DNA from: an uncultured Gammaproteobacteria bacterium | GTDB taxonomy: Bacteria; Pseudomonadota; Gammaproteobacteria; PS1; Pseudothioglobaceae | Assembly: GCA_937899995.1 (NCBI GenBank) | Contig: CALCCK010000006.1 | Location: 1 to 46,022 of the forward strand | Reading direction: 5' to 3' | Length of the DNA stretch: 46,022 nt | Part shown: positions 1 through 46,022 of the stretch, piece after piece | Numbering within the stretch: the stretch's first letter is position 1 | Layout of the letters: each line of letters begins with the position of its first letter | The notes under the pieces: model-generated | Databases searched by the model: none | Seen by the model: only the letters and a program-made list of their open reading frames with translations | What the model was told of the DNA's origin: nothing | Position numbers and translations under genes: made by a program

Positions 1-33
1 GGCTCGTCCTTTTTTTTGTTTATTTTTTTTTTT

Positions 34-91
34 AATGATACGGCGACCACCGAGATCTACACTCTTTCCCTACACGACGCTCTTCCGATCT
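34..91 (+). other. Illumina P5/TruSeq adapter contamination
   Basis: Bases 34-91 match the full 58-nt Illumina universal adapter, from AATGATACGGCGACCACCGA to a terminal CTCTTCCGATCT. Bases 1-33 are a T-rich low-complexity run of the kind seen in bad read ends. The adapter reads through in frame into argD and would give a spurious N-terminus starting MIRRPPRSTLF, which is adapter translation and not protein. Real genomic sequence begins at base 92. This is a direct sequence match to a known reagent, so certainty is very high. Confidence 0.99.
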
Positions 92-745
92 ATTGATAAT
101 ACCAATGTTGTCGCTATCATGTTGGAGCCTATTCAAGGTGAAAGTGGTGTGATTATTCCAGCTAACGATTACCTTAACCAAGTGCAAACGATTTGCCGAG
201 ATAATGATTGGCTGCTAATACTAGATGAAGTGCAAACAGGCATCGGCCGTACTGGCAAGTTATTTGCTCACGAGTATAACAACATTACCCCTGATGTTTT
301 AACCCTAGCCAAAGGCTTGGGTAATGGTATACCTATTAGTGCTTGCCTAGCTAAAGGAAAGGCGGCCACTTTGTTTCAGCCTGGTTCACATGGATCTACC
401 TTTGGTGGTAACCCTTTAGTATGTAAAACTGCACTCACAGTGCTCAATGTTATTGAAAAAGACAACATTCTAAATAACACCATGCAAATGGGTGAATATC
501 TAGTATCTACCTTTAAATCAAAGCTGGCAAACTCAAACAAGGTAGTAGAAATACGTGGCAAAGGCTTGATGTTGGCTATTGAACTTAATCAAGACTGCTC
601 TACCCTGTTAAATGCAGCCTTAGATAAAAAACTATTAATCAACATTACTGGGCGATCAATCCGTTTATTGCCACCACTTATTATTAACAAAGCTGAGGCT
701 GACACGATTATTACTATAGTCTGTGAGCTAATCGATACCGTATAA
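92..745 (+). CDS. argD: Acetylornithine aminotransferase, 5'-truncated
   Basis: This is the C-terminal 217 residues or so of a class III PLP-dependent aminotransferase that makes N-acetylornithine in arginine synthesis. Visible motifs are LEPIQGESGV, the PLP-contacting Asp in LLILDEVQTGIGRTG, the Schiff-base lysine in TLAKGLGNGIP, and GSTFGGNPL. The family is about 400 residues, so nearly half is missing because the contig ends here and is joined to adapter sequence. The neighbour argF, 14 bases downstream on the same strand, supports ArgD over related omega-aminotransferases. The family also acts as succinyldiaminopimelate aminotransferase, which cannot be excluded. The N-terminus is an assembly artefact and not a natural truncation. 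Confidence 0.93.
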   Translation: MDNTNVVAIMLEPIQGESGVIIPANDYLNQVQTICRDNDWLLILDEVQTGIGRTGKLFAHEYNNITPDVLTLAKGLGNGIPISACLAKGKAATLFQPGSHGSTFGGNPLVCKTALTVLNVIEKDNILNNTMQMGEYLVSTFKSKLANSNKVVEIRGKGLMLAIELNQDCSTLLNAALDKKLLINITGRSIRLLPPLIINKAEADTIITIVCELIDTV

Positions 746-759
746 ACTAAGATATTAAC

Positions 760-1662
760 ATGACAATAAAACACTTTATCAATTTAGATGACTTATCCAA
801 CGATGATTTGCAACAAATTATTGATCAAGCCATTACGTTAAAAAAACAGCATAAGGCTGGTGAGATTTGCAATACCTTGAAAAATAAAACCTTAGCCATG
901 ATTTTTGACAAATCATCTACTCGCACTCGTGTTTCATTTGAAGCAGGTATGGTGCAACTTGGTGGTCACGCTTTATTTTTATCGAACAAAGATATTCAAA
1001 TAGGTCGTGGTGAGCCTATCACTGACAGTGCAGTTGTTATTAGCTCAATGGTCGATTGTCTTATGCTGCGTGTTTCATCGCACGAAGACATTAGCACATT
1101 TGCCAAATACTCATCGGTACCCATTATTAACGCCCTATCAGATGAATCACACCCATGTCAATTATTGGCTGACATGATGACCTATCAAGAGCAGAACGGA
1201 TCGATTAAAGACAAAACAGTGGCTTGGATTGGTGATGGTAACAACATGTGTCAAACTTATATGCAAGCAGCTAAAGCTTTTGGATTTACGCTTAATATTG
1301 CCACACCTAAAGGTTATGAGCCCGATCAAAGTTTTGTTGATCAATACGCTGATTACATCAACTTATGTAAAGATGCAAATAGCGCTTGCCACGATGCAGA
1401 TTTAGTAGTGACCGATGTGTGGGCTAGTATGGGTCAAGAAGCTGAAAAGAAAAAACGAGAATTTGACTTTAAAGATTTCCAAGTCGATACAAATTTAATG
1501 TCTCAGGCTAAATCAGACGCAGTATTTATGCACTGTTTACCAGCGCATCGTGGCGAAGAAGTGAGCGCTAATGTCATTGATGGCAAGCAAAGCTTGGTAT
1601 GGAGTGAGGCTGAAAATCGCCTACATTCACAAAAAGCATTGTTGTTATATTTATTAGGCTAA
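760..1662 (+). CDS. argF: Ornithine carbamoyltransferase
   Basis: This cytosolic enzyme joins carbamoyl phosphate and ornithine to make citrulline in arginine synthesis. The carbamoyl-phosphate loop SSTRTR is at residues 52-57, HPCQLLAD is in the middle, and the ornithine-domain signature [10 protein letters not shown] starts at residue 258 with its active-site Cys259. At 300 residues it is a full-length OTC of the short anabolic type. The HCLP motif separates it from aspartate carbamoyltransferase. It follows argD by 14 bases, so the two are probably cotranscribed. Its stop overlaps the stop of the convergent queH gene by 4 bases, leaving no room for a separate terminator. Confidence 0.96.
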
Positions 1663-2360
1663 AGCTTAGTCTGAACAGGTAATTTTCCCATGGCTTCTTG
1701 GTAGAATTTTACACCGCGTTCAACTTTTTCACGACCTTTAGACACACGCCAACGATTGGTATCACGTAATGAATATACACAACCACAATACTCCTGCTGA
1801 TAAAACTCTTCTCGCTTAGACAACTCTAGCATACGCGACGAACCACCCTGCTTGCGCCAGTTAAAATCCCAATAACTAATTTCATTAAATGGCTCAGCGG
1901 CACGCACACCACAACCATTGATTTGATCCATATCTTTCCAGCGTGAAATACCTAGGGTTGATGAGATAAGATCAAAGCCATGATCTTGCGCATACTGTGC
2001 AGTCACTTCAAAACGCATGTCAAAACACGTGGTGCAGCGCTCCCCACGCTCAGGCTCATTCTCTTGACCTTTGGTACGATCAAACCAGTTTTCTTTATCA
2101 TAATCTGCATCAATAAATGGCATACCGAGTTTTTGCGCAAAACGAATGTTCTCCTCTTTGCGTAATTCGTATTCTTCAGTAGGATGAATGTTCGGATTAT
2201 AAAAGAATATCGTTGTATCAATTTCTGAGATTACCAATGCTTCCATAATTTCACCAGCACAAGGGGCACAGCACGAATGCATGAGTAATTTCTTTTCGCC
2301 ATTGGGTGTAGTAAGCTTGGGGCGATCATAGCCTTTTAAAGTGTAATCTACTTTAGACAT
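1659..2360 (-). CDS. queH: Epoxyqueuosine reductase QueH
   Basis: QueH (formerly DUF208) reduces epoxyqueuosine to queuosine in the wobble position of GUN-anticodon tRNAs. It replaces the unrelated cobalamin-dependent QueG. The protein shows the expected cysteines: HSCCAPC (Cys30, Cys31, Cys34), CTTC (Cys109, Cys112) and CGC (Cys192, Cys194), which ligate an iron-sulfur cluster and a nearby metal in characterised QueH. The C-terminal CGCVYS segment is typical. The start lies 13 bases inside the upstream small gene, which itself overlaps leuA, so translation is probably coupled. queE elsewhere in the window supports a working queuosine pathway. Confidence 0.92.
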
Positions 2361-2767
2361 GCTTTCATCTTTTTCAAGACCTCCCAGGTTTCACGTTTGA
2401 GCTGTTCATCCACTAAGATTTTACTTGGATGGTGTGCAATAAAGTGTTGCTCAGAAGATGGTTTCAAATCTTTACTCATTAGCAACACCGTTTTAGCATT
2501 ATATTGACCAAGTGTTCGACTTAAATCATCAGCATTAATACTGATAAGATTTACATCCTGTTGTTGTAAACCAATAGCAGCTAACATCTTTAATAAAAAA
2601 TCTTGATATTTTCCAGTCTGGAAAAATGAACATGAATTTTGTGTTTCAATTACCAAACACAGTGTGGTGATTTTTTGCGCATCAATATCTTCGGATTTTT
2701 CTTCGGCGTATAAAAACTCAGGCACACCTAAGGCTTCTAAATAACGTGATCTTAGCGCTCCACTCAT
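2348..2767 (-). CDS. Small conserved protein, possibly DNA polymerase III psi (HolD)-like
   Basis: This 139-residue soluble protein has no signal peptide. The N-terminus [15 protein letters not shown] resembles the short LG-(I/V)-x-x-(W/F) segment at the start of gammaproteobacterial HolD, which links clamp loader and SSB. The middle (LISINADDL) and the C-terminal stretch [20 protein letters not shown] suggest the compact alpha/beta fold shared by HolD-like and uracil-glycosylase-like proteins. The match is by eye only and weak, so the function is tentative. Its ATG overlaps the leuA stop as ATGA, and its end overlaps queH by 13 bases. It is therefore certainly translated as part of the leuA operon, although the functional logic of that linkage is unclear. 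Confidence 0.6.
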
Positions 2768-4296
2768 ATCTGAGGATGTGCCCTATCGGTAGCTGCCATA
2801 ATTTTATTCAAACCATGAATATACGCTTTAGCACTGGCTGTAATAATATCTGTATCAGTACCTTGACCATTAATAATACGCCCATCATGCTCCAGGCGTA
2901 CGTTAACTTCGCCCAACGAATCAGTGCCTTGGGTTACGTTAGAGACTGAATATAATTGCAGATTTATCTCAAAATCTACCAAGGCACTAATGGCGCTAAA
3001 AGTAGCATCTACTGCACCTGAGGTTTTTGCAGTGGCGGTTTGTTCCTTATCATTAATAGACAAAACAACCGTTGCGGTATTTTTTTCACCAGTTTCAGTA
3101 CAAACTTTTAAAGACACCAGTTTGATTGATTCACTCGCTTCAGTTTGTGTTTCTGTCACCAAAGCTTGTAAATCTTCATCAAAAATTTCGTGCTTTTTAT
3201 CGGCCAATTCTTTAAACCGTCTGAATGCATCATTCAAGCTTTCTTCAGAATCAAACTCTACGCCGAGCTCGGTTAGTCTCACTTTAAAAGCATTACGGCC
3301 TGAGTGCTTACCCATGACCAACTTATTAGCATTCCAACCGACATCCTCTGCACGCATAATTTCATAAGTCTCACGATGTTTTAAAACACCATCTTGATGA
3401 ATACCTGCCTCATGAGCAAAAGCATTTGCACCGACAATAGCCTTATTTGGTTGCACGATAAAACCAGTCACACTAGAAACTAGACGTGACGCTGTCAAAA
3501 TATGAGTAGTATCGATATTAGTATCACAATCAAATACATCTTGTCGTGTTCTCACTGCCATCACCAACTCTTCTAATGAAGTATTACCAGCACGCTCTCC
3601 TAAACCATTGATTGTACATTCAACTTGTCTAGCGCCATTCAGTACAGCTGACAAAGAATTGGCGACAGCCAGACCTAAATCATTGTGACAATGCGCAGAG
3701 AAAACTACCTGATCAGAATTTGGAATTCGTTCAATTAGTGACTTCATAGTAGCGCCAAACTGGTGTGGTATGTTGTAACCCACTGTATCTGGGATATTGA
3801 TCGTCGTTGCGCCAGCATCAATCGTCGCCTCAATAATACGACAAAGGAAATCTTCGTCGGATCTGCCTGCATCTTCGGGTGAAAATTCCACATTATCAGT
3901 ATACTTTCTAGCGCGTTTAACAGCGCGAACTGCTTGTTCCACCACTTGATCTGGCGTCATATTTAGCTTCATTTTCATGTGAATATCACTGGTGGCAATA
4001 AACGTATGAATACGAGCTGAATTAGCCCCTTTTAAAGCTTCACCTGCACGATCAATGTCTTTATCTAGCGCCCTGGCAAGAGAGCAAATAGTTGAGTCTT
4101 GTACGGCATTGGCCACAGCTTGAACCGCTGCAAAATCACCCGGTGATGCGATGGCAAAACCTGCCTCAATCACATCTACTTTCATTTTTTCTAATACTTT
4201 GGCAATACGTACTTTTTCATCTTTAGTCATCGATGCGCCTGGTGATTGCTCACCATCACGAAGTGTTGTATCAAAAATAATTAGTTTGTCAGACAT
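2764..4296 (-). CDS. leuA: 2-isopropylmalate synthase
   Basis: This is the first committed enzyme of leucine synthesis, condensing acetyl-CoA with 2-oxoisovalerate. The N-terminal DRE-TIM barrel carries [12 protein letters not shown] (residues 9-20; Arg13 and Asp14 catalytic and metal binding), and metal ligands His202 and His204 in [18 protein letters not shown] follows. A C-terminal LeuA allosteric domain (roughly residues 385-500) gives leucine feedback. The 510-residue length is normal. A good AGGAG ribosome site precedes the ATG. The 170-base leader carries inverted repeats and a candidate promoter. It heads an overlapping operon with the small HolD-like gene and queH, and pssA and the ilv genes lie upstream on the same strand. 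Confidence 0.97.
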
Positions 4297-4370
4297 TTTT
4301 ATCTCCTGTATTTATTTGTTTTGTTACTTGTATTTTTAAGATGTGCTGGCCTTTCAGCCATACGAGATGA

Positions 4371-4417
4371 TAGATTACCTTACGGTAATAATCGCAACAA
4401 AGACAAGAGACTTTGTT
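4371..4417 (-). promoter_or_regulatory. Candidate leuA promoter with operator-like inverted repeats
   Basis: On the minus strand a TTGTTG -35 (4395-4400) and a TAATCT -10 (4372-4377) are separated by 17 bases. A perfect inverted repeat ATTACC-GTAA-GGTAAT (4374-4389) covers the -10 and part of the spacer. A second one, AACAAAG/CTTTGTT (4396-4402 and 4411-4417), covers the -35. This placement suits a repressor or activator site controlling leuA, leaving a 5' UTR of about 70 bases. No leucine-rich leader peptide was found. The call rests on pattern only. Confidence 0.35.
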
Positions 4418-4446
4418 TAAATTGAGAGATGACAACTTGATAACTC

Positions 4447-4460
4447 ATAATGCGCATTAT
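4447..4460. promoter_or_regulatory. 14-bp perfect palindrome between pssA and leuA
   Basis: ATAATGCGCATTAT is a perfect 14-bp palindrome about 10 bases past the pssA stop. On the minus strand it overlaps a TATAAT hexamer at 4456-4461. It could be an operator for a leuA-directed promoter, but there is no good -35 at the right distance. There is no T-run, so it is not a terminator. Confidence 0.3.
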
Positions 4461-4469
4461 AAAGCAATA

Positions 4470-5246
4470 TTAAGCTTTTTTTGCTTGTTTTTTCATTTGA
4501 CGTTTTTTCCTTACTTCAATCATAGTCATGATTAAACCCGACAAAGCGTAAGCTAAGAAAAAGACAAATAAAATTACACTAGGCCATAATGTTATTACAA
4601 TAATAATCAATGTGGTAATCAACAATAATTTAAAGGAAGATCTACCTTTTAAGTTAATATCTTTAAAGCTGTAATAACGAACATTACTCACCATTAGTAC
4701 GCCGGCCCCCACTAAGATAATCCAGCTTATTAATGTTAGGTACTGATCATAATCAGTTACACCAATGCTTTGCTTGGTCCAAACCATGCCTGCAACCAAT
4801 GCTGCTGCTGCTGGCGAAGGTAAACCTTGAAAATAACGCTTATCTTCAACACCAATCTGAGTGTTAAATCGAGCCAAACGTAATGCACCAGCAGCGGTAT
4901 AAACAAATGCACCCAGCCAGCCAATTTTACCCAAGTCAGAAAACTGCCAAAAATACACTAACAAGGCTGGTGCCACACAAAATGAAAGCATATCCGCCAT
5001 TGAATCATACTGTTCGCCAAATGAGCTCTGAGTATTTGTTAGGCGCGCCACACGACCATCAAGCCCATCAAATAACATAGCAACAAAAATAGCAATTGCG
5101 GCATCAGCGTACTGGCCTTTAGTAGCAAGAATAATAGCAAAGAATCCTGCAAACAAACCAAAGGTTGTTAAAACGTTGGGTAATAAGTAGACCCCTCTCT
5201 TTTTAGCGCCCCTTTGAGGAGTGCTCTTTGCTTCTTTAACTGTCAT
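4470..5246 (-). CDS. pssA: CDP-diacylglycerol--serine O-phosphatidyltransferase
   Basis: This integral membrane enzyme makes phosphatidylserine, the precursor of phosphatidylethanolamine. The CDP-alcohol phosphotransferase signature DG-x2-AR-x8-G-x3-D-x3-D is complete: Asp60/Asp63, Gly64, Ala67-Arg68, Gly77, Asp81 and Asp85. Several hydrophobic segments follow (FFAIILATKG, AALVAGMVW, ISWIILVGAGVLMV, LLITTLIIIVITLW), and the tail is basic (KKRQMKKQAKK). This is the membrane type-II enzyme and not the soluble E. coli PssA type. At 258 residues it matches that class. It lies between the ilvC terminator and the leuA leader, so it is probably its own transcription unit. Proximity to ilvC and leuA is common in proteobacteria. 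Confidence 0.93.
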   Translation of the reverse strand: MTVKEAKSTPQRGAKKRGVYLLPNVLTTFGLFAGFFAIILATKGQYADAAIAIFVAMLFDGLDGRVARLTNTQSSFGEQYDSMADMLSFCVAPALLVYFWQFSDLGKIGWLGAFVYTAAGALRLARFNTQIGVEDKRYFQGLPSPAAAALVAGMVWTKQSIGVTDYDQYLTLISWIILVGAGVLMVSNVRYYSFKDINLKGRSSFKLLLITTLIIIVITLWPSVILFVFFLAYALSGLIMTMIEVRKKRQMKKQAKKA

Positions 5247-5282
5247 CTTGAGATTATAGCGCTATATTGTTCAACCTGGATA

Positions 5283-5310
5283 AATAAAAACGCCCAACTG
5301 AGTTGGGCGT
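5283..5310 (-). terminator. Rho-independent terminator of the ilvBHC operon
   Basis: An 8-bp GC-rich stem CGCCCAAC/GTTGGGCG (5291-5298 and 5302-5309) has a 3-base loop and is followed on the minus strand by a run of five Ts (5286-5290) and TATTTA. It sits 22 bases past the ilvC stop and before the pssA start, so it should end ilv transcription. Confidence 0.88.
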
Positions 5311-5331
5311 TTAGCGTTTAACAAAGTTTGT

Positions 5332-6345
<1,014 letters not shown>

Positions 6346-6348
6346 TTA

Positions 6349-6831
6349 TCAACCTTCTCTCTTCTGACAAACGCCGGTTACGCCTGTTCTTGAAACCTCT
6401 AAAATCTTAGATACATCCAGTGAATCTAAAAATTCATTAATTTTTTTACTTTGCCCTGCAACTTCAACCAAATAAGTATCTTCTGATACATCAATAATCT
6501 TGCCTGAAAATCGATCAATTTGTCTATCAATGTCTGCTTGTGTGTTTGGATTAACATCGATTTTCACTAATAACAACTCACGTTCAACATGCTCTGTTGC
6601 TGTCAAATCTGTCACTTTAACGACGTCAATCAGTTTGTCTAACTGTTTAACAATTTGTTCAATAATGCCATCATCACCCACACTAACAATAGTCATACGC
6701 GAAAGTGTCTCATCATTGGTTGCTGCCACAGTTAATGACTCGATATTATAGCCACGTGCCGAAAAAAGCCCTGCAACTCTAGATAGAGCGCCGGCTTCAT
6801 TTTCTAACATTACTGAAATAATATGTCTCAT
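6349..6831 (-). CDS. ilvH: Acetolactate synthase small (regulatory) subunit
   Basis: This is the regulatory partner of the catalytic subunit IlvB/IlvI, giving valine feedback inhibition and full activity. The N-terminal ACT domain is clear: MRHIISVMLENEAGALSRVA, then LFSARGYNIESLTV. The C-terminal half, starting near ERELLLVKIDV, is the usual ALS_ss_C domain. The length of 160 residues is standard. Its ATG lies 2 bases after the ilvB stop, implying translational coupling and balanced subunit production. ilvC follows 18 bases downstream. Confidence 0.96.
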   Translation of the reverse strand: MRHIISVMLENEAGALSRVAGLFSARGYNIESLTVAATNDETLSRMTIVSVGDDGIIEQIVKQLDKLIDVVKVTDLTATEHVERELLLVKIDVNPNTQADIDRQIDRFSGKIIDVSEDTYLVEVAGQSKKINEFLDSLDVSKILEVSRTGVTGVCQKREG

Positions 6832-6833
6832 AG

Positions 6834-8570
6834 CTATACTAAGTTTAATCCTTCATCATTGGTTGAGGCCATATCATCACGTCCGGCTAATAACATTTCA
6901 TTGTGTCCCGCACCTGATGGAATCATAGGGAAAACATTTTCATTTGGATCAGTGATAATGTCTAAAAATACTGTACGATCTTTTAGTTTAAAGGCTTCAA
7001 TTAATGCCGGCTTAAGGTCAGCTTCTTTTTCTACCTTAATACCAATATGGCCATAGCTTTCCGCTAATTTAACAAAATCAGGTAAAGCCTCCATATATGA
7101 CATGGCATAACGTTTTTCATAGAAAAACTCTTGCCATTGACGCACCATGCCCAAATAGCCATTATTAAGATTAATAATTTTCACCGGCGTGTTGTATTGC
7201 AACATGGTTGAAAGTTCTTGTAACATCATCTGAATACTACCCTCACCTGTGACACAGGCTACATCTCGATCAGGGTCTGCTAATTTAGCACCCATAGCTG
7301 CTGGTAAACCAAAACCCATCGTACCCAAACCACCAGAATTGATCCAGCGACGTGGCTCATTAAAATGATAATATTGTGCCGCCCACATTTGGTGTTGACC
7401 CACATCACTTGTTACAATTGCCTCACCTTTAGTAACTTCGTACAATGTTTCAATTACAGTTTGTGGCTTAATCACGCCTTCTTTAGTTTGGTAGGCTAAT
7501 GAATCAATACTACGCCACTCATTAATTTGTGACCACCAAGCAGAAATATCAGCTGTTTTTTTGCCTTTCAACGCTTGGATTAAATCTTGTAGTACCGACT
7601 TAACCTCGCCCACAAGTGGAACATCAACAGCCACATTCTTGCCAATAGAAGATGGATCAATATCAATATGAATGATTTTTGCTGTTGGGCAGAATTTTGA
7701 TATATTTGCCGTAATTCTGTCATCAAATCTTGCACCTACTGCAATCACACAATCTGAATCATGCATTGACATGTTAGCTTCATAAGTACCATGCATACCA
7801 AGCATGCCAATAAATAACTCATCCTTAGCAGGATAAGCACCTAAGCCCATTAGTGTTAGCGTAATTGGGAAGCCAAGTTCACGAGTAAATTCTCTGAGTT
7901 CCTGATCTGCATTACCAATCACACAGCCACCACCTGCATAAATAATCGGCTGCTTTGCCGATAAAATTAATTCTGCTGCTTTGGTAATTTTTTCAGGCTC
8001 AGCATCAACCACTGGCTGGTACGAACGCATATTGATTGCATCGGCATACGCGGGCTCATCAATTTGTTCAATGGTGATATCTTTGGGGATATCGATTAGT
8101 ACGGGGCCAGGACGACCAGTGCTAGCAATATGAAAAGCTTTTTTGATGGTTGAAGAAATTTGATTAATGTCTTTAATCAAGAAATTATGTTTCACACATG
8201 AGCGTGTAATACCTACTGCATCCACTTCCTGAAAAGCATCATTACCAATCAACGCTGAAGGTACTTGACCAGAGATAACCACCATTGGAATAGAATCCAT
8301 ATGTGCGGTTGCAATACCTGTGACTGCATTGGTAATACCTGGACCTGAAGTTACTAACACCACACCTGTCTTACCACTAGTTCTTGCATAACCGTCTGCT
8401 GCATGAGTAGCACCTTGCTCATGACGTACCAAAATATGCTTAATATCATCTTGTGCATCCAATGCATCATAAATATGTAATACGGCACCACCTGGATATC
8501 CAAAGATGAGGTCTACACCTTCGTTTTTTAGGCTTTGTACCAATATTTGAGCACCATTTAACTTCATCAC
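6834..8570 (-). CDS. ilvB: Acetolactate synthase large (catalytic) subunit
   Basis: This ThDP- and FAD-dependent enzyme condenses pyruvate with pyruvate or 2-oxobutyrate, the first common step of branched-chain amino-acid synthesis. FGYPGGAVLHIYDAL is followed by the ThDP-activating Glu51 in RHEQGATHAADGYAR. The C-terminal ThDP/magnesium motif reads GEGSIQMMLQELST through to LNNGYLGMVRQWQ. GEG in place of GDG is a common variant in gammaproteobacterial IlvI and not a defect. The length (578) matches the biosynthetic IlvI type. Two in-frame ATGs open the gene, so the start may be one codon later. It begins the ilvBHC operon, 61 bases after lpxC. Confidence 0.96.
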   Translation of the reverse strand: MMKLNGAQILVQSLKNEGVDLIFGYPGGAVLHIYDALDAQDDIKHILVRHEQGATHAADGYARTSGKTGVVLVTSGPGITNAVTGIATAHMDSIPMVVISGQVPSALIGNDAFQEVDAVGITRSCVKHNFLIKDINQISSTIKKAFHIASTGRPGPVLIDIPKDITIEQIDEPAYADAINMRSYQPVVDAEPEKITKAAELILSAKQPIIYAGGGCVIGNADQELREFTRELGFPITLTLMGLGAYPAKDELFIGMLGMHGTYEANMSMHDSDCVIAVGARFDDRITANISKFCPTAKIIHIDIDPSSIGKNVAVDVPLVGEVKSVLQDLIQALKGKKTADISAWWSQINEWRSIDSLAYQTKEGVIKPQTVIETLYEVTKGEAIVTSDVGQHQMWAAQYYHFNEPRRWINSGGLGTMGFGLPAAMGAKLADPDRDVACVTGEGSIQMMLQELSTMLQYNTPVKIINLNNGYLGMVRQWQEFFYEKRYAMSYMEALPDFVKLAESYGHIGIKVEKEADLKPALIEAFKLKDRTVFLDIITDPNENVFPMIPSGAGHNEMLLAGRDDMASTNDEGLNLV

Positions 8571-8584
8571 TTATTTAAGAGAAT

Positions 8585-8610
8585 AAAAACCTTTAGATTA
8601 TACCTAAGGT
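8585..8610 (-). promoter_or_regulatory. Hairpin with T-run and embedded TATAAT between lpxC and ilvB
   Basis: On the minus strand ACCTTAG pairs with CTAAAGGT (8604-8610 with 8589-8596, one bulged A), followed by five Ts (8585-8589). This resembles a weak terminator for ftsA-lpxC. The loop contains TATAAT (8597-8602), a possible -10 for ilvB with a poor -35. Which role is real cannot be told by eye; it may be both, or an attenuator-like element. Confidence 0.4.
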
Positions 8611-8631
8611 GTGCTTGATATAACTAGCAGT

Positions 8632-9543
8632 TTATAAGGATTTTTGCCAGTCTTCAGAGTAGAATTGAATCGGAGAATTTTCTGCTTCGAAAGTCTCAAT
8701 CGACCATGTCTCTGGCCTAGCTAAGATTTCTGACAGAAGCTGATCATTTAATAAATGGCCAGATTTATAACCTTCATAATGACCAATTAGATTGGAGCCT
8801 AATAAATACAAATCGCCCACAATATCTAAGATCTTGTGTTTGACAAATTCATTTTGATAACGCATACCATCTTCATTAAGCACATCGTCATCACTGAGTG
8901 CAATGGCGTTATCCATACTTGCACCAAGTGCTAAGTTTTGTCGTTGCATATCTTCCACATCTTTCATATAGCCAAATGTTCTGGCGCGAGAAATTTCTTT
9001 TAGATAAGACTGCTGAGCAAAATCAATACTAAGCTTCTGGCCACTTTCCTGTACTTTTTTATGATCAAAATCAATTTCAAGTGTTACTTTAAAGCCTTCA
9101 TAAGGGGAAACTTGCGCCCACATGTCTTGATTTTCAACTCGAATTGTTTCATGAATCACAAAGAAACGTTTATATTCGTTTTGCTCTTCGATACCGGCAG
9201 ATTGAACTAGAAAAATAAAAGGCGCTGATGAGCCGTCCATAATTGGTACTTCGAAGGAGTCTAATTCGACCAGAATATTATCAATGCCTAGTGCTGAAAA
9301 AGCACTCAAGAGGTGCTCAATTGTTGAAACCTTTACCCCTTGATTTTCAAGGCCGGTTGAAAGCACCACTTCGTTAACAAATGCATTATGCGCCCTAACT
9401 AATTTACCACCAACATCCATACGTCGGAACACCACGCCATGACCAATTTCAGCTGGTATTAGTGTCATATTCACAATATGACCACTGTGTATACCAATAC
9501 CGCGTGCCTTAACAGTTTTTTTAATTGTTCTTTGTTTAATCAT
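8632..9543 (-). CDS. lpxC: UDP-3-O-acyl-N-acetylglucosamine deacetylase
   Basis: LpxC is the zinc hydrolase of the committed step of lipid A synthesis in the cytosol. Zinc ligands align as His77 in TIEHLLSA, His236 and Asp240 in [11 protein letters not shown]. Glu76 is the general base and His263 in KSGHLLN is the second catalytic residue. The 303-residue length equals the family norm. In E. coli the order is ftsA-ftsZ-lpxC. Here the lpxC ATG is only 20 bases after the ftsA stop, so ftsZ is absent from between them while the old neighbour relation survives. The gene shows that the organism makes lipid A. Confidence 0.97.
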
Positions 9544-9563
9544 AAGATGAAGATTTTATCACT

Positions 9564-10802
9564 TTAAAACTTAAATAAACTACCTTTGATTTTACTCATA
9601 AATCCAACTGTATTATCTGGTTGCAATTGTTCTAAATAAGACTCATCTGGCTCATATAACAATAAACCTAATGCACAGGCGTAAGTAGAATCGGAAATAA
9701 TCATTTCATTGCCGTCAATTTTTCCGGTATCGACTTGCCCTAGCTTTGACCTTACTCTAAAAGATCGTAAAAATAATTCATCACATCCTTGGATCTTAGA
9801 CCCGGCACCCGTCAATACATAACCAGATTTGAGTGAGCGATCAAGTTTTTTAGATTTTAAATTTTTCTTAATCAGTGAAAATAGCTCTAAGTATGCTTGC
9901 TCAATCACCTCGACCAAACTATAAGAAGATAGATAATAATCTTCAAGCTTTCCTATTTGCTTAAACTCAATCAGCTGATCTTCTCTGAGCGACTTAACTT
10001 GGGCATTACCATAATGTATTTTTAATCTCTCTGCTTCATTAAATGATGTATTAAAGGCGTAAGCGATTTCTTCAGTGATTTGATCTCCAGCTGATTTGAA
10101 AATCGCACTATGAATGATACCGCCATTAGTAAATACTGATATATTGGTTACACCTGAACCAATATCAACTAAACAAACACCATTGTCTTTCTCATCTTGG
10201 CTAAGGTATGGCTCACTACTCGCCATAGAATTTAATACAATCATTGAGGTGCCAAGATTACTTTTTCGAATGCTTTTTTCAATAGACCCTACTGCCTGAT
10301 TAGATACAATTACAATATGCATATTGGCCTCTAATGTTTTTGCTTCTAGGCCAACCGGTTTATCTACTTCAACGCCTCGATGAGTAATTGGATCCTTATC
10401 AATAATAAAGCTGTTTGGTACGCTATTAATAACTTGCTTATTGGTAGATGTTGCAACAGCTTTGGCAGATTTTAATGCTAATTCCACATCTTTCTCAGTA
10501 ATCACAGAATCAGCAATTAAGACTTGGCCTTTTCGATTGATAATGGTTAGGTGTGGGTCAGAAATATTAACACTCACATTAAAAAATTTAGTATTACAAC
10601 TACTATATGCTTTTTCAACCACAACATTAATGGCTTGACTAGTTTTTACACTGTCAACAATCAACCCCTTCTTAACACCAGCCGAAGGGCCAATACCATG
10701 ACCAAATATTTTTAATTGTCCCTCTATCTCTTCAGCAAGTAAAATCACAATTTTGCTACTGCCTATATCTAAACTTACAAAAAAATTATTGTCAGCAGCC
10801 AT
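9564..10802 (-). CDS. ftsA: Cell division protein FtsA
   Basis: FtsA is an actin-fold ATPase that tethers FtsZ to the membrane and recruits late divisome proteins. Phosphate-binding motifs are visible: FVSLDIGSSKIVILLAEE near the start, CLVDIGSGVTNISVF in the middle and GYVLTGAGSKIQGCDEL near the end. The C-terminal GFMSKIKGSLFKF is a short amphipathic membrane-targeting helix. Its 412 residues are full length. It overlaps dusA by 11 bases upstream and is followed directly by lpxC. The partner genes ftsQ and ftsZ, which normally flank it, are both absent here. An intact membrane-anchor helix suggests the protein is still functional. Confidence 0.95.
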   Translation of the reverse strand: MAADNNFFVSLDIGSSKIVILLAEEIEGQLKIFGHGIGPSAGVKKGLIVDSVKTSQAINVVVEKAYSSCNTKFFNVSVNISDPHLTIINRKGQVLIADSVITEKDVELALKSAKAVATSTNKQVINSVPNSFIIDKDPITHRGVEVDKPVGLEAKTLEANMHIVIVSNQAVGSIEKSIRKSNLGTSMIVLNSMASSEPYLSQDEKDNGVCLVDIGSGVTNISVFTNGGIIHSAIFKSAGDQITEEIAYAFNTSFNEAERLKIHYGNAQVKSLREDQLIEFKQIGKLEDYYLSSYSLVEVIEQAYLELFSLIKKNLKSKKLDRSLKSGYVLTGAGSKIQGCDELFLRSFRVRSKLGQVDTGKIDGNEMIISDSTYACALGLLLYEPDESYLEQLQPDNTVGFMSKIKGSLFKF

Positions 10803-11760
10803 GCTCTCTACCCTTGTGCTCTAGCCACTCATATAAATGGTTTAACTCAACCGTTGGCCCGCTAAGCAAACGTCGAAATTTTTTAGCATTAGGTTGCCCA
10901 TGATACAAACCTAAAATATGTCGTGTCATTGAACGAATAGGTACTCCTTGGTCGCTTTGATTTTTCATGTACTCAATAAAGTCTAATAATACTTGTTCGC
11001 GACTTATTCTTGTTGTATTTTGTTTGTAAATTTTCGCATCAACATCACAAAGCAAATAAGGCTGATGATAAACCACCCTTCCAAGCATGACACTATCTAC
11101 CTTCTCTAAATGATTGAGTACGCCTTCTAAGTGATTAATGCCACCATTAATGCCAATGGTTAATTTAGGAAAATCTTGCTTAATTTGATATACCCAATCG
11201 TAATTAAGTGGTGGCACTGTGCGGTTTTCTTTTGGACTTAAACCTTTTAGCCAGGCTTTACGAGCATGAATAATAAACGTATCGCAGCCTGCCTGCTCAA
11301 CTGTAGTAACGAAGTTAACCAATTCTTCATAACTTTCCATATCATCAACACCAATACGAGACTTTAGAGTAATGGGTAAATCACTCGCTTGTTTCATGAC
11401 ATCAACACACTGTGCCACTACTTGTGGCGTGTTCATCAAGCAAGCGCCGAAGCTTCCCGATTGCACTCTATCTGATGGGCAACCAGCATTAATATTAACT
11501 TCATCATAACCCCAATCTTGGGCAATTTTGGCACATTGTGCCATTTCGCTCGGATCACTGCCACCCAATTGTAATACTAGTGGATGTTCATCTTTATGGT
11601 AGTCTAGTAAACGCTTTTTATCACCATGCAATATAGCCTTACAAGTAATCATCTCAGTATAGAGTTGTGCATGTTTAGACATCAATCGATAAAAATATCG
11701 ACAATGTCTATCGGTCCAATCCATCATTGGCGCAACGCTAAATTTATGCGGATAGTTCAT
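10792..11760 (-). CDS. dusA: tRNA-dihydrouridine(20/20a) synthase
   Basis: This flavin enzyme reduces uridines 20 and 20a in the tRNA D-loop. The FMN barrel starts with FSVAPMMDWTDRH; the catalytic Cys94 is in NINAGCPSDRVQSG, and GINGGI plus VMLGR bind FMN phosphate. KGLSPKENRTVPPL and the helical C-terminal domain with MTRHILGLYHGQPNAKKFRR are typical of DusA rather than DusB or DusC. The gene overlaps pncC by 17 bases upstream and ftsA by 11 bases downstream, so it is embedded in a coupled operon. Confidence 0.95.
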   Translation of the reverse strand: MNYPHKFSVAPMMDWTDRHCRYFYRLMSKHAQLYTEMITCKAILHGDKKRLLDYHKDEHPLVLQLGGSDPSEMAQCAKIAQDWGYDEVNINAGCPSDRVQSGSFGACLMNTPQVVAQCVDVMKQASDLPITLKSRIGVDDMESYEELVNFVTTVEQAGCDTFIIHARKAWLKGLSPKENRTVPPLNYDWVYQIKQDFPKLTIGINGGINHLEGVLNHLEKVDSVMLGRVVYHQPYLLCDVDAKIYKQNTTRISREQVLLDFIEYMKNQSDQGVPIRSMTRHILGLYHGQPNAKKFRRLLSGPTVELNHLYEWLEHKGREHGC

Positions 11761-12211
11761 CGACTAAAGTCTGTATAGCAAAATCAACACTACTGGCCAC
11801 TACGGTTTCTCGATCACCTGAAAAATATTGAGTCTTAACGAAGTGTTTATCTTTAACGCAAAAACCAAAACACACCATACCTACCGGCTTTTCTACTGTG
11901 CCGCCTGTTGGGCCAGCAATACCAGTAATCGAGACCGCAACATCACTATGAGAATTTTGAATCACACCATTAACCATCTCAAAAGCTGTTTGTTCGCTCA
12001 CAGCACCAAACTGCTCTAAAACTTTGGTATCAACATCAAGCATATCTATCTTTGCTCGATCACTATAAGTGATATAACCTCGATCAAAATAAGTGGATGA
12101 GCCTGAAACACTAGTTAATAAGGCAGAAAAACTACCACCTGTACAAGACTCTGCTACTGATAGAGTCAATGATTGATCGGTAAGAAGTTGACTTAAAGTT
12201 TGTATTTTCAT
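11744..12211 (-). CDS. pncC: Nicotinamide-nucleotide amidase (CinA C-terminal domain protein)
   Basis: This stand-alone CinA C-terminal domain of 155 residues deamidates NMN to nicotinate mononucleotide in pyridine nucleotide recycling. The family signature is clear: LSVAESCTGGSFSALLTSV with the nucleophilic Ser of the SCTGG turn, then YFDRGYITYSDRAKIDML and VSITGIAGPTGG. There is no N-terminal MoCF domain, as in E. coli PncC/YgaD. It starts 9 bases after pepN and overlaps dusA by 17 bases. The start ATG lies just before the conserved first helix, so the start is secure. Confidence 0.93.
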   Translation of the reverse strand: MKIQTLSQLLTDQSLTLSVAESCTGGSFSALLTSVSGSSTYFDRGYITYSDRAKIDMLDVDTKVLEQFGAVSEQTAFEMVNGVIQNSHSDVAVSITGIAGPTGGTVEKPVGMVCFGFCVKDKHFVKTQYFSGDRETVVASSVDFAIQTLVDELSA

Positions 12212-12220
12212 TGCAATAAT

Positions 12221-14737
12221 TTAAGACGAAAGTGCCGCTTGTACAATCTCAAAAATATCATTCGATAAATCATCCGTGGCTAAAATGGTTTCCAGGTGTT
12301 GTTTTTGTAATTCACGCAATTCAGGCGTGTAACGCTTCCAATGATTATAAATACTTACCAGTCGTGCCCCAATTTGAGGGTTAGAAGTGTTGAGTTTGAT
12401 AATCACCTCGGTGAGTAATTCATAGCCTTGTTGATTGTGAAACTGAACAAAATTACTGGTAAAACTACCAATAACACTACGCAATCGATTCGGCGTATTA
12501 AATGAAAATAACGCATGCTGCATTAATTGCTTAATCTCATCCACGCCATTTACAGCTGACAATGCTTGAGCAGCAAACCACTTATCCATCACTTGAACAT
12601 CATGCTGATAAAGTGTGAACATCTGTTGAATCACCTGATTCTGATACGAATTATCAACCGACAATAAAGCACTAAAAGCGCTCAAACGATCACTCATGCA
12701 ATTGGCTGATTCAAATTGATTATAGGCCAGCTCAAACTCACCCGCTTTAACCAAATAAGACAAACATGTATTCTTTAATGATCGACTGCCTACCGCCTCT
12801 GGCGTGAGTTCAAACACATTAGCGGTATTCAGTCGATTGTAAATACTAAGCAAGATAGACTTAAAACGCTGAACGATTTTATTAATAACTGCTTCTCGTT
12901 TTTGTCTGGCTTGAGCAATATTAATCTCATCCATTTGCAAATGAATCAATCGCTCTGATGGAAGTGTTAATAATTCGCTTATTAGCGCATTATCGGTTTC
13001 TTTAGTCAGAATATTTTCAAAGGCATTAAACAACGCATCTTCGTCAATCTGTTCAGGATTAAGTATTAATGATGACCATAACGCTTGTGCATTATCCCAA
13101 CGACTAAATGCATCAGTATCATGCTCGCATAAAAAGATCTTTTGCTCAGTTTTAAGGTTTGAAATCAGTTTAATAGGTGCTGAAAAACCACGCAACCAAG
13201 AAGGGGTAGGCTCACATTGAATGTCTTTAAATTCAAAGGTTTTTTGGTTTTGGTCTAGTACCAAAACACCTTGTCCCACCTCTTTACCTTGTTGATCCAT
13301 CAAGCCATAACGAATCGGTAAATAGTAAACATGTTCACCCTTTTGCTTAAAAGTCGCTGTGTAAATTTTTTGCTGAACATTATACTCGGTCTTCACTTCA
13401 ACTTCAGGTGTGCCTGGCTGTGAATACCAGACCATAAAAGGCTTAAAATCAAAATCATTGGCATCACTCATCGCAGCAACAAAATCATCAATCGTTACCG
13501 CTTGACCATCGTGACGCTCAAAATAAAGCTTCATGCCACTTTGAAACCCTGACTCACCCAAGAATGTGTGAATCATACGAATCAGTTCAGCGCCCTTTTC
13601 ATACACGGTAAAGGTATAAAAATTATTCATCTCTATGTACGACTCTGGTCTTACTGAGTGTTTCATTGGGCCGGCATCTTCGGCAAATTGAAAAGTACGT
13701 AAGCCATTCACATCTTCAATACGTTTGATTGATCGAGAATGTAAATCAGAAGTAAACTCTTGGTCTCTAAAAACAGTTAGTCCTTCTTTTAAACTCAGTT
13801 GAAACCAATCCTGACAAGTGACTCTATTACCTGTCCAATTATGAAAATATTCATGCCCTATCACCGCCTCAATATTAATAAAATCTTTATCAGTCGCTGT
13901 GTCCGGGTTAGCCAATATATAAGTAGAATTAAAGATATTAAGACCTTTATTTTCCATTGCCCCCATGTTGAAATCATCCACGGCAACAATCATATAAATA
14001 TCTAAATCATACTCAAGGCCGAAACGCTGTTCATCCCATGCAAATGAACGCTTAAGTGAATCCATCGCAAACTGGGTTTTGTCAATATTATGTAATTCAA
14101 CATAAATTTTTAATGCAACTTCATTGCCACTGATGGTGGTGTAAGTATCTTCTAATACGGCAAAATCACCCGCCACCAAAGCAAATAAATAACAAGGCTT
14201 GAGACTAGGGTCATGCCATGTTGCTTCACCTGGTTTTGAGCTAATCAAATTACCATTACTTAATAATATTGGATAACGCTTAGGGTCGGCTTTGATGTGC
14301 GTGGTAAACACACTAAGCACATCAGGCCTATCAAGATAATAAGTGATTTGTCTAAATCCGTGCGCCTCACATTGAGTACAAAAATTACCACTAGATTGAT
14401 ACAAACCATTCAGACTGGTGTTTTTTTCTGGGTAAATGCGTGTGGTAATCTCCAGTGTGAACTCGTCTGATAAATCACTAAGCTCTAATCTCTCATCAAC
14501 TAACTGATAATTGGGTTGTACTCCATCAATCGAAATTGAAATTAATTCTAAATTAACCCCGTTTAAAAATAAGCAACACTCTTTGTTAGTTAAATTCGGA
14601 TTTTGATAATAATGCACCTTAGATAAAACAATAGTTTCATCTTCAGATAAATCAAAACTCAGCTCTGTGGTGTGTATTAAATACGCACTCGGCTGATAAT
14701 CCTTTCGATAAATCGCCTGGGGCTCTACAGTATCAAT
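12221..14737 (-). CDS. pepN: Aminopeptidase N, probable AUU start
   Basis: This M1 zinc metallopeptidase removes N-terminal residues from peptides in the cytosol. GAMENKG and HEYFHNW followed by GLTVFRDQEF hold the exopeptidase and zinc residues. The first ATG/GTG/TTG in frame is a GTG at 14615-14617, but it would delete the first beta strands. The frame stays open upstream and encodes IYRKDYQPSAYLI and TTELSFDLSEDETIVLS, which align with the E. coli N-terminus (KYRHDY, IDLTFDL). No ATG, GTG or TTG is available there. An ATT at 14735-14737 lies 7 bases after a perfect AGGAG (14745-14749). With that start the protein is 838 residues, and HEYFH falls at 295, against His297 in E. coli PepN. The start overlaps uppP by 13 bases. 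The gene is certain; the AUU start is inference. Confidence 0.93.
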   Translation of the reverse strand: MDTVEPQAIYRKDYQPSAYLIHTTELSFDLSEDETIVLSKVHYYQNPNLTNKECCLFLNGVNLELISISIDGVQPNYQLVDERLELSDLSDEFTLEITTRIYPEKNTSLNGLYQSSGNFCTQCEAHGFRQITYYLDRPDVLSVFTTHIKADPKRYPILLSNGNLISSKPGEATWHDPSLKPCYLFALVAGDFAVLEDTYTTISGNEVALKIYVELHNIDKTQFAMDSLKRSFAWDEQRFGLEYDLDIYMIVAVDDFNMGAMENKGLNIFNSTYILANPDTATDKDFINIEAVIGHEYFHNWTGNRVTCQDWFQLSLKEGLTVFRDQEFTSDLHSRSIKRIEDVNGLRTFQFAEDAGPMKHSVRPESYIEMNNFYTFTVYEKGAELIRMIHTFLGESGFQSGMKLYFERHDGQAVTIDDFVAAMSDANDFDFKPFMVWYSQPGTPEVEVKTEYNVQQKIYTATFKQKGEHVYYLPIRYGLMDQQGKEVGQGVLVLDQNQKTFEFKDIQCEPTPSWLRGFSAPIKLISNLKTEQKIFLCEHDTDAFSRWDNAQALWSSLILNPEQIDEDALFNAFENILTKETDNALISELLTLPSERLIHLQMDEINIAQARQKREAVINKIVQRFKSILLSIYNRLNTANVFELTPEAVGSRSLKNTCLSYLVKAGEFELAYNQFESANCMSDRLSAFSALLSVDNSYQNQVIQQMFTLYQHDVQVMDKWFAAQALSAVNGVDEIKQLMQHALFSFNTPNRLRSVIGSFTSNFVQFHNQQGYELLTEVIIKLNTSNPQIGARLVSIYNHWKRYTPELRELQKQHLETILATDDLSNDIFEIVQAALSS

Positions 14738-15519
14738 AATATAACTCCTAAAATTAATCGATAAACAACAAAAGGCATCAAGCCAAAACTGTCCAATAAT
14801 TTAATAAAAAATACGACGGTAAAATAAGCACTAATTGCTGCAATTAAAAAACCCAGTATCAACATAAGCCAATCGACTGATTGTGGTTGTTGATACAAAT
14901 CAAAAATCATCAACATAGCTGAAAGCATAATCACAGGAATGGATAATAAAAATGAAAATTGAGTGGATACCTGTCTAGATAAACCAATCAATAATCCCGC
15001 AGTAATGGTAATACCAGAACGCGATGTGCCTGGAATAAGCGCCAATGCTTGCATACTTCCAATAAAACCAACATCTAGCCAACTAATTGTTTTCCTAACG
15101 GAGGCTCTTTTGACATTAACCCAAACACCCAATCCCAGCAATAAACCAAACACCAGTGTTGCGTAGGCAATGACTTCAGTTGAGCGTAGGGTTAGCTCAA
15201 TAGTATCTTTAAATGCCAAACCTGCTAATCCTACTGGGATTGTGCCAAGTAGGATTCCCCATGCTAATTTCGAATCACCAACTATTTGCACTTTAACAAT
15301 GGAATAAAAAAAATCAGCGATTAAAGTTTTAATAATCAGTCGATAGTAAAACACAATAGCGCTAAGAGTACCCAAATGCACTACCACATCAAACGCTAAA
15401 CCTTGGTCAGGCCAATCCGTTATCTTTGGCACCAAAATTAAATGTGCTGACGACGAGATTGGCAGAAACTCACTTAGTCCTTGAACGAGTGCCAATACCA
15501 TTGTTTGTAATAAATCCAT
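14725..15519 (-). CDS. uppP: Undecaprenyl-diphosphate phosphatase
   Basis: This polytopic inner-membrane enzyme (BacA family) recycles undecaprenyl pyrophosphate to the carrier lipid used for peptidoglycan and LPS sugars. Both signature regions are present: LVQGLSEFLPISSSAHLIL near the N-terminus and LIPGTSRSGITITAGLL in the middle, holding the catalytic Glu and Arg. About seven to eight hydrophobic helices are visible. The length of 264 residues is normal. Its last 13 bases overlap the proposed start of pepN, so its stop codon region also carries the pepN ribosome site. It lies 15 bases after the methyltransferase gene. Confidence 0.95.
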   Translation of the reverse strand: MDLLQTMVLALVQGLSEFLPISSSAHLILVPKITDWPDQGLAFDVVVHLGTLSAIVFYYRLIIKTLIADFFYSIVKVQIVGDSKLAWGILLGTIPVGLAGLAFKDTIELTLRSTEVIAYATLVFGLLLGLGVWVNVKRASVRKTISWLDVGFIGSMQALALIPGTSRSGITITAGLLIGLSRQVSTQFSFLLSIPVIMLSAMLMIFDLYQQPQSVDWLMLILGFLIAAISAYFTVVFFIKLLDSFGLMPFVVYRLILGVILLIL

Positions 15520-15534
15520 ACTGTCTTTGTCGAT

Positions 15535-16629
15535 TTACAATTTATGCGCTAAATCTTGCTCGGTAAATCCCTTTAATTTTACCGATAGTTTTTTCGTCAA
15601 TGCCAATACCTTAAAACTCTCTCCCATAGCACTGGGTAATACCAACTGCTTAACCTGTTGTGCCAAGGTAATACGCCTATCTTCATCGGTTTCAGCCAAT
15701 AGGTATTCATCAATCCCCAATGAAATTAAAAACATCGCTTGTGTAGCATAACCAGCAATATTGAATCCACTGTTTTGGGCTTGATCAGCCATATCTGAAA
15801 AATTAACCGAAGTAGTAATATCTTGCTCACCCACATGTACAAAAGGGTCATCACTGGCCTTATGCTGATAATAGCATCTAAGTGTGCCTTCGCCACGCTG
15901 AGGGTGAAAATACTCATCCCGGCCCATGCCGTAATCAATTAACAACACCAAACCTTGGTCAACAATATCACTCAATGACTCTACCCAAGCCATTGCTCTT
16001 AGGTTTATCTCAGTGGTGTAGCCTCGCTCAACTTCATTGGGTAATAACGCTTTATCATCAACATAAGACTGGTCAAACATCTGCCATTGTAATTGATCAT
16101 CCTTGCAATCTACACCCAGCTCAACAAAGCCTGTTTGTTTTTTAATTAAACGCTTTGCTGGCATTGCATCCAACACTTCATTAGCAATCACTACACCTGA
16201 AAAATGCTCAGGAAAAGTATTTAGCCACACGACTTTATCAAGTAATTCTGGCAAAACCTTGTTTATCGTTTCTTTTTGTCGTTGTTTGAGTTCAGCACTA
16301 AGCTCAAGAATATAATATTTTTCTGGCAAATTATTAAGTCGGCCTAACTCAAATAAAATTTGAGTCGCTAATATGCCGCTACCCGCGCCAAATTCTAAAA
16401 TACTGTTATTACCGTCCAGCACCTGTGTGCATTGACGCGCCAAACAAAAGCCAAATAGGTCTGAAGTTTCAGGGGCGGTAATAAAATCCCCTTGCTCGCC
16501 AAATTTCTGCGCACCACCACTGTAATAACCTTGTGCAGGGTAATACAACGCCATATCCATAAATTCATCGAAACCTATAGGGCCAGCTTTTTGTATAATA
16601 GTGTTTTTGATTATTTCTTCAAGATTCAT
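15535..16629 (-). CDS. SAM-dependent methyltransferase, MidA/NDUFAF7 family
   Basis: This 364-residue protein belongs to the DUF185 family, whose eukaryotic member methylates an arginine of a respiratory complex I subunit. The SAM-binding motif I is ILEFGAGSGILATQIL. Other typical segments are YYSGGAQKFGEQGDFITAPE near the start, VIANEVLDAMPAKRL, and LLIDYGMGRDEYFHPQRGEG with CYYQHKASDDPFVHVGEQD. The bacterial substrate is not established, so no symbol is given. It is cotranscribed with uppP (15-base gap) and diverges from the folM-like gene; their start codons are 16 bases apart, so the promoters must lie inside each other's coding region or be shared. Confidence 0.88.
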   Translation of the reverse strand: MNLEEIIKNTIIQKAGPIGFDEFMDMALYYPAQGYYSGGAQKFGEQGDFITAPETSDLFGFCLARQCTQVLDGNNSILEFGAGSGILATQILFELGRLNNLPEKYYILELSAELKQRQKETINKVLPELLDKVVWLNTFPEHFSGVVIANEVLDAMPAKRLIKKQTGFVELGVDCKDDQLQWQMFDQSYVDDKALLPNEVERGYTTEINLRAMAWVESLSDIVDQGLVLLIDYGMGRDEYFHPQRGEGTLRCYYQHKASDDPFVHVGEQDITTSVNFSDMADQAQNSGFNIAGYATQAMFLISLGIDEYLLAETDEDRRITLAQQVKQLVLPSAMGESFKVLALTKKLSVKLKGFTEQDLAHKL

Positions 16630-16645
16630 TGAATCAGTATTTTAT

Positions 16646-17365
16646 ATGAAAACAGCATTAATCACCGGCGGTGCACAACGTATTGGCGCACAGATTGCAC
16701 AAACACTACATAATGATGGTTACAATATCATTATTCACTATCGACATTCAAAAAAAACTGCCGAAATACTGGCTAAAATGCTCAATGCTCAGCGTAGTGA
16801 TTCAGCTACAATTATTCAAGCAGAATTATCTAACCTTGATGATATTCACACATTAAGTCACAGTATCGAGCAATTGGATGTTTTGGTTAACAATGCCTCT
16901 GTTTTTTACCCAACACCTGTTAAAGAAGTTAATCAAGACATTTGGCATAATATTATGGATACCAACGTGATGGCGCCTTTTTTCCTATCACAGTCCTTAA
17001 CAGCCACTTTAAGAAAAACTTCAGGCTGTATTATCAATATTGTTGATATTCATGCCGAGCGTCCACTAAAAAACCATGCCATTTACAATATTTCTAAGGC
17101 TGGTATTGCGATGATGACTAAAACCTTAGCCAAAGAGCTGGCACCTGAAATACGGGTTTGTGGCGTTTCTCCTGGCTCAATTCTTTGGCCAGAAAACGAA
17201 GTCTCATTAACCGACAAGCAAAAGAATAAAATGCTAAATAAAATTGCCTTAGGTAAGCAAGGGAGCGCAACTGACATTGCTAACACCGTTTTATTTTTAG
17301 CTAACTCTACTTACATCACCGGGCAAATTATCAGTGTTGACGGTGGTCGAACATTAAATCAGTAA
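16646..17365 (+). CDS. folM: Pteridine reductase / dihydromonapterin reductase (SDR)
   Basis: This short-chain dehydrogenase probably reduces dihydromonapterin or dihydrofolate. The cofactor loop TGGAQRIGAQIA and the following HYRHSKK with basic residues fit NADPH and are the form seen in FolM/PTR1 rather than general SDRs. NNASVFYPTP and the catalytic Tyr and Lys in YNISKAG are present. The motif GQIISVDGGRTLNQ closes the protein at 239 residues. I chose the ATG at 16646, because the Rossmann strand MKTALITGG starts there; the frame is open 45 bases further upstream, but that stretch overlaps the divergent methyltransferase and has no homologous look. The exact pteridine substrate is inference. 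Confidence 0.82.
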   Translation: MKTALITGGAQRIGAQIAQTLHNDGYNIIIHYRHSKKTAEILAKMLNAQRSDSATIIQAELSNLDDIHTLSHSIEQLDVLVNNASVFYPTPVKEVNQDIWHNIMDTNVMAPFFLSQSLTATLRKTSGCIINIVDIHAERPLKNHAIYNISKAGIAMMTKTLAKELAPEIRVCGVSPGSILWPENEVSLTDKQKNKMLNKIALGKQGSATDIANTVLFLANSTYITGQIISVDGGRTLNQ

Positions 17366-17386
17366 ATACGCAAAGAAACGTTTTTG

Positions 17387-17395
17387 TGTTATAAT
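17387..17395 (+). promoter_or_regulatory. Extended -10 promoter for rne
   Basis: TGT-TATAAT (17387-17395) is a consensus extended -10 element, which does not need a strong -35. It lies just after the folM-like stop and would give an mRNA leader of about 285 bases. No good -35 hexamer is seen. Confidence 0.5.
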
Positions 17396-17628
17396 TATGT
17401 AGCTTGATGATTAAGCTGCATCAGCAACAAGAATTTTTTTAAACGTTTTTGTACTAGACAAAACACCACAAAAACTACGATAAATATTTTGGGCTTTTTT
17501 TGCCACATATAGAGTAACACAATCATTTATTATCCATTATCGGTAATAAAGAGAAGAAGGGTATAAACCCTTTAAGGAATAGGTTTTTGAATCATTTATG
17601 AATCAAATAAATCACATTTTAATGTCAA

Positions 17629-17648
17629 TTCAACACATATGTGTTGAA
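17629..17648 (+). repeat. 20-bp perfect palindrome in the rne leader
   Basis: TTCAACACATATGTGTTGAA is a perfect inverted repeat ending 40 bases before the rne ATG. As RNA it would form a hairpin close to the ribosome site; as DNA it could be an operator. There is no T-run after it, so it is not a simple terminator. Confidence 0.7.
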
Positions 17649-17688
17649 CCTCTATACGTGGAAAAAAGTCCATCAACAGGACTAAACC

Positions 17689-19524
17689 ATGAATCATATT
17701 TTAATCAATGCAACTCACAAAGAGGAGATCCGAGTTGCTATTGTCAAGAACAAAAAACTCACCGATCTCAATATAGAAACCAGCCTTAATCAAAAAAATA
17801 AAGGCAACATTTACAAAGGGAAAATCTCCCGAGTTGAGCAATCTTTAGAAGCTGCCTTCGTTGATTACGGCAAAGAAAGGCAAGGCTTCCTACCTTTCAA
17901 AGAAGTTTCAGAAAGCCTCTATAACGGCGCTAAAGCCAAGGGTGATAAACTCACTATTTCCGATGTTCTTAAAGAAGGGCAAGAGATTATTGTTCAAATT
18001 GAAAAAGAAGAACGTGGCAACAAAGGTGCCGCCTTAAGTACTTACATCAACCTGGCTGGTGTTTACATGATCCTAACGCCGAACAATCCAAAAAGCCATG
18101 GTATTTCGCGCCAAATCACCTCAACGGATAGGCAATTGCTCAAAGAAATTATTCAACAAATTATCATGCCAGATAATTCTGGTTTGATCATCCGTACGGC
18201 TGGATCTGGCAAAAGTTTAGAAGAGCTGCAATGGGAAGTTGATTACTTATCAGAGTTATGGAGTTCAATCAATAATGCTGCAGACAAACGCTCAGCACCT
18301 TTCTTAATTTACCAAGAAAGTGACATTGTAATTCGCACCCTAAGAGACTACTTACGTGAAGACACTGACAGTGTAGTTATTGATGATTTAGAGACTTTTC
18401 AAAACGCCAAAGAATTCGTCAGTTTTGTCTTGCCTCATTATTTAGATCGTATTAAATTCTTTGATGTCTCTGAACACTCTTTATTTAATCACATGGGTGT
18501 TGAAAACCAAGTCAGAAGCGTGTTTGATCGTGAAGTATCACTACACACAGGTGCCACCATTGTCTTTGACACAACCGAAGCACTGACAGCAATTGATATT
18601 AACTCTGCTCGTGCGACTAGAGGTTCCGATATTGAAGAAACTGCTTATAACACCAATCTAGAGGCCGCTAAAGAAATCGCCATCCAATTGCAACTGCGCG
18701 ATATTGGCGGCTTAGTGGTTATTGACTTTATTGATATGTCGTCTGAAGAGCATCGTAAATCAATTGAAACAGCCATGGAGGAAGCCACAAATTCAGATCG
18801 TGCACGCATCCAGATTGGCTTAATCTCTCAATTTGGTTTGCTCGAAATATCAAGACAGCGCTTAATGAGCTCAGTCACTGAATCGGTCGAAAAATCTTGT
18901 CCTCAGTGTCATGGTAGCGGTACCACACCAACAGTACCAAGTTTGGCATTAACCATACTAAGACAATTAGAAGATGGTTGTAACGCTTCTAGTCAAACGC
19001 AGCGTTTAAACATTCAATCTAGTGTTGATGTCATCACTTATCTACTTAATGAAAAACGTAATGATATTGCCCGATTAGAAAACAAGCATGAAATTAAAAT
19101 AACGCTATTGCCTAATCCTTATATGCAATTCCCTAACTTTACTATCACTAAACAAAAAGGCGACAAAAAACAACAACACAAAAGCTACCAAGGTATCTCT
19201 AAGCCACAATATAACATAGCTGAAAACGGTTTAACCAACACGATTGAGGGGCCGGTTATTGATATGAATCGTCCAGCTACGCGTGTTCCTAAGAAAAAAC
19301 AGCTCTCATTATTTGAAAAGATTAAAAAAGCACTGTTTGGTACCAAGAAGAAGAAACCAGACAACAAGAGCGATAATCGTAATAGAAATCGTAATAGAAA
19401 TCGTAATAGAAATCGTAATAGAAACCAAGGAAACACTAAGAATCAAAAACAGCGACCGCAAAATAAACAGCAGCAAAAACCCAAGTCTCAGGAAAAACCT
19501 AAGACTGAAAATGCCTCACAATGA
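17689..19524 (+). CDS. rne: Ribonuclease E, short form
   Basis: This endoribonuclease matures tRNA and rRNA and starts mRNA decay. The catalytic half aligns with E. coli almost residue for residue: S1 domain from about residue 37 (GNIYKGKISRVEQSLEAAFV), catalytic Asp303 (AIDINSAR) and Asp346 (VVIDFIDM), and the zinc-link CPQC at 404-407. Family members are often over 900 residues, while this has 611. It lacks the long degradosome scaffold and ends in a basic tail of alternating Arg-Asn (about residues 565-580), then a Gln/Lys/Pro-rich end, probably RNA-binding. The opening MNHILINATHKEE resembles RNase E more than RNase G. An AGGA lies before the ATG. The stop overlaps the aroE start as ATGA. 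Confidence 0.93.
   Translation: MNHILINATHKEEIRVAIVKNKKLTDLNIETSLNQKNKGNIYKGKISRVEQSLEAAFVDYGKERQGFLPFKEVSESLYNGAKAKGDKLTISDVLKEGQEIIVQIEKEERGNKGAALSTYINLAGVYMILTPNNPKSHGISRQITSTDRQLLKEIIQQIIMPDNSGLIIRTAGSGKSLEELQWEVDYLSELWSSINNAADKRSAPFLIYQESDIVIRTLRDYLREDTDSVVIDDLETFQNAKEFVSFVLPHYLDRIKFFDVSEHSLFNHMGVENQVRSVFDREVSLHTGATIVFDTTEALTAIDINSARATRGSDIEETAYNTNLEAAKEIAIQLQLRDIGGLVVIDFIDMSSEEHRKSIETAMEEATNSDRARIQIGLISQFGLLEISRQRLMSSVTESVEKSCPQCHGSGTTPTVPSLALTILRQLEDGCNASSQTQRLNIQSSVDVITYLLNEKRNDIARLENKHEIKITLLPNPYMQFPNFTITKQKGDKKQQHKSYQGISKPQYNIAENGLTNTIEGPVIDMNRPATRVPKKKQLSLFEKIKKALFGTKKKKPDNKSDNRNRNRNRNRNRNRNRNQGNTKNQKQRPQNKQQQKPKSQEKPKTENASQ
19378..19428 (+). repeat. 12-bp tandem repeat in rne encoding Arg-Asn pairs
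   Basis: The unit AATAGAAATCGT recurs about four times in tandem and encodes alternating Arg and Asn. The near identity of units at the DNA level, including silent positions, points to recent slippage or expansion rather than selection on each codon. Copy number may vary between strains and would change the RNA-binding tail by four residues per unit. Confidence 0.88.
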
Positions 19525-20327
19525 TAGATTGTTATGGTGTTTTTGGTAATCCAATAAAACACAGTTTATCACCTATCATTCATACCCAGTTTGCCGAACA
19601 AACCGGATTGAACATCCAATACGATAAGATTTTAGCACCTATAGACGATTTTGTACACAGCGCAAAATCTTTTATCGATCAGGGTGCCAAAGGCTTTAAT
19701 ATTACCGTTCCTTTTAAAATAGAGGCTTTTAACTTAGCAACCAAACTTAGTCTTAACGCTAAAACCGCAGGTGCGGTAAATACCATTAAAGTCAATGGCA
19801 ATGAACTTATTGGTGAAAATACCGATGGTATCGGCTTGGTTAACGACTTAACTAAAAACCTGAGCATTAATCTTAATAACAAAACTATACTGATTCTTGG
19901 CGCAGGTGGAGCCACACGTGGCATCTTGTTACCACTATTAAAACAAATACCTAAACGCCTAATGATTGCTAATCGAACAGCATCTAGAGCCGAACAATTG
20001 GCGCTTGATTTTTCTAGTCATGGGAAAACTTGTGGTTTTGGTTTGGATAAAATTAAAGACACCCCTGTTGATGTTATTATTAATGCCACTAGCGCCTCAC
20101 TAGATGGGAAAATGCCAACGATTGCTAATGGCGTGGCTAATGGTGCCATTTGTTATGATTTGATGTATGGCATGCAAACACCGTTTATGGATTGGGCAAA
20201 AGCCAATAATGCCAAAATGATTGTCGATGGATTGGGTATGTTGGTCGAGCAAGCGGCGGCGGCTTTTGAATTCTGGACTGGTAAACAACCCAATACTCAG
20301 GAAGTTATTAAAAATTTACGGGGCTAA
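19521..20327 (+). CDS. aroE: Shikimate dehydrogenase (NADP+)
   Basis: AroE reduces 3-dehydroshikimate to shikimate in aromatic amino-acid synthesis. The substrate-binding segment [16 protein letters not shown] lies at the start, with the catalytic Lys in NITVPFK and Asp in GENTDGIG. The NADP site is [10 protein letters not shown] followed by NRTASRA, where Arg recognises the phosphate. The C-terminal [18 protein letters not shown] is typical. The length (268) is normal. It is translationally coupled to rne by an ATGA overlap, and its 3' end overlaps convergent pdxH by 12 bases. aroC is elsewhere in the window. Confidence 0.96.
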
Positions 20328-20954
20328 ACGCTCTATCATCCAATTGTCGCCTTCTTTTTTATAAACGAATCGATCGTGTAATCGATTTTCTCTACCCTGC
20401 CAAAATTCAATGGTATGTGGCACCACGCGATAACCACCCCAAAAATCTGGCAAGGGCACTTCACCTTTGTTAAATTTAGCTTTCATTGATTCAAACTGGG
20501 TCAACAACATTTGTCTAGATGACAACTGTGAGGATTGATCAGAAGCCCAAGCACCAAGCTGAGAGTCTTTTGGACGCGAAGAAAAATACTTAATAGAGTC
20601 CAGTGTTGATATTTTTTCAACCATACCAGAAATCTTTACTTGCCTTTCTAAGTCAAGCCAAGGAAATAATAACGCTACTTTTGGGTTATCTGTAATTTGC
20701 TTTGCTTTTTTAGAGTTGTAATTGGTAAAAAATACAAACCCATGTTCATCAAATGATTTCAACAACACGGTCCTAATACCAATTTCATTACTGTCTGCTG
20801 TGGCGAGACTCATAGCATTTGGTAAAGTTAACTCTGCTTGAGTTGCCTGCTCCATCCAGGCCTCAAATTGCACAAATGGATTGCTATTAAGCTCAGAACG
20901 CGTTATACCATTACTGGTAAATTCACGTCTTAACTTTATCAAATCAACACTCAT
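20316..20954 (-). CDS. pdxH: Pyridoxamine/pyridoxine 5'-phosphate oxidase
   Basis: This FMN enzyme makes pyridoxal 5'-phosphate with molecular oxygen. It shows the family order: [10 protein letters not shown] at the start, [64 protein letters not shown], and the C-terminal signature [13 protein letters not shown] with Arg and His substrate contacts. At 212 residues it is full length. It is 3 bases after the UbiH-family gene, suggesting cotranscription. Both are oxygen-using flavoenzymes, consistent with aerobic or microaerobic life. Confidence 0.95.
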
Positions 20955-20957
20955 GAT

Positions 20958-22157
20958 TTAAAAGGGAAGGAACTTGTTTTTCTTGGCTTCGGTTAAATGA
21001 TTTGAAATCAAATATTTAATCGGTGGGAAATGTTCTGCAAACTTAAGTACAAATCGCCTCACTTGCTTAATCACTGGTGCATCATTGGTAAACAAAGCCA
21101 CAATACTATTGGTGCCAAAAAACATCAATCGGGTTAAATTAATGTGCTTTTTTTCAAATAACTTAAGTAATGATGCTGAGCCAATATCTTGCCCATGAGC
21201 ACAAGCCTCTTTGATTAATGTTGCTAAGATATCCTGCCCTCTCAAGCCTAGATTAAACCCGTGTGCAGTCACCGGATGCATGCCTACTGCCGCATCACCA
21301 ATAAGCGCAAAACGATCAGCAATAAAGGTTTGCGCATGTACGGCTACTAAAGGGTAAGAGTGGCGCTCACCTGATTGTGTCATTTGCCCTAACTCACCTC
21401 TGAAATCTTTTGTTATCTTAGCGTTAAAATCTGCCTCACTCATGTCTAACATAGCTTGAGCTTTATTTGTAGATACGGTCAAAATAACAGAAGAAGCATT
21501 GCCCACCATTGGCAATAAGGCTAGGGTTTGTCCATAATCAAAACACTCTAAGGCAATGTTGTTGTGTGTATTTTCGTGCTCCATTTTGGTCACAATCATC
21601 ACTTTGGAAAAATCTTTCATCAGTGCAGGTATACCTACTTTACGACGAATGTTTGAAAAACGACTGTCAGCTGCAATCACCAACTTAGCATTGATTGTGG
21701 TGTCATCAGCAAATAGTACGGCCGAATGATCTTCAAGATATTCCACATTGTCCACCATTGCCTCTGTCATTAAGGTGATATTATCAGCCTGCTGAACGCG
21801 TTGATATAACGCTTTTCGAACCTGATAATTTGGTACTAAATAACCCAATGCCTCTATTGAAGAGTCATCACTTTTAAAATTTAATAACGAAGGCGAGTCA
21901 CCGTCAAAAACTTTTGCCTCTCGCAAAGGTGCGACTTGTGCATGATCGATCAAATCCCAAACACCGAGTTTTTTTAAGATTTTAAGCGACAAATGAGTCA
22001 GCGCTATTTCCCTGCCATCGGTTTGAGGATTGGCAATGGCATCAATATTGGATTTTTCCACCACCAAAACCTTTACGTCAGCCTCTATCATCGAACAAGC
22101 AAAGCTAAGTCCTGCTGGACCACCACCAATAATGACTATATCGTACGCAGTTTGCAT
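20958..22157 (-). CDS. FAD-dependent ubiquinone hydroxylase, UbiH/UbiF/UbiM family
   Basis: This class A flavoprotein monooxygenase of 399 residues probably hydroxylates the ring of a ubiquinone precursor. The FAD motif IIGGGPAGLSFACSM is at residues 9-23, with VVEKS at the end of the second strand. The second FAD signature is GDAAVGMHPVTAHGFNLGLR. This form (GMHPVTAHGFN in place of the HPxAGQGxN of UbiH/UbiF) recalls UbiM, a hydroxylase found in some proteobacteria, but I recognise it by eye only. It heads a two-gene unit with pdxH and diverges from the small methyltransferase gene 58 bases away. The position hydroxylated is not predictable from sequence. Confidence 0.82.
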   Translation of the reverse strand: MQTAYDIVIIGGGPAGLSFACSMIEADVKVLVVEKSNIDAIANPQTDGREIALTHLSLKILKKLGVWDLIDHAQVAPLREAKVFDGDSPSLLNFKSDDSSIEALGYLVPNYQVRKALYQRVQQADNITLMTEAMVDNVEYLEDHSAVLFADDTTINAKLVIAADSRFSNIRRKVGIPALMKDFSKVMIVTKMEHENTHNNIALECFDYGQTLALLPMVGNASSVILTVSTNKAQAMLDMSEADFNAKITKDFRGELGQMTQSGERHSYPLVAVHAQTFIADRFALIGDAAVGMHPVTAHGFNLGLRGQDILATLIKEACAHGQDIGSASLLKLFEKKHINLTRLMFFGTNSIVALFTNDAPVIKQVRRFVLKFAEHFPPIKYLISNHLTEAKKNKFLPF

Positions 22158-22215
22158 ATTTAATTATAAAAAATTTGAGATAATAAGCCTATTATAACTA
22201 CCAAGAGATTCTTCG

Positions 22216-22632
22216 ATGATTTATGTTATTATTCAATTTGTCTGTATTATCTATCTAATGATTAATGCACAATTCGACCATTTAGATGTATTGAGCACCT
22301 TACTCATTGTTCTCTCAGTTATCATTGGATTGCTAGCTGTTGTTAATATGAGACTTAGCAATCTTAGTATTGTGCCTGCATTGAAAGACAGGCACCAGCT
22401 AGTAACGCATGGCATTTATCGCATCATTCGTCACCCTATGTACACCAGTGTATTATTATTTAGTTTGGCATTTACTTTAACCAATCCACATAGCTTGTCG
22501 CTACTTATTATGTTGGTTTTGTTTATTGATTTAATACTTAAGTCCAGTGTAGAAGAGGCGCTACTCACAGAGCGATTTAACACTTACTATGACTATAAAA
22601 ATAAAACCGGCCGATTCCTACCTTTTTTGTAA
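22216..22632 (+). CDS. Small membrane methyltransferase (isoprenylcysteine/phospholipid methyltransferase family)
   Basis: This 138-residue protein has about four hydrophobic segments. Its C-terminal half matches the ICMT/PEMT superfamily: LVTHGIYRIIRHPMYTSVLL is the SAM-binding YxxxRHPxY region, and EEALLTERFNTYYDYKNKTG is the conserved acidic end. Bacterial members are of unknown substrate; some act on lipids or quinone-like molecules. It diverges from the ubiquinone hydroxylase gene and its 3' end overlaps the convergent Sel1 gene by 15 bases. No function beyond probable methyl transfer at the membrane can be claimed. Confidence 0.75.
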   Translation: MIYVIIQFVCIIYLMINAQFDHLDVLSTLLIVLSVIIGLLAVVNMRLSNLSIVPALKDRHQLVTHGIYRIIRHPMYTSVLLFSLAFTLTNPHSLSLLIMLVLFIDLILKSSVEEALLTERFNTYYDYKNKTGRFLPFL

Positions 22633-23670
22633 TCTTTTTAGCTTAAAGCCTGCCATTTCATTGCCTTGCTTACTGAGCTTCTTTAGCCAATACTTTGCAT
22701 TTTTAATCGAACGCTTTGTACCAACGCCTTTCTCATACATCAAAGCTACTTTAAGCTGAGATGCTTGATGTCCTTCTCTAGCAGCATGAATATAATGCTC
22801 ATAAGACTTTTGAGTACTCTTACTAACCCCTTTTCCATGCTCATATAAATAGCCCAATTTATTATAAGCATCTAAATTACCCTCTTCCATCGACATCTGA
22901 TAATAATGATAAGCAGTTTCATAGTTTGGTTTAACACCTAAACCTACCTCATACAACAACCCCAATCGATAAGAAACGCCTACGTGCCCTAGTTGATGCG
23001 CTTTGATATACCAATTCACTGCGCTTACATAATCTTTTGTAATGCCTTTGCCATATTCATATAACCAGCCTAATTTATATTGAGCATCTGCGTGATCTTG
23101 TTTAGCGGCTTTCAAATACCAAGTAAATGCATCTTTATAATCACCACTATCCTGATAAGCAATAGCCAAATGATACTGACCATCACTATTGCTTGATTCA
23201 GCCGAATCAAGCAGCCATTTATTGGCCAATAATGTATTTTTCTTGGTAGCATCACCTTGTTGATACATCAAAGATAGATTGTATTGGGCATCAGCATAAC
23301 CCTGATTAGCTGACTGCTTAAACAGCTCGAATGCTTTAGCTAGATCTTCTTCAACGCCAATGCCTCGATAATACAAAATACCTAAATAATACTGCGCTTT
23401 ATCGTGATTTTTATGAACTGAATAATTTAACAACTCTAAGCCTTTATCGTCATTTTGGGCTATACCCTTGCCCTCGATATACATCATAGCCAGTGCGGTT
23501 TGTGCCTCTATACTGCCAATTTTTGCTGAGTACTTAAATGCATTAAACGCTTTTTCATAGTCTTGCTCAACACCTTGACCATAATAATACGCCTTACCTC
23601 TTTCATACAGGCTAGCATCAGCCAGCACTAAACCGGTAAAAAACAATAAGAAAATAGAAATAAATCTCAT
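22618..23670 (-). CDS. Exported Sel1-repeat protein
   Basis: I start at the ATG 23668-23670, where a signal peptide begins (MRFISIFLLFFTGLVLADA). The frame is open 41 codons further, but that part is very AT-rich and would put a non-signal hydrophobic segment first. The mature protein consists almost only of about nine Sel1-like repeats of 36 residues, recognised by A-x-Y-x-LG-x-x-Y-x-x-G-x-G and W(Y)-x-KAA blocks; repeats 4 and 5 are degenerate. Sel1 solenoids mediate protein contacts in the periplasm or with hosts. No enzymatic domain is present. No ribosome site stands out. Partners are unknown, though a short Sel1 protein is encoded 1.4 kb away. Confidence 0.85.
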   Translation of the reverse strand: MRFISIFLLFFTGLVLADASLYERGKAYYYGQGVEQDYEKAFNAFKYSAKIGSIEAQTALAMMYIEGKGIAQNDDKGLELLNYSVHKNHDKAQYYLGILYYRGIGVEEDLAKAFELFKQSANQGYADAQYNLSLMYQQGDATKKNTLLANKWLLDSAESSNSDGQYHLAIAYQDSGDYKDAFTWYLKAAKQDHADAQYKLGWLYEYGKGITKDYVSAVNWYIKAHQLGHVGVSYRLGLLYEVGLGVKPNYETAYHYYQMSMEEGNLDAYNKLGYLYEHGKGVSKSTQKSYEHYIHAAREGHQASQLKVALMYEKGVGTKRSIKNAKYWLKKLSKQGNEMAGFKLKRLQKR

Positions 23671-23780
23671 GAATAAGATTATATTAGAAATAAATAGAAA
23701 AAATCCAAACTCTGTATAAGCTATTTGAAATTTAATGAAAAGATTATAAAGTTTGCAAAGAATAACTTTACGAACAATTA

Positions 23781-23820
23781 AAAAGAAAAACACTAATAGA
23801 CATAACTGCCTATTAGTGTT
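23781..23820 (-). terminator. Rho-independent terminator after the small exported glycine-rich gene
   Basis: An 11-bp perfect stem AACACTAATAG/CTATTAGTGTT (23789-23799 and 23810-23820) with a 10-base loop is followed on the minus strand by T-rich sequence (TTTTTCTTTT). It begins just past the stop at 23826 and separates that gene from the Sel1 gene. Confidence 0.85.
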
Positions 23821-23825
23821 AATAA

Positions 23826-24086
23826 TTACTCGCTTAGAATGCCAGAACCTAACACAGCACCTACTATAGCGCCATCTTGATGATCAATCTGGTGGCCAAT
23901 AGCAGCACCTAAAATCGGACCTTTAAGACCTTCTGGTATTGGAAGGATGCCTACTATATCATCAACAATCTTACCAATAGAACCTAATAAACCTTCTAAA
24001 TTGAATGAGCTTTCAGTTTCAGCTAATGCTGGTTGAGCACTTAATAAAGTCGCAAAAACAGCCGATATAATAATATTTTTTTTCAT
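23826..24086 (-). CDS. Small exported glycine-rich protein
   Basis: This 86-residue protein opens with a clear Sec signal peptide, MKKNIIISAVFATLLSAQPALAE, probably cut after ALA. The mature part is about 64 residues, hydrophobic and glycine-rich: LEGLLGSIGKIVDDIVGILP and GPILGAAIGHQIDHQDGAIVG, which has the GxxxG spacing of glycine zippers. It has no cysteine. A strong AGGAAGG ribosome site precedes the ATG and an independent terminator follows, so it is a well-expressed single gene. I do not recognise the family. A membrane-inserting or self-assembling envelope peptide, or a bacteriocin-like peptide, are possible, but nothing shows an immunity or transport partner. Confidence 0.8.
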   Translation of the reverse strand: MKKNIIISAVFATLLSAQPALAETESSFNLEGLLGSIGKIVDDIVGILPIPEGLKGPILGAAIGHQIDHQDGAIVGAVLGSGILSE

Positions 24087-24202
24087 TTTCCCTTCCTCAC
24101 GTTTAATTTAACTTGATTTATTATAACTGAATATATCTTATCAAAATGATAGAAGTTCAGCTTTCACTTTCTAAAAGTTGTTTGTTTTTAAATAAATTTA
24201 AA

Positions 24203-24279
24203 TGGTAGTCACGGTCAGATTTGAACTGACGACTTCCAGCATGTCATGCTGGCACTCTAACCAACTGAGTTACGCGACT
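24203..24279 (-). tRNA. tRNA-Val (GAC)
   Basis: The 77-nt minus-strand sequence folds as a complete cloverleaf: acceptor AGTCGCG/CGTGACT with discriminator A and encoded CCA, D-loop AGTTGGTTA, anticodon stem CCAGC/GCTGG with loop ATGACAT (anticodon GAC), and T-arm with TTCAAAT. The acceptor stem has one G-T pair. Confidence 0.95.
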
Positions 24280-24346
24280 AAAAAGATTATTGTTGAAAGA
24301 TATGTCAACAACGGACGAAATTATACCCCGCAAGGCAGTGTAAATA

Positions 24347-25042
24347 CTAAAAACAGGTTTTGATAATTTCTTGAATATTGCTGGCTGCTACGTATGGGTC
24401 ATTCGCATTTTTGATCGGACGACCGACCACAATATAATCTGAGCCTGACTTAAAGGCAGTGGCTACATCAACCACACGCTTTTGGTCATCGTCATTTTCC
24501 ACTGGGCGAATGCCAGGTGTAACGGCAATAAGCTTGTTATCAACGTACTCTCTTAAAAATGGAACTTCAAGGCCTGATGAAACTACGCCATCACAGCCAG
24601 CTTCAAAAGCACGCTTGGCACGAGAAATCACCAAATCTTGCACATCGCACTTAAATCCAAGATCATCAAGGTCACCACGATCAAGACTGGTGAGTGCTGT
24701 TACCGCTAAAATCTTAAGATCACCTTTATTCTCTGCAGCCGTCTCCATTAACGCTTGGTTGCCATGAATGGTAGCAAAAGTTGCGCCGTACTGACTTAAG
24801 CGAGCAATGGTTCTACCAACAGTTTCTGGCACATCGAAGAATTTAAGATCAACAAAGACTTTTTTGTCTTTAGCAAGCAGCCAGTCCATCAATGGAAAAT
24901 ATTGACCCGTCATTAGCATCTCCATGCCAATTTTATAAAAAGTTACACTATCATCTAATTGATTAACTAAGTCTTTAGCTTGGTCAACTTCTGGCACATC
25001 GAGTGCAAAAATAAGCCTATCTTTAAGTTTAATATCTTTCAT
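24347..25042 (-). CDS. pyrF: Orotidine 5'-phosphate decarboxylase
   Basis: PyrF makes UMP, the last step of pyrimidine synthesis. The barrel begins RLIFALDVPEVDQAKDLV, the catalytic Asp-Lys-Asp triad is in VFVDLKFFDVPETV, and VTPGIRP with YIVVGRPI form the phosphate site at the end. Its 231 residues are full length. It sits downstream of the short Sel1 gene (12 bases) on the same strand, with tRNA-Val 67 bases downstream. Core pyrimidine function, not obviously related to the envelope genes around it. Confidence 0.96.
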   Translation of the reverse strand: MKDIKLKDRLIFALDVPEVDQAKDLVNQLDDSVTFYKIGMEMLMTGQYFPLMDWLLAKDKKVFVDLKFFDVPETVGRTIARLSQYGATFATIHGNQALMETAAENKGDLKILAVTALTSLDRGDLDDLGFKCDVQDLVISRAKRAFEAGCDGVVSSGLEVPFLREYVDNKLIAVTPGIRPVENDDDQKRVVDVATAFKSGSDYIVVGRPIKNANDPYVAASNIQEIIKTCF

Positions 25043-25054
25043 TGTTATCCTTCA

Positions 25055-25345
25055 TTAAAACACGCTACCACCAGAATAGCCATTTTCATTGGCTTTTCTA
25101 ATCCAGTGTTTTGATTGTTCTATGTCCTTATTTATGCCTTTGGCTAAAGCATAAAAAATGCCTAAATTATACTGTGCTTTTGCATAATCTTGGTCAGCAG
25201 ATTTTTGATACCAAATAAAGGCTTGATTAAGGTCTTTGGAAATACCCAAACCTAATTCATACATCAGGCCGAGCTTGTATTGTGCTTTAGAATTACCTTG
25301 ATTGGCTAGAGAAATAACTTCCTCTGGAGTAGGCGAATCTAGCAA
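25055..25345 (-). CDS. Short Sel1-repeat protein
   Basis: This 96-residue protein has two clear Sel1 repeats (AQYKLGLMYELGLGISKDLN, AQYNLGIFYALAKGINKD) and half a third. It lacks a signal peptide in the frame as read. The only usual start is a TTG at 25343-25345, five bases after the stop of the upstream glycine-zipper gene, with no clear ribosome site. Expression may depend on coupling to that gene. It may be a remnant of a longer exported Sel1 gene such as the one at 22618-23670, which shares repeat wording. Role unknown. Confidence 0.65.
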   Translation of the reverse strand: MLDSPTPEEVISLANQGNSKAQYKLGLMYELGLGISKDLNQAFIWYQKSADQDYAKAQYNLGIFYALAKGINKDIEQSKHWIRKANENGYSGGSVF

Positions 25346-25350
25346 AAATA

Positions 25351-25839
25351 TTATTCTGGAGAAACTTGAACTCGGACCTTAATAGTTTCCGCGCTTGGCT
25401 TATATTCAGTAGTATATGAAAAAATTTGCCCATTAAATTCATATTTAACCAAATAGTGCGCTAATCGACTTGAAGTAATACGACGATATTTTGTCTCACA
25501 AACCTCTTTCCTAATGATATTGCCTGAATTAGACTGTGAATTCTGAAACATGGACGCACCCAGTAAAGCGCCTAAAATTGCAGCCTTCTTTTTCTTCTTT
25601 TTCTTCTTAGATAGGCTGCTTCCGATTAAACCACCTATAATTGCACCACCTAGCGGAGTCATTGCGTTATTGTTTTGGTAGAATTCTTTAATATAACACT
25701 CTTGATAAGGCTCTTTTATAAAACGATCTTGATAAATCCTTTCAACAGAAACAATAGGAGCTTCACTAGAATAACTACCAGCAGTAGAGAAAGAGCTGAT
25801 TAAAAACAATGGTAAAAATAATAAATTAATCTTTTTCAT
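25351..25839 (-). CDS. Exported glycine-zipper (17-kDa antigen-like) protein
   Basis: This 162-residue protein has a signal peptide (MKKINLLFLPLFLISSFSTA). After it comes VERIYQDRF and PYQECY with Cys48, then a glycine zipper hairpin in two hydrophobic halves (LGGAIIGGLIGSSL and AAILGALLGAS) split by a run of eight lysines at 78-85. It ends with VCETKYR (Cys114) and a beta-rich YLVKYEFNGQIFSYTT segment closing in VRVQVSPE. This order is typical of proteobacterial outer-membrane glycine-zipper 2TM proteins related to the rickettsial 17-kDa antigen. The two cysteines may form a disulfide. The next gene upstream is a paralogue without the zipper. Confidence 0.82.
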   Translation of the reverse strand: MKKINLLFLPLFLISSFSTAGSYSSEAPIVSVERIYQDRFIKEPYQECYIKEFYQNNNAMTPLGGAIIGGLIGSSLSKKKKKKKKAAILGALLGASMFQNSQSNSGNIIRKEVCETKYRRITSSRLAHYLVKYEFNGQIFSYTTEYKPSAETIKVRVQVSPE

Positions 25840-25865
25840 GCGTGCAATATTACCATAAAAAATTA

Positions 25866-26384
25866 CTAATTGGAAATTTTCCCCTTGTAAGCTTCTGGAA
25901 CAACAACAACCTTAACTTTTACTGAATCAGTATCCGGCTTCTTTTTAGTGGTGTATGTATAGGTATTGCCTTCATAATCATACTCGACCAAATAGTGCAT
26001 AAAGCGAGATTCATGCTTATTGCGATATTTAGTTTCACAAAACTCTACTGAAGCAATATGACTGTCTTTAGAGGTATTAAAGAAACTTGTAATTAGAGTA
26101 GCTTCATTTTGATTTTTGTCATACTTCTTGGTATAACACTCTTGGTAAGATTCACGAGTATTGAAATCTTTTCTAATTTCTTCTACTGAAATAATAGACG
26201 CTTCTTCAATATGTTTTCCTTTAGCGCTAATAATTTTGTTTGAAACTTTGGTTGTTTCGGTAGTGACTCCAGTTATTGGGTTAGATGTAGTCATCAGAGA
26301 AGTTAAAGAATCTGTAATTGAGGAGACTGTACAACCAGATAATAAAAAACTTAACAATAAAAAAAGAACAGATATATGCCTCAT
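25866..26384 (-). CDS. Lipoprotein, paralogue of the glycine-zipper protein
   Basis: I start at the ATG 26382-26384, preceded by GGGGGA; a longer frame adds eight residues before the signal. MRHISVLFLLLSFLLSGC is a lipoprotein signal with Cys18 as the lipidated residue. The downstream half copies the neighbour: ISVEEIRKDFNTRESYQECY, EFCETKYRNKHESRFMHYLV, YEGNTYTYTTKKKPD and a VKVKVVVVPE end. The hydrophobic zipper and lysine run are replaced by a short polar stretch. It thus looks like a duplicate that exchanged membrane insertion by zipper for a lipid anchor. Both genes are 27 bases apart and probably cotranscribed. Function unknown. Confidence 0.8.
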   Translation of the reverse strand: MRHISVLFLLLSFLLSGCTVSSITDSLTSLMTTSNPITGVTTETTKVSNKIISAKGKHIEEASIISVEEIRKDFNTRESYQECYTKKYDKNQNEATLITSFFNTSKDSHIASVEFCETKYRNKHESRFMHYLVEYDYEGNTYTYTTKKKPDTDSVKVKVVVVPEAYKGKISN

Positions 26385-26471
26385 AATCCCCCATAACCTT
26401 TGTAACAATATATTTAAAAAACTCCATTATATATCTATACAAAAAATAAAAGCAATATAATCATTACTATC

Positions 26472-27095
26472 ATGCCTCCAGCGACAGAATCAATCTTATA
26501 TTATATTCATGACCCTATGTGTTCTTGGTGTTGGGGGTTTAATAAGGTCTGGAAAATAGTTAAAAATTCACTGCCAAATTCAATCAACATTCAATACATC
26601 CTTGGCGGGTTAGCACCTGATAGCGACGAACCCATGGTGAATGAAACACGTAAATACATTCAAATGAATTGGCGCAAAATCGAACGAACAATTCCAGGTA
26701 CTAAGTTTAATAATGATTTTTGGAAAAATTGCACGCCTAGACGATCTACCTATCCTTCGTGTCGTGCAGTTATTGCTGTTAAAAATCAAAATCCTGATTT
26801 AGAACAAACAATAATAACACTGATTCAAAAAGCTTATTATTTGGAAGCTAAAAATCCCTCAGAAGACTCAATATTAATATCTTTAGCAAAGATTCTTGAT
26901 TTAAATATAGAACAATTTATCCAAGACCTAAATTCTAAACTTACCCAGCAACAACTATTAGACGATATTACCCTGATGCAATCATTAGGTGCTAGTAGCT
27001 TTCCATCATTAATATTAAAAATAGCAGATACGATTAAACCGATTAGCATTGATTACAATGACGCAGATTTCATTATAAATCAAATCATTACTTGA
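26472..27095 (+). CDS. DsbA-family thiol oxidoreductase (FrnE-like), cytosolic
   Basis: This 207-residue thioredoxin-fold protein has the active site CSWC (Cys17, Cys20) in HDPMCSWCWGF and the cis-proline loop SFPSL near residue 178, with the helical insertion of DsbA types between. The CSWCWGF form is typical of the FrnE / putative DsbA isomerase group. It lacks a signal peptide, so it should act in the cytosol, unlike true DsbA. A third and fourth cysteine (NCTPRRSTYPSC) may be regulatory or form a second redox pair. It diverges from the lipoprotein pair with paired cysteines, but the different compartment argues against direct partnership. The promoter of tRNA-Arg overlaps its stop. Confidence 0.82.
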   Translation: MPPATESILYYIHDPMCSWCWGFNKVWKIVKNSLPNSINIQYILGGLAPDSDEPMVNETRKYIQMNWRKIERTIPGTKFNNDFWKNCTPRRSTYPSCRAVIAVKNQNPDLEQTIITLIQKAYYLEAKNPSEDSILISLAKILDLNIEQFIQDLNSKLTQQQLLDDITLMQSLGASSFPSLILKIADTIKPISIDYNDADFIINQIIT

Positions 27096-27120
27096 ATTTA
27101 GCACGCTATCAACCGATAAT
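27092..27120 (+). promoter_or_regulatory. Sigma-70 promoter of tRNA-Arg
   Basis: TTGAAT (27092-27097) and GATAAT (27115-27120) are separated by exactly 17 bases, and the mature tRNA starts 10 bases after the -10. The -35 overlaps the stop codon of the DsbA-like gene. Confidence 0.75.
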
Positions 27121-27129
27121 ACCTCACTT

Positions 27130-27206
27130 GCCTTCGTAGCTCAGCTGGATAGAGCAGCCGCCTCCTAAGCGGCAGGTCGAACGTTCAAATCGTTTCGAGG
27201 GCACCA
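27130..27206 (+). tRNA. tRNA-Arg (CCT)
   Basis: The 77-nt sequence folds fully: acceptor GCCTTCG/CGAGGGC with discriminator A and encoded CCA, D-arm GCTC/GAGC, anticodon stem GCCGC/GCGGC with loop CTCCTAA (anticodon CCT, codon AGG), and a T-arm with TTCAAAT. tRNA-Arg genes are frequent integration sites, but no integrase or duplicated 3' end is seen nearby. Confidence 0.95.
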
Positions 27207-27291
27207 TATTACAGACTGCACATCACACAGGTCTTTCACATGAAATTATTAAGTGTAGAATTGAATTATACAAAACATATAGGAGTAACGC

Positions 27292-27543
27292 ATGACTCAG
27301 AAACTTAATACAAAGGCAGTGGCATTAGCGCTTGGGCTTATGTGGTCGCTAGGTGTATTGTTCATGTCAATGACTGCATTAGCTTCAGAGAGCTACTTAC
27401 ACAATATGGTAGATTTTATCGCAAGTGTTTACTTAGGGTACTCGCTTAGTTTTGGCGGTATTATTACCGGTATGATTTGGGGATTTTTTGATGCAGCGAT
27501 TGGTGGCTTTGTGTTTGCCTGGCTTTACAATAAATTTAATTAG
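27292..27543 (+). CDS. Small two-helix membrane protein (holin-named family)
   Basis: This 83-residue protein has a hydrophobic N-terminal helix (VALALGLMWSLGVLFMSM) and a second C-terminal helical region (GGIITGMIWGFFDAAIGG) ending in FAWLYNKFN. The GYSLSFGGIITG...WGFFDAAIGG..FAWLYN pattern occurs in chromosomal proteins that databases often label bacteriophage holin, although they are not next to phage genes. Here too no lysis or phage gene is near. A strong AGGAG lies 6 bases before the ATG. I would read it as a conserved small inner-membrane protein of unknown role and not as evidence of a prophage. Confidence 0.75.
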   Translation: MTQKLNTKAVALALGLMWSLGVLFMSMTALASESYLHNMVDFIASVYLGYSLSFGGIITGMIWGFFDAAIGGFVFAWLYNKFN

Positions 27544-27558
27544 ATATTTTTTGTATTG

Positions 27559-29436
27559 TTAAAACAATGACTCGAAAAAACCTAAAAAACCTGGAGATTC
27601 TTTAGGTTTTTCTGCGCTGATTTTTTTAGCGTTAGCCTCTTCTTCTTTTTTAAGCGCTTCAAAACTATCTAACGCTATTTTAATTTCAGCTTTAACATGA
27701 GCATTAATTTCTCGATTTATTACATCTGTTTCTTTCCTCTCTTTAGCAATAAGAGCGTAGTTTTCAGAATTAAATCGACTTAATACTTTTGATCTGGATT
27801 GTTGAGATTTTTGATTCAAAATCTGCTCTTTCTTTTTGTAAGGCGCTTGTAATGTGTTTTTTTGCTTTTCATGCTCTCTTGCATGCTGCGCTTTAAGAGT
27901 GGCTAAATCTTTAACACCATCTGATTCAACCTTAATAAGCGATCTTTTATGGCTCTTAATAATAGAGTCAAACTTTGAATTTCTTGCAGAAGATAGCCTG
28001 TCACGTGATTTATCTTCATAAGCTTGTTGTTCTTGTTTAATTTGCTGATTAATATCAGTAATATACTGCCTCTTTTTAGACTCTCTACTTACGTCTCTTG
28101 CGAGCTTTTCTTTAATATAAGTTGATTCTAAACGTTCTAAAACCTGTCTTTCTTTTATTGATATTTTTTTCTTTACAGTATCAATATACTCTAAAAGTTT
28201 AGGTTTTAATTCTGGATACAAACCATCAACAAATATTTGATTTTTTGCTTTTATTTTTTTTCCAACAATCATAGCTTCGGCAATTCTCTGACCCTCTAAC
28301 TCAGCCAACCTGATGTCAATAATTTTTTTATTAGCAATTCTTAATGATTTAATATCATTCTCAACAACATCGATTTTTTTCTGATATTGCAATTTAACTC
28401 TAGCAATAGTAACTTGATATTTTGCTTGCGCCCTTCTAGCTTTATCTTTTAATTGGTAATAATTATCTGGCTCACTGATAAGCATCTTTTTTATCAACTC
28501 TTTACCAGTCAAACTCGTTACGCTTAATACTCTGTCTTCAATTCTAGAAATAATCCTATCACTTCTGGAATTTGCTTTCATTCTAACTTCAGCAACCTTT
28601 AATGCTGTCTCCGCATCTAGCAAACGAATTTTGTGCTTCAGCTCGCCATTCATCATTTGCGCTAGCTCTTTCTCCTTAATCGGAATATTTTTCTCTAAAT
28701 TAGCCAAATCAGTTATTAACTGCGTATCAACATCTTCGTTTCTAATTTGATCGCCAATAACATTGTTCTTTTGAGTGGTAATCGTGGCTTCTTTGATGAT
28801 TTTAATTTTTCCTTGCTTTCCAGCATCAAACTGAAAATCTGTATTTGAAAAGAAATTTTCAAAATCAATCGACTCAAATAAAGAAGTGTTGCCTAATGAT
28901 GATTTAGTAGTGACAGAGGTAAATGCAGTATCTGACGATTTAGTTTGAACCATATCAGAGAGAAAATTATCAAAATCTATCGGATCACCCCAAGAGCCTA
29001 GCTCACCAAAAGAGGCTTCTAAGGGCTTAACTGAAGGAGCACTATCCAATGATGGTGATTTAGTAGTGACAGAGGTAAATGCAGTAGCTGACGATTTAGT
29101 TTGAACCGTATTAAAGAAAAAATTATCAAAATCCATCGCCTCGCCTAAAGAAATATTAGGAGCCTGGGTTTGATTTGGATCTAAGAAAAAATTATCAGAA
29201 AGCACGTCTTCAGTATTCGCCCCCCAAGAGCCCGCAAATTTCTTTATATCTTGAACTGCTAGAGATGGGGCCTTCTCTATTAGACTCCTTTCAGGTGTTT
29301 CAGATTTGACGGCTGGAAAATTAGTAGGTACTGACTCAGAAGAAGGAATTGTATTACTATTATTTACTGGCAAATATTCACAACCAGTTAATAAAACTAA
29401 AATGAGTGGCAACGAACTAAATAATACTTTATTCAC
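27559..29436 (-). CDS. Large coiled-coil lipoprotein with internal repeat
   Basis: The gene starts at GTG (29434-29436), and its signal MNKVLFSSLPLILVLLTGC gives lipidated Cys19. Residues 20-200 or so are Ser/Thr-rich and low in complexity, with three DF(D/E)NFF-type units and two copies of VQTKSS-x-TAFTSVTTKS encoded by a 51-bp DNA repeat. From about residue 210 to 600 it is a charged Lys/Glu-rich helical region with heptad character, probably a long coiled coil or helical hairpin. The end, ESPGFLGFFESLF, resembles the GFFGSWFGG motif of the neighbouring lipoprotein. No catalytic domain is recognised. It likely forms an elongated envelope-tethered fibre or spacer. Role unknown. Confidence 0.8.
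   Translation of the reverse strand: MNKVLFSSLPLILVLLTGCEYLPVNNSNTIPSSESVPTNFPAVKSETPERSLIEKAPSLAVQDIKKFAGSWGANTEDVLSDNFFLDPNQTQAPNISLGEAMDFDNFFFNTVQTKSSATAFTSVTTKSPSLDSAPSVKPLEASFGELGSWGDPIDFDNFLSDMVQTKSSDTAFTSVTTKSSLGNTSLFESIDFENFFSNTDFQFDAGKQGKIKIIKEATITTQKNNVIGDQIRNEDVDTQLITDLANLEKNIPIKEKELAQMMNGELKHKIRLLDAETALKVAEVRMKANSRSDRIISRIEDRVLSVTSLTGKELIKKMLISEPDNYYQLKDKARRAQAKYQVTIARVKLQYQKKIDVVENDIKSLRIANKKIIDIRLAELEGQRIAEAMIVGKKIKAKNQIFVDGLYPELKPKLLEYIDTVKKKISIKERQVLERLESTYIKEKLARDVSRESKKRQYITDINQQIKQEQQAYEDKSRDRLSSARNSKFDSIIKSHKRSLIKVESDGVKDLATLKAQHAREHEKQKNTLQAPYKKKEQILNQKSQQSRSKVLSRFNSENYALIAKERKETDVINREINAHVKAEIKIALDSFEALKKEEEANAKKISAEKPKESPGFLGFFESLF
28901..29107 (-). repeat. 51-bp in-frame direct repeat within the coiled-coil lipoprotein gene
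   Basis: Copies at 28901-28951 and 29057-29107 match at 50 of 51 bases and lie 156 bp apart, exactly 52 codons. Flanking DFDNF codons are also partly repeated, so the duplicated unit was probably the whole 52-codon segment, which then diverged around the retained core. Confidence 0.93.
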
Positions 29437-29552
29437 AATTTATGGTGTCTTTAATATATTTTATATGATCAAGGTAAATCTTTTAATTAAAGTTATCTTT
29501 CTTAAAACAACTTAATTAACTAAACTCAATTCGTCCTTATTAATTTCTAACC

Positions 29553-31103
29553 TTATTTTAACGCCGCATCACTTTTAACTCTAATGTCAGTTTTAGCCTG
29601 TTTATTAATCACCTCTATCGCCTTCCTTTCTTTCATAAGCAACTCTCTTTCTCTAATTCTAGCTCTAGAAATGATTGAAGATTTATCTTTCCTTGATTGA
29701 CTAATTAAACCCTTCTTACTCATCTCATATTCAACCTTAAGATCTGCTTTCTTTTGCTTGTGCTGTTCTTGATTATCTAACTCAAGCTGAGACAAAGAGC
29801 CTTTCCTATTTGAATAGATTTTTCTAATTGATGACTCTAGCCTTTCATCAATCGCAGTAATCTTGGCATCTCTTTCAGAAATTAAATTACTACGCATTTT
29901 ATCGCCTGCAGATTTTTTAGCATTTACAATTTCAGTGTTTAGGCCAACTTTGTACACCTTCTCTTTAGCATCCCTAGCTACTTTATCTTTCTCGTACTTT
30001 GAAGCAATCGTGCTTAATGCAACCTTCTCTTGCTTTGCTAATTTTAATTTTGTAGCATTGCTATACTCATCAGCTTCAGCTTTAAACTTGGCAATAAGCT
30101 TATCAATCATTGCTTTATTGTTTGCTTTTACTTTTTTCTCAACTTCAATAGCATCAGCAATACGTTGTCTTTCTAACTCTGACATTCTAATACTTAATAA
30201 TTCCTGACTAGATTGCTCCATTGCACGAACATTCTGCCTCATTATTGTTAATTGTTTTTTTCTTTCTTTATCAAGTTCAATTTTTGTCACAGACAAATAA
30301 CTAAGGTATTGGTCTTTAAGTTTTCTCTCATTTTCCTTAAATAGGTAGTACCTATCTAACTCAGTAGCAAGTGCTTTTTTCATTAATCTGCTTTCTACTT
30401 CGCTTTGCGTATCTGAAATCTTTCTTTCAACTGAAGTAATTGCATTTATCCTTTGATCTTTTGTATAAGACTTAACCTGAGCTACCTTGTCTTGGATATC
30501 TAGATCTAATGTTTTAATCTTTGTTTTTAGCTCGACTTGACTATCCTTAGCAAGATTATTTTCTTCAGACTTTAACTGAGCATTTAAAGCGTTTAGCTCT
30601 TCTTTCAGTCTAGATTCAACATCTTCTAATCTGGTTTGCTTGGCAATCTTAGCAACAACTTTGGCATTGATATTACCAACTTTAACCGTTTCAATTCTTC
30701 TTTTACGCTCTGCCTCAGCATCGATTTTTATTTTTACAATTATTTCTCGTTGTTTACTGGTTAATTTAGAGTACTTTTTAGCTACCGCTGATTTAATGCC
30801 TTTCTTTTTCTCAAGATTTTTCTTGGAATTATCCTTAACATCTTCTTCATCGCCACCAAACCATGAACCAAAGAAACCTGAAGATTCCTCAGTTTCAGAA
30901 GTTTTCTCTACGTTAGGGGCTTCATCAACCTCTCCCCCAAACCACGAACCAAAGAAACCTGAAGACTCCTCAGTTTCAGCAATATTAGCCTGCGTGGGTT
31001 TCACCTCTTCTTTAACGTTCTCATCTGAAATCGAACAACCGGTCAAAAAAAGAGACCCAACTAACAAAGAACTTAATAAAATTTTATCTGTAATAATACG
31101 CAT
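29553..31103 (-). CDS. Coiled-coil lipoprotein with duplicated GFFGSWFGG motif
   Basis: I start at ATG 31101-31103, with AGGGG upstream; the frame extends five codons further. The signal MRIITDKILLSSLLVGSLFLTGC lipidates Cys23. Two copies of EESSGFFGSWFGG follow, encoded by a 43-bp DNA repeat, then a lysine-rich linker and a very long charged helical region (about residues 110-510) rich in Lys, Glu, Ala and Ile/Val heptads. It parallels the 625-residue lipoprotein downstream: same signal wording, aromatic GF motifs, and coiled coils with shared phrases such as ELERQRIADA against ELEGQRIAEA, and ending in an ERK-x-x-(D/E)VIN-x-x region. The two are old paralogues. No known family is recognised. 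Confidence 0.8.
   Translation of the reverse strand: MRIITDKILLSSLLVGSLFLTGCSISDENVKEEVKPTQANIAETEESSGFFGSWFGGEVDEAPNVEKTSETEESSGFFGSWFGGDEEDVKDNSKKNLEKKKGIKSAVAKKYSKLTSKQREIIVKIKIDAEAERKRRIETVKVGNINAKVVAKIAKQTRLEDVESRLKEELNALNAQLKSEENNLAKDSQVELKTKIKTLDLDIQDKVAQVKSYTKDQRINAITSVERKISDTQSEVESRLMKKALATELDRYYLFKENERKLKDQYLSYLSVTKIELDKERKKQLTIMRQNVRAMEQSSQELLSIRMSELERQRIADAIEVEKKVKANNKAMIDKLIAKFKAEADEYSNATKLKLAKQEKVALSTIASKYEKDKVARDAKEKVYKVGLNTEIVNAKKSAGDKMRSNLISERDAKITAIDERLESSIRKIYSNRKGSLSQLELDNQEQHKQKKADLKVEYEMSKKGLISQSRKDKSSIISRARIRERELLMKERKAIEVINKQAKTDIRVKSDAALK
30856..30979 (-). repeat. 43-bp direct repeat encoding the GFFGSWFGG motif
   Basis: Copies at 30856-30898 and 30937-30979 differ at two bases and are 81 bp (27 codons) apart. 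They encode the duplicated ETEESSGFFGSWFGG segment of the lipoprotein. Confidence 0.92.
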
Positions 31104-31138
31104 ACCACGCCCCTGCATTAAAAATGAATAATTTACTC

Positions 31139-31186
31139 ATTATCACCATTAAACCCGCTCTGTCAAGTGTTTAACCAACACTTGAC
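31139..31186 (-). promoter_or_regulatory. Promoter of the 516-residue lipoprotein with a strong inverted repeat
   Basis: On the minus strand TTGACA (31161-31166) and GATAAT (31139-31144) are 16 bases apart, 35 bases before the start codon. A perfect 10-bp inverted repeat GTCAAGTGTT/AACACTTGAC with a 5-base loop (31162-31186) overlaps the -35. It could be an operator, or a terminator hairpin of the small lipoprotein gene reused in the promoter. The same TTGACA-16-GATAAT layout precedes the next lipoprotein gene. Confidence 0.75.
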
Positions 31187-31228
31187 TTGGGCTAAAAGTA
31201 ATTATTTGATCTTCATTTTTTATAATGA

Positions 31229-31444
31229 TTATTCTGAACCGCTAAATAACGAACCAAAGTAGTCAGAAATTGAAGAACCAGTAGATGAAACTGAATCTGA
31301 TACCGCAGAGCCAGTATTTGAAAGTTCAGTGCCAACCTCAGAAGCTGTAGTTTTAATTGAATCAATAACCCCCATATGACCACAACCAGTTAAAAAAAGA
31401 AAACTACTAAAAAAAGAACTTAATAAAATTTTGTTATTGAACAT
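31229..31444 (-). CDS. Small lipoprotein of the GF-motif cluster
   Basis: This 71-residue protein has the signal MFNNKILLSSFFSSFLFLTGC (Cys21 lipidated), very close in wording to that of the 516-residue neighbour (KILLSS, LFLTGC). The mature 50 residues are Ser/Thr/Gly-rich and end in SDYFGSLFSGSE, an analogue of the SGFFGSWFGG motif. A GGGAG ribosome site lies 7 bases before the ATG, and a strong promoter precedes it. It appears to be a minimal member of the same family, with anchor and terminal motif but without the coiled coil. Function unknown. Confidence 0.8.
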   Translation of the reverse strand: MFNNKILLSSFFSSFLFLTGCGHMGVIDSIKTTASEVGTELSNTGSAVSDSVSSTGSSISDYFGSLFSGSE

Positions 31445-31478
31445 GGGTTAACTCCCGTTAATAAATATAATAATGGTT

Positions 31479-31514
31479 ATTATCTCCATTAAAAACTTGA
31501 TGTCAACAGCTGTT
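31479..31514 (-). promoter_or_regulatory. Promoter of the small lipoprotein gene
   Basis: On the minus strand a perfect TTGACA (31501-31506) and GATAAT (31479-31484) are 16 bases apart and lead to a leader of about 28 bases. The 10-bp palindrome AACAGCTGTT (31505-31514) touches the -35. The segment TTTAATGG-x-GATAAT is shared with the promoter at 31139-31166. Confidence 0.8.
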
Positions 31515-31538
31515 TTGCAATTTATTTAATATAAATAT

Positions 31539-31582
31539 ATAGTTTTCGTTTTAGTTTCACAAAATTCATAGTCTTCGTTTTA
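31539..31582 (+). repeat. 15-base direct repeat upstream of aroC
   Basis: ATAGTTTTCGTTTTA (31539-31553) and ATAGTCTTCGTTTTA (31568-31582) differ at one base and are 29 bases apart, nearly three helical turns. A TATAAT follows at 31595-31600 with no consensus -35. This suits an activator with two sites, but there is no independent support. Confidence 0.4.
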
Positions 31583-31629
31583 CCTTTGATTCTGTATAAT
31601 CATTGGCAATATTATTGCTAGGAAAGCAC

Positions 31630-32727
31630 ATGTCAGGTAATACTTTTGGAAAATTATTCACAGTAACTACTGCAGGTGAATCACATGGTGAAGCACTGAT
31701 TGGTATTGTTGATGGTTGCCCTCCTGGTATGGCACTGACTGAGGCTGATCTTCAAGGTGATTTAGATCTTAGAAAACCAGGTACTTCTCGCCACACCACG
31801 CAACGCCGTGAAGAAGATTTAGTCAAGATTTTATCAGGTACCTTTGAAGGCAAAACCACGGGTATGCCGATTGCACTGACTATCCAAAACACCGATCAAC
31901 GCTCTAAAGATTACGGTAATATTGCTAATACTTTTCGCCCTGGTCATGCTGATTACACTTATGATCAAAAATATGGCTTTAGAGATTACCGTGGTGGTGG
32001 ACGCTCATCGGCCAGAGAAACAGCCATGCGTGTTGCCTGTGGTGGTATTGCCAAGAAGTATTTAAAAGAAAACCTAGGTATTGAGATTAAAGGATATTTG
32101 TCGCAACTCGGCCCAATCACTTTCGACAACTTTGATTGGAATGAAGTGCATAATAATCCGTTCTTCTGCCCTGATGCAAACAAAGTTAAAGAATTAGAAG
32201 ATTATATGGATGCCCTTAGAAAGTCCGGCGATTCAATTGGTGCACGCGTTAACGTAATCGCCACCAATATGCCGGCAGGTTTAGGTGAACCGATTTTTGA
32301 TCGTTTAGAAGCTGATATTGCTCACGGCATGATGAGTATTAATGCGGTTAAAGGCATTGAAATTGGCGCAGGATTTAACTCGATTACCCAAAAAGGTACT
32401 GAGCATCGTGATGCCATTACCATTGATGGTTTTAAATCTAACCATGCGGGTGGCACACTGGGAGGTATTAGTTCAGGGCAAGATGTATTAGTATCTATTG
32501 CACTAAAGCCAACTTCAAGCTTGCGTTTACCAATTGAGAGCATTGATAAAGAAGGCAACCCAATTGAAGTGATTACCAAAGGTCGTCACGATCCATGTGT
32601 AGGCATTCGCGCCACTCCAATTGCCGAAGCTATGTTGGCCATGACTATTATGGATCATGTCATGCGTCATCGTGCACAAAACGCAGGGGTTAAATCCTCT
32701 ACACCGGTCGTACCGGCTAAAGCATAA
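31630..32727 (+). CDS. aroC: Chorismate synthase
   Basis: AroC makes chorismate from EPSP with reduced FMN, the last common step to aromatic amino acids and quinone/folate rings. Family signatures are present: [18 protein letters not shown] at the start, [20 protein letters not shown] and [15 protein letters not shown] in the middle, and [19 protein letters not shown] near the end. I start at ATG 31630, where [10 protein letters not shown] matches the family and AGGAAA lies upstream; the frame is open nine codons earlier. Its 365 residues are normal. The SulP gene follows 27 bases downstream on the same strand. Confidence 0.97.
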
Positions 32728-32754
32728 CACCGCTAAAAAATAAGGAGAAAATCT

Positions 32755-34281
32755 ATGTTATTTGCACTGATTAACAAGTACGCCCCTATTAATGTCAAAA
32801 ATGACGTGTTGTCCGGCTTAACTGTTGCACTCGCATTAGTGCCTGAAGCGGTTGCCTTTGCCTTACTCGCCGGTGTATCACCATTAGTTGGCCTATACGC
32901 TGCCTTTACTATTGGCTTGGTTACCTCTATTATTGGTGGTCGCCCAGGCATGATCTCAGGTGCTACTGGTGCAATTGCAGTAGTGATTGGCACCTTAGTT
33001 GCCGTTCACGGTGTAGAGTATTTATTTGCTGCTGTGGTGCTCACTGGTTTTATTCAAATAGCTTTTGGTGTGCTTAAGCTCGGTAAGTTTATCCGTTTAG
33101 TGCCACACCCAGTTTTCCTAGGTTTTGTGAATGGTATTGCCATGGTTATTTTTATCGGCCAGATTAAGCAATTTAAAGTAGGTGAGTATTGGATTACTGG
33201 CGAACCACTGATGATTATGCTGGTCATCATTGCTATAACAATGGCGATTATTCATTTCTTACCAAGACTTACCAAAGTCGTGCCATCGATATTGGTTGCT
33301 GTTGTTGTGGGAAGTTTAGCTGTTATTATGCTTAACATTGACACACGTACCGTAGGTGATGTTGCCTCCATTAAAGGTGGATTACCTATCTTTCATATTC
33401 CAGATGTGGGTGGTATTAGCTGGGACATGCTGGTTATTATTTTCCCTTATGCATTGACCATGGCCTTAGTCGGATTGATCGAGAGCTTACTAACGCTTAA
33501 TTTGGTTGACGACCTAACAGAGACTACAGGCAAGCCTAATCAAGAATGTATCGGCCAAGGTATAGCTAATACGGTAACCGGTCTGTTTGGTGGTATGGGT
33601 GGTTGTGCCATGGTGGGTCAAAGCATTATTAATATCAAGTCTGGTGGTCGTGGCCGCTTATCCGGCATTGTCGCTTCTGTTACCTTGTTATTATTCATTC
33701 TATTTTTATCCGAATACATTGAAATGATTCCAATAGCCGTATTAGTGGGTGTGATGTTCATGGTAGTTATTGGCACCTTTGAATGGTGTACCGTGCGTTT
33801 GTTTGGCAAGGTGCCAACCTTGGACATTATTACTGGTATTTCTGTTGCTGTAATCACCGTACTAACTGACAACTTAGCCCTGGCAGTGATTGTTGGTGTA
33901 ATTCTATCAGCCTTATCTTTTGCTTGGGAATCAGCCAGCAAGATTTTTGTTAAACAAACTCAAAACGAACAAGGCAACAATGTCTATGAAATCCATGGCA
34001 CCTTATTCTTTGCCTCTAAAGATCGTTTTCAAGAGTTATTCAACCCTACAGAAGACACTAATGACGTTTATATTGATTTTGGCAACTCTAGAGTGCTAGA
34101 CCACTCAGCCATTCAAGCTATTGATAAACTGGCTGTACGCTATAAAAGAGTAGGAAAAACACTACATTTACAACACCTCAGTGGTGAGTGCCGACTACTT
34201 CTAAAAACAGCTAAAGGCTTGGTTGAGGTTAATGTATTAGAAGATCCAACTTATCATGTAGCGGATGACAAGCTCGCCTAA
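32755..34281 (+). CDS. SulP-family anion transporter with STAS domain
   Basis: This inner-membrane protein has 10 to 12 or more hydrophobic segments from residue 14 to about 395, beginning NVKNDVLSGLTVALALVPEA, which is the SulP signature region. A cytosolic STAS domain follows (about 420-500) with VYIDFGNSRVLDHSAIQ. Members carry sulfate, bicarbonate, C4-dicarboxylates or molybdate, and substrate cannot be read from sequence. In a sulfur-oxidising autotroph, bicarbonate uptake or sulfate export are both reasonable guesses. An AAGGAG precedes the ATG. It is likely cotranscribed with aroC, with no functional link evident. Confidence 0.9.
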   Translation: MLFALINKYAPINVKNDVLSGLTVALALVPEAVAFALLAGVSPLVGLYAAFTIGLVTSIIGGRPGMISGATGAIAVVIGTLVAVHGVEYLFAAVVLTGFIQIAFGVLKLGKFIRLVPHPVFLGFVNGIAMVIFIGQIKQFKVGEYWITGEPLMIMLVIIAITMAIIHFLPRLTKVVPSILVAVVVGSLAVIMLNIDTRTVGDVASIKGGLPIFHIPDVGGISWDMLVIIFPYALTMALVGLIESLLTLNLVDDLTETTGKPNQECIGQGIANTVTGLFGGMGGCAMVGQSIINIKSGGRGRLSGIVASVTLLLFILFLSEYIEMIPIAVLVGVMFMVVIGTFEWCTVRLFGKVPTLDIITGISVAVITVLTDNLALAVIVGVILSALSFAWESASKIFVKQTQNEQGNNVYEIHGTLFFASKDRFQELFNPTEDTNDVYIDFGNSRVLDHSAIQAIDKLAVRYKRVGKTLHLQHLSGECRLLLKTAKGLVEVNVLEDPTYHVADDKLA

Positions 34282-34348
34282 TACAGCTTGAAAATCTATC
34301 CTAATATTTGTACAATATAACTATATTGATAAATATTGGAGATAGCAT

Positions 34349-34825
34349 ATGAATAAGATCCTACCAATCGCTGTACTTTTGGCATCAGCCTTAGTGAATG
34401 CTCACGGGCCTTTTCAATCAGGTTTTTTCAATCAAGGATTTAATAATGGCTTCTGGCATGATTTTGATCAACAATTCCAACGATTGGATTATGAAATGAA
34501 TCGCTTTAACTCCCAATCTAAACAATACTTTGATAAAGACAGTAACAGCTACGTGGTGGAAGTAAGGCTTTCAGGCCTAAGTAAAAAGGATATCGATATT
34601 TCAACTCATCAAAATACGTTGGTTATTAAAGGTTCGCGTAATAGTGAAAGAACATCAAATAATCAAAATACTAAATCATCAACTAATTTTTCTCATACAA
34701 TGTCTATCCCGCGTGATGGAGACAAAGACAATATCAGTGCAAACTTTAAAGATGGTGTATTAACGGTGTCTATTCCAAAATTAGACAAACCAAAGCCAAA
34801 AGTACAAAAGATAACCATTAATTAA
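34349..34825 (+). CDS. Small heat-shock protein (Hsp20) with a signal peptide
   Basis: The C-terminal two thirds (about residues 60-158) form an alpha-crystallin domain: YVVEVRLSGLSKKDIDIS, NTLVIKGSRN, and ANFKDGVLTVSIPK, the family signature. The N-terminus MNKILPIAVLLASALVNAHG is a good Sec signal, probably cut after VNA, so the chaperone should be periplasmic. Between the two lies a Phe/Asn/Gly-rich arm (FFNQGFNNGFWHDFDQQF) that could drive oligomerisation. Cytosolic Hsp20 is the rule in bacteria, and exported ones are rare. A TTGGAG ribosome site precedes the ATG. It stands alone, with 68 bases after the SulP gene and a convergent queE ending next to its stop. Confidence 0.9.
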   Translation: MNKILPIAVLLASALVNAHGPFQSGFFNQGFNNGFWHDFDQQFQRLDYEMNRFNSQSKQYFDKDSNSYVVEVRLSGLSKKDIDISTHQNTLVIKGSRNSERTSNNQNTKSSTNFSHTMSIPRDGDKDNISANFKDGVLTVSIPKLDKPKPKVQKITIN

Positions 34826-35461
34826 TTATCTGCCGGGCTCGTCGCCCCAGAGTAATTTATGCATTTGCATTTGCATGCGCACATTCAGTTGTTTGTCTAA
34901 AATCCAGTCAGCCAATTGTGTGGGAGTAACTGCTTCAAACACCGGTGAGAACAGTACGCCGGCTTCCGCTGGATATTGATTCATTGTCTCAACACTCCAA
35001 TCAAAATCTTTTTTAGAACCAATCACAAACTTCAGTTGATCCTTAAGCTTGAGCTTAGCAATATTGTCATATTTGTTGTGCTTGGATTCATTTGATGATG
35101 GGGTTTTAATATCCATCACAATTGACACACCCGGATTGACAGCACCAATATCAATACTACCACTGGTTTCTAATGACACTTGATAATCATCCTTAATCAG
35201 CGCATCTAATAAAACATGGCAATCAATTTGAGCGAGCGGCTCACCACCAGTGACGCAGACATAGTGTGTATTGTATTTTTTAACCTCAGCCAATATCTCA
35301 TCAATACTGAGCATATTATTGCCTTTAAAGGCATATTCAGTATCACAATAGGTGCAACGTAGCGGGCAGCCAGTTAAACGTATAAAAACCGTTGGCAAGC
35401 CTACTTCACGCGCTTCTCCTTGCAGTGAGTAGAATATTTCGTTAATGTTTAAATTGACCAT
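34826..35461 (-). CDS. queE: 7-carboxy-7-deazaguanine synthase
   Basis: This radical SAM enzyme makes the deazaguanine core of queuosine. The cluster motif is C-x3-C-x2-C at Cys32, Cys36 and Cys39 in [10 protein letters not shown], the typical QueE form, preceded by [30 protein letters not shown] binds SAM. I start at ATG 35459-35461, since [16 protein letters not shown] is the family N-terminus; a longer frame would overlap uvrB by 65 bases. The protein has 211 residues. Its start overlaps the uvrB end by 20 bases, so translation is probably coupled. Its product feeds the pathway ending with QueH. Confidence 0.94.
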
Positions 35462-37433
35462 CTTTGAGTTGTTTAATTTGGTTGCGCACATCCGCTGCTT
35501 TCTCAAATTTTAATTCTTCTGCAAAAGCATACATTTGTTTTTCTAGTGCTTTAATCTCTTTGGCTAATTGCACTGGAGAAAGCTGCCTTTGAATATTTTC
35601 ATTCACCATATTATCATCATTTTCTTGACTGGTAATATCCGTATCTAGAATATTAATAATCGGTTTGACCACACCCTTCGGTGTAATGTTGTGCTTTTTA
35701 TTATAAGCTTCTTGTTTTTCTCGGCGTCTATTGGTTTCATTCATAGCACGCTCCATTGAACCTGTGATTCGATCTGCATACAAAATCGCCCTACCATTCA
35801 CATTACGCGCAGCTCGTCCCATGGTTTGAATTAGTGAGCGTTCAGAACGGAGAAAACCTTCTTTGTCTGCATCTAAAATCGCCACCAAAGACACCTCAGG
35901 AATATCTAGGCCTTCTCGAAGCAAGTTAATACCGACCAGCACATCAAATACACCAAGGCGTAAATCACGAATAATTTCTACACGCTCAACCGTATCAATA
36001 TCAGAATGTAAGTAGCGTACTTTAACACCATGATCATTCAGATAATCACTCAATTGCTCAGACATGCGCTTAGTTAAAGTGGTAACTAATACACGCTCAC
36101 CCACTTCAACACACTTGTGAATTTCACTAAGTAGATCATCCACTTGAGTATCTACAGGACGTACATCAATTTCAGGGTCGAGCAGCCCAGTTGGTCTAAC
36201 CACCTGCTCAGCAATCACATTAGACACCTCTAACTCATAAGCTGCCGGTGTGGCTGACACCAAAATACATTGGTGTGCACGCTCTTCAAATTCTTTAAAT
36301 TTCAATGGTCGATTATCTAACGCACTGGGTAAACGAAATCCATACTCAACCAACGTAGTTTTACGTGCTCGATCACCCTTATACATGCCACCAATTTGGC
36401 TAACCGTTACATGTGACTCATCCAGAATAACCAATGCATTAGCAGGCAGATAATCCATCAAAGTTGGTGGTGCTTCACCAGGCTTTCTGCCAGACAAATA
36501 ACGTGAATAATTTTCAATGCCATTACAATAGCCCAGCTCACGCATCATCTCAATATCCATTTGTACACGCTGAGTTAAACGCTGCTCTTCTACCAATTTA
36601 TTCATTGATAACAATTCTTTACGTCGCACTTTAAGCTCAGCCTTGATATCGTCTAAGGTATTAAGGATTTTAGACTTGGGAGTAACATAGTGCGTTTTCG
36701 GGTAAATAGTAATACGTTGTAAAGATTTAATCTTTTCACCCGTTAAAGGGTCAAACCAATAAATCGCTTCAATCTCATCGTCAAACATTTCAATACGGAT
36801 GGCCTGCTCTTCAGAATCCGCCGGGAAGATATCAATCACCTCACCCTTGACTCTAAAATGCCCTCGCATCAAGGTGACATCATTACGTGTATATTGCATT
36901 TGTGATAAGCGCGAGAGTATTTCTCGCTGATTGGTCACCTCACCTACACTTAAATGCAATAGCATTTTCATGTAACTGTCTGGGTCACCTAAACCATAAA
37001 TCGCCGAAACACTGGCAATAATAATAACGTCATCTCGTTCTAACAAAGCCTTGGTAGCAGATAGCCGCATTTGTTCAATCTGCTCGTTAATCGAGGAATC
37101 TTTTTCAATATAAGTATCACTCGCCGGCACATAGGCTTCTGGCTGGTAATAATCATAATACGATACAAAATATTCCACCGCGTTATTAGGGAAGAATTCT
37201 TTCATCTCACTGTACAGTTGCGCTGCTAATGTCTTGTTAGGCGCCATAATCAAACTGGCACGCTTGGTCTGTTTAATCACATTGGCCAAGGTAAACGTCT
37301 TACCCGATCCTGTCACACCAAGCAGTGTTTGAAACTTCTCGCCCGCATTCACACCATCCACTAAAGTCTTAATAGCTTTTGGTTGATCTCCAGATGGAGA
37401 AAATTGTGATTCTAGTTGAAATTTTTTACCCAC
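35442..37433 (-). CDS. uvrB: UvrABC excinuclease subunit B
   Basis: UvrB verifies DNA damage and directs incision in nucleotide excision repair. Walker A is GVTGSGKT at 39-46, the damage-probing beta-hairpin region is [15 protein letters not shown], the helicase II motif is DESHVT, and the later helicase motifs include [20 protein letters not shown] and [11 protein letters not shown]-terminal UVR domain ([20 protein letters not shown]) binds UvrC. The 663 residues match the family. The first codon is GTG (37431-37433), and no in-frame ATG precedes it at a sensible place. It is divergent from the aminotransferase with 55 bases between, which must hold both promoters. Confidence 0.97.
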
Positions 37434-37488
37434 TACGTGTGATTTTTCATTAACATAAAACCTTCGATTTTAAACAATTTAAAAGACA

Positions 37489-38661
37489 ATGACAATTCTT
37501 TCGGTTCGGGTTAGAAAAGTAAAACCTTCAGCCACACTTGCTGTTAATGCAAAAGCCAATGAACTCAAAGCTCAGGGCATTCAAATTGTACCAATGGGAT
37601 CAGGTGAGCCTGACTTTGATACACCAGTAAATATCCAACAAGCAGGCATTGATGCCATTAAAAACGGGCAAACGCGTTACACTGCCGTTGATGGTACGCC
37701 AGATCTTAAAAATGCCATTATCGATAAATTTAAACGTGAGAATGATCTGGACTACTCTACTACCGAAGTCATGGTTTCATCTGGCGGTAAGCAGGTATTT
37801 TACAACCTCTGCCAGGCAATACTAGACGATGGTGATGAGGTGATTATTCCAGCGCCCTACTGGGTCAGTTACCCTGACATGGTGATTTTGGCTGCTGCCA
37901 CACCGGTGATTGTAGAAACCGGACTAGAACAAGATTTTAAAATCACCCCAGAGCAACTAGAGTCCAGTATTAATAACAACACCAAGTTGTTTGTCATGAA
38001 TAGCCCATCCAACCCAACTGGTGCTGTTTACACAAAAGACGAATTACTAGCGCTGGCCAATGTACTAAAAAATCATCCTCATGTTTTGATTATCACCGAT
38101 GATATCTACGAGCATATCCGCTGGGGAAATGATGACTTTATTAACATTGTTATGGCTGATACTTCACTTAAAGGTCGCACTATCATCCTTAATGGTGTTT
38201 CCAAAGGTTATGCAATGACAGGCTGGCGTATTGGCTATGGCGCAGGTCCAGAAATCATCATCAAAGCCATGAAAAAAATTCAAGGACAATCAACCTCCAA
38301 CCCTTGTTCTATCGCCCAAGCAGCAGCATTAGAAGCATTAAATGGCGATCAGAGTATTATTGGCACCATGGTGACTGCGTTCGAAGAACGTCATGAATAT
38401 ATCGTTAATGCATTAAATGCCATTGATGGTGTTGAATGCCCAAGATCACAAGGTGCGTTTTATTCCTTCCCAAGAGTTGAAGGTCTGATTAAACGTTTAG
38501 GACTCAAAGACGATGTTGAGTTTTCCACTTATTGCTTAGAAAAACTTAATATTGCCTTAGTGCCAGGCTCTGCTTTTGGTGCGCCTGGTTATGTACGTTT
38601 CTCATTTGCCACGAGTATGGATAACATCAAACAAGCCGTTACGAGGCTTGCTAACGCTTAA
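37489..38661 (+). CDS. Aspartate/aromatic-type aminotransferase (class I, Ib)
   Basis: This PLP enzyme transfers amino groups, most likely with aspartate and 2-oxoglutarate. Motifs are RYTAVDGTPDLKNAI, the SGGKQVFYNL cofactor loop, NSPSNPTGAVY (171-181) with the PLP-contacting Asn, DDIYEHI, and the Schiff-base Lys239 in NGVSKGYAMTGWRIGYG. It belongs to the subgroup Ib (AspB/AatA of Bacillus and rhizobia), which can also serve as prephenate aminotransferase in aromatic synthesis. Because aroE and aroC are in the window, that second role is possible but unproved. Its 390 residues are full length. It diverges from uvrB. Confidence 0.88.
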   Translation: MTILSVRVRKVKPSATLAVNAKANELKAQGIQIVPMGSGEPDFDTPVNIQQAGIDAIKNGQTRYTAVDGTPDLKNAIIDKFKRENDLDYSTTEVMVSSGGKQVFYNLCQAILDDGDEVIIPAPYWVSYPDMVILAAATPVIVETGLEQDFKITPEQLESSINNNTKLFVMNSPSNPTGAVYTKDELLALANVLKNHPHVLIITDDIYEHIRWGNDDFINIVMADTSLKGRTIILNGVSKGYAMTGWRIGYGAGPEIIIKAMKKIQGQSTSNPCSIAQAAALEALNGDQSIIGTMVTAFEERHEYIVNALNAIDGVECPRSQGAFYSFPRVEGLIKRLGLKDDVEFSTYCLEKLNIALVPGSAFGAPGYVRFSFATSMDNIKQAVTRLANA

Positions 38662-38682
38662 AGTAGTCTCAACACTAAGTTG

Positions 38683-38700
38683 TGCTTTAAAGCTAAAGCA
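38683..38700. repeat. Perfect inverted repeat after the aminotransferase gene
   Basis: TGCTTTA-AAGC-TAAAGCA is a 7-bp perfect stem with a 4-base loop, 22 bases past the stop. No T-run follows on either strand, so it may stabilise a 3' end but is not a classic terminator. The remaining intergenic bases to 38849 show nothing else convincing. Confidence 0.4.
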
Positions 38701-38849
38701 TAAGACGCTTCTTTCACTCTCGCCCTCAGCGCTGAGTAGTTGCTATTATAGATATTTTTATTAATAATAAAGCTCTTTTTGAGCAATAAAAAAATCCTAA
38801 ATCACGCTACTTTAATGGATAGTATGATATCCAGTTTATTGGAAGAGGT

Positions 38850-41021
38850 TCATCGCCTGCCTTTAATTTTTTTAGACTTTTTTACAGAAATACGGTGATG
38901 AAAGTCATTATTATTTTTTTGTGAACGTTGTAATTTTGGTGTATTGCCTGCTCTAAAGTAAGGCACTAAACACTCCTCTCCATTGCCTATTAAATCACTA
39001 CGCCCCATTTGTTTTAACGCCTTTCGCAATACATCCCAGTTTTTAGGATCATGGTAGCGTAAAAAGGCTTTATGTAATTTGCGTTGTTGTCCACTACGCG
39101 GGGTTTTTACCGCTTCTGATTGTCGAGTAATTTTCTTCAGTGGATTTAATTCAGTGTGGTACATAGCAGAGGCAATTGCTAACGGTGTCGGGATGAAGGC
39201 TTGCACTTGATCAGGCTTGAAGTGATTTTGTTTTAACCAAAGCGCTAGATTTAGCATGTCCTCATCACTAGTTCCTGGGTGAGAGGAAATAAAATAAGGG
39301 ATTAAATATTGCTCTTTGCCTGCCTGCTTAGAATAACGATCAAACAGTTTTTTAAATTGATGATAAGAGCCAATACCTGGCTTCATCATTTTTGACAAAG
39401 TATCTTCTTCAGTATGTTCGGGTGCAATTTTTAAACGTCCACCCACATGATGGGTAACCAATTCTTTAATGTATTCCGGATCCCGTACAGCCAAGTCATA
39501 GCGCAAGCCTGAAGCAATAAAAATATGCTTAATACCTTTTAGATTGCGCGCACGTCGGTACAATTTAGTTAGTGGCTTATGGTCTGTTCCTAGATTTGGG
39601 CAAATACCAGGATAGACACAAGAAAGTCGGCGACAAGCGGTTTCTATTTTAGGGTCTTTGCATTGCAGGCGATACATATTAGCCGTTGGACCGCCAAGGT
39701 CAGAAATATTGCCTTTAAAATCTTCATCTGTATCGCGGATGGTTTCAATCTCACGAATCACAGAGTCTTCAGAACGGCTTTGAATAATGCGCCCTTCATG
39801 CTCAGTAATAGAGCAAAAAGTACAGCCACCAAAACAGCCGCGCATAATATTAATTGAAAAACGAATCATGTCAAAGGCAGGAATTTTCAGCTTGCCGTAA
39901 GCAGGATGCGGTTTACGTGTATAAGGCAATTCAAATACGCTATCAAATTCCTCCATTGACAAAGGGATCGGCGGCGGATTTAACCAGACATCGCGCTCAC
40001 CATGACGCTGCACTAAGGCGCGTGCATTGCCCGGATTTGTTTCTAGATGAAAGACACGTGATGTATGCGCATATAAATAGCGATCTTTTACCACCTGTTC
40101 AAAAGAAGGCAGGCGGATAACCGTACTTTCTCGTTTTAACCCTTTAGTGCGATGGTCAAAATCGATAACCTGAACTGCCCCCTGATTGGGATCAATTTTA
40201 CTAGTCTTAGTCTGGTTATTCTTATCGCCACAACCCTGCTTATCCTTGGCAGACGTGTCTGCATAAGGATCCGTTTGTGGATGGACCAAACTCTTATCGG
40301 CATCAATTTCACTTGAATCTAAAAGCGTCCAGCCTTCAGGAATTCCTTGGCGCATAAAAGCCGTACCACGAATATCGGTGATTTGCTTAATATCTTCACC
40401 CGCTGCAACCCGATGCGCAACCTCAACGACAGCGCGCTCAGCATTGCCAAAAAGCAGTAAATCTGCTTTGGAGTCAGGCAAAATAGAGCGGCGAATAGTT
40501 TGCGACCAGTGATCATATTGCGCAATACGCCTTAAGCTGGCTTCAATACCACCAATAATAACAGGAATGCCTTTGTAGGCCTCCTTGGCACGCTGTGTAT
40601 AAACAGTAGTCGCGCGATCAGGGCGCTTTCCCGCCATAGCGCCTGCAGTATAAGCATCATCAGAACGTGGTCTTTTCTCAGCCGTGTAATGATTCACCAT
40701 AGAATCCATATTGCCTGATGCAACAGCAAAGAATAAACCAGGTTTTCCTAACTGACGAAAGGCATCCGCAGAATGCCAATCAGGCTGAGAAATAATTCCC
40801 ACACGAAACCCTTGAGACTCTAACAACCGGCCAATAATTGCCATACCAAAACTAGAGTGGTCTACATAGGCATCCCCTGTAATGATAATAATATCGCAAC
40901 AGTCCCACTCCAACTCGTCCATTTCTTTACGAGACATAGGTAGCAATGGCGCAGGAACAAGTCCTTTTTTATGAGGCCAAAATTTTGGGTAAGAATTGAG
41001 ATTTTTAGGTGGTAACAACAT
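38850..41021 (-). CDS. YgiQ-family radical SAM protein
   Basis: This 723-residue protein of the UPF0313 family has an N-terminal B12-binding-like alpha/beta domain ([20 protein letters not shown], residues 43-62), a radical SAM domain with Cys396, Cys400 and Cys403 in CFGGCTFC followed by [14 protein letters not shown], and a C-terminal domain ending in a basic tail. The natural substrate of YgiQ proteins is not known to me. The start matches the E. coli protein ([25 protein letters not shown]). A TATAAT on the minus strand (41030-41035) lies only 9 bases before the ATG, which would give a leaderless mRNA if used. Confidence 0.92.
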
Positions 41022-41365
41022 GATGTTAAATTATACAGTAACAGATCGATAGTTTAATAATCGTATAATTAAAGAGTCTCAACATTTAATTATCACAAAG
41101 CTAAAAATCGAAAATGCAATGGAATAGTTAAAAATACTCGAACGTAGGTCCCTCGATATTTTACAATCAGACATAAAAAATGAATTTAGCTTTAGAGATA
41201 AGAGGCAAATACTGCATAACTTTATTCATAGTCTTTGACTGTACTCTATATAGAACCCTATAAAAACATACTTCTGATACCGAATTAGATGTAATATCTA
41301 CATAGCAATGTTATATATATTTTCTTAGACAAGCATTATCTGGATTAATCAAAAAAGGTAAGGAT
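41022..41365. other. Intergenic region between ygiQ and pntA
   Basis: These 344 AT-rich bases hold no supportable gene. They contain a minus-strand TATAAT just before ygiQ, a plus-strand promoter candidate at 41235-41264 for pntA, and a short inverted repeat TAGAT/ATCTA near 41286-41300. I see no tRNA, riboswitch or repeat element in the rest. Confidence 0.6.
41235..41264 (+). promoter_or_regulatory. Candidate sigma-70 promoter of pntAB
   Basis: TTGACT (41235-41240) and TATAAA (41259-41264) are 18 bases apart, giving a leader of about 95 bases before pntA. Each hexamer differs from consensus at one base. An AAGGTAAGG ribosome site lies just before the ATG. Confidence 0.55.
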
Positions 41366-42934
41366 ATGAAAATTATAATTCCAAAAGAACGGTATCCTGG
41401 TGAAAAACGAGTTGCTACGTCCCCTTCTATTGTCACTCAATTAATTGACTTAGGTTTTGACGTGTCAATTGAAACGAATGCGGGTGTTGCAGCAAGCTTT
41501 ACTGATATTGAATACCAGTCAGTTGGCGCAAAAATTGTAGATGATGCTAATTTACTTTTTATTGATGCAGATATAGTATTAAAAGTTCGTGCACCAATAT
41601 TAGAAGCAAACAACGGCTTTGATGAAATTTCAGCAATGAAGGCAGGAACAATATTAATTAGTTTTATTTGGCCTGCACAAAATGAGGTGCTATTACAAAG
41701 ATTAGCAGATCAAAAAATTACTGTATTGGCAATGGATGCAGTTCCTCGTATTTCACGTGCACAAAAAATGGACGCCCTAAGCTCAATGGCTAATATTGCT
41801 GGTTATAGAGCAGTCATCGAAGCAGCCAATACTTTTGGACGTTTTTTTACCGGTCAAATTACAGCGGCAGGAAGAATTAAACCTGCCAAAGTGATGGTGA
41901 TTGGTGCTGGTGTTGCAGGATTATCTGCTATAGGCACAGCAAAATCCTTGGGTGCGATTGTTCGTGCTTTCGATACAAGGCTTGAAGTAAAGGATCAAAT
42001 ATTGAGTTTAGATGCAGAATTTCTAGAACTCGATTTTTCAGAAGACTCTAGTGGTGCAGGTGGTTATGCAAAAACCATGAGTAAAGAATTTATCGATGCA
42101 GAAATGGCCTTGTTTGCTGAACAAGCAAAAGATGTTGATATTATTATTACTACTGCACTAATTCCCGGAAAACCTGCGCCTTTATTAATTACAGCTGATA
42201 TGGTAAAGTCCATGAAACAAGGTAGTGTTATTGTAGATTTGGCGGCAGAACAGGGTGGAAATTGCGCACTCACAGAAGCACATGAAATAGTGATACAACA
42301 TGGTGTAACCATCATAGGATACTGCAATCTACCCAGTCGATTAGCCGCACAATCGAGTCAGCTTTATGCATCAAATATATTCCATTTATTAGCCGAGTTA
42401 GTGCCAGATAAAAATGGTCAAATTATAATTAATATGGAAAACGAGGTGATTCGCGCAACTACTGTAGTGAAGGACGGTGTCATCACCTGGTCACCACCTA
42501 TTGCTCCTGCACCTGCTAAAGTAGTCACTAAAAGTCAGCCAAAAAATATGGAAATTATTCCAATGGCAGATAAGGAAGAGTCGGCCTTAAATAGATTCAT
42601 CCGAGACATTACACTTGCTGCACTCGGTGGATGTATTTTATGGGGGTTAGGTTTGATTGCTCCAGCTTCTTTTATGGCACACTTTAGTGTATTCATACTA
42701 GCTTGTTTTGTGGGTTATATGGTGATTTGGAATGTGTCAGCTTCGCTTCATACTCCTTTAATGAGTATAACCAATGCCATTAGTAGTATTATTATTTTAG
42801 GTGCTTTACTTCAAGTGTCGTCATCGATAAATACTATTATGTGGTTGTCTAGTTTTGCTATTTTGATTGCGAGTATTAATATTGTTGGCGGTTTTTCTGT
42901 CACTCATCGTATGCTCAAGATGTTTACGAAATAA
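41366..42934 (+). CDS. pntA: NAD(P) transhydrogenase subunit alpha
   Basis: PntA with PntB couples hydride transfer between NADH and NADP+ to proton flow across the inner membrane, supplying NADPH. The N-terminal domain I starts MKIIIPKERYPGEKRVATSP, and the NAD site is VIGAGVAGLSAIGTAKSLGA (about 173-192) with FDTR at the second strand. QGSVIVDLAAEQGGN and GYCNLPSRLAAQSS follow. The C-terminus carries about four membrane helices (from roughly residue 410), as in the 510-residue E. coli PntA rather than the split PntAA/PntAB form. pntB follows after 14 bases. Confidence 0.96.
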   Translation: MKIIIPKERYPGEKRVATSPSIVTQLIDLGFDVSIETNAGVAASFTDIEYQSVGAKIVDDANLLFIDADIVLKVRAPILEANNGFDEISAMKAGTILISFIWPAQNEVLLQRLADQKITVLAMDAVPRISRAQKMDALSSMANIAGYRAVIEAANTFGRFFTGQITAAGRIKPAKVMVIGAGVAGLSAIGTAKSLGAIVRAFDTRLEVKDQILSLDAEFLELDFSEDSSGAGGYAKTMSKEFIDAEMALFAEQAKDVDIIITTALIPGKPAPLLITADMVKSMKQGSVIVDLAAEQGGNCALTEAHEIVIQHGVTIIGYCNLPSRLAAQSSQLYASNIFHLLAELVPDKNGQIIINMENEVIRATTVVKDGVITWSPPIAPAPAKVVTKSQPKNMEIIPMADKEESALNRFIRDITLAALGGCILWGLGLIAPASFMAHFSVFILACFVGYMVIWNVSASLHTPLMSITNAISSIIILGALLQVSSSINTIMWLSSFAILIASINIVGGFSVTHRMLKMFTK

Positions 42935-42948
42935 TTTAAGGATATTTT

Positions 42949-44343
42949 ATGCCTGAAAATCTTATTACCGCGACTTATCTTGGTGCGGCCATCCTCTTTA
43001 TTCTTGCCTTAGACGGGCTAAGCAGTCATGAAAGTGCACGCAAAGGAATATTGTATGGTATTACAGGAATGCTACTCGCAGTTGCAGCAACAGTATTAAA
43101 CAGTTCAGTCACCAATTATTTAATGATTGTAATAACCATGGCGATTGGTTCGTTGCTAGGCTTGAGCGTTGCTGCACGCGTGCAAATGGTGCAAATGCCT
43201 CAGCTTGTAGCAATATTACATAGCTCGGTTGGTTTGGCAGCTATATTGATTGGATACAGTAATTATATGGATACCAGTATTCACTTTAGTGGTAATGAAA
43301 AAACCATTCATGATATAGAAGTTTATTTAAGCATTTATATTGGTGCTTTGACTTTTTCAGGCTCTATTATTGCTTTTGGTAAACTCAGTGCCATACTTGA
43401 TGGTAAGCCCTTGTTGTTGCCAGGTCGTCATGCTCTAAATTTGCTTTTGTTTACGGCTACCTTGATTTTAGGATGGCTGTTTGTAGCCCCAGCATCACCA
43501 GAAGCAGCCTATATAGCGCTTTACATTATGACCGCTATAGGAATAATTTACGGTATACATATGGTGATCGCAATTGGTGGTGCCGATATGCCAATCGTAA
43601 TCTCAATGTTAAATAGTTATTCTGGTTGGGCTGCTGCTGCAACTGGGTTTATGCTATCCAATGACTTATTAATTATTGTTGGAGCTTTAGTGGGTAGTAG
43701 TGGTGCAATTTTAAGTTATATTATTTGCAATGCAATGAATCGAAACTTTATTAGTGTCATTACAGGTGGATTTGGCACTAAAAAAATATCTAAAAGTAGT
43801 GTTTTAAATAATGACGGGGAAGTTATTAGTATAGATATCACTACTGCTGCAGCATTATTACAACAAGCAAAAAAAGTAATGATTGTTCCGGGTTATGGTA
43901 TGGCAGTAGCACATGCGCAACATGCAGTATCTGGTATTACCCAGCTATTGATGAGTAGAGGAGTAAATGTCCGTTTTGGCATTCATCCAGTTGCAGGTCG
44001 TATGCCAGGTCATATGAATGTCTTATTAGCAGAAGCAAAGATCCCCTATGATGCTGTATTTGAAATGGAAGAGATAAATGATGATTTTGCAAATATTGAT
44101 GTCACTATTGTCATTGGCGCCAATGATACAGTGAATCCTGCCGCATTGGATGACCCTGATAGTCCTATTGCAGGTATGCCAGTACTTGAAGTTTGGCATA
44201 GTAAAACAACGATTGTACTTAAGCGTGGAATGTCAACTGGTTATTCGGGTATTGAGAACCCGTTATTTACTAAAGAAAATACTCGAATGCTATTTGGTGA
44301 TGCTAAAACTAGTATGGATGCACTATTAATTGAGTTATCTTAG
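42949..44343 (+). CDS. pntB: NAD(P) transhydrogenase subunit beta
   Basis: PntB forms the rest of the proton channel and the NADP(H)-binding domain III. About eight or nine membrane helices fill residues 5-260. Domain III begins around residue 300 with VMIVPGYGMAVAHAQHAV and continues FGIHPVAGRMPGHMNVLLAE and VIGANDTVNPAA, all hallmark segments. It ends with LKRGMSTGYSGIENPLF. The 464 residues equal the family norm. A TTAAGG ribosome site lies before the ATG. A transhydrogenase fits the NADPH need of an autotroph. Confidence 0.96.
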   Translation: MPENLITATYLGAAILFILALDGLSSHESARKGILYGITGMLLAVAATVLNSSVTNYLMIVITMAIGSLLGLSVAARVQMVQMPQLVAILHSSVGLAAILIGYSNYMDTSIHFSGNEKTIHDIEVYLSIYIGALTFSGSIIAFGKLSAILDGKPLLLPGRHALNLLLFTATLILGWLFVAPASPEAAYIALYIMTAIGIIYGIHMVIAIGGADMPIVISMLNSYSGWAAAATGFMLSNDLLIIVGALVGSSGAILSYIICNAMNRNFISVITGGFGTKKISKSSVLNNDGEVISIDITTAAALLQQAKKVMIVPGYGMAVAHAQHAVSGITQLLMSRGVNVRFGIHPVAGRMPGHMNVLLAEAKIPYDAVFEMEEINDDFANIDVTIVIGANDTVNPAALDDPDSPIAGMPVLEVWHSKTTIVLKRGMSTGYSGIENPLFTKENTRMLFGDAKTSMDALLIELS

Positions 44344-44441
44344 TTGCGATTTTTTGTAAAAAGTTACTCTCCAAAACCTTATTCCCTATTTATGCCCCCC
44401 TGCCCCGACTTGTGACTGTTTGGGTAAATAAATCAGGATTT

Positions 44442-44465
44442 TTTGAGTACAAATTTGAGTACAAA
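44442..44465. repeat. 12-bp tandem direct repeat near tRNA-Asn
   Basis: TTTGAGTACAAA occurs twice in tandem with no gap (44442-44453 and 44454-44465), about 80 bases from the 3' end of the tRNA-Asn gene. Such paired GTACAAA-type repeats flank tRNA-integrated elements that use tyrosine recombinases, so this may be a leftover arm-site or attachment-site scar. No integrase gene or second tRNA 3' end is seen. Confidence 0.5.
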
Positions 44466-44512
44466 ATAATTTTTACCCCTTAAAAATCATCTCTAATAAT
44501 TGAACAGACATT

Positions 44513-44536
44513 AAAAAACCCGCATCACTGCAGGCT
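44513..44536 (-). terminator. Terminator after tRNA-Asn
   Basis: On the minus strand GCCTGCA pairs with TGCGGGT (two G-T pairs, loop GTGA), followed by a run of T. It starts about 11 bases past the tRNA CCA end and fits termination of the tRNA transcript. Confidence 0.7.
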
Positions 44537-44546
44537 TTTAAGAGTT

Positions 44547-44622
44547 TGGCTCCTCGAGGTGGGCTCGAACCACCGACAAACGGATTAACAGTCCGTTGCT
44601 CTACCAGCTGAGCTATCGAGGA
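44547..44622 (-). tRNA. tRNA-Asn (GTT)
   Basis: The 76-nt minus-strand sequence has acceptor TCCTCGA/TCGAGGA, discriminator G, encoded CCA, anticodon loop CTGTTAA (anticodon GTT) on stem ACGGA/TCCGT, and a T-arm with GTTCGAGC. G34 makes it a substrate for queuosine insertion, matching the queE and queH genes in the window. Confidence 0.97.
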
Positions 44623-44633
44623 ATAATGCTGAA

Positions 44634-44661
44634 ATTATATCGGAATCTAGATTTGAGTCAA
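44634..44661 (-). promoter_or_regulatory. Sigma-70 promoter of tRNA-Asn
   Basis: On the minus strand TTGACT (44656-44661) and a perfect TATAAT (44634-44639) are 16 bases apart, and the mature tRNA begins 11 bases after the -10. Confidence 0.8.
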
Positions 44662-44693
44662 TCTAAAAATCAGATATTTAGTGTTTTATTTAA

Positions 44694-45296
44694 CTAGTAA
44701 GCTGGCGCAGGGAAATTGTTACCTTTAGCTGGAGTGTAGCCTAGGTAGCCTTGTCTGCCATAACCTTCAAAACGACCCTGGCCTCGTGATTTACCATAAT
44801 TATCAATTTGACCTTTATAGTATTGATCAGCATTGCCTGCTGCATGGCTTTTACCTTGACCAGACATGCGATTTTGTAACTCACCAGCATACTTACCATC
44901 TGCTCTTGCATAGCCAGTACCTTTAGTTTTATTGTTGGTTTTAAAATAAAGACTTACATCAGTATCATTCACCCAATTATTAACTGTGCTCATTGGGCCC
45001 CAGTTAACATCTGAATCCATTGGCCCCCAGTTAGTCATGCCATCCATTGGGCCGAAATCTGATCCTGAGTTGAAAGGACCCCAGTTAGAGCCTGAATTAA
45101 ACGGCCCAAAATTATTACCGCCAGAGAAAGGATTGAAATTAGAGTTTGAATTACCACCCCATGGCATCCAAGATTCCATTAAATTATCACTACCATTATT
45201 ATTGCTATTGTTATCCCACGGCATCCATGGTGCTGCATTAGCAATGCTAGAAGTTAATAAGCTGATCGTAAGTATAAATTTTGTCATTTTTTTCAT
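44694..45296 (-). CDS. Exported sulfur-globule-like repeat protein
   Basis: This 200-residue protein has a signal peptide (MKKMTKFILTISLLTSSIANA). The mature N-terminal half is rich in Asn, Gly, Trp, Phe, Pro and Ser and built of 9-residue units of the form xGSNWGPFN (about residues 60-105). The C-terminal half is polar and Gly/Lys/Tyr-rich, with QGKSHAAGNADQYYKGQ and RGQGRFEGYGRQGYLGY. No cysteine is present in the mature part. Composition and arrangement recall the small envelope proteins of sulfur globules (CV1/CV2) in purple sulfur bacteria. The 9-residue unit is the same as in the next gene. Role is inference from composition. Confidence 0.7.
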   Translation of the reverse strand: MKKMTKFILTISLLTSSIANAAPWMPWDNNSNNNGSDNLMESWMPWGGNSNSNFNPFSGGNNFGPFNSGSNWGPFNSGSDFGPMDGMTNWGPMDSDVNWGPMSTVNNWVNDTDVSLYFKTNNKTKGTGYARADGKYAGELQNRMSGQGKSHAAGNADQYYKGQIDNYGKSRGQGRFEGYGRQGYLGYTPAKGNNFPAPAY

Positions 45297-45382
45297 TTTA
45301 TATTCCCCAAAATAAAAAATTGCTTGTGTGGATATTATACATTAATTATATTATGAATTTATAATATATTTTTAACAGACAA

Positions 45383-45411
45383 AAAAAAGAGGCGCTTGTG
45401 CACCTCTTTTT
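45383..45411 (-). terminator. Terminator after the second sulfur-globule-like gene
   Basis: AAAGAGG and CCTCTTT pair across CGCTTGTGCA, with an A-run on one side (45381-45388) and a T-run on the other. It can act on both strands, and on the minus strand it lies 24 bases past the stop at 45435. It separates the two repeat-protein genes into distinct transcripts. Confidence 0.75.
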
Positions 45412-45434
45412 ATTAACTAATTTTTAAAAATTAA

Positions 45435-46022
45435 TTATCTTGAAGCAGCAGCTGGTGCTGGTGCGTTACCATAGTAACGATTTCTGCTATCTGCAGCAAC
45501 GGCACCCATTGCATCTGCGTAGCCTTTAGCATAAGCATCAGCTTGACCTTTAGCGAAAGCATCAGCCTGACCTTTAGCATAAGCATCAGCAACACCTTTA
45601 GCGTTAGCATCAGCAACACCAGAAGCAGTACCATCAGCAGCACCAGAAGCGTTAGTATCAGTTGTGTTTTTAGTATCAAAGTTTAAACCGAAATCAGTAT
45701 TATTCATCCAGTTGTTACCACCTTTGAAAGGACCCCAGTTTTGAGCGCCTGTAAATGGACCAGCATTAGAACCACCGCCAAAAGGACCCATGTTATTACC
45801 ACCTGAGAAAGGACCCCAGTTAGAACCGCCATCAAAAGGACCCATGTTAGAACCGCCATCAAAAGGACCCCAGTTGTTACCACCACTGATTGGACCCCAG
45901 TTATTATTACCCCAACCGCTGTTATTATTACCCCAGCCGCTGTTATTACTATGCATAAACGCAGATGCAGAAGTTGCTGCAACTACGGTAGCGATTGCTA
46001 CTACTTGTGTTAATTTTTTCAT
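45435..46022 (-). CDS. Exported sulfur-globule-like protein with two repeat domains
   Basis: The ATG is the last three bases of the window, so the gene is complete but its promoter is not visible. The 195-residue protein starts with a signal (MKKLTQVVAIATVVAATSASA). Residues 26-46 are Asn/Gly/Trp-rich. Residues 47-100 are six exact-length 9-residue units GGxNxGPFx. Residues 132-171 are five 8-residue units xAKGxADA, likely helical. It ends NRYYGNAPAPAAASR. It has no cysteine. Known sulfur globule proteins share the Gly/Asn/Trp/Tyr-rich exported character, and a sulfur oxidiser would use such a coat for stored sulfur. Function is inferred and not demonstrated. Confidence 0.72.
   Translation of the reverse strand: MKKLTQVVAIATVVAATSASAFMHSNNSGWGNNNSGWGNNNWGPISGGNNWGPFDGGSNMGPFDGGSNWGPFSGGNNMGPFGGGSNAGPFTGAQNWGPFKGGNNWMNNTDFGLNFDTKNTTDTNASGAADGTASGVADANAKGVADAYAKGQADAFAKGQADAYAKGYADAMGAVAADSRNRYYGNAPAPAAASR
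45510..45629 (-). repeat. Five 24-bp tandem repeats encoding xAKGxADA
   Basis: Five in-frame 24-bp units encode TASGVADA, NAKGVADA, YAKGQADA, FAKGQADA and YAKGYADA. The central units are nearly identical in DNA, suggesting recent tandem duplication. Confidence 0.92.
45723..45884 (-). repeat. Six 27-bp tandem repeats encoding GGxNxGPFx
   Basis: Six in-frame 27-bp units encode the 9-residue period GG(N/S)N(W/M/A)GPF(D/S/G/T/K). Several units share the silent bases of the core GGACCC on the plus strand. They are coding repeats; there are no unique spacers as in a CRISPR array. Confidence 0.92.

Follow-up and report, generated by a model that had tools for sequence, protein, structure and literature searches.

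SUP05 bacteria fix carbon in the dark, both in oxygen-poor waters and in vent symbioses, and deposit sulfur as globules in the periplasm. A truncated Sox system, which lacks soxC, leaves sulfur for such storage. Described sulfur globule proteins, namely SgpA, SgpB, and SgpC of Allochromatium vinosum and proteins of the type covered by the Pfam family PF17228 (sulphur globule protein), are small, exported, repetitive, rich in glycine and aromatic residues, and present in multiple copies in sulfur-storing hosts. SgpD of A. vinosum is an exported, repetitive protein with predicted helical repeats that binds globules but is dispensable, and it is almost restricted to Chromatiaceae (PMC10386293). 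Ca. Thioglobus autotrophicus EF1 is reported to form sulfur globules in the periplasm and to have four putative sgp genes; three of its Sgp proteins were differentially expressed (PMC6509183).

Two genes, here called A and B, were analyzed at the end of the window, the whole stretch of 46,022 nucleotides, which is contig C6 of a 1.24 Mb, 78-contig genome of an uncultured gammaproteobacterium. Their products share with SgpA to SgpC and the PF17228-type proteins the general traits given above, export being predicted, but they differ from the PF17228 type in being built from WGPF 9-mers and AKGxADA octads; for A. vinosum SgpA to SgpC the comparison was one of descriptions. Compared likewise by description, SgpD resembles A and B, which are predicted to be exported, in export and repetitive make-up and differs in its near restriction to Chromatiaceae, whereas A and B occur in SUP05-type bacteria. 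The putative sgp genes of strain EF1, also compared by description, come from the same bacterial clade as A and B, and all four are likely candidate members of the A/B family.

Architecture of the two proteins and their locus

The first-pass annotation of this DNA had described two neighboring exported proteins with a common WGPF repeat, and both open reading frames were confirmed where it had placed them, on the minus strand. The features of the locus were as follows.

45435-46022, minus strand: gene A, ORF of 195 aa with a signal-peptide-like N-terminus; the main, multi-copy type of the family
45960-46022, minus strand: signal-peptide-like N-terminus of A, residues 1-21 (MKKLTQVVAIATVVAATSASA), with an A-x-A site read by eye
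45723-45911, minus strand: seven 9-residue WGPF-type units of A, residues 38-100 (sequence and self-match test)
45666-45722, minus strand: core of A, GGNNWMNNTDFGLNFDTKN, residues 101-119, common to B and the phage copies (alignments)
45507-45626, minus strand: five 8-residue units of A, ASGVADAN to AKGYADAM, residues 133-172 (sequence and self-match test), with a weak predicted helix at residues 147-176
45384-45411, minus strand: intrinsic terminator between A and B, 12 pairs and then a T run, kept in six relatives
45334-45339, minus strand: TATAAT of a putative promoter-like site ahead of B; relatives keep TGTATAAT
44694-45296, minus strand: gene B, ORF of 200 aa with a signal-peptide-like N-terminus; paralogue of A with orthologues in relatives
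44988-45149, minus strand: 9-residue units of B, five plus one degenerate, residues 50-103 (sequence and self-match test)
44925-44981, minus strand: core of B, NNWVNDTDVSLYFKTNNKT, residues 106-124 (alignment)
44730-44915, minus strand: tail of B, residues 128-189, a degenerate homologue of the A octads (alignment and period-8 test)

A and B were paralogues (39% identity, E 3e-29) with a common plan consisting of a putative Sec-type signal peptide, an array of WGPF 9-mers (seven GP-type units in A, five to six in B), an NNWxNxTD core, and a tail of 8-residue repeats. Export to the periplasm was predicted from the signal-peptide-like N-termini, read from the sequence by eye. Cysteine was absent from both mature proteins, and both contained glycine- and aromatic-rich low-complexity repeats, as do sulfur globule proteins as a functional class. 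The 9-residue arrays were beyond chance, with lag-9 self-matches at 36 of 54 positions in A and 24 of 53 in B, values reached in none of 20,000 shuffles; the same held for the lag-8 matches in the tail of A (31 of 47; 0 of 20,000 shuffles). Among the repeat units of A, 39 same-residue pairs used different codons. Because the units thus differ at synonymous codons too, the repeats do not reflect recent slippage.

The octads of A (in order ASGVADAN, AKGVADAY, AKGQADAF, AKGQADAY, and AKGYADAM) had been taken as a feature of one protein only. All five were present in A as described, but B was found to carry degenerate ones as well. The tail of B aligned with the A octads in the wider-family alignment, and a period-8 signal that was weak in B of the window (lag-8 p 0.04) was clear in B of three relatives (L005, L017, and L028; p ≤ 0.003). 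In B of Thioglobus loci the octad period was still visible, for example GYTKGNADAYYKGQLDGYGKARG in L017. A and B therefore represent the same architecture, with tails decayed to different degrees.

AlphaFold2 models of A and B were of low confidence (mean pLDDT 45.1 and 38.5, respectively), which fits disorder of the isolated proteins without proving it; in the model of A, helix was predicted only at residues 147-176, weakly and over the octads. A PDB sequence search returned nothing meaningful. A similarity to FliH in NCBIfam (19.1 bits against a cut-off of 180) was confined to the octads and was rejected as low-complexity similarity.

The presence of a terminator between the two genes, also noted in the first-pass annotation, was borne out: the window and six relatives have a strong hairpin with a T run there, and changes in the stem among the relatives keep the pairing. 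Since the conserved TGTATAAT comes next, B probably has its own promoter. In relatives, the order began with either a 742-aa gene, in our reading that of monomeric isocitrate dehydrogenase (icd), or a different ORF of about 416 aa; one to three A-type genes came next and then, in several genomes, B. The tandem arrangement after icd and the terminator before B were conserved. In the window, the locus adjoined a tRNA gene, and genes nearby were presumably pntAB. That A starts on the final base of the window reflects only the end of contig C6 at that point. The first 127 bases of contig C13, which runs on into icd, were the same as the end of C6 (window 45896-46022, G000:C13:1-127), so the two contigs probably meet there. 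Since the assembly breaks off precisely at the 5' end of A, there may be further, unresolved copies of this gene. A third, more distant paralogue, C (NWSPF units, SNWLTETDF core), was located at G000:C42:141-728 (L051) beside genes that we read as secG and tpiA. In the relative L003 an A-type gene follows paralogue C, and contig C42 ends where such a gene would begin. Shortened or decayed B-like frames were observed downstream of A genes at L032:9734-9994 (titled Ca. Ruthia) and L020:8724-9068, as if B were being lost in some lineages.

Distribution in bacteria and relation to known globule proteins

No Pfam family, including PF17228, matched A or B, and no NCBIfam model matched them over its cut-off. 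PF17228 was likewise without a match in the window's genome, whereas it was present in 62 of 369 genomes of the class. A profile-profile comparison (hhalign) of the A/B family with PF17228 aligned only 27 columns, those of the signal peptide. On these grounds A and B were filed as Sgp-like in working and not as PF17228 members. The combination of repeats had been considered new relative to described sulfur globule proteins; it was indeed absent from the PF17228 proteins inspected, and a literature text search for NWGPF found no paper. The inspected proteins nevertheless had the same order of parts as A and B, namely a signal peptide, W/G/N arrays, a short D-F-x-M-x-F-like segment, and a repetitive tail. 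Together with weak matches of the family alignment A4 (E ~6e-4) at PF17228-positive places in G334, this order would suit a reading of A and B as true, very divergent PF17228 members, a branch of one family and not a separate one. Given the lack of a PF17228 match, the alignment limited to the signal peptide, and the ability of convergence to yield similar composition, we regard common ancestry of this kind as somewhat unlikely. It would keep the sulfur-coat function and competes on ancestry only. The best reading is that A and B are lineage-specific and Sgp-like in working, and not demonstrably homologous to Sgp.

A scan of 84,980 species genomes identified 42 loci of the A/B family, titled SUP05, Thioglobus, Ruthia, Ruthturnera, Thiodubiliella, Bathymodiolus symbiont, or loosely named gammaproteobacterial MAGs. 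Within the window's own bacterial family, whose members with the genes include SUP05, Thioglobus, and vesicomyid and Bathymodiolus symbionts, the A/B family was present in 51 of 83 genomes. In the class sample outside that bacterial family, matches were found in 6 of 365 genomes, all of them weak (E 3.6e-5 or worse). These six, matches of A4 in G275, G300, G334, G370, G399, and G429, were inspected and rejected, being PF17228-type, of the type of the second family described below, merely glycine-rich, or in an unconvincing frame. In the data searched, the A/B family was thus confined to one bacterial family of sulfur oxidizers. Occurrence in non-sulfur bacteria had been named beforehand as evidence against a role in globules; only the weak matches were found among the 365 genomes, which were taken by class and not by known lifestyle.

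The window's own genome carried dsrA over the family cut-off. Across the 83 genomes, with split and contig-end fragments of dsrA scored as present, 48 had both the A/B family and dsrA and 29 had neither. Three genomes had dsrA only (G049, G051, and G061, two of them 86-87% complete and G051 with an estimated completeness of 100%), and three had the A/B family only (G015, G069, and G075). All but one of the 29 double absences (28) were from the single genus g5, so the association with dsrA amounts to roughly a single evolutionary contrast. G015 was the only g5 genome with the A/B family; it had neither dsrA nor a match to the second family, and its A-type gene lay on a 4,455-base contig (G015:C31; L069). 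This gene is probably contamination, or else a recent transfer. As to the further question of whether genomes with these genes also have dsr and sox, dsrA was thus found in 48 of the 51 family-positive genomes, and soxC was found over its cut-off in no genome of the bacterial family, which fits a truncated Sox system leaving sulfur to be stored.

A second family of small exported proteins (FNPYSFMEPRWFxxEAxNFVDEFDN; alignment A7) was present in 50 of the 83 genomes, none of them of genus g5, and its distribution was nearly the same as that of the A/B family. In the class sample outside the bacterial family, 26 genomes contained it, and 21 of these also had PF17228 (Fisher p 9e-14, uncorrected for relatedness). 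The second family thereby gives a separate route pointing to sulfur globules. It was also found on about 15 viral contigs, including some of the phages that carry the A/B family (L091 and L117). A supposed relative in L127 was discarded as a chance match inside an 894-codon ORF. The members located were as follows.

G000:C7:20758-22052 (L061): host genes, three in a row
G040:C1:471270-471617 (L062): host gene
L091:3263-3550, L117:5001-5297, and L121:4348-4668: viral members; further viral members in L122, L124, and L126

Copies on phage contigs

Members of the A/B family were identified on ten IMG/VR contigs (8 distinct sequences), and an eleventh viral member (L110) was truncated; cultured phages and plasmids yielded no match. 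The phage copies were putatively exported proteins of 107-137 aa with two to four WGPF units, a conserved core (NDTDFGFNFNTKNK), and zero to three octads. They lie among phage genes for head, tail, replication, and PhoH. In L100 the neighbors were a helicase, a UvsY-like gene, a tail tube gene, and a major head protein (E 4e-142), and on other viral contigs they included NAD-dependent DNA ligase, primase, DnaB-like helicase, PhoH, exonuclease, and protease. In the family tree, the phage copies clustered together within the A type (SH-aLRT 92). This fits one acquisition of an A-type gene by phages, provisionally, because the tree was built from short repetitive sequences.

DsrC was detected over its cut-off on four of the ten phage records, and a dsrC fragment lay at the end of a fifth; three of the four had identical flanks, and the dsrC-bearing records represent only two clearly independent viruses. 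TusA was encoded in two phage loci (L095 and L096), the latter of which also contained NifU-type, ferredoxin, and Fe-S assembly genes. Published accounts of SUP05 phages (PMC8190135, PMC4164917), as searched here, give dsrA, dsrC, and sox genes as sulfur auxiliary genes. The contigs found here were like them in having dsrC on some, and had tusA on two. In the same searches, all genes listed there were for enzymes or sulfur carriers, with no structural gene of a globule-like kind among them, and further literature searches found no globule-like gene reported in phages. An auxiliary gene of a structural, storage-coat kind is accordingly not reported in the literature searched.

In most viral loci the phage WGPF gene adjoined an exported gene of 275-293 aa that appeared porin-like by eye; the two of these that were tested had no Pfam match. 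Its positions were as follows.

L094:6441-7316, L096:6123-6998, L097:1398-2276, L098:6330-7211, and L099:6330-7157: porin-like exported gene
L092:4949-5824 and L095:4961-5830: porin-like exported gene, upstream of the phage WGPF gene

A conserved leader with an inverted repeat, AGAGG...CCTCT, preceded the phage WGPF genes of L091, L094, L097, L098, and L099 (e.g., agaggaaaggatcgacctct) and is possibly a terminator or regulatory hairpin. In addition, an ammonium transporter gene (L100:2628-3788; PF00909, E 1e-91) adjoined the phage WGPF gene of L100, and an exported cytochrome c-like gene (L099:10096-10413; PF00034, E 2.5e-7) was present on a viral contig with a WGPF gene.

We tentatively propose, as a reading that falls a little short of probable, that SUP05 phages encode their own sulfur-globule coat proteins, of two exported families and accompanied in some cases by DsrC or TusA, which would act on the solid sulfur store of the host. 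The shortened A-like versions would alter how the coat assembles, and with it how accessible the sulfur store is or how it grows; phage DsrC and TusA would meanwhile help to oxidize the sulfur. Control of coat assembly or of sulfur access, with DsrC and TusA feeding oxidation, seems the most plausible benefit to the phage. The predicted export and the shortening of the copies and their position next to the exported gene of about 290 aa would also be consistent with an action at the envelope unrelated to sulfur, such as superinfection exclusion or lysis control, through mimicry of an abundant periplasmic host protein; this we consider unlikely, since dsrC or tusA on some of the same contigs and the presence on phages of the second exported family, with its sulfur-like distribution, both favor a sulfur role.

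A proposed role in the sulfur-globule coat

That A and B might coat stored sulfur outside the cytoplasm was the central suggestion of the first-pass annotation, and its link to sulfur was strengthened by the distribution data and by the phage contigs shared with dsrC or tusA. We consider it quite probable that A and B, as paralogous structural proteins of the periplasm, make up or scaffold the sulfur-globule coat in SUP05-type bacteria. This reading draws on the confinement of the family to one family of sulfur oxidizers, its tracking of dsrA there, the absence of soxC, the phage copies with dsrC or tusA, the second exported family, and the globules of Ca. Thioglobus autotrophicus. Against it stand the missing PF17228 match, the hhalign alignment of the signal peptide only, a dsrA association close to one contrast, three genomes with dsrA only, and only two independent dsrC phages. 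Abundant cell-envelope or surface matrix proteins of an adhesive or S-layer-associated kind, whose link to dsrA would be one of shared ancestry, would suit the export signals, the Gly/Asn-rich repeats, the S-layer that SUP05 bacteria do have (PMC6509183), and an association resting mostly on one genus, but dsrC and tusA beside some phage copies, a similarly distributed second family that accompanies PF17228 elsewhere, and the lack of any surface-anchoring domain in the Pfam search make such a function without a direct sulfur role quite improbable.

As coat proteins, A and B would be exported by Sec and would assemble on elemental sulfur that arises in the periplasm. Their WGPF arrays, which are aromatic, Gly/Asn-rich, and probably disordered, may provide a multivalent layer in contact with both sulfur and further coat subunits. 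The octads have small residues every four positions, K-D pairs, and a weakly predicted helix; the octad tails may act as helical or amphipathic linkers that cross-link subunits, or else as the hydrophilic outer face. The main subunit would be A, with B as a variant produced at another level.

The globule coat of SUP05 bacteria has so far been recorded only under the label "putative sgp", and the A/B family gives candidates for proteomics. Its profile makes such genes searchable and accounts for their being missed by the standard sulfur globule model. In the hosts alone, the family would be a lineage-specific form of a known kind of protein; its presence on phages, in some cases with sulfur genes, raises the interest, suggesting that viral action may extend beyond the sulfur-burning enzymes to the sulfur store itself.
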